Shown here one piece after another: positions 1 through 64,000 of a stretch of 64,000 nt of DNA. The notes under the pieces are model-generated. The model saw only the letters and a program-made list of their open reading frames with translations, was not told where the DNA came from and searched no databases. The DNA comes from Streptomyces mobaraensis NBRC 13819 = DSM 40847 (GTDB lineage: Bacteria; Actinomycetota; Actinomycetes; Streptomycetales; Streptomycetaceae): positions 2,790,001 to 2,854,000 of the forward strand of contig NZ_CP072827.1 of the NCBI RefSeq assembly GCF_017916255.1, in the 5' to 3' direction. Made by a program: the position numbers and the translations under genes. The stretch's first letter is position 1; every line of letters begins with the position of its first letter.

Positions 1-246
1 CTCCTGCTCGAATCCGCCGCCGAGCAGCGAGACCGCCGCCAGCAGGGCCTGGCCGACCCAGACGAAGGTGAGGGCCTGCCCCCGGTCGTAGCCGCCCAGG
101 TGCGGGCGCTCGTCCCAGAGGGCGATGAAGGTGTAGGCGAGGATGAATCCGAAGACCGTATTGGTGAACACCCCGGCCGCGGTGGCCATCCGGTACGTGG
201 CGTGGCGCCGGAAGCCGCTCACCGCGACGGCGGCGTACAGCCGCAT
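1..246 (-). CDS. ABC-2 type transporter permease, N-terminal part (runs off the window)
   Basis: This is the first 82 codons of a minus-strand gene whose 3' end lies before base 1. The ATG is at 246-244. The visible protein begins MRLYAAVAVSGFRRHATYR and continues into a hydrophobic segment (AAGVFTNTVFGFILAYTFIA). A loop and a second hydrophobic stretch (ALTFVWVGQALLAAVSLLGG) follow. Its appearance fits the ABC-2 family permeases of actinobacteria, which form the membrane part of an exporter together with an ATPase gene. That partner would lie outside the window. The substrate cannot be inferred. The gene is divergent from the penicillin-binding protein. Confidence 0.7.
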   Translation of the reverse strand, partial: MRLYAAVAVSGFRRHATYRMATAAGVFTNTVFGFILAYTFIALWDERPHLGGYDRGQALTFVWVGQALLAAVSLLGGGFEQE

Positions 247-445
247 CCCACGCCCCCTCGTCTCGTTGAACCTTGTCAGTCCGCCGACCGGCCGGGCCGA
301 ATCCCGAAGCGCAGGAGCGTAGCCGTATCCCTCAGTCCCGTGCCATGGATTATTCACCCCTCGGAGTGGTCGCCCGCCGCCGAACGGACCTGACCGCGCC
401 GTACGGGGGCGCTGGATCCCTCCGGCCGGGACCGGTGGTGCGACA

Positions 446-474
446 GTGCTTCCGGGAAGCACGGCAGCGCTGCC
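446..474. promoter_or_regulatory. Two adjacent palindromes in the divergent intergenic region
   Basis: The 306-bp gap 247-552 separates the ABC permease from the PBP gene. It holds a perfect 8-bp palindrome with a 1-nt centre (GTGCTTCC / GGAAGCAC, 446-462), abutted by GGCAGCGCTGCC (463-474). Such paired dyads between divergent genes are typical of operators. No regulator can be named, and no convincing -10/-35 pair was seen. Confidence 0.3.
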
Positions 475-552
475 GGGTCGTGCGGCACCGCCTGACCGAC
501 ACCGTCCGCCGTGGCCGCAACCCCGGCGGCGGGCCGAGGAGTTCCGGGAAAG

Positions 553-2829
553 ATGAGCGACGAGCAGTCACAGCACCGCACCCGTGCCAGGGGTGACGAC
601 CCGCCGGGCTGGGCGCCGAGAGGCGACGCCGCCCGGCCCCGCAAGCGCACCGGCTGGCGACGGCTGCTGCCCACGTGGCGCATGGTGCTCGGCGGGTTCC
701 TGCTGGTCGTCCTCCTCCTCGCGGGCGGCCTGATCGCCGGGTACACGCTGGTCGACATCCCGGCCGCCAACAAGGCGGCGACCGCCGAGAGCAACGTCTT
801 CCTGTACGCGGACGGCACCCAGCTCGCCCGCGACGGGGAGGTCAACCGGGAGAGCGTGCCCCTCAGCCGCATCCCCAAGGCCGTCCAGCACGCGGTGCTC
901 GCCGCCGAGGACCGCGACTTCTACGGCGAGTCCGCGGTCAACCCCGAGGCGATGGTCCGCGCGGCGTGGAACACCGTCACCGGCAAGGGCAAGCAGTCGG
1001 GCTCCACGATCACCCAGCAGTACGTGAAGAACTACTACCTGGGCCAGGAACAGACCATCAGCCGCAAGGTGAAGGAGTTCTTCATCGCCATCAAGCTGGA
1101 CCGCGAGTCCGGCAAGGACGACATCCTGGAGGGCTACCTCAACACCAGCTACTTCGGGCGCAACGCCTACGGCATCCAGGCCGCCGCCCAGGCGTACTAC
1201 GGCAAGGACTCCGACAAGCTGGACGTCGCGCAGGGCGCCTACCTCGCCACCCTGCTCAACGCGCCGAGCGCGTACGACGTCGGCGCCCACCCGGAGAACA
1301 AGCCCCGGGCCGTGGCCCGCTGGAACTACGTCCTCGACGGCATGGTCAAGAAGAAGTGGCTGACCCGCGAGCAGCGGGCCGCCGTGCGGTTCCCGGCACC
1401 GGGCAAGAGCAAGCCGCGGCTCGGCATGTCCGGCCAGCGCGGCTACCTGGTGGAGGCGGTCAAGGACTACCTCACCGGCAACAAGATCGTCGACGAGCAG
1501 ACGCTGGCCGCCGGCGGCTACCGCATCACCACCACCATCGACCGCAAGAAGCAGAAGGCGTTCGCCGACGCGGTGCAGTCCCAGCTGATGGACGAGCTCA
1601 GCGACTCCCGCAAGACCGACTCCTACGTCCGCGCCGGGGGCGCCTCCATCGAACCGCGCACGGGCCGGATCGTCGCCCTCTACGGCGGCATCGACTACAC
1701 CCGGCAGTACGTCAACAACGCCACCCGCCGCGACTACCAGGTCGGCTCCACCTTCAAGCCGTTCGTCTTCACCTCGGCCGTGCAGAACGACTCCACCACC
1801 CAGCAGGGCCGGCCCATCACCCCGTTCACGGTGTACGACGGCACGAACAAGCGGCCGGTGCAGGGCCCGGACGGGCCCGTCGGCTACGCCCCCGCGAACG
1901 AGGACGACCGCAGCTACGGGCCGATCACCGTCACCAAGGCCACCGACCTGTCGGTGAACGCCGTCTACGCGCAGATGGCCGAGGACGTCGGCCCGTCGCG
2001 GGTGAAGGCGACCGCCGTCTCCCTCGGCATCCCCGAGAAGACACCCGACCTGACCGCGTCCCCCTCGATCGCCCTCGGGCCGGCCACCGCCAGCGTCCTG
2101 GACATGACGCAGGCGTACGCCACCCTCGCCAACCACGGGCGGCACGGCCCGTACACGCTGGTGGAGAAGGCCACCAAGGGCGGCGAGAACCTTCAACTGC
2201 CCGACCGGCAGGAGCGGAAGCAGGCCGTCCCCCGAGAGGCCGCCGACACCACCACCGCCGTGCTGCGGAGCGTGGTCGAGAGCCCCGGCGGGACCGGCGC
2301 CGCCGCGCGCGCCGCCGGGCGGCCGGCGGCCGGCAAGACCGGCACCGCGGAGGAGGACAAGGCCGCCTGGTTCGCGGGCTACACCCCCGACCTGGCCACC
2401 GTCGTCGCCGTCATGGGCCAGGACTCCGAGAGCGGCGAGCAGAAGCCGCTGTACGGCGCCACCGGGCTGCCGCGCATCAACGGCGGCGGCTACCCGGCAC
2501 AGATCTGGGCCACGTACACCGCCGACGCGCTGGAGGGCACGCCCGCGCACGACTTCGACCTGGAGGTCCAGCAGGGCGCCGAGAGCCCGCCCCCGGAGCC
2601 GCCCACCACCTCCGCGCCCCCGCCGTCCTCCAGTCCGCCGCCGGCCACCTCCGCACCCCCGCGCAGGCCCACGGCGACCGCGCCCCCGTCGCGGCCGGTG
2701 CGCCCCTCGTTCCCGACGGAGCCGCCGGAGCCGACCGGGCCGCCCTCGCTGCCGATCATCACGCTCGGTCCCAACCCGGGGCGCGAGGCGCGGACGAGCG
2801 AGCACGATCTGCTGGGCTACGACTACTGA
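553..2829 (+). CDS. Class A penicillin-binding protein (bifunctional transglycosylase/transpeptidase)
   Basis: A 758-residue membrane enzyme that polymerises and cross-links peptidoglycan. After a basic cytoplasmic tail there is one membrane anchor (about residues 43-65). A GT51 glycosyltransferase domain follows, with the EDRDFY motif (E119) and a [11 protein letters not shown] block. The transpeptidase carries all three serine-acyltransferase motifs: STFK (S399), SVN (467-469) and KTGT (595-598). The C-terminal 90 or so residues are Pro/Ser/Thr-rich, ending in DLLGYDY, as in many actinobacterial PBPs. I chose the ATG at 553 because a GAGGAG-like ribosome site lies 11-12 nt upstream; an in-frame GTG at 511 would add 14 residues. 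It is followed by a strong terminator. Confidence 0.95.
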
Positions 2830-2843
2830 GCCGTCACGGTGTC

Positions 2844-2880
2844 GCGATGCCCCGGGCCCGGAAAGGGGCCGGGGCATCGC
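2844..2880 (+). terminator. Rho-independent-type terminator after the PBP gene
   Basis: A nearly perfect hairpin starts 15 bp after the PBP stop codon. GCGATGCCCC on the left pairs with GGGGCATCGC on the right, extended inside by GGCCC/GGGCC. There is no T-tract, as is usual for Streptomyces. It also lies 15 bp from the 3' end of the convergent sugE gene and may serve both. Confidence 0.75.
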
Positions 2881-2894
2881 GCGCTCGCAGGGGG

Positions 2895-3215
2895 TCAGTG
2901 CCCCGACGTCGCCTTGAGACCGACCACGGCCACCAGCAGCAGGACGACGAAGAAGATCCGGGCCGCGCCGGCCGGCTCGCCCAGCACCGTCATGCCGAGC
3001 ACGGCGGCGCCCGCCGCGCCGATGCCGACCCACACGCCGTAGGCCGTGCCGATGGGCAGCGTCCGGGCGGCCCGCGACAGCAGCAGCATGCTGGCCGCGA
3101 TCCCCGCGACGGTGAGGACGCTCGGCCAGAGCCGGGTGAAGCCGTCGGTGTACTTCATGCCGACGGACCAGCCGACCTCCAGCAGGCCGGCGACGACGAG
3201 CAGGATCCATGCCAT
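2895..3215 (-). CDS. sugE: SMR-family exporter of the SugE/Gdx type (probable guanidinium exporter)
   Basis: A 106-residue, four-helix small multidrug resistance protein. It starts [20 protein letters not shown], with the conserved membrane-embedded Glu (E13) of the SMR family in the first helix. The sequence resembles the SugE/Gdx branch rather than EmrE, because it has the G-W-S-V-G-M-K-Y-T pattern after the Glu. Members of this branch export guanidinium in exchange for protons. The reading is strongly supported by the guanidine-III riboswitch in its leader. The ribosome site GGAGG lies just upstream of the ATG and is the likely target of the switch. It is convergent with the PBP gene. Confidence 0.92.
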
Positions 3216-3249
3216 GACGGCACCTCCGTGGAATCGCTTCTCCAGGGGT

Positions 3250-3291
3250 GCGTCGTCTTGTCCTGACCCGGTACGGCGCGTCTCGTCGGGG
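3250..3291 (-). promoter_or_regulatory. Guanidine-III riboswitch (ykkC-III/PRF class) in the sugE leader
   Basis: Read on the minus strand, the leader contains CGACGAGACGCGCCGUACC followed by GGGUCAGGACAAGACGACGC. This is almost the same, base for base, as the published guanidine-III riboswitch core as I remember it from the Thermobifida structure (GACGAG...GCGCCGUACC...GGUCAGGACAAGACG). The class forms a compact pseudoknot that binds guanidinium. It ends about 35 nt before the sugE start codon, so control of ribosome access is the likely mechanism. The match to the downstream exporter makes the call secure. Confidence 0.9.
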
Positions 3292-3359
3292 TCCTTCCGA
3301 CGGTAGCAAACGGCCGGCCCGGGCAAAGTCCGGCCGCCGGTACGGGTACGACGGCGCCG

Positions 3360-3701
3360 CTACAGGTACAGGCCGGTGGAGTCGTCCGACCCCTCCAGCC
3401 GCTCCGCCGCCACCGCGTGCAGGTCGCGCTCGCGCATCAGCACATAGGCCACGCCGCGGACCTCGACCTCGGCGCGGTCCTCGGGGTCGTAGAGCACCCG
3501 GTCGCCGGGCTCCACCGTGCGCACGCTCTGGCCCACGGCCACGACCTCGGCCCAGGCCAGCCGGCGGCCCACCGCCGCGGTCGCGGGGATGACGATGCCG
3601 CCGCTGGAGCGGCGCTCGCCCTCGGGGATGTCGGTCCGGACCAGCACGCGGTCGTGGAGCATCCGGATGGGCAGCTTGTCGTGGGTCGTGTTCGTACGCA
3701 C
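3360..3701 (-). CDS. GroES-like (Cpn10 family) co-chaperonin paralogue
   Basis: A 113-residue protein with the Cpn10 fold signature. [20 protein letters not shown] near residue 16 matches the GroES N-terminal strand and mobile loop region, and [19 protein letters not shown] and YVLMRERDL match the C-terminal strands. True GroES genes sit beside groEL, but no groEL is present here. This is therefore a solitary paralogue, a known Streptomyces type. The start is GTG at 3701-3699. Its function is unproven: it could be an auxiliary lid for one of the GroELs encoded elsewhere. Confidence 0.8.
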
Positions 3702-3913
3702 GCCATGACCGTACCCGGCCCGGCGGCCCCGTGAGACCAGAGCGGGACCACAACGGGAGGGGCCGGGAGGCCCGTTCCGGGCCGGGCGGCCGGTCCGCCA
3801 CGCGGCGCGTCCCGCCCGTCACACGCCGCGACCGCCGGACGCCGTACGGGACCGCGCGCGGACGGCGGCCGTACGGACCCGGCGGTCGCTCCGCCCGTGA
3901 CGGGCGGGGAACG

Positions 3914-4240
3914 CTACTTCTTGTCCTTGCCGCGGCGCGAGGAGGCCGTCAGCAGCCCGAGCACGCCGACGGCCAGCATCGCCGCCGGAACGATCCGCTC
4001 CAGGCGCGGCACGCCCTCGTCCGTCACGAACTGCGCCCGTACGTCCGAGACCACCCGGTTCGCGATCGCACAGGCCCGCCCGAGGGTGTGGTCCACCTTC
4101 GAGGCCGCCTTCGCCTTCGCGTCGCCGATGATCGTGCTGGGGTGCATCCGCACACCGATCTCGTCGAGCGTCACGGCGAGCTCACTGCGCCTGCGGGCGA
4201 TGTCCGCCTCGATCTGCGCAGGGGTCCTGGCTTCCGGCAC
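3914..4240 (-). CDS. DUF3618 family membrane-anchored protein
   Basis: A 108-residue protein. The N-terminal half ([20 protein letters not shown] followed by [12 protein letters not shown]) is the DUF3618 signature: a charged amphipathic helix. A single hydrophobic helix near the C terminus ([12 protein letters not shown], about 88-99) is followed by the basic tail SSRRGKDKK. This predicts a small inner-membrane protein with its bulk in the cytoplasm. Its role is unknown. The gene is divergent from bcp. A direct repeat GAGTGATGAC lies between them near 4267-4286. Confidence 0.85.
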
Positions 4241-4411
4241 CGCGCTGCCTCCGTAGTCTCATAAGAGTGATGACGAGTGATGACAACAGTCTGTCAGTTC
4301 GCTCGGCGCCCCGCCCCATGGCACCCCCGGTGGGCCCGCCCTGAGGCCGTCCGGGGTCGTTAGGCTCGGTCCCCGGCAGACCCGCCCACCGCCCCGAAGC
4401 ACAGGAGAACC

Positions 4412-4879
4412 ATGAGCGAGCGACTCCAGCCCGGCGACACCGCCCCCGCCTTCACCCTGCCCGACGCCGACGGCCGGCCCGTCTCCCTCGCCGACCACAA
4501 GGGCCGGAAGGTGATCGTCTACTTCTACCCCGCCGCCCTCACCCCCGGCTGCACCAAGCAGGCGTGCGACTTCACGGACAACCTGGAGTTCCTTGCGGGC
4601 CACGGCTACGACGTCATCGGCGTCTCGCCCGACAAGCCGGAGAAGCTCGCGAAGTTCCGCGAGAAGGAGGAACTGCGGGTCACCCTCGTCGGGGACCCCG
4701 AGAAGAAGGTCCTGGAGGCGTACGGGGCCTTCGGCGAGAAGAAGCTCTACGGCAAGACCGTGACCGGCGTGATCCGCTCCACCGTGATCGTCGACGAGGA
4801 GGGGAAGGTCGAGCGCGCGCTGTACAACGTCAAGGCCACCGGCCACGTCGCGAAGATCATCAAGGATCTGGGGCTCTGA
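4412..4879 (+). CDS. bcp: Thioredoxin-dependent thiol peroxidase (Bcp/PrxQ peroxiredoxin)
   Basis: A 155-residue peroxiredoxin that reduces hydrogen peroxide and alkyl hydroperoxides using thioredoxin. The peroxidatic cysteine is C47 in TPGCTKQACDF. C52, five residues on, is the resolving cysteine of the atypical two-Cys PrxQ/Bcp type. The rest is collinear with the family (VIGVSPDKPEKLAKF and STVIVDEEGKV). A clear ribosome site (AGGAG) lies 7 nt before the ATG. The protein is cytoplasmic and the gene appears monocistronic. Confidence 0.95.
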   Translation: MSERLQPGDTAPAFTLPDADGRPVSLADHKGRKVIVYFYPAALTPGCTKQACDFTDNLEFLAGHGYDVIGVSPDKPEKLAKFREKEELRVTLVGDPEKKVLEAYGAFGEKKLYGKTVTGVIRSTVIVDEEGKVERALYNVKATGHVAKIIKDLGL

Positions 4880-4901
4880 CGACCCCCGGGACCCGGGCCG
4901 C

Positions 4902-6176
4902 TCACCGGCCGTACGCCCGCTCCCCGCGCAGCACGGGACGGTCCTCCGGCTCGTCCTCGGCCTCCGGCAGGTCGAGGACGGCCTGGGCGCCGCCGCCCTC
5001 CGCCGAGCCGAACTCCAGCCGGGCGCCGAGCACCGCCGCCTGGCCCACGGCGATCGTCAGCCCCAGCCCGTGCCCGGTCCCCCGCTCCGGGGCGGCCGTG
5101 CGGAACCGCCGCGGCCCCTGGCTGACCAGCTCCGGCGGATAGCCGCCGCCGTGGTCCCGGACGACGATCCGGGTGCCCTCCACCCGGACCTCGATCGGCG
5201 GCTTCCCGTGCTTCGCCGCGTTGGCCAGGATGTTCACCAGGATCCGCTCCACCCGGCGGGCGTCCGTCGCCACGATGCGGCCCTCGCCGACCACCTCGAC
5301 CGCCACGTCATCCACCCCGCGCTGGCCCCGCGCCCGCTTCACCACGCCCCGGACCAGCGACGGCAGCTCCACCGCGTCCAGTTGGGCGCTCTCCACCCCC
5401 GCGTCCAGCCGGGAGACCTCCAGCAGGTCCTCCACCAGCGCCCGCAGCGTCTGCGCCCGCTCCTGCACCATCTCCACGGCGCGCGGGTGCGGCAGCAGCT
5501 CGGCCGAGGCCACCAGGCCCGCCACCGGCGTCCGCAGCTCGTGCGCCACGTCGGCCGTGAACTCCCGCTCGGCCTCCACCCGGGCCGCCAGCGCCGTCGC
5601 CATCGCCCGCACCGAGCGCTCCAGCTCCGCCACCTCGTCCCGGCCCGCCGGCCCGGTCCCGCCCGCCGCGGGCGCCTCGCCCGCCGCGATCCGGCGCGCC
5701 TCGGCCGCGCTCAGCCGCAGCCGCCGGGACAGGCCCTGCGCCACGAACCAGCCCACCACCGCCATCAGCACCACGGTCACCGCGCCCGACAGCAACAGCG
5801 CCCAGTCCAGGGCGCGCTGGAAGGCGTCCCGCTTGGGATAGGACGCCGAGACCGACAGCACCTTGCCGGAGCCCACGCCCGTCGCCGCCCAGACGCGGGG
5901 GTCCTCGCCGCCGCTGATGTACGTCCCCGAGCGGCCCTTGGCCACCGCCTTGGCCAGCGGCGCCGGCAGCGCCGCGTCGTCCAGCTGGGCGTTCAGCGTC
6001 ACCTGGCCCTCCCGCTGGTAGAGCTGGAGGGCGGAGCTCAGCAGCCGGTCCTGCTGCGCCCGCGCCTGGCGGTCCCGCTCCAGCCCGGAGACGTGGTGCA
6101 CGGCCACGCCGAGCAGGACGACCGCCAGCGCGGCGACGGAGGAGATCGCCAGTGCGATCCGGCCACGGATGCCCAT
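4902..6176 (-). CDS. Two-component sensor histidine kinase
   Basis: A 424-residue membrane sensor. TM1 is about residues 7-28 and TM2 about 123-147, with a roughly 95-residue extracytoplasmic sensor between them. A HAMP segment and the dimerisation/phosphoacceptor helix follow, with H212 in ADVAHELRTPVAG. The ATPase domain has the N box (NILANAAKHGKP), G1 (DHGGGYPPE) and G2 (GTGHGLGLTIA). No response regulator lies beside it, so the partner is unlinked. The ATG overlaps the stop of the upstream gene by one base (TGATG), which implies translational coupling to the anchored protein encoded before it. Confidence 0.92.
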   Translation of the reverse strand: MGIRGRIALAISSVAALAVVLLGVAVHHVSGLERDRQARAQQDRLLSSALQLYQREGQVTLNAQLDDAALPAPLAKAVAKGRSGTYISGGEDPRVWAATGVGSGKVLSVSASYPKRDAFQRALDWALLLSGAVTVVLMAVVGWFVAQGLSRRLRLSAAEARRIAAGEAPAAGGTGPAGRDEVAELERSVRAMATALAARVEAEREFTADVAHELRTPVAGLVASAELLPHPRAVEMVQERAQTLRALVEDLLEVSRLDAGVESAQLDAVELPSLVRGVVKRARGQRGVDDVAVEVVGEGRIVATDARRVERILVNILANAAKHGKPPIEVRVEGTRIVVRDHGGGYPPELVSQGPRRFRTAAPERGTGHGLGLTIAVGQAAVLGARLEFGSAEGGGAQAVLDLPEAEDEPEDRPVLRGERAYGR

Positions 6177-6718
6177 CACGTGATCGAGTACGTCTCGGTC
6201 GTCTTCCCGGCCGGGGTGAGTCCCGTGTAGACGACCTCCACCGAGGTGAACGCCGGCATCCCGTCGACCTTCCGCGGCCGGGAGAGCGTCAGCCGGGCCG
6301 GGAAGGACGTACGCGCCGAGCCGTTCGCGCCGCTGGACACCAGCACCACGCCGTCGCCCTCGGCCTTGTCGGCGGCGTACGTGTCCCACTCGATGTCGCT
6401 CGCCACCGCGCCGCCGTTGGCGCAGCTCAGGGTGATGATCTTCGGTTCCAGCAGCGGCTCGCCGTACCCGCAGTCGCGGACGCCCGGCAGTTCCCGGGCG
6501 GCGCCCGGCGCGAAGTCGGCGGAGGCCGTCGCCCGGTCGCGCTGTTCCTGCTGTTCCTTCTTGGCCCTCGCCGTCTGCGGCGCGTCGGACACGGCGTTCG
6601 CCCGGTCCACCCCCTGCCCCAGCCACACGCCCCCGAGGGCCAGCACCGCCACCGCGCCGGACATCCCCAGGAGGGTGCGCGCGCGGACCCGCCGACGGGG
6701 CACGGCACGGTCGGTCAT
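6176..6718 (-). CDS. Membrane-anchored extracytoplasmic protein coupled to the histidine kinase
   Basis: A 180-residue protein with a basic N terminus, one hydrophobic segment (about 17-35, an uncleaved signal anchor or signal peptide) and an external domain. The external part starts with a charged helix rich in K, E and Q, then carries two cysteines (VRDCGYGEP and TLSCANGGA) likely to form a disulfide. I do not recognise the family. Its stop codon overlaps the kinase start, so the two are made together. A role as an accessory or ligand-sensing partner of the kinase is inference. The start ATG at 6718 was chosen because the hydrophobic segment follows directly. Confidence 0.7.
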   Translation of the reverse strand: MTDRAVPRRRVRARTLLGMSGAVAVLALGGVWLGQGVDRANAVSDAPQTARAKKEQQEQRDRATASADFAPGAARELPGVRDCGYGEPLLEPKIITLSCANGGAVASDIEWDTYAADKAEGDGVVLVSSGANGSARTSFPARLTLSRPRKVDGMPAFTSVEVVYTGLTPAGKTTETYSIT

Positions 6719-7079
6719 CGGACTCTCTTCCTCGGTCGGGTGGTCGCGGGCGTTTTCGACGGGCACGTCGGGAGCGGTCGGGTGGCGGGCGGCCGGTCCG
6801 CGGCGCGGTGGACCCGTCTCTCCCCCGGTGTGAGGGACGGGTAAATCGAGGGCCGCGTTCCCTTCCGGGGGCGACCGGTTCGCGGGGGAACGTGGGCGTG
6901 TGACGCGTCGCACGCGCGTACGGCACGTCGGGGGTGAATCGTTCCGCGGCGGGCACGGGGACCGAGGGCCGCCGACGCTCCGTCACCGGGCCGCGCACCG
7001 GGCCCCGGACGGTCCCCTGGCGTGGCCGGACTCTCCTCCCCCGCGTGCGGCCCGGCCCAGTACAGTAGGCACGGCACCG

Positions 7080-7152
7080 GCGCCCGTACGCCAAGGGCTG
7101 AGCGGCGATCTTTAGGTGGTCGTGTTTGTCGGTTCGAATCCGACCGGGCGCA
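7080..7152 (+). tRNA. Noncanonical tRNA-like gene, anticodon UAG, class I architecture
   Basis: The 73 bases fold as a complete cloverleaf. The acceptor stem is GCGCCCG/CGGGCGC (7 bp) with discriminator A73. U8 and A9 precede a D arm whose stem has 3 bp plus a C-A mismatch and whose loop is AAGGGCUG. The anticodon stem is CGAUC/GGUCG with loop UUUAGGU, giving anticodon UAG at 7113-7115 with U33 and G37. The variable loop has 5 nt (UGUUU) and the T arm is GUCGG UUCGAAU CCGAC. A15-U48 could form the Levitt pair. CCA is not encoded. UAG should read the leucine codon CUA, but leucine tRNAs have a long variable arm and this one does not. A -10-like TACAGT lies at 7061-7066. A terminator follows. 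Confidence 0.7.
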
Positions 7153-7158
7153 CCCGGG

Positions 7159-7199
7159 CCGATGGCCCGGCTCGCAGTCGACGCGAGCCGGGCCATCGG
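7159..7199 (+). terminator. Terminator after the tRNA-like gene
   Basis: A perfect 16-bp stem, CCGATGGCCCGGCTCG (7159-7174) with CGAGCCGGGCCATCGG (7184-7199), encloses a 9-nt loop and begins 6 bases after the tRNA discriminator base. It also sits 22 bp past the 3' end of the convergent rdgB gene and can act in both directions. Confidence 0.8.
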
Positions 7200-7221
7200 T
7201 GTGCCGGAGCCGGCTCGGGGG

Positions 7222-7824
7222 TCAGCCCAGCAGTTCGCGCACCACCGGCACCAGGGCGCGGAACGCCTGGCCGCGGTGGCTGATGGCGTTCTTCTCCTCG
7301 GCGGTCAGCTCGGCGCAGGTACGGGTCTCGCCGTCGGGCTGGAGGATCGGGTCGTAGCCGAAGCCGCCGCTGCCGGCGGGCTCGGTGCGGAGCGTGCCGC
7401 GCAGCCGTCCCTCGACCACCCGCTCGGTGCCGTCCGGCAGGGCCAGGGCGGCGGCGCAGGCGAAGTGCGCGGCGCGGTGCGGGGCGGCGATGTCGGAGAG
7501 CTGGGCGAGGAGGAGGTCCAGGTTGGCCTTGTCGTCGCCGTGCCGGCCCGCCCAGCGGGCCGAGAAGATGCCGGGGGCGCCGTTCAGGACGTCCACGCAG
7601 AGGCCGGAGTCGTCGGCCACGGCCGGCAGTCCGGTGGCCCGGGCCAGGGCGTGCGCCTTGAGGAGGGCGTTCTCGGCGAAGGTGACGCCGGTCTCCTTGA
7701 CGTCGGGGATCTCGGGGTAGGCGTCGGCGCCCACGAGTTCGACGTCGAGGCCGGCCCCGGTGAGGATCGAGCGCAGCTCGGTGACCTTGTGGGCGTTGCG
7801 GGTGGCGAGGATCAGGCGCTTCAT
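7222..7824 (-). CDS. rdgB: RdgB/HAM1 family non-canonical purine NTP pyrophosphatase
   Basis: A 200-residue cytoplasmic enzyme that hydrolyses ITP, dITP and XTP to monophosphates and so keeps deaminated purines out of DNA and RNA. The N-terminal substrate-binding motif LATRNAHKVTEL, the metal-site block GLPAVADDSGLCVDVLNGAPG, the GFGYDP motif and the C-terminal SHRGQAF are all present, and the length is typical of the family. It lies downstream of rph and of a small lipoprotein gene on the same strand. The rph-rdgB pairing is common in bacteria. Confidence 0.95.
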   Translation of the reverse strand: MKRLILATRNAHKVTELRSILTGAGLDVELVGADAYPEIPDVKETGVTFAENALLKAHALARATGLPAVADDSGLCVDVLNGAPGIFSARWAGRHGDDKANLDLLLAQLSDIAAPHRAAHFACAAALALPDGTERVVEGRLRGTLRTEPAGSGGFGYDPILQPDGETRTCAELTAEEKNAISHRGQAFRALVPVVRELLG

Positions 7825-7890
7825 GGGGCCCGATTATTCACGCAGGACGCGTGGGGTCCCGGTCCGCCCCGGTGCGCACCGGGGACGGCG

Positions 7891-8313
7891 TCAGCCCTTG
7901 GTGCACGCCGTGGTCAGCGCACCGGCCGCCTTGGTCAGGGCGGTGACGTCGGGTCGCTCGCCGTCGCCGACGCTGTCCTGGATGTCGTCCACGGCCGCGG
8001 TGACCTCGCCGATGGCGTCCTTGACCGGGGACTCGCCGTCGCTGTCGGTGTCGGCCCCGGTCCTCCGGGTGACCTCGCCGAGGTCCCGGTTGATCCTGTC
8101 GATGAACTCCTGGCCGCTCTGCGGGTCCTTGGAGTCGTCGGCGATGGTCCGCCGCAGGTTCCCGACGTCGCGCTGGACGTCCTTGGCGAGGGCGCCGCAG
8201 TCCGCCGCCGCCCGCGCCTGCGAGCAGGCGGTCACGGCGGGCAGGGCGAGGGCCGCGGCGGCGAGAGCCGCGACGGCGGTGGTGCGGCGCGGGCGGTGGT
8301 GGCGCGAGGCCAT
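7891..8313 (-). CDS. Small secreted lipoprotein
   Basis: A 140-residue protein. It has a twin-arginine-rich N region (RRTT), a hydrophobic stretch and a lipobox ending LPAVTAC, so C30 is the predicted lipidated residue. The mature part is acidic and mostly helical, with two further cysteines (C39 and one near the C terminus). I do not recognise a named family. It sits between rph and rdgB on the same strand, with short gaps to both, and so is probably cotranscribed. The sequence gives no catalytic motif. Confidence 0.8.
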   Translation of the reverse strand: MASRHHRPRRTTAVAALAAAALALPAVTACSQARAAADCGALAKDVQRDVGNLRRTIADDSKDPQSGQEFIDRINRDLGEVTRRTGADTDSDGESPVKDAIGEVTAAVDDIQDSVGDGERPDVTALTKAAGALTTACTKG

Positions 8314-8391
8314 GCGGCGTTCCCCTCCGGTGGGCGTGCTGCCCGGTGCTCATGGGGGCACGACCCCCTCGCCGCGCCCCCAGCATGGTAG

Positions 8392-9123
8392 CTACATCGT
8401 CTGCCCCAGGGCGGCGCGCTGGGCGGCGTCGAGGTCGGCGGAGCCCTTGACGGCGAGGTCGAGGAGGGCGTCGAGCTCGGCGCGGGCGAACGGCTGGGCC
8501 TCGGCAGTGCCCTGGACCTCGACGAAGCGGCCGTCGCCGGTGCAGACGACGTTCATGTCGGTCTCGGCGCGGACGTCCTCCTCGTAGCAGAGGTCGAGCA
8601 GCGGGACGCCGTCGACGATGCCGACGCTGACGGCGGAGACGGTGCCGGTGAGGGGGTGGCGGCCGTGCTTGACCAGCTTCTTCCGCTGGGCCCAGGCGAC
8701 GGCGTCGGCGAGCGCGACGTAGGCGCCGGTGATGGCGGCGGTACGGGTGCCGCCGTCGGCCTGGAGAACGTCGCAGTCGAGGACGATGGTGTTCTCGCCG
8801 AGCGCCTTGTAGTCGATGACGGCGCGCAGCGAGCGGCCGATGAGGCGGGAGATCTCGTGGGTGCGCCCGCCGATCTTGCCGCGCACGGACTCGCGGTCGC
8901 CGCGGGTGTTGGTGGCGCGGGGCAGCATCGCGTACTCGGCGGTGACCCAGCCCTCGCCGCTGCCCTTGCGCCAGCGGGGGACGCCCTCGGTGACGCTGGC
9001 GGTGCAGAGGACCTTGGTGTCGCCGAAGGAGACGAGGACGGAGCCCTCTGCGTGCTTGCTCCAGCCACGCTGGATGGTCACCGGGCGGAGCTGGTCGGGC
9101 GTGCGGCCGTCGATACGAGACAT
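8392..9123 (-). CDS. rph: Ribonuclease PH
   Basis: A 243-residue phosphorolytic 3'-5' exoribonuclease that trims tRNA 3' ends. Family blocks are all present: the N terminus [46 protein letters not shown] and [20 protein letters not shown], then [17 protein letters not shown]. The RNase PH fold assembles as a hexameric ring. The length matches the family (about 240). A strong hairpin at 9144-9208 separates it from nagF, so its promoter probably lies in 9124-9221 or it is read at reduced level from upstream. Confidence 0.97.
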
Positions 9124-9143
9124 GGTGGTGAGCCTATCGGGAT

Positions 9144-9208
9144 CGCGAAGGGCCCTGTTCCGGTTCGATGCGGATCACGCATCACTGGCCGGAACAGGGC
9201 CCTTCGCG
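9144..9208 (-). terminator. Long-stem terminator after nagF
   Basis: A perfect 20-bp inverted repeat (9144-9163 and 9189-9208) with a 25-nt loop lies 14 bp past the nagF stop and 20 bp before the rph start. On the minus strand it reads as a terminator for nagF. The outer arms contain CGCGAAGGGCCC/GGGCCCTTCGCG. Confidence 0.8.
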
Positions 9209-9221
9209 GGAGCTCAGCGGC

Positions 9222-9455
9222 TCACATCATGTCTTCGATCTCCGCGGCGATCGGGTCCGCGTCGGTGCCGATGACGACCTGGATGGCAGTGCCCATCTTC
9301 ACGACGCCGTGCGCGCCGGCGGCCTTGAGGGCGGCCTCGTCGACCAGCTCGGGGTCGTTGACCTCGGTGCGGAGGCGGGTGATGCAGCCCTCGATCTCCT
9401 CGATGTTGTCGAGTCCGCCGAGACCGGCGACGATCTTCTCTGCCTTGCTGGCCAT
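9222..9455 (-). CDS. nagF: PTS GlcNAc-type EIIB component NagF
   Basis: A 77-residue EIIB domain of the glucose/GlcNAc PTS superfamily. The phosphorylated cysteine is C24 in IEEIEGCITRLR. Matching family features are the start KAEKIVAGLGGLDNI and the end VIGTDADPIAAEI. It accepts phosphate from EIIA(Crr) and passes it to the sugar imported by the membrane EIIC proteins encoded next to it. In S. coelicolor the same arrangement (nagF beside nagE1 and nagE2) serves N-acetylglucosamine uptake. It is divergent from nagE1 and shares the intergenic region with the dre site at 9610. Confidence 0.93.
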   Translation of the reverse strand: MASKAEKIVAGLGGLDNIEEIEGCITRLRTEVNDPELVDEAALKAAGAHGVVKMGTAIQVVIGTDADPIAAEIEDMM

Positions 9456-9609
9456 GTGCACTCCTGTTGTCTCGGCCCTCGGCGGTACCGCCGACCGGCT
9501 TTCCCACGGTAACCCACGTTCAGACCAATTACGTGGGCGTATGTCCGTCATCTGGCGAAAGATGGCGGCCACCGGGACCCGCGTTCGGGACGCCCGATCT
9601 CGCATCCCA

Positions 9610-9625
9610 AGTGGTCTACACCAGT
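9610..9625. promoter_or_regulatory. dre operator (DasR site) upstream of nagE1
   Basis: AGTGGTCTACACCAGT is a near-perfect copy of the DasR-responsive element (about ACTGGTCTAGACCAGT). It ends 21 bp before the nagE1 ATG and lies in the nagF-nagE1 divergent region. DasR (GntR family) represses here until glucosamine-6-phosphate or GlcNAc-6-phosphate is bound, by established knowledge of the regulon. Confidence 0.9.
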
Positions 9626-9646
9626 ATGCCAGCCGGGAGGACGCGG

Positions 9647-10957
9647 ATGAGCGCACAGGCCACCAGCCCAGCGCGGGGCAAGCGGTGGCAGGGCCTCCTG
9701 CAGGGCCTGCAGAAGATGGGCCGCAGCCTCCAGCTGCCGATCGCGGTGCTCCCGGCCGCCGGCATCCTCAACCGGCTGGGCCAGCCCGACGTCTTCGGCG
9801 CCGACGGCCTGGGCTGGACGGACGTCGCCAAGGTCTTCGCCGGGGCGGGCGGCGCGCTGCTCGACTCGGCGCTCGGACTGCCACTGCTGTTCTGCGTCGG
9901 CGTCGCCATCGGTATGGCGAAGAAGGCGGACGGCTCGACGGCGCTGGCGGCGGTCGTCGCCTTCCTCGTCTACTTCTCCGTCCTGCACCAGTTCCCCGAG
10001 GACTGCCCGCACACCGCGAAGTTCGCGGGAGCGGGACTGTGGAGCGGCGTCTGCGTCTCGGGGTCGGGCGCGGCGACGCTCGCCGGCTACCAGAACCCCG
10101 GCGTCTTCGGCGGCATCGTGATCGGCCTGCTGACCGCCTGGTTCTGGGTCCGCTTCCACCGGGTGCGGCTGGTGGACTGGCTGGGCTTCTTCAACGGGCG
10201 GCGACTGGTCCCGATCATGATGTCGTTCGTCGCGCTGCTCTTCGCGGTGGTCTGCCTGTGGGTCTGGCCGCCGGTCGGCCACGCCCTGACGAGCTTCAGC
10301 CAGTGGCTGTCGGACCTCGGCGAGACGGGGGCGGGCGTCTTCGGGGTGGCGAACCGGGCGCTGCTCGTGGTGGGGCTGCACCAGTTCCTGAACACGTTCA
10401 TGTGGTTCCAGTTCGGCGACTACACCAAGCCGGACGGGACGGTGGTGCACGGCGACATCAACCGCTTCCTGGCCGGCGACCCGTCGGCCGGCCAGTTCAC
10501 CACCGGCTTCTTCCCCGTCATGATGTTCGCACTGCCGGCGGCGGCCCTGGCGATCACCCACACGGCCCGGCCGGAGAACCGGAAGATGGTCGGCGGCATG
10601 ATGCTCTCGGTGGCCCTGACGTCGTTCGTGACGGGCGTGACGGAGCCCATCGAGTACTCGTTCCTCTTCATCGCGCCGGGGCTGTACGTGGTGCACGCGG
10701 TGCTCACGGGTGTCTCGATGGCCGTGTCCTGGGCGTTCGGCGTGCATGACGGCTTCAGCTTCTCGGCCGGGCTGATCGACTACGTGATCAACTGGGGGCT
10801 GGCGACCAGGCCGTGGCTGATCATCCCGATCGGCCTCGGGCTCGCCGCCGTCTATTACGCGGTGTTCCGCTTCGCGATCACGCGGTTCGATCTGCCGACG
10901 CCCGGGCGGGAGCCGGAGGAGATCACTCGGGAGATGGAGCGGGAGAAGACGGAGTAA
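9647..10957 (+). CDS. nagE1: PTS N-acetylglucosamine EIIC component (NagE1-type)
   Basis: A 436-residue polytopic EIIC permease of the glucose/GlcNAc family. It begins with a cytoplasmic segment containing GLQKMGRSLQLPIAVLPAAG, then about ten hydrophobic segments. Family motifs are VGVAIGMAKKADGSTALAA, GGRRL-type FNGRRLVPI, HQFLNTF, GFFPVMMFALPAAALAI and GVTEPIEYSFLF, the last being part of the sugar-binding region. The ATG at 9647 has GGGAGG 7 nt upstream. The EIIB domain is separate (NagF). A paralogue (NagE2) follows 215 bp downstream on the same strand but has its own dre-controlled leader. Confidence 0.92.
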   Translation: MSAQATSPARGKRWQGLLQGLQKMGRSLQLPIAVLPAAGILNRLGQPDVFGADGLGWTDVAKVFAGAGGALLDSALGLPLLFCVGVAIGMAKKADGSTALAAVVAFLVYFSVLHQFPEDCPHTAKFAGAGLWSGVCVSGSGAATLAGYQNPGVFGGIVIGLLTAWFWVRFHRVRLVDWLGFFNGRRLVPIMMSFVALLFAVVCLWVWPPVGHALTSFSQWLSDLGETGAGVFGVANRALLVVGLHQFLNTFMWFQFGDYTKPDGTVVHGDINRFLAGDPSAGQFTTGFFPVMMFALPAAALAITHTARPENRKMVGGMMLSVALTSFVTGVTEPIEYSFLFIAPGLYVVHAVLTGVSMAVSWAFGVHDGFSFSAGLIDYVINWGLATRPWLIIPIGLGLAAVYYAVFRFAITRFDLPTPGREPEEITREMEREKTE

Positions 10958-11060
10958 AGGGCCGAATGGGACCCCTCTGGGAGTGATCCGCCCCACAGGC
11001 CCCGTGTGTCGCACCCCACCACCGTTGACGGATTCCTTTATGCCCGCTTCACGTGCTACA

Positions 11061-11076
11061 ACAGGTCTAAACCACT
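11061..11076. promoter_or_regulatory. dre operator 1 of nagE2
   Basis: ACAGGTCTAAACCACT matches the DasR consensus with a few substitutions. It is one of two tandem sites, centred 17 bp apart, in the nagE2 leader, about 100 bp before the start codon. A TTGACG hexamer at 11025-11030 could be the -35 element, but no good -10 was seen at the usual distance. Confidence 0.8.
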
Positions 11077-11077
11077 G

Positions 11078-11093
11078 AGTGGTGTAGACCAGA
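11078..11093. promoter_or_regulatory. dre operator 2 of nagE2
   Basis: AGTGGTGTAGACCAGA is the better of the two tandem DasR-type sites before nagE2 and directly abuts the first. Side-by-side sites placed on nearly the same helix face suggest cooperative binding and tighter control than at nagE1. Confidence 0.88.
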
Positions 11094-11172
11094 AATTCAG
11101 CATTTTTCAGCGGGCACATCCAGAGGGCCGTCGCCCCGATCTCCGAGCGCCCGCCTCTCCTGGAGGAATCCG

Positions 11173-12609
<1,437 letters not shown>

Positions 12610-12630
12610 TCTCGCGCTGAGCATGTGGTG

Positions 12631-12662
12631 AGCCCCCGGGACCGCGGTCGGTCCCGGGGGCT
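12631..12662 (+). terminator. Terminator after nagE2
   Basis: A perfect 13-bp stem, AGCCCCCGGGACC (12631-12643) and GGTCCCGGGGGCT (12650-12662), has a 6-nt loop and lies 21 bp after the nagE2 stop. Confidence 0.85.
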
Positions 12663-12669
12663 TCGCTTT

Positions 12670-12864
12670 GCCCCGGTCCCGCCCTTTCACCGTTTCTTGC
12701 GGGGGCTGCGCCCCCGCACCCCCGAACCGCGCTCCGCGCGGTTGTCCTCAAGCGCCGGACGGGCTGATATTCAGCCCGTCCGGCGCTTGAGGACGAGCGG
12801 CGGAGCCGCGACAAGGGGGTCTGGGGCGCAGCCCCAGGAAACGGCGAAAGGGCGGGACCGGGGC
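12670..12864. repeat. Intergenic palindromic repeat element, copy A
   Basis: A 195-bp imperfect long inverted repeat. The outer arms are GCCCCGGTCCCGCCCTTTC and its complement GAAAGGGCGGGACCGGGGC. The inner arms repeat GTCCTCAAGCGCCGGACGGG and its complement around a short centre. It lies between the convergent nagE2 and MBL-hydrolase genes and has close copies at 28937-29151 and 58315-58503. Confidence 0.85.
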
Positions 12865-12867
12865 ACC

Positions 12868-13620
12868 CTAAACCTCGTACACCGCCCCCGCGTGGGCGAG
12901 CTCCGCGGGCCCGTCGTACAGGGAGCGCGCGTCGCGCAGGTTGCGCAGGGGGTCCGTCCACGGCGGGATGTGGGTGAGGACGAGACGCCCCACGCGCGCG
13001 TCCAAGGCGAGGCGGCCGGCCTCCAGGCCGTTGAGGTGGAGGTCGGGGATGTCCTCCTTGCCGTGGGTGAAGGACGCTTCGCAGAGCAGCAGGTCGGCGT
13101 CCTTGGCGAGGGAGTTGAGCGCCTCGCAGGGGCCCGTGTCGCCGGAGTAGACGAGGGCGGAGCCGCCGTGTTCCACCCGGAAGGCGAACGCCTCGACGGG
13201 ATGGTTGACGCGGTCGGTGAAGACGGTGAACGGGCCGACGGAGAAGCTGCCGGGTCCGAGGGTGCGGAAGTCGAAGACCTCGCGCATGCACGCGGGGTCC
13301 GGCACGTCGCCGTAGGCGGTGAGCAGCCGCTGTTCGGTGCCCTCCGGGCCGTACACCGGGATGGCGCCGGCCCGGCCGCCGTCGTGCCGGTAGTAGCGGG
13401 CGACGAAGTAGCCGCACATGTCGATGCAGTGGTCGGGGTGGAGGTGGGACAGCAGCACCGCGTCGAGATCATAGAGGCCGATGTGGCGCTGGAGCTCGCC
13501 CAGAGCGCCGTTGCCCATGTCGAGGAGCAGCCGGTAGCCGTCGGCCTCCACCAGATAGCTGGAACAGGCGGATTCCGTGGACGGGAACGAGCCCGCGCAT
13601 CCGACGACGGTGAGCTTCAT
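12868..13620 (-). CDS. MBL-fold metal-dependent hydrolase (RNase Z/phosphodiesterase-like)
   Basis: A 250-residue metallo-beta-lactamase-fold protein. The metal-binding motif is SHLHPDHCID (H59, H61, D63, H64). Further ligand regions are VYSGDTGPCEALNSLAK and LTHIPPW near the C terminus. The N terminus (MKLTVVGCAGSFPSTESACS) is typical of the cyclic-phosphodiesterase/RNase Z-like branch, in which the start of the first strand is followed by a substrate loop. The substrate is unknown. The gene is convergent with nagE2 across repeat copy A and is probably the 3' end of its transcript. Confidence 0.9.
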   Translation of the reverse strand: MKLTVVGCAGSFPSTESACSSYLVEADGYRLLLDMGNGALGELQRHIGLYDLDAVLLSHLHPDHCIDMCGYFVARYYRHDGGRAGAIPVYGPEGTEQRLLTAYGDVPDPACMREVFDFRTLGPGSFSVGPFTVFTDRVNHPVEAFAFRVEHGGSALVYSGDTGPCEALNSLAKDADLLLCEASFTHGKEDIPDLHLNGLEAGRLALDARVGRLVLTHIPPWTDPLRNLRDARSLYDGPAELAHAGAVYEV

Positions 13621-13838
13621 GCGGGCCTGAACCTCCGTGGGCCGGTGACGGGGGGCCGGTGACCGTGCGGTGCGTCCGAGGGTAAGGCGGGAACCGAGCG
13701 GCCGCTCCATCGCGGGCCGGGTCTGTGGCTGGAATCACCAGGACGGACGTCGCCGGGCGCCGGAGCGCGCGAAAACCCGCCCGCGCCCTTCGGGGGCGGC
13801 GGACGGGTCCGCAGTGCGGTGCGGGCGGCGGCGGGCCG

Positions 13839-14045
13839 CTACAGCGGCCGGACGCGCTCCGCCCGGTCGAGGGTGTCCATGAAGCGCCGGAAGCGCTCGG
13901 CGGACTCCTCGCTGCCGGCCGTCACCGTGAACTCCTCCGGCGACATCACGGCCGCCAGCCGTTCACGCGTCTCAGGGGCGAGCGCATCCCAGGCCGCCCG
14001 ATCCAGCCGTGACTGCGCCGCAGTTTCCGCACTGCCAGTTTCCAT
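13839..14045 (-). CDS. Small hypothetical protein, 68 residues
   Basis: It starts METGSAETAAQSRLDRAAWD and ends with SAERFRRFMDTLDRAERVRPL. The sequence is acidic and predicted helical, with no membrane segment and no recognisable motif. A GAGG ribosome-like site lies about 10 nt upstream of the ATG. The first 25 codons overlap, in another frame, a short ORF encoding a zinc ribbon (13972-14091). Either both are translated, or one protein is made from both frames, or only one is real. I cannot decide from sequence alone. Confidence 0.5.
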   Translation of the reverse strand: METGSAETAAQSRLDRAAWDALAPETRERLAAVMSPEEFTVTAGSEESAERFRRFMDTLDRAERVRPL

Positions 14046-14091
14046 TGTTGAGTTGCCTCATGTCCGAAGATCCACATGCGGGACAGTTCAT
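13972..14091 (-). CDS. Small zinc-ribbon peptide, 39 residues, overlapping the 68-residue ORF
   Basis: Reading from the ATG at 14091, the product starts MNCPACGSSDMRQL, continues NNGNWQCGNCGAVTAG and ends GCARP. It has two CxxC knuckles (CPAC and CGNC) 14-15 residues apart with a Trp before the second, the usual layout of a zinc ribbon. A GGAG ribosome site lies 6 nt upstream, better placed than that of the overlapping 68-residue ORF. The frames differ by one base, so the ribbon might be the true N terminus of a protein continued by frameshift. Confidence 0.45.
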   Translation of the reverse strand: MNCPACGSSDMRQLNNGNWQCGNCGAVTAGSGGLGCARP

Positions 14092-14180
14092 GTGCGTCTC
14101 CTACGGGATGATGTCAGCCGGTCGCCAACATCGGTAGGGGCAGTCTCCCCGGCGGCCCCCACCCGGTCCCGGGCGGGTGC

Positions 14181-15515
<1,335 letters not shown>

Positions 15516-15600
15516 CTATCGATTCCCCGCCCCGCTCCCCCATGGCCGTCCCGGTGGGCGGGACGCGAGGTCCCGCCTGGTGGGACCGCCGGGCCGCCGG

Positions 15601-16023
15601 TCAGTAGGCCGCGACGATCCGGACCTCTTCCTCGGTGATCTCCCCGTCCACGATGCGGAACGAGCGGAACTGGAAGGGGCCCGAGCCGTCCGTGTCCGCC
15701 GTGGAGACCAGGACGTAGTGGGCGCCCGGTTCGTTGGCGTACGAGACGTCCGTACGGGACGGGTACGCCTCGGTGGCGGTGTGCGAGTGGTAGATGACCA
15801 CCGGTTCCTCGTCGCGGTCGTCCATCTCGCGGTACAGCTTGAGGAGATCGGTGGAGTCGAACTCGTAGAACGTCGGCGAGCGGGCGGCGTTGAGCATGGG
15901 AACGAACCGCTCGGGACGGTCGCTGCCGGCCGGGCCGGCGACCACGCCGCACGCCTCGTCGGGGTGGTCGGCGCGGGCGTGCTCGACGATCCGGTCGTGC
16001 AGGGCCTGGGTGATGGTCAGCAT
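15601..16023 (-). CDS. mec: Mec-type JAMM/MPN+ metallopeptidase
   Basis: A 140-residue zinc peptidase of the JAMM family. The catalytic residues are E24 (DEACG) and H79, H81, S89 and D92 in HSHTATEAYPSRTD. In mycobacteria the homologue cleaves the newly made cysteine from CysO, regenerating the carrier. Here it could also remove the Ala-Arg that follows the CysO diglycine. I chose ATG 16023; another in-frame ATG 12 nt upstream (16035) is possible, and neither has a strong ribosome site. A 185-bp gap separates it from cysO. Confidence 0.9.
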   Translation of the reverse strand: MLTITQALHDRIVEHARADHPDEACGVVAGPAGSDRPERFVPMLNAARSPTFYEFDSTDLLKLYREMDDRDEEPVVIYHSHTATEAYPSRTDVSYANEPGAHYVLVSTADTDGSGPFQFRSFRIVDGEITEEEVRIVAAY

Positions 16024-16105
16024 GCGGGCCAGCATAGGTCGGGGCGCGCGGGGCCCCGCCGGGCCGTGACGGACGCCACTCGCCGGCCGCTTCCGGATAA
16101 GCGAC

Positions 16106-16147
16106 GGGCCCGCCGCGCACCGGGGGGGGGAGGGTGCGGGCGGGCCC
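16106..16147 (-). terminator. Terminator after the amino-acid permease
   Basis: GGGCCCGCCGCGCACC (16106-16121) pairs with GGTGCGGGCGGGCCC (16133-16147) with one bulge, around a G-rich loop. On the minus strand it follows the permease stop by about 24 bp. Confidence 0.7.
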
Positions 16148-16170
16148 GATGGCCCGGCGTGGTGCCGGTG

Positions 16171-17646
16171 TCAGGCGGCCTGGTCGACGCTTTCCCGGGC
16201 GGCGGCCGAGTAGTCCTTGCGCGCGAACGCCTGCGGGTTGCGGGCCTTCAGCACGAAGTACGACACGACCATGATCCCGGCCCAGACGGGCGCGCAGTAC
16301 AGCGAGATCCGCGCGTCCTTGTCGATGCCCATCAGCACGATCACCATGCCGATGAAGGCGAGGGCGAAGAGGCTGGTCCAGGGCGCTCCGGGGGCCTTGA
16401 ACTCCGACGGCGGCAGCTCGCCGCGGTCGGCCTTGCGGCGGTAGCGGAGCTGGGCCAGCAGGATCATGATCCAGGCCCACATACCGGAGATGGTGGCGAA
16501 GGAGACGACGTACTCGAACGCCTTGCCCGGCCACTGGTAGTTGATCCACACGCCGACGAGCATGCACGCCGCGGAGACGGTGGTACCGCGCAGCGGCAGG
16601 CCGCGCTTGGTCAGGACGCCGAAGAACTTCGGCCCCTGACCGTTGAGGGACAGGTCGCGCAGCATGCGGCCGGTGGAGTACATGCCGGAGTTGCAGGAGG
16701 ACAGCGCCGCGGTGAGGACCACGAAGTTGACGATTCCGGCACCGGCCGGCAGACCGATCTTGGCGAACGCCTCGACGAACGGGCTGACGCCCGGCTCGAA
16801 GACGGTCCAGCTGACCACGGACAGGATGATGATCAGCGCGCCCAGGTAGAAGACGGCGATCCGCCACGGCACGGTGTTGATCGCCTTGGGCAGCGTCTTC
16901 TTGGGGTCGGCCGCCTCGCCCGCGGTGACGCCGACGAGCTCGACGGCGAGGAAGGCGAACATGACGATCTGCAGCGTCATCAGCGTGCCGCCGATGCCCT
17001 TGGGGAAGAACCCGCCGTGGGACCAGAGCTGCGAGAAGGACGCGGTGTCACCGGCGTCGGAGAACCCGAGGGTGATGACGCCGATGCCGATCAGGATCAT
17101 GCCGATGATGGCGGTGACCTTGACCATGGAGAACCAGAACTCCAGCTCACCGAAGAGCTTCACGGAGATCAGGTTGGCCAGGTAGAGAACGGCCGTGAAG
17201 ACCAGGGCCGAGGCCCATTGCGGGATCGACTTGTCCCAGTACTGGACGTACTTGGCCGCCGCGGTCACCTCGGTGATGCCGGTGACGACCCAGAACAGCC
17301 AGTAGGTCCAGCCGGTCACATAGCCCCAGAACGGCCCGAGGAATTCACGGGCGTAGTCCGAGAAGGAGCCCGAGACCGGGCGGTACATGAGGAGCTCGCC
17401 GAGCGCCCGCATGATGAAGAAAATAACGAGTCCCGCTATCGCGTACGCGAGGATGAGACTCGGTCCGGCCTTGGATATGGCCGTGCCGGCGCCGAGGAAG
17501 AGCCCGGTGCCGATGGCGCCACCAATGGCGATCATCTGGATCTGTCGGTTGCCCAGCCCCCGCTGGTAACCCTCGGAAGCCTCACCGCTTCCGTCCCGCT
17601 CGCCGGCCTCGCCTGCGACGCGGTCCGCGACCTGCTCAGAGGTCAT
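16171..17646 (-). CDS. Amino-acid permease (APC superfamily, AAT-type)
   Basis: A 491-residue protein with twelve predicted membrane helices. The amphipathic start GYQRGLGNRQIQMIAIGGAI and GTGLFLGAGTAISKAGPSL are the AAT consensus (GxxxG region of TM1). The PVSGSFSDYAREFLG block and VGVTAGEAADPKKTLPKAIN are also diagnostic. AAT permeases are proton symporters for neutral, basic or aromatic amino acids, and the substrate here is not assignable. Its position upstream of the mec/cysO/cysM genes could suggest a sulfur or serine-type amino acid, but this is only a guess. The start ATG 17646 precedes MTSEQVADRV. Confidence 0.92.
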   Translation of the reverse strand: MTSEQVADRVAGEAGERDGSGEASEGYQRGLGNRQIQMIAIGGAIGTGLFLGAGTAISKAGPSLILAYAIAGLVIFFIMRALGELLMYRPVSGSFSDYAREFLGPFWGYVTGWTYWLFWVVTGITEVTAAAKYVQYWDKSIPQWASALVFTAVLYLANLISVKLFGELEFWFSMVKVTAIIGMILIGIGVITLGFSDAGDTASFSQLWSHGGFFPKGIGGTLMTLQIVMFAFLAVELVGVTAGEAADPKKTLPKAINTVPWRIAVFYLGALIIILSVVSWTVFEPGVSPFVEAFAKIGLPAGAGIVNFVVLTAALSSCNSGMYSTGRMLRDLSLNGQGPKFFGVLTKRGLPLRGTTVSAACMLVGVWINYQWPGKAFEYVVSFATISGMWAWIMILLAQLRYRRKADRGELPPSEFKAPGAPWTSLFALAFIGMVIVLMGIDKDARISLYCAPVWAGIMVVSYFVLKARNPQAFARKDYSAAARESVDQAA

Positions 17647-17995
17647 GGTGGAACGCCTTTCTCCATACCGATCCGGATCGTCCGGATCGGGTTCCGATCC
17701 CCCCGGATGGAGTCCTGCACGAGCCGACGGTCGGTCGGCCATAGCGCTCCCGCTCCACGACATGGGTGGCGTCGGTGGATGCAGGTCGTGAAGATTTATC
17801 ACGGGTAATACGTAGATCGCCAGTTCGAATGTGCCGCAGACCACAGGCGAAGCGGGGCATACCCCGTAATCAGGGGCCTGTACCCCACTGCGGTAATGGG
17901 ATCGTTATGCGGACACTCTTACCCGAAAAGCGGACGGAGATCGTCCGTGAAGATCGGAGCAGGAGCGGGGGAAGGGCGGGCGCCCCGCGCCGCGG
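17647..17995. other. Intergenic, 349 bp, upstream of the permease
   Basis: No convincing gene is present. The part next to the permease is less GC-rich (for example GATTTATCACGGGTAATACG near 17790-17810) and probably carries its promoter. I saw no clear hexamer pair, dyad or riboswitch fold. Confidence 0.4.
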
Positions 17996-18604
17996 CTAGC
18001 GCGGGCCCAGCGTCTCGATCAACGTCTCCTGGAGCCCGCCCAGCCACAGGTAGGCCATCACCATCGGCTTGCGGGGATCGTCGTCCGGCAGCCGGAAGAG
18101 GGCGTCGCTCTCGTCCTCGTCGGTGATCTCCAGCCGGGCGGCGATCGTCAGCCGGAGGTCGTTGAGGGTGCCCAGCCACTGCCGGGAACCCTCCGGGGAG
18201 AGCCGGAGCACGGCCGCGCCGCCCCCGGGGCCGTCCGCCGCGGACAGCCCGTCCAGCGAGCGGACGACCGCGAGGCCGTCGTCGCGCTTGCGGGCGCGCA
18301 GGTCGTTCTCGGTGTAGCGGCGGAACTCGGCGGCGTACGCGCGGGCCTGCTCGTCCTGCTCGGCGCCGGGGGTGCCGTAGGCGTCCGGGAAGAGGCGGGC
18401 CAGCGCCGGATCGGCGGGCGGCTCGCTGGGGCCCTCGGCGAAGAGGCGCGCCAGCGGATCCTCGTCCTCCGCCCCCGCGGGCCCGTCGTCCGGGCCGATC
18501 AGCTCCAGGAGCTGCACGGTGAGGTTGCGGAGGATGGAGACCTCGATCTCGTCCAGGGCGATGGCCGCCCCGCCGCCGGGCAGCGGCTCGAAGTGCCCGG
18601 CCAT
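17996..18604 (-). CDS. DUF2017 family protein
   Basis: A 202-residue cytoplasmic protein. It starts [20 protein letters not shown] and has the DUF2017 pattern: VSILRNLTVQLLELIG, an acidic linker, LARLFPDAY, EFRRYTENDLRARKRD and a C-terminal helix MAYLWLGGLQETLIETLGPR. In actinobacteria this family nearly always follows clpS, and here its ATG overlaps the clpS stop (TGATG). The function is unknown. Conserved coupling to clpS suggests a role in N-degron or Clp proteolysis, but no biochemical evidence is known to me. Confidence 0.9.
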   Translation of the reverse strand: MAGHFEPLPGGGAAIALDEIEVSILRNLTVQLLELIGPDDGPAGAEDEDPLARLFAEGPSEPPADPALARLFPDAYGTPGAEQDEQARAYAAEFRRYTENDLRARKRDDGLAVVRSLDGLSAADGPGGGAAVLRLSPEGSRQWLGTLNDLRLTIAARLEITDEDESDALFRLPDDDPRKPMVMAYLWLGGLQETLIETLGPR

Positions 18605-18906
18605 CAGCGGTCCTGCGACAGGGTCGCCCACAGGCCGTAGCCGTGCATCGCCTGCACGTCGCGCTCCATCTCCTCGCGCGATCCGCTGGAGACCGTGGCG
18701 CGGCCCTTGTGGTGGACGTCGAGCATCAATTTGCGGGCCTTGTCCTTGGAGTAGCCGAAGTACGCCTGGAAGACGTAGGTGACATAGCTCATGAGGTTCA
18801 CGGGGTCGTTGTGGACGAGGGTGACCCAGGGAACGTCCGGTTCGGCCACGGCGAAGGGGGATTCGCCCGTCTCCGGACGTTCGATCTCGACAGGTGCCAC
18901 ACTCAC
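18604..18906 (-). CDS. clpS: ATP-dependent Clp protease adaptor ClpS
   Basis: A 100-residue adaptor that delivers N-degron substrates to ClpA/ClpC-ClpP. After a flexible N-terminal extension comes the ClpS core: [16 protein letters not shown], the helix [17 protein letters not shown] and [17 protein letters not shown]. Residues N and D of HNDP and the hydrophobic pocket that binds N-terminal bulky residues are conserved. I chose GTG 18906 because GGAG lies about 8 nt upstream; a second GTG two codons later is possible. It is coupled to DUF2017 and divergent from pncB. Confidence 0.93.
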
Positions 18907-19075
18907 GCCCGCTCCACGCCTCGCTTCTCCGTCGGGACACGGCGGTCCATACGCACTTCCCATGCTGCCACTTCGGGGCCCGCGGCGCACAAACGGCCCC
19001 CCGAAATCGTCACTCTGACGAGTATTCGCGGTAGCATCCGGTCGACGCCAGAACGGGAATGCGAGGTAGGGCCAA

Positions 19076-20404
19076 GTGAACGCTGCGGACCTGGGGCTGC
19101 CGGTGGCTGTGCCGTCGACGGCGCTCTTCACCGACCGGTACGAACTCACGATGCTGCAGGCCGCGCTGCGCGCCGGGACGGCCGGCCGGCGCTCGGTGTT
19201 CGAGGTCTTCACCCGGCGGCTGCCCGAGGGCCGCCGGTACGGCGTGGTCGCGGGCACCGGCCGGGTCCTGGACGCCGTCGAGAACTTCCGCTTCGACCCC
19301 GGCGTCCTGGAGTTCCTCGCCGACCGCGGCATCGTGGACGCCCCCACCCTGGAGTGGCTGTCCGGCTACCGCTTCCGCGGCGACATCTGGGGCTACCCCG
19401 AGGGCGAGGTCTACTTCCCCGGCTCGCCGATCATGCGGGTGGAGGGCAGTTTCGCCGAGTGCGTGCTGCTGGAGACGGTGATCCTCTCGATCCTCAACCA
19501 CGACTCCGCGGTGGCCGCGGCGGCCTCCCGGATGGCCGTGGCGGCCGGCGACCGGCCGCTGATCGAGATGGGCGCCCGGCGCACCCACGAGCTGGCCGCC
19601 GTCGCCGCGGCCCGCGCGGCCTACGTGGGCGGCTTCGCCACCACCTCCGACCTCGCCGCCGGCTTCCGCTACAACATCCCGACCGTCGGCACCAGCGCGC
19701 ACGCGTTCACCCTGCTGCACGACAGCGAGCGCGACGCGTTCCGCGCCCAGGTGGACTCGCTGGGCGGCGGCACCACGCTGCTCGTCGACACCTACGACGT
19801 GACGGAGGCGGTCCGGATGGCCGTCGAGATCGCCGGGCCGGAGCTCGGGGCCGTCCGCATCGACTCCGGCGACCTGCTGCTGCTCGCCCACCGGGTGCGC
19901 CAGCAGCTCGACGACCTGGGCGCGCACAAGACGAAGATCGTCGTGACCAGCGACCTGGACGAGTACGCCATCGCCTCGCTGGCCGCCGCCCCCGTGGACG
20001 CCTACGGCGTCGGCACCCAGCTGGTGACCGGCAGCGGGCACCCCACCTGCTCGATGGTCTACAAGCTGGTCGCCCGCGCGGACTCGGCCGAGCCGGACGC
20101 CCCGCTGCGGCCGGTCGCCAAGAAGTCGATGGGCGGCAAGATGTCCGTCGGCGGACGCAAGTGGGCCGCCCGGCGCACCGACGCGGACGGCGTGGCCGAG
20201 GCCGAGGTCGTCGGCACCGGACCGGTACCGGAGGAGCTGGCCGGACGGCAGCTGCTCGTCGAGCTCGTCCGGGGCGGCGAGGTCGTCGCCCGCGAGCCGC
20301 TGGACGCGGCCCGGGACCGGCACACGGCCGCCCGCGGCGCCCTGCCGCTGTCCGCCACGCAGCTGTCGAAGGGCGAGCCGGTGCTGCCCACGGAGTACGT
20401 CTGA
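19076..20404 (+). CDS. pncB: Nicotinate phosphoribosyltransferase
   Basis: A 442-residue enzyme that condenses nicotinate with PRPP to form nicotinate mononucleotide in NAD salvage. Family signatures are [16 protein letters not shown] near the N terminus, [28 protein letters not shown] (with the conserved His) and [32 protein letters not shown] and the C-terminal [19 protein letters not shown] follow. The start is GTG at 19076, with GAGG about 10 nt upstream. It is followed 270 bp on by pncA, so nicotinamide is converted to nicotinate and then to NaMN by neighbouring genes. Confidence 0.96.
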
Positions 20405-20674
20405 CCGGTCCCCGGGGGCCGGGCCGTTCGCCGACGCACCGTCGGCGTACCTCCGACCGCCCCCTGTGCCCCTCCCCCCGTCCCAGGGGACTCACTACCC
20501 TCGGTCACAGAGAGTCGAACAGCGTCGCGGCCGCCGCGGTCACGGCCGCGGGACGCCGTGAGGCGGGCGCTTCCGCGTCGTCGTCCGCGCGGCCGTCCGC
20601 GTCGCCCGATCGTCCGCATCGTCAGAGTCGTCCGTATCGTCGGCCGAGGGCCCTTCCGTAAAGGATCAAGCGCC

Positions 20675-21262
20675 ATGAACCGTGCACTGATCATCGTCGA
20701 CGTACAGAACGACTTCTGCGAGGGCGGCGCCCTCGCGGTGGCCGGCGGCGCCGACGTGGCGGCGGCGATAACCGACCTGGTGGGCGAGGCCACCGCCGGT
20801 TACGCCCACATCGTCGCCTCGCGCGACATGCACATCGACCCCGGGGACCACTTCTCGGAGCACCCGGACTACGTCGACTCGTGGCCCGTCCACTGCGTGG
20901 CCGGCACCGAGGGCAGCGGGTTCCACCCCAACCTGGCGCCGGCCATCGCCTCCGGCGCGATCGGCGCGGTGTTCGACAAGGGCGCCTACGCGGCCGGTTA
21001 CAGCGCCTTCCAGGGCGCGGACGAGAACGGGACCGGCCTCGCCGACTGGCTGCACGCCCGGGACGTGACGGAGGTCGACGTGGTCGGCATCGCCACCGAC
21101 CACTGCGTCCGGGCGACCGCGCTGGACGCCCGCCGGCAGGGGTTCGCCACGACCGTCCTGCTGGACCTGACGGCGGGCGTGGCCCGGGAGACCGTCGACG
21201 CCGCCCTGGAGGAGCTGCGCGGGGCGGGCGTGGAGCTGATGGGCAAGCCCGTGGTGGGCTGA
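20675..21262 (+). CDS. pncA: Nicotinamidase
   Basis: A 195-residue isochorismatase-fold hydrolase that converts nicotinamide to nicotinate. The catalytic triad is D9 (IIVDVQNDF), K102 (FDKGAYAAGYSAF) and C144 (GIATDHCVRATALDA). The metal ligands D51, H53 and H59 lie in SRDMHIDPGDHF. It feeds PncB upstream. The 270-bp gap between the two contains a run of CGTCCGCGTCG-like degenerate repeats (about 20570-20645) and no clear terminator. The start ATG 20675 precedes MNRALIIVDVQ. Confidence 0.96.
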   Translation: MNRALIIVDVQNDFCEGGALAVAGGADVAAAITDLVGEATAGYAHIVASRDMHIDPGDHFSEHPDYVDSWPVHCVAGTEGSGFHPNLAPAIASGAIGAVFDKGAYAAGYSAFQGADENGTGLADWLHARDVTEVDVVGIATDHCVRATALDARRQGFATTVLLDLTAGVARETVDAALEELRGAGVELMGKPVVG

Positions 21263-21294
21263 CGGACCGAGCCCACTCCGGGTCGCCCCCGGCC

Positions 21295-21624
21295 TCAGGC
21301 GGCTCCCGCCGGGCGGCGGAGCAGCCGCGCTATCGGATGCCACCACTCCGTCTCGTCCTCCGGCGCCGAACGCCACACCAGCCCGTCCGGGTGGTGCAGC
21401 GCGGCGCTCACCTCGTCCGGGCTCGGCGGTTCGCTGTTCCCGCGGAGGAAGACCGCCCGGAGGCCGAGATTCCGTACCCGCGTCAGCGCCCGCTGGCGGT
21501 TCGCGGCATGCACCAGGACCCGTACCCGCGACCCCGGCCGCGCCTCGCCGCCGGGTGGGCTGGGCAGGGACAGGGCGACGACCACACTGCCGTCCGGGAG
21601 CTTGACGAATCCGCCGCCGGCCAT
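21295..21624 (-). CDS. Hypothetical protein, about 109 residues
   Basis: It begins MAGGGFVKLPDGSVVVALSL and contains RVRVLVHAANRQRALTRVRN, FLRGNSEPPSPDEVSAALHH and ETEWWHPIARLLRRPA. It is soluble, with no cysteines and no recognised domain. I chose ATG 21624 because GGAGG lies 9 nt upstream; the ATG at 21630 and the GTG at 21633 are in frame but too near that site. It is convergent with pncA, 32 bp away. Confidence 0.7.
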   Translation of the reverse strand: MAGGGFVKLPDGSVVVALSLPSPPGGEARPGSRVRVLVHAANRQRALTRVRNLGLRAVFLRGNSEPPSPDEVSAALHHPDGLVWRSAPEDETEWWHPIARLLRRPAGAA

Positions 21625-21633
21625 CCGCATCAC

Positions 21634-22046
21634 CCTCCGTGGAGCCTCCGGGTCGGCCCCCGTGTCAATAAGGGACCGTCACCACCGCATCCAACCCCGA
21701 TCCACCGCGACCCGCCAGGGAATTCCGGAAAAACGCCTCTGACCTGGGGGTTCGTCGGCATCGCAAATGATCTCGCGGCTCCGGACCGACCGTCGCCCGA
21801 CGCCTTCCCCGGTCGTCCGGGAGGCGGCTGTCAGTAGTGGGGGCGCCTGCCGCGGGCGGGTACGCGGGCGCGTTCCGCCCACCACCCGGGCGGGCCGGCC
21901 GCGCCCCGCGCCTCTCACGCCTCGGGACGGTGGGCAAGGGCGTGCTTACCGGCCGTTCCCCTAGGGCAGACAGGACCGTAGAGTCTTTTTGCGGTACGTA
22001 CCTGTCGGCTCTGCACCCCACCATCCCCCCGAGGACGGATTCCGTC
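21634..22046. other. Intergenic, about 410 bp, divergent promoters
   Basis: No gene can be supported. The section near 21960-22000 (CCGTAGAGTCTTTTTGCGG) is AT-richer and is the likely promoter region for the small membrane protein. No regulator site was identified. Confidence 0.35.
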
Positions 22047-22364
22047 ATGCCGCGTCCGACGTCAGCACAGATCGTTTACGGCTCGGCCACCGTTGTTCTC
22101 TCGACCCTCCTCATGCTGCTGCTGTCGCGGACGAGTTCGGGCGTCGGGATCGCCGTCGTCTCCCTCGGCGCGCTGGCACTCGGCCTGCTCGTGGCCGCGC
22201 TGGTGCCCGGCGCGCGCCGGAGTCCACGGGCGGAGGCGGTGGCGCCCCCGGTGCGCCGGCCCGCCGAGGCGCGGCCGGCGGGCGCACGAGCGGGCGCACG
22301 AGCGGGCGCACGAGCGGGCGCCCGGATGAGCGAGCGAGTGGGCGAGCACTCACTGCACGGCTGA
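22047..22364 (+). CDS. Small two-helix membrane protein
   Basis: A 105-residue protein starting MPRPTSAQIVYGSATVVLST. Two hydrophobic segments (about 9-27 and 33-52) are joined by a short loop (RTSSG), which predicts a hairpin in the membrane. The C-terminal half is Arg/Ala-rich and contains a short tandem repeat (ARAG units) caused by a 12-bp DNA repeat. GAGGA lies 11 nt before the ATG. The last 15 bases overlap the end of the convergent RDD gene. The family is not recognised. Confidence 0.7.
   Translation: MPRPTSAQIVYGSATVVLSTLLMLLLSRTSSGVGIAVVSLGALALGLLVAALVPGARRSPRAEAVAPPVRRPAEARPAGARAGARAGARAGARMSERVGEHSLHG
22278..22320 (+). repeat. 12-bp tandem repeat inside a coding region
   Basis: The unit GCGGGCGCACGA is repeated exactly three times (22278-22313) followed by a partial copy. 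It is in frame and gives the peptide repeat AGAR in the membrane protein's tail, so copy-number change would not shift the frame. Confidence 0.85.
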
Positions 22365-23054
22365 GACCACCACGGTCTTGGCCGCCTTGTCGTGGATGCA
22401 CTGCTGGTACGGCTTGTCCCAGGCGCACCAGAGCACGTTGATCAGCCAGAACAGCGGTCCGCAGCAGGGCACCACCCACGGCAGGCAGTAGACGGCCGCG
22501 CGGATCCAGCCCGGGGCGTTCCGGGGCACGGCGCCGTTCTCCAGCATCGCGACGCGGATGCCCATCGCCATCTTGCCGACCGTCTGCCCACGGGCCGTCA
22601 GCATCAGGCCCTCGTAGAGGAAGTAGACGATCGCGACGAGGACGCTGAGGCCGGTGTTCTTGGTGTTGTCCTGGGACGGGTCCCAGTGGTCCCAGACGAA
22701 CGCCGAGTAGATCAGGCTGACCGGGACGAACACGATCAGGAAGTCGATGATCCGGGCGAGCAGCCGCTTGAAGCGGCTCGCGAGCGGCGGCATGCCCGCC
22801 AGCGGGTCCGCCGCGCCGAACCCGTCCCCGTAAGGGTTCCCCGGGCCGCCGTGCGGGGGCGGCCCCCCGGCGCCGTAGGGGCCGCCGTGACCAGGGCCGG
22901 GACCAGGGCCGACGCCGGGGCCGGGGCCGTATCCGCCGCCCCCGTGGGGGCCTCCGGCGGGCGGGCCGCCGCCGGGCGCTCCCCCGTACGGCGGGAGGTC
23001 CTCCGGCGGCTTCTTGCCGAACGGGTCGTCGTCCTGCGGCTGATCCGTGCTCAT
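22350..23054 (-). CDS. RDD family membrane protein (shorter paralogue)
   Basis: A 234-residue protein. The N-terminal 80 residues are Gly/Pro-rich and disordered (FGKKPPEDLPPYGG, GGPHGGGGYGPGP). The RDD domain starts at LASRFKRLLARIIDFLIVF, where the conserved Arg and Asp residues give the family its name. Three hydrophobic segments follow, together with the GQTVGKMAMGIRV motif and a terminal CIHDKAAKTVVV. RDD proteins are membrane proteins of unsettled function, and some have been linked to ion exchange. It lies 72 bp downstream of a second, longer RDD gene on the same strand. Confidence 0.9.
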   Translation of the reverse strand: MSTDQPQDDDPFGKKPPEDLPPYGGAPGGGPPAGGPHGGGGYGPGPGVGPGPGPGHGGPYGAGGPPPHGGPGNPYGDGFGAADPLAGMPPLASRFKRLLARIIDFLIVFVPVSLIYSAFVWDHWDPSQDNTKNTGLSVLVAIVYFLYEGLMLTARGQTVGKMAMGIRVAMLENGAVPRNAPGWIRAAVYCLPWVVPCCGPLFWLINVLWCAWDKPYQQCIHDKAAKTVVVSAVQ

Positions 23055-23126
23055 GGCCCGAGTACACCCCGGAGGGCGGGCCGCCGCATCCGGGGTGTAT
23101 GCCGTTCGAGTTGCCCGGCCCGACGG

Positions 23127-24848
23127 TCAGCCGCGGCCGGACGCGACGAAGGTGCGCGCCGCCTTGTCGTGCCAGCACTGCCGCCAGGGGCGGTCGAAGA
23201 GGCACCACACCGCGTTGAGCACCCCGACGGCCACCACCCCCAGCAGGCTGTACACCAGCCAGCGGCGCAGGGCGGCGGCGAACGACGGGGTGTCGTGCGA
23301 CTCGATGTCCAGCACCCGCACCCCGCACAGCTTCTTGCCCGGCGTGCGGCCCCAGGTGGCGGTCGGCAGCACCTCGTAGAGCACGCCGCCGAGCAGCAGC
23401 GCGCCGAGGACGATGGCGAGGTACGTGCCGGTGGTGCCGTCGAGCAGCCAGACGGTGACGGTCTCGCCGGAGCGCTTGGCCCGGTCCACCTTCTCGTCGA
23501 TGTGGCTGACGGCCTTGGCCCAGAGCGGCACCGCGACGGCGGCGACGGCGCCGCCGAGCACCACCGTGTCGATCAGCCGCGCGGCGAGGCGCCGCCCGAG
23601 CCCCGCGGGGCGGCCCTCCTGCCGCGCGGCGAGCAGGAACGGGTTCTCCGCCGGCGGCTTCCACGGCGCGGGGGCCGCGGCCTGCGGAGCGGGCGCGGCG
23701 GCTTGCTGGGCGGGCACGGCCTGCTGGGCGGGGAGAGGCTGCGCGGCGGAGGCCGACTGCGGGGCGGGCGTGGGCTGCTGCGAGGCGGGCGTGGGCTGGG
23801 GCCCGGCGGGAGCCGCCTGCCGCGCGGACGCCGGGTGCGGGGCGGCGGCGGCCGACTGCTGCACGGGCAGGGACTGGGCCTGCGGCTGCGGCTGTGATTG
23901 CGGCTGTTGCTGTTGCTGCGGGGGCGCCTGATGAGCGGGGTGCACGGGCTGCGGGTGCTGGGGGGCGGGCTGTGCTTGTGGCTGCGGCTGGTGCTGAGGC
24001 TGCTGCCGCTGGCTCGGAGGCTGGTGCGGCTGCTGGGGTCGCTGAGGCTGCTCCTGGGGCGTCCAGCCGCCGTAGGGCGACGGGCCCGGAACGCCCGGTG
24101 CCTGCCCCCGCACCTGCGGCCCGGCCGGAGACGAGGGCCGGCCCTGCATCGGCTCCTGCGCCTGGGCCTGGGCCTGCTGCGGAAGCGGCCGCGCCGTCAC
24201 CGGCCGGGGCGTCGGGTCCGGCGCCCGGTGCCACGCCTCCCCGCCGCCGGGCCCCGCCGGGGCGGTCCGTCCGCCGAGGTCGACGGTCCCCTGGCCGCCC
24301 CGCGGCGCGGCGGCGTCCGGCAGCCGCGGGTCACGGCCGCCCGGAACGGATCGCTCCGCCACGGGCCCGTCCCCGCTCCAGCCACCGGGCATCCCGGACG
24401 GCGAGGCCGCCGGGGTCGCCCCACCGCCGTACCCCCGCTCGTACCCGTCCCCATAGCCGGTCCCGCCGACGCGGCCGTCGGCCCGGCCGTTCCCGGCCTC
24501 CCAGGGGTCACGCTCGGCGCGGACGCCGTCGACGGCTCCCGCCGCCGGCTCCTCGTCCAGGAACACCGGCCCCGTCTCGTTCGACGAGGCGACGCCGGTC
24601 CGGCGCGGCGTGGACGGTCCCGGGCCCTGCCGCGCGGGCGGCGTGGGACCCTGCGGAACGGCCGGCGGAGGCACGGGCAGACCGGGCGGCGGCCCCGGCA
24701 GCGGCTCGCCGTCGGCGGGCGCGGGCCGGCTCGTCCCCGGGACCCAGGCGGTGCCGCTCCAGTAGCGGATGTAGCCGGGGATGGACGGGTCCGGGTAGAA
24801 GCCGGCGCCGGGGCTGCTGCCGGCGGATCCCGGGATGGGTGCGCTCAT
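23127..24848 (-). CDS. DUF2510-RDD protein with a long Pro/Gln-rich linker
   Basis: A 573-residue protein. Residues 17-36 (FYPDPSIPGYIRYWSGTAWV) form a DUF2510 motif. About 380 residues of low complexity follow, rich in Pro, Gln, Ala and Gly and including long QPQ and QQQ runs. An RDD domain begins at GLGRRLAARLIDTVVLGGAV, with the GRTPGKKLCGVRVL signature and a terminal WHDKAARTFVASGRG. Together with the next gene it forms a pair of RDD paralogues that end in the same HDKAAKT-like sequence. The linker probably spans cytoplasmic space or mediates assembly; the function is unknown. The start ATG is at 24848. Confidence 0.88.
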   Translation of the reverse strand: MSAPIPGSAGSSPGAGFYPDPSIPGYIRYWSGTAWVPGTSRPAPADGEPLPGPPPGLPVPPPAVPQGPTPPARQGPGPSTPRRTGVASSNETGPVFLDEEPAAGAVDGVRAERDPWEAGNGRADGRVGGTGYGDGYERGYGGGATPAASPSGMPGGWSGDGPVAERSVPGGRDPRLPDAAAPRGGQGTVDLGGRTAPAGPGGGEAWHRAPDPTPRPVTARPLPQQAQAQAQEPMQGRPSSPAGPQVRGQAPGVPGPSPYGGWTPQEQPQRPQQPHQPPSQRQQPQHQPQPQAQPAPQHPQPVHPAHQAPPQQQQQPQSQPQPQAQSLPVQQSAAAAPHPASARQAAPAGPQPTPASQQPTPAPQSASAAQPLPAQQAVPAQQAAAPAPQAAAPAPWKPPAENPFLLAARQEGRPAGLGRRLAARLIDTVVLGGAVAAVAVPLWAKAVSHIDEKVDRAKRSGETVTVWLLDGTTGTYLAIVLGALLLGGVLYEVLPTATWGRTPGKKLCGVRVLDIESHDTPSFAAALRRWLVYSLLGVVAVGVLNAVWCLFDRPWRQCWHDKAARTFVASGRG

Positions 24849-25246
24849 GGTCTCCGGTGTCCCGTATCTGTTCGGCCGTGCTGGGATGTCAGGCAGTCTG
24901 CCGCACTGGCGTGGTGTCCTGTGTACCGCTCCGGTGCCCGTGCTCGCGACTGCGGACGCGTTTCCCTGTGACATCTATGCGCAAAAGACAACCCGGGGCG
25001 CGGCCAACAGGTCTACCAGACGGCATTCCTCCGTGGGATGCGTTGCCGACGGAACCACTCACACGTGCGACCGGGAACACCACGCGATGCCGCACGCGGG
25101 TGGTGTGGAGGGTGAGACGCGCGAGCAGGCGAGGAGGCGGTGCGAAGTCGCGTCATGACCCGGGGCCGGTCCGCTCTGTTCTGTGCGGACCCGGTTCGCG
25201 AGAGACCGCGCACCGGGCAGTGGAACGGAGCGAGAGGGCGCACTTC
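24849..25246. other. Intergenic, 398 bp, between the RDD gene and ssgG
   Basis: Divergent promoter region. The middle (about 24970-25060) is less GC-rich (GACATCTATGCGCAAAAGAC). I saw no SsgR- or WhiB-type site that I could name and no small ORF with a good ribosome site. Confidence 0.35.
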
Positions 25247-25663
25247 ATGTATTCCGTGGTGGAGCGAGACCTGGAGATCGACCTGGTGCTGTCGCCGGAG
25301 CACCGCGTTCCGGTGCCGGCGCGGCTGCACTACCGGGCGGAGGATCCGTACGCCGTGCGGATCTCCTTCCATGTGACGTCGGACGAGCCGGTCAACTGGA
25401 CGTTCGGGCGCGAGCTGTTGACGGAGGGGCTGCGGCGGGCCTGCGGCACGGGCGACGTCCGTGTGTGGCCGGCGCGGAGCGGCGGGCGGTCGGTGGTGTG
25501 CGTGGGGCTGACCTCGCCGGACGGCGACGCGCTGCTCCAGGCGCCGGCGGAGGAGGTCGCGGGCTGGCTGGCCGGCACCCTGCGGCTGGTGCCGCTGGGT
25601 GCGGAGCGGGAGCGGCTCGGACTGGACGAGGGGCTGCGGGAGTTGCTGGCGCAGGGGGCCTGA
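25247..25663 (+). CDS. ssgG: SsgA-like sporulation/cell-division regulator (SsgG-type)
   Basis: A 138-residue SALP-family protein, unique to sporulating actinomycetes. The family pattern is visible: LHYRAEDPYAVRISFHV, WTFGRELLTEGLRRACGTGD, VRVWPARSGGRSVVCVGL and LQAPAEEVAGWLAGTLRLVP. SALPs control septum-site selection and spore maturation. From memory, the S. coelicolor gene between the RDD genes and the GlcD-like oxidase is ssgG (SCO2924), so the symbol rests on synteny. The start ATG 25247 gives MYSVVERDLEIDLVLS. A terminator follows directly. Confidence 0.88.
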   Translation: MYSVVERDLEIDLVLSPEHRVPVPARLHYRAEDPYAVRISFHVTSDEPVNWTFGRELLTEGLRRACGTGDVRVWPARSGGRSVVCVGLTSPDGDALLQAPAEEVAGWLAGTLRLVPLGAERERLGLDEGLRELLAQGA

Positions 25664-25669
25664 CGGGGT

Positions 25670-25701
25670 GGGGACGGGGGCCGGGCCCGGCCCCCGTCCC
25701 C
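25670..25701. terminator. Bidirectional terminator between ssgG and the GlcD-like oxidase
   Basis: A perfect 16-bp palindrome, GGGGACGGGGGCCGGG (25670-25685) and its complement (25686-25701), begins 7 bp after the ssgG stop and ends 2 bp before the convergent oxidase stop. Confidence 0.85.
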
Positions 25702-25702
25702 C

Positions 25703-27070
25703 TCAGAACACCTTGCCCGGATTGAGGATCCCCAGCGGATCGAACACCGCCTTGATCCCCCGCTGCATCTCCATCGCCACCGGCCCGGCCTCCCGCGCCA
25801 GCCACTCCTTCTTCAGCAGTCCCACCCCGTGCTCCCCGGTGATCGTGCCGCCGAGCTCCAGCCCGAGCGCCATGATCTCGTCGAACGACTCCCGGGCGCC
25901 GCGCGTCTCGTCCTCGTCGGCGGGGTCGAAGCAGACGACGGGATGGGTGTTGCCGTCGCCGGCGTGGGCGCAGACGCCGATGGTGAGGCCGTGCCGCTCG
26001 GCGATGGCGGCCGTGGCGTCGACGAACGCGGCGAGGCGCCCGCGCGGCACGCAGACGTCGTCGATCATGGTGGCCGGGCTGAGCGCCTCCAGGGCGGGCA
26101 GCGCGACGCGCCGGGCGTGGAGCAGGAGTTCGGACTCGGCCGGGTCGTCGGCGGGGACGACCTCGGTGGCCCCCGCCGCGGTGCACACCTCGGCGACGGC
26201 CGCGAGGTCGGGGCGGGGGTCGGGGGTGTCGAAGGCGGCGAGGAGCAGGGCCTCGGTGGACTCCGGGAGGCCCATGCCGGTCAGGGAGTTGACGGCCCGT
26301 ACGGTGGTGCGGTCCATCAGCTCCAGCAGCGACGGCGCGTGCCCGCGCGCCATGATCCGGCGGACGGCCTCGCAGGCCGTGGCGGTGGACGGGAACTCGG
26401 CCGCGAGCGCGAGCTGCGCGGGCGGGGCCGGGCGCAGCGCGAGGACGGCCCGGACGACGATGCCGAGGCTCCCCTCGGAGCCGACGAACAGCCGGGTCAG
26501 GTCGTAGCCGGCGACGCCCTTGGCGGTGCGGCGGCCGGTGGTGAGCAGCCGGCCGTCGGCGAGGACGACGTCCAGGCCGAGCACGTACTCGGCGGTGACG
26601 CCGTACTTGACGCAGCACAGGCCGCCGGAGGCGGTGCCGATGTTGCCGCCGATGGTGCACTGCTCCCAGCTGGACGGGTCCGGCGGGTAGTACAGCCCGT
26701 GCTCCAGGACGGCGCGGGAGAGCACGGCGTTGACGACGCCCGGTTCGACGACGGCGATGCGCTCGACCGGGTCGATCTCCAGGATCCGGTCCATCTTGGC
26801 CAGCGACAGCACCACGCAGCCGTCGACGGCGTTCGCCGCGCCCGACAGCCCGGTGCGGGCGCCCTGCGGCACGACGGGCACGCGCAGCGCGGTCGCGGTC
26901 CGCATCACGTGCCGGACCTGCTCCACCGTCCGCGGCAGGACGACGACGGCGGGGGCGCCGGCCGGGCAGAAGCTCGCCATGTCGTTGGCGTAGGAGGCGG
27001 TGACGTCGGGGTCGGTGAGGACCGCGCTCTCGGGGAGTCCCTCGCGCAGCAGACTGATCAGATCGCCCAT
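25703..27070 (-). CDS. FAD-linked oxidase of the GlcD/D-lactate dehydrogenase type
   Basis: A 455-residue flavoprotein. The PCMH-type FAD-binding domain has VPVVPQGARTGLSGAANAVD, PPDPSSWEQCTIGGNIGTAS and VGSEGSLGIVV. The C-terminal FAD-oxidase domain carries GVCAHAGDGNTHPVV and the signature TGEHGVGLLKKEW. Proteins of this type oxidise glycolate, D-lactate or related 2-hydroxy acids. No GlcE/GlcF-like iron-sulfur partner is adjacent, so the electron acceptor is unclear. The start ATG 27070 gives MGDLISLLREGLPES. It lies downstream of hpd on the same strand, behind a terminator. Confidence 0.9.
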   Translation of the reverse strand: MGDLISLLREGLPESAVLTDPDVTASYANDMASFCPAGAPAVVVLPRTVEQVRHVMRTATALRVPVVPQGARTGLSGAANAVDGCVVLSLAKMDRILEIDPVERIAVVEPGVVNAVLSRAVLEHGLYYPPDPSSWEQCTIGGNIGTASGGLCCVKYGVTAEYVLGLDVVLADGRLLTTGRRTAKGVAGYDLTRLFVGSEGSLGIVVRAVLALRPAPPAQLALAAEFPSTATACEAVRRIMARGHAPSLLELMDRTTVRAVNSLTGMGLPESTEALLLAAFDTPDPRPDLAAVAEVCTAAGATEVVPADDPAESELLLHARRVALPALEALSPATMIDDVCVPRGRLAAFVDATAAIAERHGLTIGVCAHAGDGNTHPVVCFDPADEDETRGARESFDEIMALGLELGGTITGEHGVGLLKKEWLAREAGPVAMEMQRGIKAVFDPLGILNPGKVF

Positions 27071-27126
27071 GCGTTCACCTTCCCACCCGGGAACGGCCGG
27101 TGGTAGATCGCGGACCGGACGGGCGC

Positions 27127-27160
27127 GGCGCGGCCCCGCCGGGAAGGGCGGGACCGCGCC
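27127..27160 (-). terminator. Terminator after hpd
   Basis: GGCGCGGCCCCGCC (27127-27140) pairs with GGGCGGGACCGCGCC (27146-27160), with one bulge and a 5-nt loop. On the minus strand it lies 38 bp past the hpd stop. Confidence 0.65.
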
Positions 27161-27197
27161 GGGTGGGGGGTGGGTCTCGAGGGGCTCCGGGCCGGGC

Positions 27198-28932
<1,735 letters not shown>

Positions 28933-28936
28933 GGGT

Positions 28937-29151
28937 GCCCCGGTCCCGCCCTTTCACCGTTTCTTGCGGGGGCAAGCCCCCGCACCCCCTGAAACCGCGC
29001 TCCGCGCGGTTGTCCTCAAACGCCGGACGGGCTGAAGTGTGCGCCCGGGCGCGAAATCAAGCCCGTCCGGCGTTTGAGGACGAGCGGCGAAGCCGCGAAA
29101 AGGGGGTCTGGGGCGCAGCCCCAGGAAACGGCGAAAGGGCGGGACCGGGGC
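28937..29151. repeat. Intergenic palindromic repeat element, copy B
   Basis: A 215-bp copy of the element at 12670, with the same outer arms (GCCCCGGTCCCGCCCTTTC and complement) and the inner arm GTCCTCAAACGCCGGACGGG and its complement. The centre is longer here (about 25 nt). It fills the space between the convergent lrp-type and Lon-like genes. Confidence 0.85.
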
Positions 29152-29163
29152 ACCCCCACCGCG

Positions 29164-29967
29164 TCAGCAGCTCGGCACCCGTCCCCCCGACGCCAGCCCC
29201 CGCAACGCCTCGACGGCACCCTTCACGTCAGCGACCGGAACGAGGCGCAAGCCGCCAGGCGCCCCCGCCGAAGCCTCCGCACACTGCGCCTTCGGCACAA
29301 GGAAGACCCCCGCCCCGTCCCGCCCGGCGGCCTGCACCTTCAGCCCGACGCCACCCACCGGCCCGACCGTCCCGTCGGGGTCGATCGTCCCGGTCCCCGC
29401 GATCGTCCGCCCGCCGGTGAGGTCACCGCCCCGTCCGTCCCCGTCCAGCTTGTCGATGATCCCGAGCGTGAACATCAGCCCCGCGCTGGGCCCCCCGATG
29501 TCCCCCAGGCTCAGGCTGACCTTCACGTCCGAAGGCGACCGGTGAAGGTGCCGCAGGGCGGCCCGCACAGCCGAGTCCTGCGACTTCCTCATCTCCTCGA
29601 CGTTCCGCTCCTCCGTCTCCTTGTCCGACTTGCCGGGCGGGAACACGGAGTCGTGCGGCATCACCGTCCGGTCCGTACGGAACCAGTCCGAGGCGACCTC
29701 GGGCAGCGTGATCTCCGCGTCCGGCCCGGTGGCGATGATCGAGACCATGCGGAGCTGGCCGCTGGTGCGCCGGGCCTCGGCGCCGCTGACCGTGATCACC
29801 GGCTTGCCCTGGTGGTCGCCGAGGACGTCCACCGTCCAGCCGGGTCTCGCGATCGTGAACGGCAGCGGAGCGAACGCGGCGGTCACGAGCAGCGCCAGGA
29901 CGGGCACGGCGCAGACGGCGAGGGCCCGGGTGCGGCGGGACCACGCGGACGGAGACGAAAGTGGCAT
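29164..29967 (-). CDS. Membrane-anchored Lon-like (S16) serine protease
   Basis: A 267-residue protein with one N-terminal membrane helix (about 14-33) and an extracytoplasmic S16 protease domain. The catalytic dyad is S161 (DIGGPSAGLMF) and K210 (GVGLKVQAAGRDGAG), the arrangement of the Lon family. GRTIAGTGTIDPDGTVGPVG between them is also typical of the fold. Relatives such as B. subtilis YlbL carry a PDZ domain between anchor and protease. The corresponding segment here (about 60-140) is not clearly PDZ. The substrate is unknown. It is convergent with the Lrp regulator. Confidence 0.88.
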   Translation of the reverse strand: MPLSSPSAWSRRTRALAVCAVPVLALLVTAAFAPLPFTIARPGWTVDVLGDHQGKPVITVSGAEARRTSGQLRMVSIIATGPDAEITLPEVASDWFRTDRTVMPHDSVFPPGKSDKETEERNVEEMRKSQDSAVRAALRHLHRSPSDVKVSLSLGDIGGPSAGLMFTLGIIDKLDGDGRGGDLTGGRTIAGTGTIDPDGTVGPVGGVGLKVQAAGRDGAGVFLVPKAQCAEASAGAPGGLRLVPVADVKGAVEALRGLASGGRVPSC

Positions 29968-30024
29968 ACCGCGAATCTAGTTCACCGCCGCACCACGGAG
30001 AGCCGCGGCCTCACCGGAGCGCCC

Positions 30025-30666
30025 TCACCGGAGCGCGTCGGCCACCTCCTTCGCGGCCTCCATCACCCGGGGCCCGACCCGGTGCGGTACGGCGTCGGTG
30101 AGCATGACGACCCCGACGCTGCCCTCGATGCCGCTCACCCCGAGCAGGGGCGCGGCGGCGCCGCTGGCGCCCGTCTCCAGTTCGCCGTGGGTGAGCGCGT
30201 ACCCGGGGTTGTCGACCTCGCCCGCGCGGGCGGCGAGTATCGCCCGGCCGGCCGCGCCGCGGTCCAGGGGGTGGCGGAACCCGGCGCGGTAGGCGACGTG
30301 GTAGTCGGTCCAGGTCGGCTCGACGACGGCGACGGCCAGCGCCTCCGCGCCGTCGACGAGCGTGAGGTGGGCCGTCGCCCCGACGTCCTCGGCGAGCGCC
30401 CGCAGCGCGGGCAGCGCGGCCTCCCGGACGAGCGGGTGCACCTGGCGTCCGAGCCGTAGGACGCCGAGCCCGACGCGGGCCCGGCCGCCGATGTCCCGGC
30501 GGACGAGTTCGTGCTGCTCCAGTGTGGCGAGCAGCCGGTAGACGACCGTGCGGTTGACCCCGAGCCGGGTGGCCAGCTCGGTGACGGTCAACCCGTGATC
30601 GGTCTCGGCGAGCAGTTTCAGGACACGCAGTCCTCTGTCGAGCGTCTGCGAAGTCTCCGCGGTCAC
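30025..30666 (-). CDS. IclR family transcriptional regulator
   Basis: A 213-residue regulator. The N-terminal winged helix is TLDRGLRVLKLLAETDHGLT, VTELATRLGVNRTVVYRLLA and LEQHELVRRD. The C-terminal GAF-like effector domain includes LREAALPALRALAEDVGATA-like sequence and GSVGVVMLTDAVPHRVG. The start is GTG 30666 with a GGAGGGGG ribosome site. It has no obvious catabolic operon beside it. A 12-bp direct repeat about 100 bp upstream may be its own operator. The terminal segment is slightly shorter than in typical 250-residue IclR proteins. Confidence 0.9.
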   Translation of the reverse strand: MTAETSQTLDRGLRVLKLLAETDHGLTVTELATRLGVNRTVVYRLLATLEQHELVRRDIGGRARVGLGVLRLGRQVHPLVREAALPALRALAEDVGATAHLTLVDGAEALAVAVVEPTWTDYHVAYRAGFRHPLDRGAAGRAILAARAGEVDNPGYALTHGELETGASGAAAPLLGVSGIEGSVGVVMLTDAVPHRVGPRVMEAAKEVADALR

Positions 30667-30761
30667 GACGCCCCCTCCTCCGATGAAAGGCGGGCTCCCG
30701 TCGCGGTGGGGTTGCGCTTCCGGTCCCGTCCGGCAGCGCGCGAGGAGAGGCCGCCGGGTCG

Positions 30762-30789
30762 CTTGACGCATACGTTCCTTGACGCATAC
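30762..30789. promoter_or_regulatory. Tandem 12-bp direct repeat upstream of the IclR gene
   Basis: CTTGACGCATAC occurs at 30762-30773 and again at 30778-30789, a 16-bp period. It lies in the 311-bp intergenic region 30667-30977, about 100 bp before the regulator's start codon, where no gene is present. A role as the IclR autoregulatory site is inference. Confidence 0.4.
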
Positions 30790-30977
30790 CACCGGCCGCG
30801 CTCCGCGGCGGCGCTGCCACGGGGCGTGTACGTGACCGGCACGGTAGCGAGCCGGTCCGCTCTCCGGAAGAGTCTGCCCACAATCCGGGCGCCCCGCGGG
30901 CTATTCGGGGAACGGACGATCAACGAATCGTTCCGTCGCGGGCGCCCGGACCGTCGGGCTCGTCTCGTACCGTCACG

Positions 30978-32774
30978 TCACTTCATGCGCGTGGCCCACT
31001 CGCGCACCTTCTTGATGCGCTCGTTCAACTGCCCGGCCGTGGCCTCCGCGCTCGGCGGTCCGCCGCAGGTGCGGCGCAGTTCGGTGTGGATCACGCCGTG
31101 CGGCTTGCCGCTCTGGTGCGCGTAGGCGCCGACCAGGGAGTTGAGCTGCTTGCGGAGCTCCAGCAGCTCCTTGTGCGTGACCACGGGCCGGCGTTCGGCC
31201 GGCACCTCCAGCAGGTCGGCCTCCGCGTCGGGCTTCCGCCGGCTGTGCGCGATCTGCCGCGCCTGCCGCTTCTGCAGCAGCAGTTGCACCTGCTCCGGCT
31301 CCAGCAGCCCGGGGATGCCGAGGTAGTCCTGCTCCTCCTCGCTGCCGGGATGGGCCTGCATGCCGAACTCCGCGCTGTTGTACAGCACCCGGTCGAAGAC
31401 CGCGTCCGACTCCAGCGCCTCGAACGGCAGCATGTCCTGCTCGCCCGTGTCAGCGTCTTTTTCGTCCCGCTGCTTCTCCGCCTCCGCCAATTCCTTCTCG
31501 GACTCGGCGTAGGGGTCCTCCTCGCCCTCCTTCTTGGGCTTGTCGAGGACGTGGTCGCGCTCCACCTCCATCTCGTTGGCGAAACCGAGCAGCATGGGGA
31601 TGGTCGGCAGGAAGACCGACGCCGTCTCGCCGCGCCGCCGCGACCGCACGAAGCGGCCGACCGCCTGCGCGAAGAACAGCGGCGTCGAGATCGTCGTCGC
31701 GTAGACGCCGACCGCCAGCCGGGGCACGTCCACGCCCTCGGACACCATGCGGACGGCGACCATCCAGCGGGAGTCGCCCGCCGAGAAGTCGTCGATGCGC
31801 TGCGACGCCCCCGAGTCGTCGGAGAGGACGACCGTCGGGCCCTCGCCGGTGATCTCCCGGAGGAGCTTGGCGTAGGCGCGGGCCGAGTCCTGGTCGGAGG
31901 CGATGACGAGGGCGCCCGCATCCGGGATGCTCTTGCGGACCTCGGTGAGCCGCCGGTCCGCGGCGCGCAGCACGTTGGGCATCCAGTCGCCGCGCGGGTC
32001 GAGCGCGGTGCGCCACGCCTGGCTGATCGCGTCCTTGGTCATCGGCTCGCCGAGCCGGGCCTCCAGCTCGTCGCCGGCCTTGGTGCGCCAGCGCATGTTG
32101 CCGCTGTAGGAGAGGAAGATCACCGGGCGGACGACGCCGTCGTTGAGGGCGTTGCCGTAGCCGTAGGTGTAGTCGGCGGCGGACCGCCGGATCCCGTCGT
32201 TGCCCTCCTCGTAGGTGACGAACGGGATCGGGTTGGTGTCGGAGCGGAACGGCGTACCGGTGAGGGCGAGCCGGCGAGTGGCCGGCTCGAACGCCTCCAG
32301 GCACGCCTCGCCCCAGGACTTGGAGTCGCCGGCGTGGTGGATCTCGTCGAGGATCACGAGCGTCTTGCGCTGTTCGCAGCGGTTGCGGTGCAGCATCGGG
32401 CGTACGCCGACACCCGCGTACGTCACGGCGACGCCGTGGTACTCGCGGCCCAGCGGGCCCGCGCTGTACTCCGGGTCGAGCTTGATGCCTATGCGGGCGG
32501 CGGCCTCCGCCCACTGCTTCTTCAGGTGCTCGGTCGGGGCGACGACGGTCACCTGCTGGACGACGTGGTGGTGCAGCAGCCAGGACGCGAGGGTGAGCGC
32601 GAAGGTGGTCTTGCCGGCGCCGGGGGTGGCGACGGCGAGGAAGTCGCGCGGCTGCTCCTGGATGTACTTCCCCATCGCGCCCTCCTGCCAGGCGCGCAGC
32701 TTGTTCGCGGTACCCCAGGGGGCCCGGCCGGGGAAGGCGGGCGAGAGATGGTGGTTGGCTGTGGTGGTAGTCAC
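30978..32774 (-). CDS. DEAD/DEAH-box (SF2) helicase
   Basis: A 598-residue SF2 helicase. Motif I is ATPGAGKTT (K55), motif Ia is VVAPTEHLKKQW, motif II is DEIH (143-146) and motif III is LTGTPFRSD. Motif V resembles VRMVSEGVDVPRL and motif VI QAVGRFVRSRRRGE. A charged Lys/Glu-rich insertion follows motif VI, then a C-terminal helical domain. It resembles the RadD/type III restriction helicase branch, commonly found as a stand-alone gene in Streptomyces. No restriction or methylase partner lies next to it. The start is GTG 32774. Confidence 0.92.
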   Translation of the reverse strand: MTTTTANHHLSPAFPGRAPWGTANKLRAWQEGAMGKYIQEQPRDFLAVATPGAGKTTFALTLASWLLHHHVVQQVTVVAPTEHLKKQWAEAAARIGIKLDPEYSAGPLGREYHGVAVTYAGVGVRPMLHRNRCEQRKTLVILDEIHHAGDSKSWGEACLEAFEPATRRLALTGTPFRSDTNPIPFVTYEEGNDGIRRSAADYTYGYGNALNDGVVRPVIFLSYSGNMRWRTKAGDELEARLGEPMTKDAISQAWRTALDPRGDWMPNVLRAADRRLTEVRKSIPDAGALVIASDQDSARAYAKLLREITGEGPTVVLSDDSGASQRIDDFSAGDSRWMVAVRMVSEGVDVPRLAVGVYATTISTPLFFAQAVGRFVRSRRRGETASVFLPTIPMLLGFANEMEVERDHVLDKPKKEGEEDPYAESEKELAEAEKQRDEKDADTGEQDMLPFEALESDAVFDRVLYNSAEFGMQAHPGSEEEQDYLGIPGLLEPEQVQLLLQKRQARQIAHSRRKPDAEADLLEVPAERRPVVTHKELLELRKQLNSLVGAYAHQSGKPHGVIHTELRRTCGGPPSAEATAGQLNERIKKVREWATRMK

Positions 32775-32964
32775 GGTCTCCGTCGGCTGGATCGGGGCCT
32801 TGAGAAATCGGTAAACGACAACCGCGTCAGCCTACCGGGGGCCGGGCCGGGACCGTCCGCGTGCGCGGGCACCCAAAAGGTCCCGACCGGCCTCGACCGG
32901 TTCCGGCCGGTTCCGGATAATTTCGGACAAGCCCTGGCGGGCGCGGGCGGCGGGCCCCCGCCCG

Positions 32965-33360
32965 TCAGCCCGCCACCAGTTCCCCGAGCCGCCGTGAGAC
33001 TTCCGCCACGTCCCGCACCCGGCCGGTCGTGACGTCGAGGACGAGCCGCTCGGCGGCGTCGACGTCCCGCCGGAGCTCCACGCCGTGCAGGGCCAGGAAC
33101 GTGACGCAGGCCAGCCACGCGGTGCGCTTGTTGCCGTCGACCAGCGGGTGGTTGATCGCCAGGCCCTGGAGCAGCGCCGCCGCCTTGTCGACCGGCTCCG
33201 GGTGCACCTCGTGCCCGTACATCTCCGCCGCCGGGCGGTGCAGGGCGGACGCCAGCCCTCCGGCGTCGCGGACGACGACCTCGGTGTCGCCGGCACAGGC
33301 GCATCCGGCCACCACCAAGGCGTCCTCGGGGGTCAGGTAATCGGTCCCGGCGGCCCTCAC
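32965..33360 (-). CDS. Doc-like toxin (Fic/Doc family)
   Basis: A 131-residue protein with the Fic/Doc core motif HPLVDGNKRTAW (H71, N77, K78, R79). In Doc toxins this motif phosphorylates EF-Tu, and in Fic proteins it AMPylates targets. The length and start (YLTPEDALVVAG) match Doc, not the longer Fic proteins. The GTG start overlaps the stop of the upstream antitoxin by four bases (GTGA), the usual toxin-antitoxin coupling. Activity is inferred from the motif. Confidence 0.9.
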   Translation of the reverse strand: MRAAGTDYLTPEDALVVAGCACAGDTEVVVRDAGGLASALHRPAAEMYGHEVHPEPVDKAAALLQGLAINHPLVDGNKRTAWLACVTFLALHGVELRRDVDAAERLVLDVTTGRVRDVAEVSRRLGELVAG

Positions 33361-33557
33361 TTGAGCCGGTCCAGCAGCTCGCGCCAGGTCTCCGCCTGCT
33401 CCACCGCCGTCCGCCGGACCCGCGCCCGGCGGTCGGTCGCGGACAGGTACTCGTCCACCGCGCGCAGGGCGGCGGCCCGCGGAGTGATGCCTTCGCGGCG
33501 GGCGCGCTCGCGCAGCGCCGCCGAACGGTCGTCGTCGAGGCGGAGGTTCAGGGACAT
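33357..33557 (-). CDS. Antitoxin of the Doc pair (ribbon-helix-helix type)
   Basis: A 66-residue protein starting MSLNLRLDDDRSAALRERAR, with helices EGITPRAAALRAVDEYL and VEQAETWRELLDRLK. The N-terminal strand plus two helices fits a MetJ/Arc/CopG-like DNA-binding domain, and the C-terminal helix is the likely toxin-neutralising part. It is the first gene of the pair and probably represses its own promoter in complex with the toxin. Confidence 0.85.
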   Translation of the reverse strand: MSLNLRLDDDRSAALRERARREGITPRAAALRAVDEYLSATDRRARVRRTAVEQAETWRELLDRLK

Positions 33558-33574
33558 GTTCGAACATTAGGGCG

Positions 33575-35119
33575 TCAACGGGCGGGCGCGGTACCGGTTT
33601 TCGGCTCGGCGCCGCCGGCCGGTCCGCCGCTCGCCGGCGCGCCGTCCTCCCGGACGGCCGTCGTCTCCGCCGCCGGCCGCAGCCGGGTGGTGATCCAGGC
33701 GCCGGCCAGGGCCACCGCCGCCAGCGTCACGTAGACGGAGACGAAGGCGGCCGGCGGGGCCGCGGTGTCGGCCGCGTCGCCGTCCGCGGCCACGGTCCCG
33801 CCGCCGAAGGCGCCGAAGAGGACCCCGCCCGCGCCGACCAGGACGATGTTGCCGAGGGCGTCGGAGAGCTGGAGGGCCGCCGAGTTGATCCCCTCCTCGC
33901 CGGGGCGGGACAGGGAGAGGACGAGGATGCCGCTGCTGGAGATCGTCAGGCCGATGCCGTAGCCACCGACGATCCACGCGACGGCCACCAGCCAGACCGG
34001 CACCCCGTCGATCAGCACCAGCGGCACCAGCGCGACGGACGCGCTGACGAGGACCATGCCCAGGCCCATCAACCGGTTCCGGTGCCGCTCGAGGCCGGAG
34101 CGGCTCTGGGTGAACGAGCCGAGGGCCCAGGCGAGGCCGCCGCCGGTCAGGGAGAGTCCGGCGGCCGTGGCCGACAGGTCGCGTTCGGTGACCAGCATCA
34201 GCGGGATGAAGCTCTCCGCGCCGAGGAAGGCGCCGGCCGCGACGCCGCGCAGCAGCACCACGGACGGCAGCCCGCGCGCGGCCCGGAAGGTGCCCTTCGG
34301 CACCAGCCGGACGATGGACGGCGCGAGCAGCGCGAGCCCGGCGGCGGCCGGGACCAGGGCGAGCCAGGTGCGGTCCTGCCCGGCGTACTGGAGCAGCCCG
34401 GCGCCGCCGGCGACGGCCAGCGCGAGCAGCACGCGCCGCCGGTCCACGCTGCCGCCTCGGTCGGTCCGCGGCAGCTTCCGCAGGGCCGGCAGCATGATCA
34501 GCAGCGGCAGGAGGACGAGGACGGGGATCGCCAGGAAGACCCAGCGCCAGCTCAGCCGCTCGGCGACCGATCCCGCGACCACCGGCCCGACCAGGACCGG
34601 CACCACCCAGGCCGCCGAGAACGCGGCGAGGATCTTCGCCCGCAGCCGCTCTGGGTAGGCGCGGCCCACGACCACGTACAGCGAGACGAGCACCATGCCG
34701 CCGCCCAGCCCCTGGACGAAGCGGGACCCCACGAACATCCACATGTCCTGCGAGCAGCCCGCGAGGACCAGCCCGGCGCCGAACGCGGCGATGCCGGTGA
34801 ACAGCGGCCCGAGCGGGCCGGAGCGGTCGCTCCACTCCCCCGAGAGCGCCATGGAGAACAGGCTCGCCGTGAAGTAGGCGGAGAACGCGAAGGCGTAGAG
34901 GCCGATGCCGTCGAGCGCGCGGGCGGCGATCGGCATGGCCGTGCTGACCGCGCTGGCCTCGAAGGCGATGAGGGAGACCACGGAGATGATGCCGAAGGTG
35001 AGCCCGCGGTAGCGGCGGCCGAGCACGCCGCCCTCCTCGTCCGGCGGGTACGCGAGGGCGGCGGAGGAGGACGGCGACGGCGGCGGCGGGGGCGGGGGTA
35101 TGGAATCGGCTGTGCTCAT
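33575..35119 (-). CDS. MFS exporter, 14-helix (DHA2-like)
   Basis: A 514-residue major-facilitator transporter. After a Pro/Ser-rich N-terminal tail come about 14 hydrophobic segments. GEWSDRSGPLGPLFTGIAAF is the loop 2-3 motif A region. QGLGGGMVLVSLYVVVGRAY and the motif C-like VVPVLVGPVVAGSVAERLSW point to a drug:proton antiporter. The substrate is unknown, and no adjacent regulator or biosynthesis gene suggests one. It is 17 bp from the Doc antitoxin gene on the same strand. The region upstream of its start is occupied by a tandem repeat array. Confidence 0.9.
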   Translation of the reverse strand: MSTADSIPPPPPPPSPSSSAALAYPPDEEGGVLGRRYRGLTFGIISVVSLIAFEASAVSTAMPIAARALDGIGLYAFAFSAYFTASLFSMALSGEWSDRSGPLGPLFTGIAAFGAGLVLAGCSQDMWMFVGSRFVQGLGGGMVLVSLYVVVGRAYPERLRAKILAAFSAAWVVPVLVGPVVAGSVAERLSWRWVFLAIPVLVLLPLLIMLPALRKLPRTDRGGSVDRRRVLLALAVAGGAGLLQYAGQDRTWLALVPAAAGLALLAPSIVRLVPKGTFRAARGLPSVVLLRGVAAGAFLGAESFIPLMLVTERDLSATAAGLSLTGGGLAWALGSFTQSRSGLERHRNRLMGLGMVLVSASVALVPLVLIDGVPVWLVAVAWIVGGYGIGLTISSSGILVLSLSRPGEEGINSAALQLSDALGNIVLVGAGGVLFGAFGGGTVAADGDAADTAAPPAAFVSVYVTLAAVALAGAWITTRLRPAAETTAVREDGAPASGGPAGGAEPKTGTAPAR

Positions 35120-35249
35120 GCCAGGCAGCGTAGGGAGGGGCCGTTCGCACCGCCTCTGGCTCGGGAACCGTTTCGGCCTCATCCCTTCGCCCTACCTCCG
35201 GAGTCACATGGGCCCCGCGGGCCCGGGGGCTGGTCGGCCCCGGGGGACG

Positions 35250-35558
35250 CTCGACGCCGGGGGGCCGTTTGCTCCCGGGGCCGCTGACGCCGAGGGCCGG
35301 TCGCTCGGGGGACCGCTCAACGCCGGGGGCGGTTCACGCCGAGGGCTGGTCACTCGGGGCCGCCGACGCCGAGCGCCGGTCGCTCGGGGCCGCCGACGCC
35401 GAGGGCCGGTCGCTCCCGGTGCTGCTCACGCCGAGAGCTGGTCGCCCGGGTGCCGCTCACGCCGAGAGCCGGCCGCTCCCGGGCCGCCGACGCCGAGAGC
35501 TGGTCGCCCGGGGGCCGCTCACGCCGAGACCCGGCCGCCCTCCGGCCGCTCACGCCGT
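35250..35558. repeat. Degenerate tandem array, about 31-bp unit, 11 copies
   Basis: A GC-rich minisatellite. The sub-motif ACGCCG recurs at 35254, 35287, 35320, 35336, 35366, 35396, 35428, 35459, 35490, 35521 and 35552, mostly 30-33 bp apart. Units look like CGCCGACGCCGAGGGCCGGT plus a variable CGCTCGGGG. It fills the gap between the MFS gene and the YeiH-like gene, and the last unit contains the YeiH stop codon. Units vary in length and sequence, unlike CRISPR repeats, and there are no spacers. Confidence 0.85.
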
Positions 35559-36632
35559 CAGCAGCACACCCGCGTAGGACACCCCCGCGATGACCACCCA
35601 CGAGCACAGTCCCAGCGCCGCGACCCGCCCCCCGGTCCGTACCAGCGACGGCAGGTGGACGGCGCTGCCGAGCCCGGACAGGGCGGCGGCGAGCAGCAGT
35701 TCCTGGGCGTGCTGGGCACCGTCGAGCACCCCGCCGGGCACGAGCCCGGTGCTGCGCACGGCGACCATGGCGAGGAAGCCGAGGACGAAGAGGGGGACGA
35801 GCGGGGGCCGCTTGCCGTGCTCGGAGGGAACCGTCGCCGTCGGGTCGCCGGCCGCCGCCGCCCGGGCCTGGGCGCGCCGCCGGCTCACGGACACGGCGAC
35901 GGCCGCCACCAGCGGTGCCAGCAGCGCCACGCGCATCAGCTTCACCAGGACGGCCTCGCCGAGCGCCGTCGGACCGGCCGTCTGCGCGGTCGCCACCACC
36001 TGCCCGACATCGTGCACGCCCGCGCCGACCCAGCGCCCGAACTGCGTGTCGTCGAGCCCGAGCGGGTGGTGCAGCAGCGGCAGCACGGCGATCGCGAGCG
36101 TCCCGCACAGCGTGACGAGGGCGACGGACGTGGCGACGTCCTCCTCGTCGCTGCCGGAGACCTCGCTGACCGCGCCGATCGCGGAGGCGCCGCAGATCGA
36201 GTAGCCGGTCGCGATCAGCAGCGGCTGGTCGCCGCGCAGCCCGAGCCGGCGGCCGAGCCAGAGCGTGCCGAAGAAGGTGGCCGTGACGACGACGAGCACC
36301 ATCGCCACCGTCGCCCAGCCGACCCCGAGGACGTCGCCGATGCTCAGCTTCAGTCCGAGGAGCACGACGCCGACGCGCATCAGCCGCTTTCCGGCGAGCG
36401 TCAGCCCCGGCCGTCCGACGCCCCGCACCCGGGCCTTGACGCCCGGCAGGTGGGCGGCGGCGATGCCGAGCACCACGGCCGCGGTGAGCATCGGCACGGC
36501 GGGGACGAGCCGGTGCGCCGTCCAGGCCAGGGCGACGCCGAGGACGGCCATGGCCAGCCCGGGGAGCTTGCCGGGGGGCGCGGCGGCCGTTCCGGTGCGG
36601 GCACCGCCCGGCCGCGCGTTGATCACCGCCAT
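35550..36632 (-). CDS. YeiH/UPF0324 family membrane protein (putative sulfate exporter family)
   Basis: A 360-residue protein with about ten membrane helices. Family landmarks are GKRLMRVGVVLLGLKLSIGD, IATGYSICGASAIGAVS, SVALVTLCGTLAIAVLPLL and FGRWVGAGVHDVGQVVATA. The UPF0324 family is annotated as a putative sulfate or sulfite exporter, without firm biochemistry. Downstream of cysteine dioxygenase it could export the sulfite formed when cysteine sulfinate is broken down; this is inference. The gene lies 106 bp after the dioxygenase on the same strand. The 3' end runs into the minisatellite. Confidence 0.9.
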   Translation of the reverse strand: MAVINARPGGARTGTAAAPPGKLPGLAMAVLGVALAWTAHRLVPAVPMLTAAVVLGIAAAHLPGVKARVRGVGRPGLTLAGKRLMRVGVVLLGLKLSIGDVLGVGWATVAMVLVVVTATFFGTLWLGRRLGLRGDQPLLIATGYSICGASAIGAVSEVSGSDEEDVATSVALVTLCGTLAIAVLPLLHHPLGLDDTQFGRWVGAGVHDVGQVVATAQTAGPTALGEAVLVKLMRVALLAPLVAAVAVSVSRRRAQARAAAAGDPTATVPSEHGKRPPLVPLFVLGFLAMVAVRSTGLVPGGVLDGAQHAQELLLAAALSGLGSAVHLPSLVRTGGRVAALGLCSWVVIAGVSYAGVLLTA

Positions 36633-36684
36633 GACGGCTGTTCCCCCTGGTGTTCCTGTTCCGGCTCGTACGGCCGGTAAACCC

Positions 36685-36709
36685 TATATGACCGGATCAT
36701 CTGGTATAT
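36685..36709. promoter_or_regulatory. AT-rich imperfect dyad upstream of the YeiH-like gene
   Basis: TATATGACC and GGTATAT flank a 9-nt core (GGATCATCT) in the 106-bp gap between the cysteine dioxygenase stop and the YeiH start. This is the only AT-rich segment nearby. On the minus strand it also contains a TATAGGGT sequence that could serve as a -10. An operator or promoter role is likely but unproven. Confidence 0.35.
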
Positions 36710-36738
36710 CCGGGCTGCTTCTTGCCGCTCCCGTCGCA

Positions 36739-37293
36739 TCACAGCTCGTCGGCGGGCAGGTGGTAGACGCGCCGCACGCTGGAGCCCAGCCGCGCGATGT
36801 CCGCGCCGTAGACGTGGATCGAGATCGCGGTGGACGAACAGGCGTTGCGCACCCGGTGGATGTCCCCGGGCGGCGCGAAGCCGCAGACGTCGCCCTGCGC
36901 GTTGACGACGTCCTCGGTGGCGACCAGCCGGCAGCTGGTGCCGTCCGGGACGAGCCGGTACCGGCGCTCGCTCTCGGCGCCCTGGTGGACGCCGGTCACA
37001 CACCACGAGACGTGGTCGTGGACGGAGGTCTGCTGTCCGGGCAGCCAGACCAGGGCGACGAGCGAGAAGCTGCCGTCCGGTTCCGCGTGCAGGATGTGCT
37101 GGCGGTAGCGCTCGGGGTCCCCCTCGCACTGCTCGGGGGTGAGCAGGTCGTCGGCGCCGAGGTGGCCGGCGAGCCGCTCGCCGACGAGGTAGGCCGTCGT
37201 GTCCGGCGGCAGGCCGCGGCCCACTGCCTCCCGGACGTCGTCGATGAGCCCGCGGAGGCGGGCGGTCGTCGGGGCTGCGGTAGGAGTGGTCAT
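36739..37293 (-). CDS. Cysteine dioxygenase
   Basis: A 184-residue cupin that oxidises cysteine to cysteine sulfinate. The iron ligands are H92 and H94 in TSVHDHVSWCVTG and H146 in PPGDIHRVRN, the type I CDO arrangement. The Cys93-Tyr157-like crosslink pair may be C98 and the Tyr in IHVYGADI. I used ATG 37293; a second in-frame ATG at 37320 would add nine residues, and neither has a strong ribosome site. The dioxygenase and the YeiH-like exporter probably form a cysteine-sulfur disposal operon, with a LysR gene upstream. Confidence 0.9.
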   Translation of the reverse strand: MTTPTAAPTTARLRGLIDDVREAVGRGLPPDTTAYLVGERLAGHLGADDLLTPEQCEGDPERYRQHILHAEPDGSFSLVALVWLPGQQTSVHDHVSWCVTGVHQGAESERRYRLVPDGTSCRLVATEDVVNAQGDVCGFAPPGDIHRVRNACSSTAISIHVYGADIARLGSSVRRVYHLPADEL

Positions 37294-37460
37294 ACGGGCA
37301 GGGTCGAGGGCGTGATCCATCACGTCCAACGACAGTTTGTTGGCCGGGGGCCAACTCCCGCTTATGGATCGCGGGAACGCGCCGGGGGGCGGGAGCGGGG
37401 GCCGGAGGGCGCGCGAGGCTCTGGGGCGCGGGGGCTGGGGGGGCGGGCGCGGGGCGCGGG

Positions 37461-37634
37461 CGCCGGGGTGCCGGGCCCGCGGGCGCCGGGGTGCCGGGCG
37501 CCGGGGTGCCGGGCGCCGGGGTGCCGGGCGCCGGGGTGCCGGGCGCCGGGGTGCCGGGCGCGGGTGTGGGGCCCCGGGGGCGGACGCGGGGCCCCGGGGG
37601 CGGACGCGGGGGCCCGGGGGCGGACGCGGGGGCC
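37461..37634. repeat. Two abutting minisatellites (15-bp and 20-bp units)
   Basis: The first array has the unit CGCCGGGGTGCCGGG, with exact copies at 37484, 37499, 37514, 37529 and 37544 and an offset copy at 37461. The second has the unit GCCCCGGGGGCGGACGCGGG at 37571 and 37591 and a one-base variant at 37611. Both lie in the 515-bp gene-free gap 37294-37808 between cysteine dioxygenase and the LysR gene. The rest of the gap shows no gene; its promoter-proximal end holds ACAGTTTGTTGGCCGG. Confidence 0.9.
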
Positions 37635-37808
37635 CTGGTAGGGGCGCCCGGTAGTGGCGCCCGCTGGTAGCGCCCGGCAGGCGCGACGCAGGGCTCCGGG
37701 AGCAGGCCCGCCCCCGCCACCCGAGCGCGAGCCCCCGCACACCCGGGCGCGAGCCTCCGGACCGGAGGGGCGAGCGCGGGGCCTCGAACAGCGGGCGCGG
37801 CAGCCCGC

Positions 37809-38714
37809 TCAGCACCCCACCCGCCGCGCCGCCGCGGCCTTGAGCTCGTCGAGGACCAGCGCGGTGGCGGGGACGCGCAGGTGGTCGCGGAGGACGTACG
37901 CCGAGACCCGGCGCCGGGAGGCGGGGTCGAGCGCCCGTCCGGTGATCCGGTCGTGGCGCAGGAACGACAGCACGAGCCCCGGCATCATCGCCACCCCCAG
38001 CCCCTCGGCGACGAGGGACTGCACGACCAGGTTGTCGTCGGTGGTGAAGGCTATGTCGGGGGCGAAGCCGACCTCGGCGCACTCGTGCAGGAAGTTGGTG
38101 CGGCAGCGCAGGCAGCCGGCGATCCACCGCTCGTCGGCCAGGTCCGCCAGGCCCACGGCGCGGCGGCGGGCCAGCGGGTGCCCGGCGGGGAGCAGCACGG
38201 TGAGCTGGTCCTCCAGCAGGGGTATCTCCGCGAGCTCGTCCGGGACCTCGTCGTGCAGCCCGGGGTAGGTGAAGGCGAGGGTGATGTCGCACTCCCCGCG
38301 CACCAGCCGGCGGAGCGAGTCGGGCGGCTCACCCTCCAGCAGCTCGACGCGGACGCCGGGGTGGTCGGCGGCGAGCCGGGCCAGGGCCTCGGGGACGAGG
38401 GTGGCGCCGGCGCTGGGGAAGGCGCAGACCCGGACCCGCCCGGCCCGCAGCCTGGTCAGCGAACTCATCTGCTGCTGGGCGACGGTGAGGGTGTCCAGGA
38501 TCGTCTCGGCGTGCCGGGCGAGCGCCTCCCCCGCCTCCGTGAGCCGCATCCGGCGGCCGACGCGGGTGAACAGCGGGGTGCCGACCGACCGCTCCAGGGC
38601 CTTCATCTGCTGGGTGATCGCGGGCTGGGTGTAGCCGAGGGCCCGCGCGGCGGCGGAGTACGAACCGGCCGCGACCACCGCGTGGAACGTCTTGATGTGC
38701 CGGGAGTCGAACAC
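37809..38714 (-). CDS. LysR family transcriptional regulator
   Basis: A 301-residue LTTR. The N-terminal winged helix is HIKTFHAVVAAGSYSAAARA, LGYTQPAITQQMKALERSVG and TPLFTRVGRRMRLTEAG. The periplasmic-binding-like effector domain includes GRVRVCAFPSAGATLVPEAL and GVAMMPGLVL. The start is GTG 38714 (VFDSRHIKTF). It faces an alpha/beta hydrolase with 88 bp between starts, so that gene is the most likely target. Control of the cysteine dioxygenase on the other side is also possible. Confidence 0.93.
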   Translation of the reverse strand: MFDSRHIKTFHAVVAAGSYSAAARALGYTQPAITQQMKALERSVGTPLFTRVGRRMRLTEAGEALARHAETILDTLTVAQQQMSSLTRLRAGRVRVCAFPSAGATLVPEALARLAADHPGVRVELLEGEPPDSLRRLVRGECDITLAFTYPGLHDEVPDELAEIPLLEDQLTVLLPAGHPLARRRAVGLADLADERWIAGCLRCRTNFLHECAEVGFAPDIAFTTDDNLVVQSLVAEGLGVAMMPGLVLSFLRHDRITGRALDPASRRRVSAYVLRDHLRVPATALVLDELKAAAARRVGC

Positions 38715-38802
38715 GCCGGAATCATAAGCGGAATTTGGGGCAGCAGGCAGATCCGGCTTGAATGACTTCTGGATCAACGGACCTTTGGGGCATGGTGGAC
38801 AT

Positions 38803-39708
38803 ATGGAGCCTCACGCAGCTCACACATCACGCTACGTCTCGTACGACGCGGCGGAACTGGCCTACCGAGTGCTGGAAGCCCGCACCACCGACGCCCCCGG
38901 CGCCTCCGGACCGCCGATCGTCTGCCTCGCCGGCGGCCCCGGCCGGGACGCCGCGTACCTGGGCGACCTCGGCGGCCTCGACGCCCGGCACACCCTCGTC
39001 GTCCCCGACAGCCGGGGCACCGGCGACTCGCCGCCCGCCGCCGACCCCCGCGGCTACGCCTTCCCGGCCCTCGCCGAGGACGTCGAGGCGCTCCGCGACC
39101 ACCTCGGCCTCGACCGCTTCGCCCTCCTCGCCCACGACGCCGGCTGCGCCACCGCCCAGGCGTACGCCGCCCTCTACCCGCACCGGGTCAGCCACCTGGT
39201 CCTCGTCGCGCCCGGCTCCCGCCTCCAGGGCGAACTGCCCACGGACGCCGAGAAGATCTTCGAGTCACGCGCCACCGAGGACTGGTGGGTGGACGCCTAC
39301 GTCGCCGTCCACTCCCTCGCCGACACCCACGACTTCACCGAGGCCCGCGCCCTCCTCCGGCGCGCCGCCCCCATGGGCTACGCCCGCTGGGACGCCCCGC
39401 AACAGGCCCACGCCGCCTCGGAGGACGGCCAGCTCCACCCCGTCCCCCGCATCGCCTTCTGGCAGGGCGTGGACGAACCCGCCCGGCTCGCCCTCCTCGA
39501 CCACCTCCGCTCGGCCACCTTCCCCCTCCTGATCGTCACCGGCGACCGCGACGCCATCACCGGCGTCCGCGCGGGCGAACTGGTCGCCGCCTCCTTCCCC
39601 GCCGCGTCCCGCACCGAGGTACGGACGCTGTACGGGGTGGGGCACTACCCGTGGGTGGACGAACCGGAGATGTTCCGCCCGGTCGTCGAGGACTTCCTGG
39701 CCCGGTGA
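38803..39708 (+). CDS. Alpha/beta hydrolase with an aspartate at the nucleophile position
   Basis: A 301-residue alpha/beta-hydrolase-fold protein. The oxyanion region is CLAGGPGRDAAYLGDL and VVPDSRGTGDSPP is the usual loop. The nucleophile elbow reads LLAHDAGCATAQ, so the catalytic position is D112, not the Ser of esterases and proline iminopeptidases. The acid (GDRDAITGV) and His (GVGHYPWVDEP) complete an Asp-Asp-His triad like that of epoxide hydrolases and dehalogenases. The reaction is therefore uncertain. It starts 23 bp beyond a palindrome-rich divergent gap shared with the LysR regulator. Confidence 0.88.
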   Translation: MEPHAAHTSRYVSYDAAELAYRVLEARTTDAPGASGPPIVCLAGGPGRDAAYLGDLGGLDARHTLVVPDSRGTGDSPPAADPRGYAFPALAEDVEALRDHLGLDRFALLAHDAGCATAQAYAALYPHRVSHLVLVAPGSRLQGELPTDAEKIFESRATEDWWVDAYVAVHSLADTHDFTEARALLRRAAPMGYARWDAPQQAHAASEDGQLHPVPRIAFWQGVDEPARLALLDHLRSATFPLLIVTGDRDAITGVRAGELVAASFPAASRTEVRTLYGVGHYPWVDEPEMFRPVVEDFLAR

Positions 39709-39762
39709 CGGCCGCCGCCGTGAACGCCGTATGACCACTGTGTGGCAGCCGCTCCGGCACTG

Positions 39763-39792
39763 TTGAACACGTCGGGCACCCTTGCCTATGGT
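39763..39792 (+). promoter_or_regulatory. Promoter of the tRNA-Cys gene
   Basis: TTGAAC (39763-39768) and TATGGT (39787-39792) are 18 bp apart. A start site about 7 bp on would give a leader of about 12 nt before the tRNA. This is a good match to the principal sigma-factor (HrdB) consensus. Confidence 0.65.
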
Positions 39793-39811
39793 CGTGGAGC
39801 CGGTACAACAC

Positions 39812-39883
39812 GGCCGTGTGCCCGAGTGGTTGAGGGGCTCGCCTGCAAAGCGAGTTACGCGGGTTCGATTCCCGCCACGGCCT
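39812..39883 (+). tRNA. tRNA-Cys (GCA)
   Basis: A 72-nt cloverleaf. The acceptor stem is GGCCGTG/CACGGCC, with discriminator T as in bacterial tRNA-Cys. The anticodon stem is CTCGC/GCGAG with loop CTGCAAA, so the anticodon is GCA (39845-39847). The T arm is GCGGG TTCGATT CCCGC. CCA is not encoded. The accessory gene block starts about 60 bp downstream. Confidence 0.95.
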
Positions 39884-39944
39884 CTCCTGTCAGTGTCCCG
39901 CCATAACCTGTCCTCCCTGATACCGCGCCACCAGGGAGGGTCGC

Positions 39945-40706
39945 ATGTCGCATGTGCCGGAGAGTCGACGTGTCGGGCGAGTCGCCGTCAACAAGTTGCG
40001 TTCGTTGCTGGAGCAGCGGGGTCACATCGTCCAAGAGATCGACGGGGCGAATGACCACGGCGAGGACATGCTCGTCACCTTCGTCAGCAATGGCCAGAGA
40101 ACGGAAGACACTGTCGCGATACAAGTGAAGGGCGGCAGCTCTCATCGCACACGAAGGGGCTACCGCGTTCGGGTCGACCAGCACGCGAGCAATTGGCGAA
40201 ACAGCAACATCCCTGTCCTGTGCGTGGTCCACGATCCGGAACCTGACACGCTGTACTGGGCCAACGCGACCCGGCAGCTGCGCAGGGCAGCGGCTCAGCG
40301 AAAGGTCCTGAAGTCCGTCGTCATCAGCAGGGATACCGCGCTGACCGAGGGAACACTGGACGATTTCGTACGGCAGGCACGCCGCTGCGTAGACCTGGAA
40401 CGACGGGGCATCGGCCGGTTGTCGGACATGGCAGGTGTCGAGTTCGGCGAGACCGATATCGTCAAGCCGTTCCGAACGGATGACGTCGGCGAAGACATGG
40501 TCTTCTGGCAACGCAAAGGCGAGCCCTTCGCAACCCTGTTGCATAACGACCTGGACTGGGCACCCGTACGCATAAGCGAAGACATGCTGAGATTCGGCCC
40601 CTTCTTCCCACACATCGGCGACGTCGTCCTCGCTGAAGCAGAGGCGCATTGGCTGATCGCATGTTTCAAGACAAGCGAATGGTGGCGGCGCCCGGAGAGC
40701 ACGTGA
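39945..40706 (+). CDS. DUF4365-like protein with a PD-(D/E)xK nuclease fold
   Basis: A 253-residue protein. The N-terminal domain has the restriction-like core: EQRGHIVQEIDGANDHGEDM (acidic residues E31, D37, E40, D41) followed by DTVAIQVKGGSSHR (Q60-x-K62). This pattern is typical of DUF4365, a PD-(D/E)xK superfamily often found in defence loci. The C-terminal half (FGETDIVKPFRTDDVGED and so on) is unassigned. Codon choice is less GC-biased than in neighbours (for example ATA, CGA and GCA codons), which suggests recent acquisition. It starts 61 bp after the tRNA-Cys. Nuclease activity is inferred from the motif only. Confidence 0.75.
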   Translation: MSHVPESRRVGRVAVNKLRSLLEQRGHIVQEIDGANDHGEDMLVTFVSNGQRTEDTVAIQVKGGSSHRTRRGYRVRVDQHASNWRNSNIPVLCVVHDPEPDTLYWANATRQLRRAAAQRKVLKSVVISRDTALTEGTLDDFVRQARRCVDLERRGIGRLSDMAGVEFGETDIVKPFRTDDVGEDMVFWQRKGEPFATLLHNDLDWAPVRISEDMLRFGPFFPHIGDVVLAEAEAHWLIACFKTSEWWRRPEST

Positions 40707-40837
40707 GACCACCGCCGTTCCACCGGTTCGCTTCCAGGCTGTAGTCCCGTCCCCCCGACGAGAGAAGCCAGGAGCCTGAGTACCCGTACTCACGCCATGC
40801 CCCCGCCGTCGGGCAATCGTACGGATGCCCAGGTGAG

Positions 40838-41212
40838 ATGCCCGTTCGTAACGTGACAGGCATGACATCGGCCGACACCCACCAGACGCCGGACAGCGCG
40901 TCCAGCACCGGCGTGGCTTTCCTGAAACTGCTCGGCGGCGTCGCCCTGTGGCTCTTCGCCGCGTTCACCTTCGCAGTCCTGCCCGTCTGCGTGATGGCGA
41001 GCGACGGTTGCGACGCCGGCGACACCAAGATGATCTGTACGGCGACGGGTCAGAACGCCGTGGTCTGGACACCGGTCCTCGCCGCTCCCGCTGCCGCCCT
41101 CCTCGGCACCTGGGGACTGGCCTCCCGCCGCGAGAACGGCCCGCTGGCCTGGATGATCGCCCTCATGATGCTGATGGCGACGTGGTTCGTCGTCCTCTCG
41201 ATCGCGCGGTGA
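40838..41212 (+). CDS. Small membrane protein, 124 residues
   Basis: It has three hydrophobic segments (about 27-48, 77-93 and 103-122). Between the first two is a Cys-containing external loop (MASDGCDAGDTKMICTATGQN) with two cysteines likely to form a disulfide. A second possible start at 40862 would remove eight residues. An AGGTGAG sequence precedes the first ATG. The family is not recognised. It lies upstream of the Ser/Thr kinase gene and may be cotranscribed. Confidence 0.65.
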   Translation: MPVRNVTGMTSADTHQTPDSASSTGVAFLKLLGGVALWLFAAFTFAVLPVCVMASDGCDAGDTKMICTATGQNAVVWTPVLAAPAAALLGTWGLASRRENGPLAWMIALMMLMATWFVVLSIAR

Positions 41213-41340
41213 GGGAGATGAGCGCGGGGAGTGGCCCCCGAGACGCCCCGCCTGCCCGCCCACGGACGGCCGCCGGGAGAATCGGGCGTGCAAGAGGCGA
41301 CCTCGTGTGCGCCGACCCGCTCGGACAGGCACGTCATCCC

Positions 41341-43470
41341 ATGGATCCCCTCACCACCGGCGACCCCCTCCGCCTCGGCCCGTACCGTCTCGTCGGCGTG
41401 CTCGGCGCGGGCGGCATGGGCAAGGTCTACCTCGGCCGGAACGCCGCCGGGGGCACTGCCGCCGTCAAGGTGCTGCACCCGGAGACGGCCCACGACCCGC
41501 ACATGGCGCAGCGCTTCGTCCGCGAGGCGCAGGCCGCACAGGCCGTGACGAGCCCGGGCGTCGCGCGGGTGCTCGGGGCGTGGACGGAGGGCGGCCGGCC
41601 GTGGATCGCCACCGAGTTCCTGGCCGGGCCGACGCTGACCGAGGCCGTGGAGCGGCACGGGCCGTTCGACGAGGCGGGGGTGCGGGCCCTGGGCGCCGCG
41701 CTGGCGCGGACCCTCGGGGACATCCACGCCGCCGGCCTGGTGCACCGCGACATCAAGCCGTCCAACATCGTCCTGACCTCCTCCGGCCCGCGCGTCATCG
41801 ACTTCGGCATCGCCCGCCCCGAGCACGGCCTCACCCTCACCACCACCGGCACCAACCCCGTCACCCCCGGCTACGGCGCCCCCGAGCAGGTCCTCGGCCG
41901 GCGAGTCGGCCCGCCCGGTGACGTGTTCTCACTCGGCGCCGTCCTCGCCTTCGCGGCCACCGGCCGGCGCGCCTACGACGGCACGGACGTGGCCTCCATC
42001 CAGTACAAGGTCGTCCACGAGGAACCGGACCTGGCAGGCCTCCCCGCCCCGCTGCACGCCCTGATCGCCCCCTGCCTGGCCCGTGAACCCGGACACCGCC
42101 CGCAACCCGCCCTCGTCGCCACCGCGATGGCCCCGCCCAAGGGGGCCGACCGCGTCTGGCGCCGCGGCCCGCTCGCCGCCGACATCGCCCGCCGCGAGGC
42201 CGCCGCGCGCGAACTGACCATGCTGGCCGCCGCGCCCACCACCACCCCGGGACTCTCCCGGCGCCGCCTCGTCACGGCCCTGGTCGCGGGCGCCGCGACG
42301 GTGGCCGCAGCGGGCGGCGCCGGGACGTGGTGGTACCTCCGCGACGGCGCCTCGGCACAGCAGTCCCTCAAGGCCGACCCGCCACCCCCGCCCCAGCCCT
42401 GGGACGCCAAGCCCCTGACGGCCGGGCAGTACGAGGAGGGCCGCCCGCCCGCCGAACTCTGGGGCCCGGTCGGCACGTTCCCCTTCGCGCCCGCCCCGCT
42501 GCCCGTGCGCGACCTGGTCATCGCCATGACGAGCGACGGCCTGGCAGCCTTCTCCGTCCGGGACGGCATACCGAAGTGGCGGGTGAAGAGCGAGCAGTAC
42601 GGCCGGTTCGCGGGCCGCTCCGGCATCGTGGCGACCCCGTTCGACGGCGGCCGGCTGGTCGGCCTGGACGCCACCACGGGCGACGAACGCTGGAGCGCGT
42701 CCGTCGACGCGGACCACGTCCTCGCGATGGACGACGAGGCGGTGTACTTCGTGAACGGCGCCGGGTCCCTGCACCCCAGCAAGATCACCGCTTTCGACTT
42801 CCGCTCCCGCGAGATCCGCTGGGCCGTCCCCCACCCGGACCGGGAACCGACCCACTCCGACGCCGCGCTGGCGGTCCCCGCCCGCGACCGCCTCGTCGTC
42901 TACGGCCGGAACGGCGAGGTCCGCGCCCTCGACACCGCCACCGGACGCACCGCGTGGAAGCTCACCCAACGGCCCGACGGACAGGACGCGGTCATGCCGG
43001 CGGTCCGCGACGACATGGTGTACCTCGGCGGAAAGACCCTGGCCGCGCACCGCCTGGACGACGGCGAGAAGGTCTGGTCCCTCCCCTCCGCCTCCTTCCG
43101 AGTCAGCCCGACACTCGCAGGCAGGGCCTCCTTCCAGGGTTGGTCCGGCCCGACCGTCGACGGTTCCTTCCTCTACGCCCTGGACTCACCGGTCCTGCAC
43201 TGCCTCGACCGCCGCACCGGCAAGACCGTCTGGACCCACCGCCTGGACGACCGCGCCTACCCGCCCCTCACACCCCCCGCCGTCCAGGGCCGAACCGTCT
43301 GGACCGTCACCGGAGGCAGCGACTCCGCCGCCCTGGCCCTCGACAAACAGACCGGCAAGCCCCTCTGGTCCTACCCTTGGCGCGGCAGCGTCTCCCCGTG
43401 GCTCGTCGGCTCGGGCAACCGCGTGTTCCTCTCCTCGAACGGCTCACTGACCGCGATGCCGGTGGTGTGA
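41341..43470 (+). CDS. Ser/Thr protein kinase with an extracytoplasmic PQQ-like propeller
   Basis: A 709-residue receptor-like kinase. The catalytic domain is residues 14-260: glycine loop GAGGMGKVYLG, AVKVLH (K43), HRDIKPSN (D137) and IDFG (153-156). GYGAPEQVLGR follows as the activation segment end. A membrane helix lies near residues 306-328. The outer part has repeated PQQ/YVTN-type beta strands, such as GLDATTGDERWSASVDADHV, ALDTATGRTAWKLT and CLDRRTGKTVWTHRL, which form a propeller that could sense a ligand. Streptomyces genomes carry many such kinases. The target is unknown. The intracellular part of the chain is short compared with PASTA kinases. Confidence 0.9.
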   Translation: MDPLTTGDPLRLGPYRLVGVLGAGGMGKVYLGRNAAGGTAAVKVLHPETAHDPHMAQRFVREAQAAQAVTSPGVARVLGAWTEGGRPWIATEFLAGPTLTEAVERHGPFDEAGVRALGAALARTLGDIHAAGLVHRDIKPSNIVLTSSGPRVIDFGIARPEHGLTLTTTGTNPVTPGYGAPEQVLGRRVGPPGDVFSLGAVLAFAATGRRAYDGTDVASIQYKVVHEEPDLAGLPAPLHALIAPCLAREPGHRPQPALVATAMAPPKGADRVWRRGPLAADIARREAAARELTMLAAAPTTTPGLSRRRLVTALVAGAATVAAAGGAGTWWYLRDGASAQQSLKADPPPPPQPWDAKPLTAGQYEEGRPPAELWGPVGTFPFAPAPLPVRDLVIAMTSDGLAAFSVRDGIPKWRVKSEQYGRFAGRSGIVATPFDGGRLVGLDATTGDERWSASVDADHVLAMDDEAVYFVNGAGSLHPSKITAFDFRSREIRWAVPHPDREPTHSDAALAVPARDRLVVYGRNGEVRALDTATGRTAWKLTQRPDGQDAVMPAVRDDMVYLGGKTLAAHRLDDGEKVWSLPSASFRVSPTLAGRASFQGWSGPTVDGSFLYALDSPVLHCLDRRTGKTVWTHRLDDRAYPPLTPPAVQGRTVWTVTGGSDSAALALDKQTGKPLWSYPWRGSVSPWLVGSGNRVFLSSNGSLTAMPVV

Positions 43471-43540
43471 GCCGGCACGGGACGGGGGCGCCGGCGGCTC
43501 TCGGCGCACCCGCCGGAAATCACCCAGAGTAAGGAGGCAC

Positions 43541-43711
43541 ATGCCGGCTTTCTCGCCCCAGCCGCCCATTCGCGGCGGGGCACCGGGCGCCGACCCACCT
43601 CTCGTCCGACCACTCCGCGCCCCCTACACCAAGCCATGCGCGGCTACCGACCGTCAGGCACGCAGCGTGTCACACGCCGACGCTAACTCCGGGCGCCCAC
43701 ACGAGTTTTGA
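43541..43711 (+). CDS. Candidate small ORF, 56 residues
   Basis: ATG 43541 is preceded by AAGGAGG, a full anti-Shine-Dalgarno match, though only 3 nt away. The product starts MPAFSPQPPIRGGAPGADPP and ends SVSHADANSGRPHEF. It is rich in Pro, Arg and Ala and has no recognised domain. It lies in the 487-bp gap between the kinase and the WXG-like genes (43471-43957). The remainder of that gap has no gene but contains a promoter at 43853. Confidence 0.35.
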   Translation: MPAFSPQPPIRGGAPGADPPLVRPLRAPYTKPCAATDRQARSVSHADANSGRPHEF

Positions 43712-43852
43712 TTCGAGCATGAACCGACCACGCGTCACCTTCGGCATCGCCGCGACAACCCACGCGCACACTTCCGGGCGACATGGCGGGCGAGCGCGGA
43801 CATGCGGCGAAATGCCCCCATGCACACACTCATGACAGACTCTGACAATTTC

Positions 43853-43881
43853 TTGCCGCCTCAGCAAAGTTGACTTACAGT
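43853..43881 (+). promoter_or_regulatory. Promoter of the WXG100-like gene cluster
   Basis: TTGCCG (43853-43858) and TACAGT (43876-43881) are 17 bp apart, in a locally AT-rich stretch (GACAATTTC just upstream). The first gene of the cluster starts 77 bp downstream. This is a good consensus-type promoter for the group. Confidence 0.65.
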
Positions 43882-43957
43882 CACCCGAGCGCGTGCCGGT
43901 GGACCACCGCACCCCCACCCGCACCCATGACGCGAACCGACCGACCAAGGAGGGGCG

Positions 43958-44251
43958 ATGTCTGACTTCGGTCACGCCGACGACGGCATGGCGGACCTGC
44001 TGCGGAGACTGAACGAGGTGACGGAGCGGATGCACGAAGCCTGCGCCGCACTGAAAAAGGTCGGCCCGAAGGGGCTGGGGACACAGGGCCTCGACGCTGC
44101 TTGCTACCACTTCCAGGACAACTGGCACGACGGCATCAAGCGCATAGCCAAGGGGTCCAAGCACGTCCACAGCGCCCTGAAGGAAGCCTCGAAGGAGTTC
44201 ACGGAATACGAACACGTCGTGCGTCAGGGGTTCAGCCCCAAGGGTCGGTAA
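43958..44251 (+). CDS. Small helical protein of the WXG100/ESX-like group
   Basis: A 97-residue protein starting MSDFGHADDGMADLLRRLNE. It is almost entirely helical, with a central turn, and contains LDAACYHFQDNWHDGIKRI and LKEASKEFTEYEHVVR. Size and helical-hairpin pattern fit an ESAT-6-like partner protein, although the WxG motif itself is missing (the turn has QDNWHDG). It precedes a larger protein with a WKG motif, as expected for a pair. Function is inferred from this context. Confidence 0.6.
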   Translation: MSDFGHADDGMADLLRRLNEVTERMHEACAALKKVGPKGLGTQGLDAACYHFQDNWHDGIKRIAKGSKHVHSALKEASKEFTEYEHVVRQGFSPKGR

Positions 44252-44299
44252 GCCGCCGCCACCCCGCATCCGACAAGCGGATCCACACTCAGGAGAGAC

Positions 44300-45565
44300 A
44301 TGTCCGACTCCGCATGGCCTGGACTCGGCTTCAACCCCGCGAAAGGCAGCGTGAAAACGACCGACTGGCTTGCACACGATGTCGGCCGCGTCGCAGACGA
44401 ACTCGAAGAACTCCACGGCCTGATAGAGAAGATAGGCAAGTCGGACAAGGTCTGGAAAGGTGAGGCGGCCACGGCTTTCAGAAGCCAGCTCGGCAAGCTG
44501 CCCACCTACCTGCAGCAGGGCAGCAAGTCCATGCATGACTGCTCGCGCGCGCTGAAGCAGTGGCGCGAGCACCTCCACGCCCACCAGGAAACAGCGAAGC
44601 GGCTGGAAGCCGACGCGGTCGCCGCGAGGTCACGGGTCAGGGAGACGGTCGAGGCCAGCAAAACCGTCAACCAGAAGATCGACGACATCAACCGCAACCA
44701 TGTGCAGATCTCCAAGGCCGAAGCGGACAAGCTGACGAGCGAGAGCAGCAAGGCCGCCTCGGAGGCCAGCAAGGCCGTGCACGCGCTCGACCTGATCATC
44801 GCCGAGGCCGAGCGCCTCCGCGAGCAGTGGGAGCGGAACTCGGAGGCAGCGGCCAAGGCGATACGCGAGGCCGCCAAGAACCACCCGCCGGACATCAGCG
44901 TGTGGGAGCGAATATCCGGCCGCCTCAACCAGGCGTGGAAGGGCTTCAAGGACTTCCTCGTCAAGCACGCGGACCTGTTCTCCACATTGTCGAGCGCATT
45001 GGCCCTCGCAGCGATCGTGGCCAGCGTCTTCCCGCCTGCGGGAGCCGTTCTGGGCGGCTTGTCGGTCGCCTGCGCGAGCGCGGCGGCGGCGGGGCACTAC
45101 ATGGCGTGGAAGCGTGGCCTCATCGACAAAAAGACAGCTTTCACCAAGATGGGAATGGACAGTTTGGGCCTCTTTCCCACGTTCGGGGCCGGCAAGGGGC
45201 TCGTCCTGGGAATAAAGGCAGGCGCCAGGGGCGGAAGATTGCTCAACGGAGCCAAGGAGGCGCGTACAGGATTTTTGGAAGGCTTCACGAACCCCATCAG
45301 CACCAAGAGCATCAGCGCTACCGTGAACCGGATCAGCGGGAAGTTCGGGAAACAAATCATCGGAAAGCCTGGGGAAAGCATGATCCGCCCGGAGGCGGTC
45401 ACCGGTCCGATCAAGGCCCTGACCACCATACACGGGCTGGAAAAACTGATCACACATGGCGAAAGTTCCAGCCACCACGAGAGGGAACCTCTCATCCAGG
45501 CACCCGCACCCTACACAGGCAGAAGAGGTACACCCACCGCGTTCCATAAGGCCCTGGCCGCCTGA
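44300..45565 (+). CDS. Putative type VII secretion substrate with N-terminal WXG-like domain
   Basis: A 421-residue protein. The N-terminal 110 residues form a helical hairpin with the turn VWKGEAATAFRSQLG (W52-K53-G54), the WXG100 signature. A long coiled-coil region follows (about 100-200, SKTVNQKIDDINRNHVQISK). A hydrophobic region (about 227-272, ALALAAIVASVFPPAGAVLG) could cross a membrane twice. The C-terminal 150 residues have no recognised toxin domain. Such proteins are annotated as putative T7SS-secreted proteins in Streptomyces. No secretion ATPase is nearby. Confidence 0.7.
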   Translation: MSDSAWPGLGFNPAKGSVKTTDWLAHDVGRVADELEELHGLIEKIGKSDKVWKGEAATAFRSQLGKLPTYLQQGSKSMHDCSRALKQWREHLHAHQETAKRLEADAVAARSRVRETVEASKTVNQKIDDINRNHVQISKAEADKLTSESSKAASEASKAVHALDLIIAEAERLREQWERNSEAAAKAIREAAKNHPPDISVWERISGRLNQAWKGFKDFLVKHADLFSTLSSALALAAIVASVFPPAGAVLGGLSVACASAAAAGHYMAWKRGLIDKKTAFTKMGMDSLGLFPTFGAGKGLVLGIKAGARGGRLLNGAKEARTGFLEGFTNPISTKSISATVNRISGKFGKQIIGKPGESMIRPEAVTGPIKALTTIHGLEKLITHGESSSHHEREPLIQAPAPYTGRRGTPTAFHKALAA

Positions 45566-45573
45566 TCAAGCAG

Positions 45574-46683
45574 ATGAAACCCTCCATGGACACCCCTGCT
45601 GGTGACGACCTCTACATAACCTGGCTTCCCCCCGCCTTCTTTCACCCTCTTCCGCTGGACTCCGTGGATGCCGAGGAGGCGGCCGACCAGCTTTACTCCC
45701 TGACCGAGAGACTCCTGCCGTCCGGTACCGACGAGGAGAGACTCCGGATGTGCGTGACCTACGGGTACCTTCTTGAGGGCCTCATTGAGGCAGGAGCCGA
45801 GTACGCGGCCTTCTGCGCTCTCGACATGGGCGGGGGGAGGCAGAGCACCGCTTCCTTGGCGATGTACCGACTCGCGCTTGAGGACTACGCGATCACGAAC
45901 CCGCTCAGCCAGACGGCATCCGCCCTCAGAGAGGCCTACCCAGGCGATGACATACGTTTCGCCGACCTCCCCTGCGGCAAAGCCGTTGTGCGCATAGGAG
46001 ACGAACCGTTCCTGGTCCCTTCGGAGTTTTCGGGCACCGGCACCCCGGTCGAGATGGTGAGGGGAGTGATCCAGGTCTACACCCCCTCACCTGACGAGTC
46101 GGACATGGTAGTGCTGGAACTCGGGACTCCAGCCATGGACGACTGGGATTTCTATTCCGAACTGTTCGCCAGTGTCGTGCAGACCGTGAGCTGGTCCACT
46201 GAGGACGAACTGCTCTTCCTCGCGGAACCGTCCCAGACTTTCGACCCCGTCGACAGCGCGTCCACCGCTGCCGCGCAAGAAATCTACGCGCATTCGAGCA
46301 ATGTCCTGGACGCCTTGGCGATGCATGGATCGGTCAGTCCGGAGAACCGCTTGAGCGAGGTCGTCTGCCACGACTGCCGAGCGGTAAAAAGCCCTATTCC
46401 GTGTTCCCTCCTGCACGAGTGGTCCGTGCGCGTCGTGACGGCTCCCGACAACTCCATCGATGTGATGCGGCGCGCCGAGGCCGCTCTGCTGGATCACGGC
46501 TGGAACCGGACTCCTCCATCGGCAACGGCAGTCCATTCCTTCGCAGCCGTGCACGCCGCGGGCTACCGCCTTGGCCTGACCCCTCTTCCCGGCGGACAGC
46601 GGCTTCTCGTCAAGGTGCTCGGCCCTTGCCGGAGGCCGGTCGAGACGCCTGCGGGATGCCACCGGTCGGTCAAGAAGCCTTGA
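45574..46683 (+). CDS. Hypothetical protein, 369 residues
   Basis: It starts MKPSMDTPAGDDLYITWLPP. It is acidic and soluble, with no signal peptide or membrane helix. The C-terminal part contains two cysteine pairs (VCHDCRAVKSPIPC and so on). I recognise no domain. It starts 8 bp after the T7SS-like gene and is followed 9 bp later by a membrane protein, so it belongs to the same transcript. A chaperone or immunity role for the upstream secreted protein is a guess from position only. Confidence 0.65.
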   Translation: MKPSMDTPAGDDLYITWLPPAFFHPLPLDSVDAEEAADQLYSLTERLLPSGTDEERLRMCVTYGYLLEGLIEAGAEYAAFCALDMGGGRQSTASLAMYRLALEDYAITNPLSQTASALREAYPGDDIRFADLPCGKAVVRIGDEPFLVPSEFSGTGTPVEMVRGVIQVYTPSPDESDMVVLELGTPAMDDWDFYSELFASVVQTVSWSTEDELLFLAEPSQTFDPVDSASTAAAQEIYAHSSNVLDALAMHGSVSPENRLSEVVCHDCRAVKSPIPCSLLHEWSVRVVTAPDNSIDVMRRAEAALLDHGWNRTPPSATAVHSFAAVHAAGYRLGLTPLPGGQRLLVKVLGPCRRPVETPAGCHRSVKKP

Positions 46684-46692
46684 GAGGTCTCC

Positions 46693-47091
46693 ATGCCAGA
46701 GAAATTCGACCAGGCCCCACGCAAGTCACAAGCCGTCGTCGACTATGAACGGATCGCCGGTAAGGGCGCGTGGTACGACGAAGCGGGGTGCACCCTCGCC
46801 CTCTTTCCCCTCATAGGAGCCCTGCTCGGCTTCGGCAGCGACTTCCCGGGAGGTTATGCGGTCCTCCTGCTCGTTCCCGTCGTGGTTTGGCTGTGGGCCC
46901 TCGCCATTCGGCGTGCCTTCCGTCTGCGGCCGTTGTCCGCCGACACCCGCGATTACGTGCGGCGCCTGGTGGACGCCGAGGAGAGAGGCGTATCGATCCC
47001 ACAACCGTCCGCCGCCTTGCAGCCGTTGTATCGGGCAGAGAAAACAATGCGCGAACACCGGGTGGAGAAGCCGCGCAAGAAGCAGTGCTGA
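46693..47091 (+). CDS. Small two-helix membrane protein, 132 residues
   Basis: It starts MPEKFDQAPRKSQAVVDYER. Two adjacent hydrophobic segments (about 34-50 and 54-72, LALFPLIGALLGFG and AVLLLVPVVVWLWALAI) form a hairpin, followed by a basic cytoplasmic tail ending EKPRKKQC. The ATG has GAGAGG-like sequence upstream. The family is not recognised. It is cotranscribed with the preceding genes of the accessory block. Confidence 0.65.
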   Translation: MPEKFDQAPRKSQAVVDYERIAGKGAWYDEAGCTLALFPLIGALLGFGSDFPGGYAVLLLVPVVVWLWALAIRRAFRLRPLSADTRDYVRRLVDAEERGVSIPQPSAALQPLYRAEKTMREHRVEKPRKKQC

Positions 47092-47148
47092 CGCCGGGCC
47101 GGCCTGTACGCGCCTTCGAGACCCCTGGACACCCAAGAAGCGGGAGCC

Positions 47149-47247
47149 GTGCTGACCGAGTTGTCGCCGCGACTGAAGGAGTTGCTCACCAGCGAGAAGA
47201 AGGAACGGCGCTACCGCCGCCGGAAGGAAGCCCGGAAGCGGCGGTGA
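47149..47247 (+). CDS. Candidate 32-residue basic peptide
   Basis: A GTG start at 47149 with GGGAG 2-3 nt before it. The product reads MLTELSPRLKELLTSEKKER then RYRRRKEARKRR. It is an amphipathic helix followed by a very basic end. It would be the last gene of the accessory block, ending 37 bp before the 3' end of the molybdenum-hydroxylase gene on the other strand. Translation is unproven. Confidence 0.35.
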   Translation: MLTELSPRLKELLTSEKKERRYRRRKEARKRR

Positions 47248-47283
47248 GTCGTGCCGGCGGGCTCCCTTCCACCCGTTCCGCCG

Positions 47284-49659
47284 TCACGCCCCCGTCGGCA
47301 CCGCCACCGCCGCCTGCGGGCGGATCGGGAGGCGGTTGACCGGGCGGCCGGTGGCGGCGCGGACGGCCGAGGCGATGGCGGCGGGGGAGGTGACGACCGG
47401 GACGGCGCTGATGGCCTTGGCGCCGAAGGGGGCGACGACGTCGCGCTCCTCGACGAGCTTGACGATGCGGATGTCCGGCGCGTCCAGGGACGTCGGCAGG
47501 GCGTAGCCGCTGAAGTCCGGGCGGCGGACCTGGCCGGCCGAGGTGCGGAGGTTCTCGGTGAGGGCCGCGCCGAGGCCCTGGGTGAGGCCGGCCTCGATGC
47601 GGGCGTGCGCCTGGGCCGGGTTGAGGACGCGGCCGACGTCCTGGGCGACGGCCATCTCGACGACGCGGACGGAGCCGAGTTCGACGTCGACGTCCACCAC
47701 GGCCCGTACCGCGCAGAAGGCGATGCCGACGAAGGCGTCGCCCTGGCCGGTCTCGTCCAGCGGCTCGGTGGGGTGGGGGCGGCACTGGGCGGTGGCCCAG
47801 AGCTCCTTGCCGTCGAGCGCCTCGGCGACGGTGGTGCTGAGCACGCCGTCGTACGACGTGATCTTGCCGTCGGCGATCGTCAGCAGCTCGGTGGACATGC
47901 CGAACTGGGCGGCCAGGGGCTGGAGCAGCTGGGTGCGGACCATGCGCGCGGCGCGCTCGACCGCGCCGCCGGAGACCCAGGTGTGCCGGCCGTGGGCGGC
48001 CGGGCCGCAGGGCGGCTGGTCGGTGTCGACGGGGGCCACGTAGACGTCGGTGATGCCCAGGACCTCCTGGACGATCTGCCGGGCGAGGGTGGCGAAGCCC
48101 TGGCCGGTCTCGACGGCGGCGCAGATGACGGTCGCGACGGAACCGCTGACCTTCACCGTCGCCGTGGACACCTCGTCCGCGCCCTCCGCGCCGAGCATGT
48201 GGACCATGCCGACGCCGTAGCCGACGCCGCGCCGGACGGCGCCCGGTTCCCCGGCGCCCTCCAGCCCGCCGGGGAGCAGCCACTCCTCCTCGGGGTCGTC
48301 CTTGGGGAGCACGGGCAGGGGGAAGTCGCGGACGGCGGCGAGGAGTTCGGCGACGGGGGCCGGGCAGGTGACCGTCTGGCCGGTGGGCAGGATGTCGCCC
48401 GTCGCCATGATGTTGCGCATGCGCAGTTCGGCGGGGTCGATACCGAGCCGCGCGGCGAGCTTGTCCATCTGGCCCTCGTAGGCGGCGCAGACCTGCATGG
48501 CCCCCTCGCCGCGCACATGCCCGGACGGCGGGTTGTTGGTGCGGACGGCCCAGCCCTCGACGAAGGCGTGCGGGACGACGTACGGGCCGCAGGCGAAGGC
48601 GACGGCGGCGGCCAGCGCGTCGGCGGAGGAGTCGGCGTAGGCGCCGGCGTCCATCAGGATCTGCGCCTCGACCTTGACCAGCTTGCCCTCCGCGTCCGCG
48701 TGGTGGCGGTAGCGCAGCAGCGTCGGGTGGCGGTGGGCGTGGCTGAGGAACGACTCCTCGCGGGTCGCCGCGAGCTTCACCGGGTGGCCGGTGCGCAGCG
48801 CGAGCAGGCCGAGCGGCAGTTGGACGCCGGAGTCCTCGCGGTCGCCCATGGCGCCGGGCACGCCGGTGACGACGATCTTGACGCGTTCCGGTTCGAGGGC
48901 GAAGCAGGCGGCGGCCAGGTCGCGGTCGGCGTGCGGGTCGGTGGAGGCGCAGTAGATCTCGACGCCGCCGTCGGGCCGGGGCACGGCGAGGCCGGCCTCC
49001 GCGCCGATGGGCGCCGGGTCCTGCCGGCCGATGCGGTACAGCCCCTCGACCACCACCTCGCCGGTGACCTCGGGGTCGCCGAAGCGCAGCGGGATGTGGC
49101 GGATGAGGTTGCCGTCGGGGTGCAGCGGCTCGGCGGAGAAGGCCAGTTCGGGGTCGGTGACCGGCTCCAGCACCTCGTACTCGACGGCGATGGCGGCGGC
49201 GGCGAGCCGGGCCGTGTCCGGGTGGTCGGCGGCGACCGCGGCGATCGGCTCGCCGTGGTGGCGCACCACGTCGGACGCGAACACCGGACGGTCCGCGACC
49301 CGCCGTCCGTGCGCGGCGTCGCCGGGCACGTCGGCGTGGGTGACGACGGCGTGCACGCCGGGCATGGCGGCGGCCGTGGCGGTGTCGATGGAGACGATCC
49401 GGGCGTGCGGGTGCGGGGACCGCAACACGGCCGCCCACAGCAGGCCCTCCGCCCACAGGTCGGCGGCGTACGGGAAGGTGCCCTGCGTCTTGGCCGCGGC
49501 GTCGGCCGCCGGGACGGACGCGCCGATGCCCTGCGGGGGCCCGTCGGGGACCGGCGCGGGCGCGGTCACGGAGGAGGTGACCAGGGCGCCGAGCACGCCC
49601 GTCACGTCGTCCGGCCCTCCCGAGCCGCCCGCTCCGGCGTTGCCGCCCATCCCCGTCAT
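47284..49659 (-). CDS. Molybdopterin-binding subunit of a xanthine-dehydrogenase-family enzyme
   Basis: A 791-residue large subunit. After a Gly/Ala-rich N-terminal 40 residues, the fold is that of the Mo-hydroxylase family: LRSPHPHARIVSIDT, VVRHHGEPIAAVAADHPDTA, HPVKLAATREESF, AYADSSADALAAAVAFACGP and DVGRVLNPAQAHARIEAGLT. Two features are unlike active enzymes. The GGxFG-type motif is PGAMGDRED, and the position of the catalytic Glu in the C-terminal IGEPP-like motif reads KAISAVPV, so A752 replaces Glu (see findings). It is encoded last in an FAD - Fe-S - Mo operon and overlaps the Fe-S gene by four bases (ATGA). Confidence 0.85.
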   Translation of the reverse strand: MTGMGGNAGAGGSGGPDDVTGVLGALVTSSVTAPAPVPDGPPQGIGASVPAADAAAKTQGTFPYAADLWAEGLLWAAVLRSPHPHARIVSIDTATAAAMPGVHAVVTHADVPGDAAHGRRVADRPVFASDVVRHHGEPIAAVAADHPDTARLAAAAIAVEYEVLEPVTDPELAFSAEPLHPDGNLIRHIPLRFGDPEVTGEVVVEGLYRIGRQDPAPIGAEAGLAVPRPDGGVEIYCASTDPHADRDLAAACFALEPERVKIVVTGVPGAMGDREDSGVQLPLGLLALRTGHPVKLAATREESFLSHAHRHPTLLRYRHHADAEGKLVKVEAQILMDAGAYADSSADALAAAVAFACGPYVVPHAFVEGWAVRTNNPPSGHVRGEGAMQVCAAYEGQMDKLAARLGIDPAELRMRNIMATGDILPTGQTVTCPAPVAELLAAVRDFPLPVLPKDDPEEEWLLPGGLEGAGEPGAVRRGVGYGVGMVHMLGAEGADEVSTATVKVSGSVATVICAAVETGQGFATLARQIVQEVLGITDVYVAPVDTDQPPCGPAAHGRHTWVSGGAVERAARMVRTQLLQPLAAQFGMSTELLTIADGKITSYDGVLSTTVAEALDGKELWATAQCRPHPTEPLDETGQGDAFVGIAFCAVRAVVDVDVELGSVRVVEMAVAQDVGRVLNPAQAHARIEAGLTQGLGAALTENLRTSAGQVRRPDFSGYALPTSLDAPDIRIVKLVEERDVVAPFGAKAISAVPVVTSPAAIASAVRAATGRPVNRLPIRPQAAVAVPTGA

Positions 49660-52331
49660 GCCGTCGCCTTTCCACTGCCGCCGTCGTGCGGCCCCGTCTG
49701 GTGCGGGATGCGTCCCGTCGCCGAGTCCTGTTCCCCGGGCGCCTGCTGGGCCTCTTCGAGCGCCGCGGCCGCCTCGGCACGCTCGTCGGCGACCTGGCGG
49801 ACGGCGTCCAGGACCCCCCGGTAGCCCGAGCAGCGGCAGAGGTTGCCGCAGATGGCCTGACGGGTCTCCAGTTCGGTGGGGGCGTGGTTGCCCTCCAGGA
49901 GGTCGTGGACCGTCATGGCCAGACCGGGCACGCAGAAGCCGCACTGCACGGCGCCGCAGTCGGCGAGGGCGCGCTGCACGTCGGAGGGCTGCCCGTCCTG
50001 GGCCAGCCCCTCGACCGTCCGCACCTCGGAACCGGCGGTCAGCGCGGCGGGCACCAGGCAGGAGGCCACCAGCCGGCCGTCCACCTGCACCGAACACGCG
50101 CCGCACTCGCCCTGCGAGCAGCCGTCCTTGGCGCCGGCGAGACCGAGGCGCTCGCGCAGGACGTAGAGCAGGGACTCGCCGATCCACGCGTCGGTGACCG
50201 GCCGGTCGGTGCCGTTGACGCGCAGGACGTACGAGGCGCAGGGGTGCTCGGTGGCGGGCGCCTGCGGCTCGTCGAGCGCGGAGGGCTCAGAGAGACCAGA
50301 GAGACCAGAGAGACCGGAGGGACCGGAAAGGTCGGAGGAGGCCGAGAGGTCGGTGGGTTCCGTGGGGTCGGCGACGTCCGTGTGACCTGCGGAGCCGGTG
50401 GGTTCCGTGGTGTCGGCGGGGGCGCCGGGGCCGGAGCTTTCCGGGAGGGCGGAGGCGGCGTCGGCCGGGCCAGCCGGCTCGGTCTGTTCGAGCCGCTGCT
50501 CGTGAGGCGCGCCCGGGGCGCCCTCCTCGGGCAGGTGCTCAGCGGGCGCGGACGCGCCGTGCGGCGCGGAGGCATCGTGCTGTACGGAGGCATCGTGCGC
50601 TGCGGGTGCGTCGTGCGGCACGGAGGGGTCATGCGGTACAGGCGCTGCGGCATCCGGCCCGGGCGCGGGCGCGGGCTCCTGCCCGGCGGGCGGCTCGTGT
50701 CCCGCCTCCACCGGGTCACCGGCAGCACCGGCAGCACCGGCAGCACCGGCCCCATGCTCGCCAGGCTCCCCGTGCGCTCCACGCTCCACGGGCGCGTGCG
50801 GCTGCTCCGGGCCGTGGCCCGGTACGGACTCGGCGGCGTGCGCGAGGGGTTCGGCGTGCGGGACGGCCTCGGGGGCCGCGCCGGAGGGCACGCCGGGGGC
50901 GTCGTGCGGCGCGGCGAGGCCGTGCTGCCCGTACCCGTCGTACGCGCCCCGCGTGTCGTGCGCGTCCTGGCCCTGGTGTCCGTTCGGCTGCGGGACGGCG
51001 GCGGGGGCGCCCGGAAGGTCGGTCACCACCTCCCACGCGCCACTGACCACCTGTTCGCCCGTATCGGTGACGTTCGCGGCGTCCGTACCGGGCCGCGGCG
51101 TCAACCCGTCGCCCGGGTACGCGTTCACGCGGTACTCGCCCGACGCGTCGGGCGTGTCGCCCGCCGTCGCCGGGGCGGCCGGCACCGACCACTGCCCGGT
51201 CGGTCCGCCGTGCTCGGCCGCGTCGGCGGCGGGCGCCGGGGCCGTGGGCACACCGGCCCCGGCCGTCCCGTCCGTACCGCCGTCGACAGGCAGGTGCCAG
51301 CCCCCGGCCCCGGTGTCACCGGAACCGGGCGCGGAAGCGGGCGTGGGCGCCGGCACGGAAGCGGGCGCGGGAACGGGCCACTCCACCGCCGGATGCGCGG
51401 CGGCGGGCGTGGCACCCGTCCCCCGCGGCGCGGCGTGCAACGCGTACTCGCCGGACTCGTCGACCGGATCGTCCCCGGCCGCCGGAATCGACCACTGCCC
51501 GGTGGAACCGCCCTGCGCGGCGGCGTCCGGCTCCGCCCCGGGCGGGTACGGCAGCGGCCACTGCGCGGTGTCCTGCAGACCGGCGGAACCGTCGGGGCCG
51601 CCGGCCGCGGCCACGCCGGAACCGTACGTGCCGCCGGGCCCGTACGCGTCCGCCTGGTACGCCTCGGCGCCGTACGCCTCGTCACCGCGGCCCTCGCCGC
51701 CGTGGGCGTCGCCGCCGGGCACGCCGGAGCCGTACGTGTCGGACCCGCCGACCCCACCGGAGCCGTACGCGTCGGCGGACGCGGCCCACTCCGTCGGCCC
51801 GTCGACCATGCCGGAGACGTACGGGCCGGCCGGCCAGTCGTCGTGCTCGGGCTGCGCCGCGCGCCCGGCGTCCCCGGAGCGCGCGCCGGCCTGCTGCGGC
51901 ACGGACGCGCCCTGGTGCGGCTGCTGCGGCCCCGCCTGCTGATGCTGCTGATGGGGTGCCACGGACTGGTGCGGCAGCGCCTGGTGGGGCACCGACTGAT
52001 GGACACCGGGCTGATGCTGCACACCGGGCTGCTGACCGGCCTGGGGATACCCGGGACCGGGCGCGGGCGCGGCGCCCTGATGCTCCTGGCCGCCCGCCGG
52101 ATACTGCGGCACCGCGTCCCATGACGACGCCGCCGCGGGCGGCGCGTACCCCGTACCGGGCGCGGCCAGCGGCGCCCAGCCGGCGTTCGCGCCGGTGCCC
52201 GGGTGTGCCAGCAGTTCGGGCGGAAGCTGGACGAACGCCGTGCCCTCCGCGTCGATCTCCGCTCCACGCGGCATGGGCTGCCAGCCGCCCTCGACGGGCG
52301 TCCGGGCGTGTCGCTGCTGATCGTCACTCAC
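49656..52331 (-). CDS. [2Fe-2S] subunit with an unusual 700-residue N-terminal extension
   Basis: An 891-residue protein. The C-terminal 194 residues (from CASYVLRVNG, residue 698) are a complete two-cluster ferredoxin subunit: CSQGECGACS...C for the plant-type cluster and CGFC...CGNLCRC for the second. The first 697 residues are low complexity, rich in Gly, Ala, Pro, His and Asp. They contain repeats such as GPTGQWSVPAA, GSTGQWSIPAA and SGEYRVNAY/SGEYALHAA, each a W-x-(I/V/L)-P module. The GTG start (52331) overlaps the FAD gene stop (GTGA). Typical small subunits have about 160-200 residues. Confidence 0.85.
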   Translation of the reverse strand: MSDDQQRHARTPVEGGWQPMPRGAEIDAEGTAFVQLPPELLAHPGTGANAGWAPLAAPGTGYAPPAAASSWDAVPQYPAGGQEHQGAAPAPGPGYPQAGQQPGVQHQPGVHQSVPHQALPHQSVAPHQQHQQAGPQQPHQGASVPQQAGARSGDAGRAAQPEHDDWPAGPYVSGMVDGPTEWAASADAYGSGGVGGSDTYGSGVPGGDAHGGEGRGDEAYGAEAYQADAYGPGGTYGSGVAAAGGPDGSAGLQDTAQWPLPYPPGAEPDAAAQGGSTGQWSIPAAGDDPVDESGEYALHAAPRGTGATPAAAHPAVEWPVPAPASVPAPTPASAPGSGDTGAGGWHLPVDGGTDGTAGAGVPTAPAPAADAAEHGGPTGQWSVPAAPATAGDTPDASGEYRVNAYPGDGLTPRPGTDAANVTDTGEQVVSGAWEVVTDLPGAPAAVPQPNGHQGQDAHDTRGAYDGYGQHGLAAPHDAPGVPSGAAPEAVPHAEPLAHAAESVPGHGPEQPHAPVERGAHGEPGEHGAGAAGAAGAAGDPVEAGHEPPAGQEPAPAPGPDAAAPVPHDPSVPHDAPAAHDASVQHDASAPHGASAPAEHLPEEGAPGAPHEQRLEQTEPAGPADAASALPESSGPGAPADTTEPTGSAGHTDVADPTEPTDLSASSDLSGPSGLSGLSGLSEPSALDEPQAPATEHPCASYVLRVNGTDRPVTDAWIGESLLYVLRERLGLAGAKDGCSQGECGACSVQVDGRLVASCLVPAALTAGSEVRTVEGLAQDGQPSDVQRALADCGAVQCGFCVPGLAMTVHDLLEGNHAPTELETRQAICGNLCRCSGYRGVLDAVRQVADERAEAAAALEEAQQAPGEQDSATGRIPHQTGPHDGGSGKATA

Positions 52332-53254
52332 GCGAGTGCCCTCCCCAGTGCTCGGCGGGCCAGAGTCGCCACGGTACGCCGCAGATGCAGCACGGCCGGC
52401 GGCAGGGTACCTTCTCCCGGCGCCTGGACGGCGTGGCCGGTGCCGTCGTCGAGGCCCTGCGGGGCGGGCGGCGGGTCGGGGATGCAGGCGGCGGCCACGT
52501 AGTCGCCGAAGGCGGTCAGCGCCTCGGGGGCCAGGGTCCGTTCGCCGTCCCAGTCGATGAGCGAGGCCACCCAGTGCTCGGCGTCGTACGGGCGCAGCGG
52601 CATCGGCGCGACCGCGCCGACCGCGCACCGGACCATCCGCCGGGCCGGGTCCAGGACCACCGCGACGGACGCGGTGGCGCGGCCGGGGCCGGTCCGGCCG
52701 GTGGCCTTGAGGAAGGTCTGCGGGGCGTGCAGCAGCGGGACGCGGACGTAGCCGATGAGCTCGCCCGGGTGCAGCAGTTCGATCCCGGCGAGCAGCCTGC
52801 CGACCGGGATCTCACGCCGCCCGCCGGGGCCCGCGATGACGAGGGACGCCTCCAGGGCCGCGAGGACGGGCAGCGCGTCGCCGGTCGGCGCGGCGGAGGC
52901 GATGTTGCCGCCGAGGGTGCCCGCGTTGCGGATCTGCGGGGGTCCGGCGGCGCGGGCGGCGGCGGCGAGCGCGGGGATGAGGGCGGCGAAGTCCGGCCGG
53001 CCCATGCGGGCGTGGGTCAGTCCGGCGCCGAGCAGGGCGTGGCCGTCCTGGTACTGCCAGCCGCGGATCTCGCTGATGCGCCCGAGGCCGACGAGCCCGG
53101 CGGGGCGCAGCAGGCCCGAGTTGACCGCTGCCATGAGATCGGTGCCGCCCGCGACGGGCACGGCGGCGGGCATGGCGGCCAGCGCCGCCACGGCCTCGTC
53201 GAGCGAGCCCGGCAACGTCACCGTGTGCGCCGCCTGCGGTGCGTGCGTGGTCAA
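52328..53254 (-). CDS. FAD-binding (CoxM/XdhB-type) subunit of the molybdenum hydroxylase
   Basis: A 308-residue flavin subunit that passes electrons from the Fe-S clusters. FAD-binding motifs are VPVAGGTDLMAAVNSGLLRP and RNAGTLGGNIASAAPTGDAL, with a C-terminal CODH-like domain. TTG at 53254 is the only start giving a full domain, and it has AAGGGG 8 nt upstream; TTG starts are rare. The gene is first in the operon. Confidence 0.88.
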   Translation of the reverse strand: MTTHAPQAAHTVTLPGSLDEAVAALAAMPAAVPVAGGTDLMAAVNSGLLRPAGLVGLGRISEIRGWQYQDGHALLGAGLTHARMGRPDFAALIPALAAAARAAGPPQIRNAGTLGGNIASAAPTGDALPVLAALEASLVIAGPGGRREIPVGRLLAGIELLHPGELIGYVRVPLLHAPQTFLKATGRTGPGRATASVAVVLDPARRMVRCAVGAVAPMPLRPYDAEHWVASLIDWDGERTLAPEALTAFGDYVAAACIPDPPPAPQGLDDGTGHAVQAPGEGTLPPAVLHLRRTVATLARRALGRALA

Positions 53255-53796
53255 CCCAGCTGCCCCTTCCCCGGTGGTCCCGGCTGTTCCGGCCGTCGCG
53301 CCGGCATTCCGCCGTACGGTACGTGCTCACGGTCCGGACGTGGCAACTCTGGCACATCTTCCGAGCCCGCCGTCGCGAGGGTCCGCGAACCGCCGCCCGT
53401 CCCCGGCCGGTCCGGGTGCCCCGGAGCGGACGCGACCCGCACGCGGCGCGGGCCACCGGGCGGCGGCCCACCACGCGTACCGGCCGGACGCCCCGGCCCC
53501 GCGGACGCGTCACGCCCGGAGGGGCGAACGCCCGGGCGCGTCGCGGGGCGGAGCGGCGCCCGGGAACTGTGCGGGGCGCGCGGCCCCGGCGGTCGGCGAC
53601 GCGCACGGCCGGGTCGACCGGACCGGCCGGGCCGAGCCGTCGCCCCGGGCCGTCACCCCACGGGCGGGACGCCCTCGTCCCCGCCCACCATGGCGCCATA
53701 TGACCGACTTTGACCACTCCTTGTATGACTTACGGCGGTGTGCGGAGTCCACCGTGCCAGGGCCGCACCGGGCGGACCGGGGCCTTCCACTCCACG
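53255..53796. other. Intergenic, 542 bp, upstream of the molybdenum-hydroxylase operon
   Basis: No gene can be supported: the open frames here are long only because of GC bias. The operon promoter should lie in the AT-richer stretch 53300-53350. GTACGGTAC near 53313 is a small palindrome. The other end (53700-53796) follows the hexosaminidase stop and has no clear terminator hairpin. Confidence 0.4.
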
Positions 53797-55443
53797 TCAC
53801 ACGATCGGGGGCGTCCCCTCGATCGGGCGTCCGAGCAGGCCGGGCCGGCGCTGCCAGGGCAGGGGGCCGCCGGGCGGGCGGTAGGCCACGCCCAACGCGT
53901 CCAGCCGCCGGTAGTGGACGGCCATGCGCTGTTCGAAATGGGCGAAGTCCCGCTCGGCGGGCGGCGGGAGGGCCGACCACACCGCCTCGGCGAACGCGGC
54001 CAGCCGGGGAAACGCCTGGTAGTCCAGGCGCTGCTGGTCCTCCATCACCTCCGTCCAGAGGTTGGCCTGGGCCCCGAGGACGTGCCCGGCCTCCTCCGGC
54101 GTGAGTTCGGACGGCACCGGCTCGAAGCGGTAGACGTCCTCCAGGGTCCGGACCCAGCCGATGGGCACGGGCTCGTCCGGGCCCGGCGCCTGCCGGTGGT
54201 CGAGGTAGACCTGCTGTTCGGGGCACATGACGACGTCGTGTCCGGCCCGGGCCGCGGCGACGCCGCCCGCGTAACCGCGCCAGGACGCCACGGCGGCGCC
54301 CTCGGCCAGACCGCCCTCCAGGATCTCGTCCCACCCGATCAGCCGCCGCCCGCGCGCGGCGAGCCAGCGGTCGAAGTGCCGGATGAACCAGCTCTGGAGC
54401 TCCTTCTCGTCGGCCAGCCCCTCGGCCGCCATCCGGGCCCGCGCCGCCGGGGACGCCTTCCACTGGTCCTTGGGGCACTCGTCGCCGCCGATGTGGACGA
54501 AGCGCGAGGGGAAGACGTCGAGGACCTCCGTCAGCACGTTCTCGTAGAAGGCGAGGGTGGTGTCCGTCGGGGCGAGCACGTTCGGGCTGACGCCCCAGGT
54601 GTCCCGGACGCCGAGGGCGGCGGTGTCGACGACGTCGGCGTTGCCGAGTTCGGGGTACGCGGCGATGGCGGCCTGCGAGTGGCCGGGCAGGTCGATCTCG
54701 GGGACGACGGTGATGTGCCGCTCGGCGGCGTACGCGACGATCTCGCGGAGGTCGTCCTTGGTGTAGTAGCCGCCGTGCGGCCGCTCGTCCCAGAGCGGCG
54801 AGGCCCGGTGCCCGAGCTTCGTACGGGACCGCCAGGCGCCGACCTCGGTCAGCCGCGGGTAGCGCTCGATCTCGACGCGCCAGCCCTGGTCGTCGGTCAG
54901 GTGCAGGTGCAGGACGTTGAGTTTGTGCGCGGCGAGCAGGTCGAGGAAGCGGAGGACGCCGTCCTTGGGGACGAAGTGGCGGGCGACGTCGAGGAGCGCG
55001 CCGCGCCAGCCGAAGCGCGGGGCGTCCTGGATCGTGACGCACGGGACGTGCCACTCGTCCCGCGCCGCGACGGGCGCCCGCCGGAAGGCGTCGGGGCCCA
55101 GCATCTGACGGAAGGTCTGGGCGGCCCAGAACAGCCCGGCCGGGTCGGCGCCGTCGAGGAAGAGGCCGTACCCGTCGATGACGATCCGGTAGCCCTCCGG
55201 GCCCAGCTCGCCGGCCACCCGCGGATCGATGCGCAGGACGAGGTGGTTGTGGTGGCCGTCGCCGTCGGGCAGCGGCAGGCCGGTGGCGGCGCCGACCGTG
55301 GCGCGCAGCCACCGGGCGGTGCTCTCGGTGCCCGGGCCGGCGTTGATCGCCGTCTCCTCGTCCAGCACCTCCAGGCCCTTGCCGGGCGGGACCCAGGCGA
55401 AGCGGCGCGGTGCGGGGACGAGTCCGGTCTCGGTGTCGCTCAT
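53797..55443 (-). CDS. Beta-N-acetylhexosaminidase (GH20)
   Basis: A 548-residue glycosidase that releases N-acetylhexosamines. The N-terminal GH20b domain (about 25-135) is followed by the TIM-barrel domain. The catalytic pair is D321-E322 in FVHIGGDECPKDQW, with the substrate-assisting D-E arrangement of GH20. LHLHLTDDQGWRVEIERYP and FGWRGALLDVARHFVPK are family signatures. No signal peptide is visible, so it probably acts in the cytoplasm on imported chitobiose or similar sugars. This fits the GlcNAc PTS genes in the same window. No dre-like site was found just upstream. Confidence 0.95.
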   Translation of the reverse strand: MSDTETGLVPAPRRFAWVPPGKGLEVLDEETAINAGPGTESTARWLRATVGAATGLPLPDGDGHHNHLVLRIDPRVAGELGPEGYRIVIDGYGLFLDGADPAGLFWAAQTFRQMLGPDAFRRAPVAARDEWHVPCVTIQDAPRFGWRGALLDVARHFVPKDGVLRFLDLLAAHKLNVLHLHLTDDQGWRVEIERYPRLTEVGAWRSRTKLGHRASPLWDERPHGGYYTKDDLREIVAYAAERHITVVPEIDLPGHSQAAIAAYPELGNADVVDTAALGVRDTWGVSPNVLAPTDTTLAFYENVLTEVLDVFPSRFVHIGGDECPKDQWKASPAARARMAAEGLADEKELQSWFIRHFDRWLAARGRRLIGWDEILEGGLAEGAAVASWRGYAGGVAAARAGHDVVMCPEQQVYLDHRQAPGPDEPVPIGWVRTLEDVYRFEPVPSELTPEEAGHVLGAQANLWTEVMEDQQRLDYQAFPRLAAFAEAVWSALPPPAERDFAHFEQRMAVHYRRLDALGVAYRPPGGPLPWQRRPGLLGRPIEGTPPIV

Positions 55444-55558
55444 GGCAGCCCTTCCGGCAGGCGGTCCTGGTCCGGTTCCGGGACGGATCCTCCCCCGGCC
55501 GGGCGGGCGGCGGCCACCCCCGGGGCGCTGCCGCTGCCTTCACGGTCGCGAACGCGCG

Positions 55559-55599
55559 ACGGCTCCCCGGCCGCGTGGTCGACGCGTCCGGGGAGCCGT
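55559..55599 (-). terminator. Terminator after the DUF3039 gene
   Basis: A perfect 12-bp stem, ACGGCTCCCCGG (55559-55570) and CCGGGGAGCCGT (55588-55599), has a 17-nt loop and lies about 75 bp past the DUF3039 stop on the minus strand. It also separates that gene from the hexosaminidase start. Confidence 0.7.
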
Positions 55600-55674
55600 G
55601 GAAGTCAGAGGGAGATCAGAAGGGACCAGAAGGGCTCGGGTGCTTCCGCGCGGCCGGGCGAGGCGCGCCGGGAG

Positions 55675-55965
55675 CTACTTCTTGTCGCCGCCCTTGCCGC
55701 CCTTGTCGTCCCCGCCGGCGCCCATGCCCTCGAAGATCTCCTTGCACATCGGGCAGACCGGGTACTTCTTGGGGTCGCGCCCGGGCACCCAGACCTTGCC
55801 GCAGAGGGCGACGACCGGGGAACCGGAGAGCGCGCTCTCCATGATCTTGTCCTTCTGGACGTAATGGGCGTAGCGCTCGTGGTCGCCGTCGCCGTGCGAC
55901 ACCTGCGGTGTCGGCTCTACGAGGGTGCCTGTACCTGCCCCGCGCTCGGGCTCGAGAGTGCTCAT
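55675..55965 (-). CDS. DUF3039 family protein
   Basis: A 96-residue soluble protein. The conserved core is DHERYAHYVQKDKIMESAL, VVALCGKVWVPGRDPKKYPV and CPMCKEIFEGM. The cysteines CG and CxxC together form a probable zinc site. The C terminus is a short Gly/Lys/Asp-rich tail. The family is conserved in actinobacteria with no known function. The start ATG 55965 (MSTLEPERG) was preferred over one three codons upstream. Confidence 0.88.
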   Translation of the reverse strand: MSTLEPERGAGTGTLVEPTPQVSHGDGDHERYAHYVQKDKIMESALSGSPVVALCGKVWVPGRDPKKYPVCPMCKEIFEGMGAGGDDKGGKGGDKK

Positions 55966-56052
55966 GGTCCCCAAGGGTACTGGGGAGCGGCACGGTCGGC
56001 CGAGGCTCGGGGGACGCGGCGTCCGGCCGCCGTCGCGCGCACGTCCCGCGCC

Positions 56053-56679
56053 TCAGTTCAGACTGGGATCGTCCGGATAGGTCGCGACCATGGCCAGCTC
56101 GTTCCGCTGCCGCCGGAGCACGGACCGCCAGAGCCGGGACGGGTCCGGGGACGAGATGTCGCCCGGCTCGGACTCCACCACGTACCAGGCGCCCTCCACC
56201 AGCTCCTCCTCCAGCTGGCCGGGCCCCCAGCCCGAGTACCCGGCGAAGATGCGCAGCGAGCCGACGGAGGAGCCCAGCAGCTCGGGCGGGGCCTCCAGGT
56301 CGACGAGGCCGATGGCGCCGTGCACCCGGCGCCAGCCGACGGGGCCGCTCCGGCCGGGGCGGCGCGCGGGGCCGGAACCGGGCGGACCGCCGGCGGGGGC
56401 GTCCTTGCCGGGCTCGTCCCCGGGGACGACGGCCACGCCGAGCGCCGAGTCCAGCGAGACGGGACCGCCCTGGAACACCACGCCCGGCTCGCCGGCCAGC
56501 GCGGCCCACGACTCGAGGATGTCGCCCACGCCGACCGGCGTGGGCCGGTTGAGGACCACGCCGAGCGAGCCCTTCTCGTCGTGGTCGAGCAGCAGCACGA
56601 CCGCGCGGTCGAAGTTGGGGTCCGCCAGCGCCGGGGTCGCGACCAGCAGCCGCCCTGTGAGCGAGGACACCTCCGTCAT
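56053..56679 (-). CDS. YqgE/AlgH family protein
   Basis: A 208-residue YqgE/AlgH (UPF0301) protein. Signatures are GRLLVATPALADPNFDRAVV, DEKGSLGVVLNRP, GDILESW, VFQGGPVSLDSA, FAGYSGWGPGQLEEELVEGA and AWYVVES. It is longer than the usual 185-190 residues because of a Pro/Gly-rich insertion (about 113-135, KDAPAGGPPGSGPARR). The function is unsettled. The homologue in Pseudomonas was once proposed to regulate alginate genes. The start ATG 56679 precedes MTEVSSLTGRL. Confidence 0.92.
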   Translation of the reverse strand: MTEVSSLTGRLLVATPALADPNFDRAVVLLLDHDEKGSLGVVLNRPTPVGVGDILESWAALAGEPGVVFQGGPVSLDSALGVAVVPGDEPGKDAPAGGPPGSGPARRPGRSGPVGWRRVHGAIGLVDLEAPPELLGSSVGSLRIFAGYSGWGPGQLEEELVEGAWYVVESEPGDISSPDPSRLWRSVLRRQRNELAMVATYPDDPSLN

Positions 56680-56941
56680 GGCGACATGATCCCGCATTCC
56701 GGGCCCACGAGAGCCCCCGGAAGGGACGAAAAACCGGCCGGTACGAAGCGTTCCGGGGCACGGGGGCGGGGAGCGCGCCGGAAGGGGCTCCCGGCGCTAA
56801 CCGGTAGCGACCACTCCGTTAACGCAGCGTGTTGTGACAAACCCATGACGTGCCAAGGCCCCCCTCGGGGCGGCATCGGGCCCCTCCGGTCGCATTACCC
56901 TTTCTTCTTGCCCCCTGCCCAACTCCAGGAACGCGAGATCC

Positions 56942-58276
56942 ATGACCGGCCCTGACGATGTCCTGCTTGTCCACGGCGGTACCCCGCTCGAGGGCGAGAT
57001 CCGTGTCCGCGGTGCGAAGAACCTCGTGCCGAAGGCCATGGTCGCCGCCCTGCTCGGCAGCGGCCCCAGCCGCCTGCGCAACGTCCCCGACATCCGTGAC
57101 GTGCGGGTCGTCCGCGGTCTGCTGCAGCTGCACGGCGTGACCGTGCGCCCCGGCGACGAGCCGGGCGAGCTGGTTCTCGACCCCTCGCACGTGGAGAGCG
57201 CGAACGTCGCCGACATCGACGCGCACGCCGGCTCCTCGCGCATCCCGATCCTCTTCTGCGGCCCCCTGCTGCACCGCCTCGGCCACGCCTTCATCCCCGG
57301 CCTGGGCGGCTGCGACATCGGCGGCCGGCCCATCGACTTCCACTTCGAGGTGCTGCGCCAGTTCGGCGCCACCATCGAGAAGCGGGAGGGCGGGCAGTAC
57401 CTGGAGGCCCCGCAGCGGCTGCGCGGCACCAAGATCCAGCTGCCGTACCCGTCGGTCGGCGCGACCGAGCAGGTGCTGCTGACGGCGGTGCTCGCGGAGG
57501 GCGTCACCGTCCTGTCCAACGCGGCCGTGGAGCCCGAGATCGAGGACCTCATCTGCGTGCTGCAGAAGATGGGCGCGATCATCTCCATGGACACCGACCG
57601 GACGATCCGCATCACCGGTGTCGACTCGCTCGGCGGCTACAACCACCGCGCGCTGCCCGACCGCCTGGAGTCCGCCTCCTGGGCGTCCGCCGCGCTCGCC
57701 ACCAAGGGCAACATCTACGTCCGCGGCGCCAGCCAGCGCGAGATGATGACCTTCCTCAACACCTACCGCAAGGTCGGCGGCGCCTTCGAGATCGACGACG
57801 AGGGCATCCGCTTCTGGCACCCCGGCGGCGAGCTCAACGCCATAGCGCTGGAGACGGACGTCCACCCCGGCTTCCAGACCGACTGGCAGCAGCCGCTGGT
57901 CGTCGCCCTGACCCAGGCGTCCGGCCTGTCCATCGTCCACGAGACGGTCTACGAGTCCCGGCTCGGCTTCACCTCCGCCCTCAACCAGATGGGCGCCCAC
58001 ATCCAGCTCTACCGCGAGTGCCTCGGCGGCTCCGCCTGCCGCTTCGGCCAGCGGAACTTCCTCCACTCGGCGGTCGTCTCCGGCCCGACGAAGCTGCAGG
58101 GCGCGGACCTGGTCATCCCCGACCTGCGGGGTGGCTTCTCCTACCTGATCGCGGCGCTCGCCGCGGACGGGACGTCGCGGGTGCACGGGATCGACCTGAT
58201 CAACCGCGGGTACGAGAACTTCATGCAGAAGCTGCAGGATCTCGGCGCGAACGTGGAGCTTCCGCAGGGGGTGTGA
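56942..58276 (+). CDS. murA: UDP-N-acetylglucosamine 1-carboxyvinyltransferase
   Basis: A 444-residue enzyme for the first committed step of peptidoglycan synthesis. The catalytic Cys is C124 in GLGGCDIGGRPIDFH, so the protein should be fosfomycin-sensitive. The N-terminal RVRGAKNLVPKAMVAALLGS (K26-N27 region) and C-terminal PDLRGGFSYLIAALAADG are conserved. It lies divergently from yqgE and is followed by repeat copy C. GlcNAc from the PTS and hexosaminidase genes elsewhere in the window would feed the same precursor pool. Confidence 0.97.
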   Translation: MTGPDDVLLVHGGTPLEGEIRVRGAKNLVPKAMVAALLGSGPSRLRNVPDIRDVRVVRGLLQLHGVTVRPGDEPGELVLDPSHVESANVADIDAHAGSSRIPILFCGPLLHRLGHAFIPGLGGCDIGGRPIDFHFEVLRQFGATIEKREGGQYLEAPQRLRGTKIQLPYPSVGATEQVLLTAVLAEGVTVLSNAAVEPEIEDLICVLQKMGAIISMDTDRTIRITGVDSLGGYNHRALPDRLESASWASAALATKGNIYVRGASQREMMTFLNTYRKVGGAFEIDDEGIRFWHPGGELNAIALETDVHPGFQTDWQQPLVVALTQASGLSIVHETVYESRLGFTSALNQMGAHIQLYRECLGGSACRFGQRNFLHSAVVSGPTKLQGADLVIPDLRGGFSYLIAALAADGTSRVHGIDLINRGYENFMQKLQDLGANVELPQGV

Positions 58277-58314
58277 CGGAGCGTCCGTCCGTGGGGGCGG
58301 GACGGGGGCGGGTT

Positions 58315-58503
58315 GCCCCGGTCCCGCCCCTTCGCCGCTTCCTGGGGCTGCGCCCCAGACCCCCTTTTTCGCGGCTTCGCCGCTCGTCCTCAAACGCCGG
58401 ACAGGCTGAATAGCCCGTCCGGCGTTTGAGGACAGCGCGCGCAGCGTGCTGCGGGGGTCCGGGGGCTCGCCCCCGGGAATCGGCGAAGGGGCGGGACCGG
58501 GGC
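58315..58503. repeat. Intergenic palindromic repeat element, copy C
   Basis: A 189-bp copy of the element at 12670 and 28937. The outer arms are GCCCCGGTCCCGCCCCTTC and its complement, and the inner arm is GTCCTCAAACGCCGGACAGG and its complement. It lies 38 bp after the murA stop, followed by the HU terminator. Confidence 0.85.
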
Positions 58504-58535
58504 ACCAGCCCGCCGCAGGCGCCCGCGCACGCGAA

Positions 58536-58570
58536 AGGGCGGCCGCCCCCACCCGGGGAACGGCCGCCCT
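58536..58570 (-). terminator. Terminator after the HU gene
   Basis: AGGGCGGCCG (58536-58545) pairs perfectly with CGGCCGCCCT (58561-58570) around a 15-nt loop. On the minus strand it begins 15 bp past the HU stop. Confidence 0.75.
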
Positions 58571-58585
58571 CCGGCGTCCGAAGGC

Positions 58586-58867
58586 TTACTTGCCCTTCGC
58601 GGCTTCCTTGAGCTTGGAGCCCGCGGAGACCTTCACGCTGTAACCGGCAGCGATCTGGATCGGCTCGCCCGTCTGCGGGTTACGGGCGGTGCGAGCGGCA
58701 CGGTGGGTGCGCTCGAAGGTCAGGAAGCCGGGGATGGTCACCTTCTCGTCGCCCTTGGCGACGACCTCACCGACGGTCTCGGCGAGGGCGGCCAGAACGG
58801 CGTCGGCGTCCTTGCGGGTCACCTCGGCACGGTCGGCCAGAGCGGCCACCAGCTCACTGCGGTTCAT
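58586..58867 (-). CDS. hup: HU family DNA-binding protein
   Basis: A 93-residue histone-like nucleoid protein. It starts [20 protein letters not shown] and contains the HU core [20 protein letters not shown] followed by [29 protein letters not shown] is the DNA-clamping beta-arm. It has no Lys/Ala-rich extension, so it is the HupA type of Streptomyces (HupS has one). It acts as a dimer that bends DNA. Confidence 0.97.
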
Positions 58868-59169
58868 GTTGTACTCCCGTGTCTTTCTTGCCAATGAGGC
58901 GTGAGATCGAAGCCGATGCTGCCAGGGCCCTCGGACAGTCCCCGGACCCGGGTCCGCCACTAGATCCCTCGCGCCCCGGGGGGTGCCCCCTGGACGGAGT
59001 CCTCGGGGGAGCATCCTGCCCCCACCAGTGGTGGGAAAGCCAATCCGGCACCCTGGAGAGTCACACGGAAAGCGCCACAGCCTCGGAGGGGGCCGCGTTT
59101 CCGCGGCCCGTTCACTGCCCGACACCCTATGGGGGCCGTAGGAGCGCCGCGCCACGCGACGCGCCGTGC
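58868..59169. other. Intergenic, 302 bp, between the HU gene and malic enzyme
   Basis: Upstream region of HU on the minus strand. An AT-richer stretch near 58880-58910 (CTTTCTTGCCAATGAGGC) is likely the promoter. No gene, repeat or terminator stands out, although malic enzyme ends exactly at 59170 without a visible terminator hairpin in the first 100 bp. Confidence 0.35.
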
Positions 59170-60603
59170 TCAGGCCGTCGTGGCGGCCGTCACAGCCACT
59201 CCGGCGGCCTTCGCGGCCTCGCGGACGGCGCCGGCGACCGCGCCCGCGACCTTCTCGTTGAAGACGCTCGGGATGATGTAGTTCGCGTTCAGCTCGTCCT
59301 CGGCGACGACGTCGGCGAGGGCGCCGGCGGCGGCCAGCATCATCTCGGTGTTCACGGTGCGCGACTGGGCGTCCAGGAGGCCGCGGAAGACGCCCGGGAA
59401 GACCAGCACGTTGTTGATCTGGTTGGGGAAGTCGGAGCGGCCCGTGGCGACCACGGCGGCCGTCTGACGGGCGATCGCCGGGTCGACCTCGGGGTCGGGG
59501 TTGGCGAGCGCGAAGACGATCGCGCCGTCGGCCATGGCGGCCACGTCCTCGGCGCCGAGGACGTTGGGGGCGGAGACGCCGATGAAGACGTCCGCGCCGC
59601 GCACGGCCTCCTTGAGGGTGCCGGTGATGCCCTCGGGGTTGGTGTTGTCGGCGATCCAGCGCAGCGCCGAGCCCGGGTCGGCGGAGACCAGGTCCTCGCG
59701 GTCGGCGTGCACGACGCCGTGGATGTCGGCGACGACGGCGTGCTTGACGCCGGCGGCGATCAGCAGCTTGAGGATGGCCGTACCGGCCGCGCCGGCGCCG
59801 GACATGACGACGCGTACGTCGCCGATGGACTTGTCGACGACGCGGAGCGCGTTGGTGAGCGCGGCGAGCACGACGATGGCGGTGCCGTGCTGGTCGTCGT
59901 GGAAGACCGGGATGTCGAGGGCCTCGCGCAGCCGGGCCTCGATCTCGAAGCAGCGGGGCGCGGAGATGTCCTCCAGGTTGATGCCCGCGAAGCCGGGGGC
60001 GATGGCCTTGACGATCTCGACGATGGCGTCGGAGTCCTGGGTGTCCAGGCAGATCGGCCAGGCGTCGATGCCGGCGAAGCGCTTGAAGAGGGCCGCCTTG
60101 CCCTCCATGACGGGCAGCGCGGCCTTGGGGCCGATGTTGCCCAGGCCGAGGACCGCGGAGCCGTCGGTGACCACCGCGACGGAGTTGCGCTTGATGGTCA
60201 GGCGGCGGGCGTCCTCGGGGTTCTCGGCGATGGCCATGCAGACGCGGGCGACGCCCGGCGTGTAGACCATGGAGAGGTCGTCGCGGTTGCGGATGGGGTG
60301 CTTGGACGCCATCTCGATCTTGCCGCCGAGGTGCATCAGGAACGTCCGGTCGGAGACCTTGCCGACGCTGACGCCCTCGATGCCGCGCAGCTTCTGCACG
60401 ATCTCGTCGGCGTGGGCGGTGGACGTCGCGGCGACGGTGACGTCGATCCGCAGCTTCTCGTGGCCGGAGGCGGTGACGTCCAGGCCGGTCACCGAGCCGC
60501 CGGAGGACTCCACGGCCGTGGTGAGCTGGCTGACCGCGGTACCGCCGGCGGGCACCTCCAGTCGGACCGTCATCGAGTACGAGACGCTAGGCGCCGTTGC
60601 CAT
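59170..60603 (-). CDS. NAD(P)-dependent malic enzyme with an N-terminal ACT-like domain
   Basis: A 477-residue enzyme that decarboxylates malate to pyruvate. Residues 10-90 are an ACT-like regulatory domain ([40 protein letters not shown]). The catalytic part has [20 protein letters not shown] (catalytic Tyr), [28 protein letters not shown] (metal ligands) and the nucleotide-binding loop [10 protein letters not shown]. An ACT domain suggests amino-acid feedback control. The enzyme supplies NADPH or pyruvate. The start ATG 60603 has AGGGGAAAG upstream. Confidence 0.94.
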
Positions 60604-60880
60604 GGCCGCTTTCCCCTGCTTTCGCTGATTGCGTTGTTCCGCGCGCCCGGGTGTGCGGTCCGGCCGGAGGCCGTCCCACGCCGGGCGACGTCCGATCGTC
60701 GCACCTACCGGCCGGTAGACGGTAACCAGCACCGTCTTTCCGGAAGGTGGGTTTCACCATATGAGAGCGCTCGAGCCGCCCACCTGGGCGGATCCCGCCT
60801 TCCCATCATGCGCCGCCCCTGTTAAACCGCAGGCAAAGCCCGCACGGACGCGACCGCACACGACTGAACACGACCGAAGA
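60604..60880. other. Intergenic part between malic enzyme and the small-RNA locus
   Basis: Upstream region of malic enzyme, no gene. It contains a tandem of ACACGAC-like hexamers (60855-60880: CACACGACTGAACACGACC). These lie just beyond the terminator hairpin of the small RNA. Confidence 0.4.
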
Positions 60881-61028
60881 CGAACGGGCGGTTCCCTCCG
60901 AGGATTCGGAGGGAACCGCCCGTTCGCGGAAGGTTCAGCGGCACCGACCCGCCATGCTCGCCTCGCGGCAAGTGGTCGCTCGAAGCGACTAAGGTTGGGC
61001 CCGGGGGCTTGGATCGAGCCGGTGCCGT
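60881..61028 (-). ncRNA. Small structured RNA candidate, about 145 nt
   Basis: Read on the minus strand. A helix of 8 bp (CGGCACCG 61027-61020 with CGGTGCCG 60946-60939) encloses nested helices: GCTCG/CGAGC, CAAG/CTTG and a hairpin GTCGCT-TCG-AGCGAC. The RNA ends in a perfect 21-bp hairpin (60926-60906 with 60901-60881, loop ATCC), a strong intrinsic-type terminator. A promoter lies directly upstream with its start predicted at the first base of the helix. No ORF of note is present. It resembles no Rfam class I can name. Confidence 0.65.
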
Positions 61029-61032
61029 ATTC

Positions 61033-61060
61033 AGGCTAACAAACGCCTCCCGGAAGTCAT
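61033..61060 (-). promoter_or_regulatory. Promoter of the small RNA
   Basis: On the minus strand, ATGACT (61060-61055) and TAGCCT (61038-61033) are separated by 16 bp. A start about 6-7 bp on (61026-61028) coincides with the 5' end of the predicted helix. Confidence 0.5.
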
Positions 61061-61157
61061 TCCCGGTACCGGGGGTTCCGGCGGGAACCGGCCGGACGAC
61101 CATCCGGGCGGCGTACGGCACTTGCGGTCCCCCGGCCCCGCCAGCCCCCGGACGGCT

Positions 61158-63515
61158 TCAGTCCCGCAGCAGGTCCGGCACCCCGTCCGCGTCCGGCTCG
61201 TCCCGCTCCCCCGCGAGCACCGTCAGCCGCTGCGTGGCGCGCGTCAGGGCCACGTACAGGACGCGCAGCCCGGCCGGGGACTCGTCGGCGATCTCGGCCG
61301 GCGTGACGACGACCGTCGCGTCGTACTCCAGGCCCTTCGCCTCCAGGCTGCCCAGCGCCACCACCCGGTCGCCGAGACCGGCCAGCCACGCCCGCGCCTC
61401 GGCCCGCCGGCCCATGGGCACGACGACGCCGACCGTCCCGTCCACCTCGGCCAGCAGGCGCTCCGCCTCCGCGCGGACGGACGCGGCGAGGTCGGGGCCC
61501 GCGACCGCGAAGCGCGGCTCGACGCCCGTGGAGCGGACCGCGGACGGGGACTCCATCCCCGGCATGGCCAGCGCCAGCACCTTCGACGCCAGTTCGGCGA
61601 TCTCGGCCGGGTTGCGGTAGTTCACGGTGAGCCGGAAGCGACGGCGGGGGCGGGTGCCCAGCGCCTCGTCGCGGGCCGCCGCGGCCTCGTCCGGGTCGGA
61701 CCAGGACGACTGGGCCGCGTCGCCGACGATCGTCCAGGTGGCGTGACGGCCCCGGCGGCCGACCATCCGCCACTGCATCGGCGTCAGGTCCTGCGCCTCG
61801 TCCACGATGACGTGCGCGTAGTCGCGGCGCTCCTGCGCCAGCCGCTCCGCCCGTTCGCGGCGGCTCTCCATCCGCTCGGGCATCAGCTCCTCCAGGCCGG
61901 TGAGCTGGTCGAGCGGGTCGAGCTCGCGGGGTCTGCGGGGCCGGGCCGGGGCGCCGAGCAGCGTCTCCAGCTCGTCCAGCAGCGCCACGTCGTGCACCGA
62001 GAGCGGACCCTTGCCGTCCGCGTCCAGCCGGCCCAGCGAGCGGGCCAGCTGCCGCACCTCGCGCGGGTTGAGCACCCGGCGGGCCCAGCGCCCGAGCCGC
62101 CGCTCGTCGGCGAGCAGCGCCAGCACCTGACGGGGCGCCAGCTCCGGCCACCAGGCCGCCAGGAAGGACAGGAAGTCGTCCTCGGTGGTGATGTCCTCGT
62201 CGAACGCCGCGCGGGCCTCCGCGGCCATCTCCGGGTCGGTGTACCGCTTGGGGCCGCCCGCGCGCGACCACAGGGCGTCGAGCAGCAGCCGGCGCGCGCG
62301 GGGCCGCAGCAGGTTGACGGGGGCCGTGCCGCCCAGCGCGGACTGCCGGATGCGGTCCAGCTCCTCCGGGCCCAGCTCGACGCGGGCGCCGAAGGCGACG
62401 ACGCGCAGCCGGTCGGGGACGGCGCCGCCGCGCGGCACGTCCAGGGCGCCGCGCGTGGCCTTGCGGAGCACCTTGAGCATGCGCGAGGAGCCCTTGATCC
62501 GGGCCACGGCCGGCTCGTCGTAGGTGTCCGCCTCCGCGCCGTCCACCAGCGAACCGAGCGCCCGGATGGCGACCTGGCCCTCCTCGCCCAGCGACGGCAG
62601 CACGCCCTCGGTGTAGGCGACGAGCAGCGGCGTCGGCGAGACGATCAGGATGCCGCCCGCGTACCGTCTGCGGTCCTGGTACAGCAGGTAGGCGGCACGG
62701 TGCAGGGCCACCGCGGTCTTGCCGGTCCCCGGGCCGCCCTCGACCTCGGTCACCGAGGCGGCGGGGGCGCGGATCACCAGGTCCTGCTCGGCCTGGATCG
62801 AAGAAACGATGTCCCTCATGGTGTGGCTGCGGGCCTGGCCGAGCGCGGCCATCAGGGCGCCGTCGCCGACCACCGGCAGCGCGGCGCCGTCCAGGGTCGC
62901 CCGCAGCTCCGGGCGGAGCAGGTCGTCCTCGACGCCGAGCACCCGGCGGCCCTTGGAGCGGATCACCCGGCGGCGCACCACACGGCCCGGCGCCACCGGC
63001 GTCGACCGGTAGAAGGGCGCGGCGGCGGGCGCCCGCCAGTCGATGACGAGCGGCGAGTAGTCGGCGTCCAGGACGCCGATGCGGCCGATGTGCAGCGTCT
63101 CGGCGATCTCCGCGCGGTCGTCGCGGACGGCGTCGTCCGCGGGCTCGACGGAGGTGTACGCGCCGTCGGGCCCCTTCTTGCCGTCCTTGCCGCGCAGCAG
63201 GTCGATGCGGCCGAAGAGGAAGTCCTCGAACTCGCTGTTCAGCCGGTTGAGGTGGACCCCGGCGCGGAACACCTGGGCGTCCCGTTCGGCGAGCGCCCCC
63301 GGCGTCCCCACCTGGCCGCGCTTGGCGGCGTCGTCCATGAGGAACTCGGCCTCGTGGATCTTCTCCTCGAGGCGCCGGTACACCCGGTCCAGATGGTGCT
63401 GCTCGGCACCGATCTCTCGGTCACGGATCCCGTCCGGATGCGTGGTTCCCCCACCGTTCCCGGCGTTCTGCGGATCCGTCGCCACCTGCGCGCGTGTGGC
63501 GTTCTGCGCGGCCAC
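61158..63515 (-). CDS. HelD-like SF1 helicase
   Basis: A 785-residue UvrD/Rep-type helicase. Its N-terminal coiled-coil arm (EQHHLDRVYRRLEEKIHEAE) and YIGRIG-like IGRIGVLDADYSPLVIDW region are typical of HelD proteins, which remove stalled RNA polymerase. The helicase core has Walker A GGPGTGKTAVALH, motif II DEAQDLTPMQWRM, motif III VGDAAQSSWSDPD and motif VI VALTRATQRL. I chose GTG 63515, where AAGGGGG lies 8 nt upstream. Some Streptomyces relatives (HelR) protect polymerase from rifamycins; I saw no rifamycin-associated element upstream. Confidence 0.88.
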   Translation of the reverse strand: MAAQNATRAQVATDPQNAGNGGGTTHPDGIRDREIGAEQHHLDRVYRRLEEKIHEAEFLMDDAAKRGQVGTPGALAERDAQVFRAGVHLNRLNSEFEDFLFGRIDLLRGKDGKKGPDGAYTSVEPADDAVRDDRAEIAETLHIGRIGVLDADYSPLVIDWRAPAAAPFYRSTPVAPGRVVRRRVIRSKGRRVLGVEDDLLRPELRATLDGAALPVVGDGALMAALGQARSHTMRDIVSSIQAEQDLVIRAPAASVTEVEGGPGTGKTAVALHRAAYLLYQDRRRYAGGILIVSPTPLLVAYTEGVLPSLGEEGQVAIRALGSLVDGAEADTYDEPAVARIKGSSRMLKVLRKATRGALDVPRGGAVPDRLRVVAFGARVELGPEELDRIRQSALGGTAPVNLLRPRARRLLLDALWSRAGGPKRYTDPEMAAEARAAFDEDITTEDDFLSFLAAWWPELAPRQVLALLADERRLGRWARRVLNPREVRQLARSLGRLDADGKGPLSVHDVALLDELETLLGAPARPRRPRELDPLDQLTGLEELMPERMESRRERAERLAQERRDYAHVIVDEAQDLTPMQWRMVGRRGRHATWTIVGDAAQSSWSDPDEAAAARDEALGTRPRRRFRLTVNYRNPAEIAELASKVLALAMPGMESPSAVRSTGVEPRFAVAGPDLAASVRAEAERLLAEVDGTVGVVVPMGRRAEARAWLAGLGDRVVALGSLEAKGLEYDATVVVTPAEIADESPAGLRVLYVALTRATQRLTVLAGERDEPDADGVPDLLRD

Positions 63516-63583
63516 CCAGGCCCCCTTCTGTGTGCGTAGGGCAGCCTTCAACCGTACGCGAACTGGGGTACCTAGCGCACCTG

Positions 63584-64000
63584 TCAGGACATGAGAGGTT
63601 TGGCACGGTCGGTCACGGCTTGACGGGGCTGCGGTGACGGCCTGACGTCCGCGCCGCCCGGTCCGTTCGCGGACTTTCCGGCGCTCCCGCCGGCCCCTTG
63701 GGACCCGTCCTCCCCTTGCGTTCCCTCGCCGTTCATCGCCCGGCGGCGGTGCCGGGCCACCCGCTCCCGGTTGCCGCACACCTCGCTGGAACACCAACGG
63801 CGCCGCCGGCCCCGGGAGGTGTCCAGATAGAGGAGGGTGCAGCTCTCGCCCTCGCACTGGCGCAGCAGACCGCGGACCGCCGGGTCGGTGAGGAGTTCGA
63901 CCGCGTCCCGGGCCACCAGCGACACCAGCGCCGCGCAGTCCGGCGGGGCGGCGACGGTACGGACGAGAGCGCCGTCGGCGCCCCGGACGGCCCGCGGGGC
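63584..64000 (-). CDS. CGNR zinc-finger domain protein, 5' end beyond the window
   Basis: The frame is open from base 64000 to the stop at 63584-63586. The visible C-terminal 138 codons contain the CGNR zinc finger: GESCTLLYLDTSRGRRRRWC followed by SSEVCGNRERVARHRRR, with the Cys ligands and the CGNR motif itself. These proteins combine an N-terminal ABATE domain with the finger and are thought to be stress-induced regulators. A Gly/Ser/Pro-rich tail of about 45 residues follows. The start lies outside the window. Confidence 0.85.
   Translation of the reverse strand, partial: APRAVRGADGALVRTVAAPPDCAALVSLVARDAVELLTDPAVRGLLRQCEGESCTLLYLDTSRGRRRRWCSSEVCGNRERVARHRRRAMNGEGTQGEDGSQGAGGSAGKSANGPGGADVRPSPQPRQAVTDRAKPLMS

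Follow-up and report, generated by a model that had tools for sequence, protein, structure and literature searches.

A class-wide actinobacterial small-RNA family with a four-way-junction fold and a sigma-R/sigma-H-type promoter in many of its copies

On comparative grounds, the minus strand of the gap between the malic enzyme and HelD genes of Streptomyces mobaraensis almost certainly carries a small-RNA gene belonging to a family that extends across a whole class of Actinobacteria. Comparison of its relatives points to one fold, to the transcribed strand, to independence from neighboring genes and, in most Streptomycetaceae copies, to a sigma-R/sigma-H-type promoter laid over a housekeeping -10 element. 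No family in Rfam 15 matches it. Taken as a whole, the RNA is likely to be best explained as a trans-acting, structured small RNA with a stress-type promoter and a possible protein partner. Judging from the portions of the literature consulted, what is new here is probably the class-wide family with its fold and its sigma-R/sigma-H-type promoter; already known is, probably, its S. coelicolor member scr2952 as an expressed sRNA.

A structured RNA and its relatives

The window, by which we mean the whole 64,000-nucleotide stretch analyzed (contig NZ_CP072827.1, positions 2,790,001 to 2,854,000), has two relevant ORFs on its minus strand: that at 59170-60603 encodes a malic enzyme, and that at 61158-63857 a HelD-type RNA polymerase recycling ATPase. 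The gene-free gap of 554 bp described in an earlier sequence-only reading is found at exactly that length between these two ORFs. Among the named close relatives is S. huiliensis (HelD 98%, malic enzyme 99%). Read from its first start, the HelD ORF has 899 aa versus approximately 760 to 850 in close relatives, and its true start probably lies further inside the ORF. Between the RNA and the malic enzyme gene, there is also a perfect palindrome, CTACCGGCCGGTAG (window 60705-60718), with similar letters recurring, by eye, in other Streptomyces gaps; it perhaps serves the malic enzyme gene as an operator or as a promoter. In the order of the minus strand, the gap holds a promoter, an 89-nt RNA with a four-way junction and a perfect 21-bp hairpin, with the following parts:

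61059..61064, minus strand: -35 element of the sigma-R type, GGGAAT
61038..61040, minus strand: -10 element of the sigma-R type, GTT, 18 nt from the GGAAT
61033..61041, minus strand: extended -10 element of the housekeeping type (TAnnnT), TGTTAGCCT, overlapping the sigma-R-type -10 element
60940..61028, minus strand: conserved RNA core of 89 nt, four-way junction, with a predicted 5' end near 61027
61015..61026, minus strand: 5' strand of helix P1, 12 bp; relatives show two-sided changes at 12 of 12 pairs; 96.2% of cells paired
60940..60951, minus strand: 3' strand of P1; covariation in the wide alignment (98 distinct rows)
60999..61008, minus strand: P2 and its loop, GCCCCCGGGC, a CCCCGGG-type segment; the weakest helix (80.3% of cells paired), the segment nearly invariant
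60990..60998, minus strand: unpaired P2-P3 linker, CCAACCTTA; 7 of 9 columns invariant in Streptomyces/Kitasatospora, second half variable elsewhere
60975..60989, minus strand: P3 hairpin, GTCGCTTCGAGCGAC; 96.3% paired, with G-C/C-G and U-A/C-G swaps
60957..60972, minus strand: P4 hairpin with a GNGA (GNRA-type) tetraloop; GCC-GNGA-GGC nearly invariant across families, outer pairs weak
60881..60926, minus strand: perfect 21-bp hairpin, presumed terminator without a T run; strong downstream hairpins in Streptomycetaceae copies

The four-way junction is formed by P1 (12 bp, a 2-nt bulge and 3 more bp), P2, P3 and P4. The window copy has an extra outer P1 pair (61027-60939), and the structured stretch including this outermost pair runs from 61027 to 60939. 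The sequence-only reading had seen an 8-bp helix enclosing three inner helices and had judged the arrangement hard to get by chance. That helix is indeed perfect (CGGCACCG/CGGTGCCG, 61027-61020/60946-60939) and proves to be the outer part of the longer P1, the inner helices are present as P2, P3 and P4, and a 162-nt transcript model folds at -95.6 kcal/mol (z -7.4), a value as low as which was reached by 0 of 200 shuffles.

Two alignments bear on this fold. Among 38 distinct Streptomyces/Kitasatospora cores (identical sequences removed), the mean column identity is 96%, and 1,140 of 1,140 pair cells hold standard pairs, with changes on both sides at three pairs, including a G-C to C-G replacement in P3 in five sequences. 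The wide alignment, made with a second covariance model, contains 101 matches (98 distinct rows) from 100 sources, namely, 9 Streptomycetaceae loci, 40 and 44 chromosomal loci outside this family and 7 plasmid stretches. The outside chromosomal loci were taken from the better-scoring part of the class match list, 100 being fetched (40 and then 60) and 44 of the later 60 taken in; a further 16 matches from named genomes were aligned separately and enter none of the counts. This wide alignment was fitted to its model, so that its counts lean toward that model, and shuffled and slid versions still fall far off: 91.5% of cells pair versus 78.3% after shuffling, both partners have changed at 22 of 30 pairs, such two-sided changes occupy 382 cells versus 132 after shuffling, and the covariation score is 0.390 versus 0.146 for shuffles and at most 0.084 with partners slid. 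By these measures, support is good for P1, for P3 and for the inner pairs of P4, and weaker for P2; the outer P4 pairs are often not formed as aligned. Compensatory changes in relatives, whose absence the earlier reading had named as a ground for refuting the RNA, are present in both the 38-row and the 98-row alignments.

The minus strand was taken as the RNA strand because G-U pairs break on the complement: in the wide set, 2,658 of 2,907 pair cells work on the minus strand versus 2,505 on the complement, and a U-G pair occupies columns 59-70 in 38 of 38 rows of the narrower set. Conservation, fold and covariation together lend strong support to the minus-strand small-RNA gene that the earlier reading had proposed.

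A DNA search with a 201-base query matched the core in 293 of 295 Streptomyces genomes, and 25 of 26 Streptomycetaceae malic-enzyme loci carry it, the lone miss being a locus cut by a contig end before the gap. Covariance model searches with strict filters, whose match counts are hence lower bounds, retrieved the RNA from 213 of the 394 class genomes searched (E<=0.01; 40 of the 213 being Streptomyces) and from 68 of 137 genera, and at E<=0.001 in 30 of 396 genomes of the phylum, all 30 of which fall within the same class. The listed class-wide matches span the whole model. Eighteen of 27 named genomes match at E<=0.01; the nine others, one of them a 0.9-Mb partial genome, have no match. The matching ones come from Kitasatospora, Nocardioides (two), Nostocoides, Cellulosimicrobium, Isoptericola, Arthrobacter, Microbacterium, Brevibacterium, Actinomyces, Actinotalea, Micromonospora, Salinispora, Actinoplanes, Actinomadura (two), Sphaerisporangium and Saccharomonospora (the last weak, E 0.004). 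A longer form of 112 to 119 nt, with an extra P3 arm bearing GGAAUACCGUUCGGCUGGAGCC-like letters, occurs in Micromonospora, Actinoplanes, Salinispora, Sphaerisporangium, Actinomadura and Saccharomonospora (loci L269-L276). Separately, one Streptomyces genome carries the normal copy and also a weaker match of greater length (111 nt, 43.5 bits, G132:C2:187208-187318).

The letters that hardly vary from family to family are those of a CCC(C/G)GG-type segment with a CCCAA-like strand after it, of P3 (GYCGCUNCGAGCGRC) and, at the tip of P4, of GCC-GNGA-GGC. Such a pattern could be read as that of a small RNA whose conserved C-rich strand pairs with mRNAs and silences them, a possibility to which we give limited credence. 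The CCCCGGG-N-CCCAA-like stretch is nearly invariant and largely unpaired, and C-rich loops of other bacterial sRNAs have been discussed as target binding (PMC3765725). However, the complement of the invariant 18-nt strand is not enriched in the RNA's own genome, where a search with this one pattern, allowing up to 3 mismatches, gave 25 matches (one of them the gene itself) versus 23 for a backwards control, and the conservation extends to the helices, which is more than a seed needs. Because the helices and the unpaired segments are rigid and the complement of the conserved strand is no commoner than the control, we favor a protein or ribonucleoprotein partner over one fixed mRNA target, a preference that we hold at about even odds. 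The self-dimer energy of the core was also computed and was not informative.

Promoter and 3' end

The sequence-only reading had posited a consensus-like promoter upstream of the RNA. A generic sigma-70 scan of 60500-61300 came back blank, but comparison reveals GGGAAT (61064-61059) and GTT (61040-61038, within TGTTAGCCT) in the arrangement GGAAT-N18-GTT, set over the extended -10 element. The sigma-R consensus in Streptomyces is reported as GGAAT-N18-19-GTT (PMC9205884), sigma-H and sigma-E of Corynebacterium have a consensus of the same type (PMC10012870), and that of SigH of Mycobacterium tuberculosis is GGAAYR-N17-GTT (PMC4803200). In C. glutamicum, SigH-type promoters are described at 44 starts, and the portion of that account consulted names no RNA of the window type (PMC4046766); the term sRNA is absent from the main texts of PMC9205884, PMC4921905 and PMC4803200.

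Across the wide alignment, GGAAY-N17..19-GTT occurs within 75 nt upstream of 58 of 101 copies versus 13 of 10,984 control windows from the same loci, making it approximately 480 times commoner upstream of the RNA than in the controls. The spacer is 18 nt in 48 of the 58, and the distance is clustered, with 47 of 58 motifs lying 4 to 11 nt from the core; 43 of 101 copies lack the strict motif. In 82 distinct Streptomycetaceae loci (the malic-enzyme set, the 30 best matches of the DNA search and the 30 best of the class search, identical ones counted once), the stricter GGAAY-N18/19-GTT precedes 66, and all 82 have GT(T)TAnnnT. When GGAAG is also allowed, the 101 upstream stretches divide into 28 with the sigma-R type alone, 31 with both, 33 with TAnnnT alone and 9 with neither, the corresponding controls being 14 and 144 of 9,357 windows. 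All seven plasmid copies have the sigma-R type alone. The promoter class appears, from these motifs, to differ between copies, with the two kinds overlapping in most Streptomycetaceae. It is likely, on this motif evidence, that most copies carrying the motif are under sigma-R-type control; judged by the same motifs, such control is not universal, given the 43 of 101 copies without the strict motif and the 33 with TAnnnT alone. Copies with GGAAC could also answer to sigma-E-like factors, given the Corynebacterium consensus (PMC10012870). Two further arrangements were observed. In one locus, two tandem RNA copies each have their own GGAAY-N18-GTT (L175:2819-2906 and 3001-3088), and in one family (L154, L156 and L159), an extra 5' hairpin is present and the sigma-R-type promoter is shifted upstream by approximately the length of that hairpin.

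That the RNA is simply expressed by the housekeeping sigma factor (sigma-A/HrdB), with GGAAY-GTT as an incidental resemblance, seems unlikely. It would agree with the rightly placed TAnnnT in every one of the 82 Streptomycetaceae copies and with the 33 copies that have it alone, as well as with the report that HrdB governs 75 of 105 known sRNA genes (PMC6344877). An incidental motif would nevertheless be expected neither to exceed controls by the margin given above nor to cluster at a fixed distance from the core, and it would not account for the 28 copies, including all of the plasmid ones, in which the sigma-R type occurs without TAnnnT.

At the other end, the perfect 21-bp hairpin that the sequence-only reading had called a terminator is real, with arms at 60881-60901 and 60906-60926 and a loop of 4, but a generic terminator scan of 60500-61300 gave none, there is no T run, and the label rests on comparison. 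It is the second-longest perfect hairpin (loop 3-10) in the 64 kb; the longest, of 24 bp, lies at 12744-12794, and another, of 17 bp, lies at 7159-7199. In the 110 nt downstream of the 82 Streptomycetaceae loci, the best hairpin has a median energy of -36.5 kcal/mol versus -24.1 in 164 control windows, 3% of which reach the Streptomycetaceae median. For 91 other copies, in 80-nt windows, the median is -24.3 versus -22.0 in controls, 32% of which are as strong; single copies outside Streptomycetaceae have clear downstream hairpins by eye, whereas the set as a whole is not separated. By this comparison, a terminator-like hairpin is a feature of the Streptomycetaceae copies.

Neighboring genes

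The RNA is an independent gene, as judged by its diverse neighbors, its copies on Rhodococcus plasmids and its reversed orientation in some Streptomycetaceae loci. It is codirectional with the malic enzyme gene in 21 of 25 Streptomycetaceae loci and antiparallel to it in 4 of 25 (three from Kitasatospora and one from Streptomyces), with the core and the -10 element intact. In 54 malic-enzyme loci of other taxa, covered up to 3 kb on each side, no match was found (best E 0.45). Outside Streptomycetaceae, the copies examined adjoin unrelated genes, and a Pfam tally of 79 flanking proteins from 42 loci (flanking ORFs of at least 110 aa) found no family in more than 3 of the 79; HelD is a neighbor only in Streptomycetaceae among the loci examined. 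The malic enzyme and the helicase, which the earlier reading had put forward as targets, are not supported as cis targets by these neighborhoods.

In a plasmid collection, 35 records have a DNA match, all 35 from Rhodococcus, and each of 7 Rhodococcus plasmids searched whole carries one to five RNA copies. Of 7 annotated Rhodococcus plasmid stretches, 3 have an Lsr2 gene beside the RNA copy (L192, L194 and L196), and an integration host factor gene (mihF) adjoins the copy in 2 of them. In what is, by its neighbor protein, a Rhodococcus relative, the RNA is followed after 73 bases by a tRNA gene with the same orientation (L174:3001-3233). A phage collection gave 0 DNA matches and viral contigs gave 0 exact matches to one pattern, and a phage origin was rejected on these results.

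A riboswitch or other cis-acting leader belonging to the malic enzyme gene, with the 21-bp hairpin as its attenuator, would fit the upstream, codirectional position in most Streptomycetaceae loci and the aptamer-like conservation followed by a hairpin. Such an element should always lie upstream of and codirectional with its gene, and the four antiparallel loci with intact core and -10 element, the 54 malic-enzyme loci of other taxa without the RNA and the copies beside unrelated genes and on plasmids largely refute this reading, leaving it very improbable. A conserved short ORF in place of an RNA is more improbable still and was rejected by eye, since, although a reading frame beginning at a GTG runs across the core in some Streptomyces rows, the GTG is missing in at least 14 of 38 rows, 3 of 38 rows have a one-base deletion, and the changes are compensatory, with pairs kept.

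Relation to known RNAs and proposed action

The sequence-only reading had mentioned small RNAs reported near this place in S. coelicolor, and scr2952 bears this out if a naming rule applies. According to PMC8388888, it is one of 11 S. coelicolor sRNAs with confirmed expression found by Vockenhuber et al. in 2011; PMC8388888 also describes it as conserved in over half of the tested Streptomyces and states that all eleven sRNAs are in Rfam. SCO2951 is malic enzyme (PMC7494193) and SCO2952 is HelD (PMC8655204); further, PMC3765725 numbers its new sRNAs by the right-flanking gene, a rule that the names scr3558, scr3559 and scr4677 fit. These two gene identities and this rule make it probable that scr2952 occupies the homologous gap and probable that it is the same RNA, the S. 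coelicolor member of the family by position, provided that a rule stated in PMC3765725 for its own sRNAs extends to it. On that condition, scr2952 would resemble the window RNA in occupying the malic enzyme-HelD gap, and scr2952 is expressed. It was, on the other hand, published as being in Rfam (PMC8388888), whereas no Rfam model passes its cutoff on the window RNA. The mismatch would be explained if scr2952 is outside this Rfam release, if its model represents something different, or if scr2952 and the window RNA are distinct. RF02831 and RF02832 correspond to Scr2736 and Scr5676, both of which lie elsewhere in this genome.

In Rfam 15, no family scored above its gathering cutoff on the window RNA or on 20 outside loci, and a search of the window RNA up to E 10 gave only matches below cutoff. 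Elsewhere in the window, Rfam recognizes a Guanidine-III riboswitch (3247-3312, minus strand; RF01763, 52.1 bits). The 6C RNA (RF01066) is an actinobacterial sRNA with C-rich unpaired stretches, features that the window RNA shares, but it scores 22.9 bits versus a cutoff of 47 (E 0.99), mostly on the terminator hairpin. Scr3202 (RF02833), a Streptomyces sRNA family from the same survey as scr2952, likewise scores mostly on that hairpin (25.3 bits versus a cutoff of 52, E 0.2). Ms1/6S-like RNA (RF02566; scr3559) is, as is the window RNA, a structured actinobacterial sRNA; Ms1 acts on RNA polymerase, and the window RNA adjoins the HelD gene in Streptomycetaceae. Its model gives 17.6 bits versus a cutoff of 162 on the window RNA, and 6S-like RNAs form a long bubbled hairpin in contrast to the four-way junction seen here. 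Membership in 6C, Ms1 or Scr3202 was rejected, all scores being below the Rfam cutoffs.

Stress-sigma sRNAs of other bacteria are free-standing genes with their own stress sigma promoter, in which they resemble the window RNA, while the structure of the latter is far more rigidly conserved. Within the S. coelicolor sigma-R regulon, tmRNA (ssrA) is an RNA gene (PMC4921905) and hence a regulon mate in kind, but it is an unrelated RNA, and no Rfam tmRNA match was found on the window RNA. Besides tmRNA, no RNA is described for the thiol-stress regulon in the consulted portions of the papers listed. Among the papers listed, no title or abstract opening dealt with a stress-sigma sRNA of this sort or with a class-wide family; an earlier description is possible. 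A literature text search for the core letters returned 0 papers.

Sigma-R is freed from its anti-sigma factor by thiol oxidation and is raised by translation-blocking antibiotics (PMC4921905). On the basis of the promoter comparison, RNA polymerase with sigma-R, together with the housekeeping sigma factor, would start transcription near 61027, the housekeeping start at the same place giving a basal RNA level, and transcription would stop after the 21-bp hairpin, yielding an RNA of approximately 150 nt. Its level would be expected to rise in thiol-oxidative or antibiotic stress, and it would act in trans because it has no fixed neighbor. More tentatively, the rigid four-way junction, the CCCCGGG-N-CCCAA-like strand and the GNRA-capped P4 may form a surface to which a conserved protein or ribonucleoprotein binds, and the protein-bound RNA might then retune gene expression during stress. 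Going further, we offer as a speculative possibility that the thiol-stress response of actinobacteria has, in addition to tmRNA, another RNA arm in this RNA. It would be ancient and class-wide, made by RNA polymerase with sigma-R/sigma-H and carried by plasmids too, and its junction would, in oxidative and antibiotic stress, bind a core gene expression protein or the ribosome in the manner of 6S RNA or tmRNA and not as an ordinary antisense sRNA.

To our knowledge, conservation that reaches well past a single genus is uncommon among actinobacterial small RNAs. Here, one RNA family keeps one fold across a class, with a stress-type promoter in over half of the examined copies. If scr2952 is the same RNA, it gains a structure, a family and a candidate regulator, and the family offers a direct handle on whether the thiol-stress regulon has an RNA arm.
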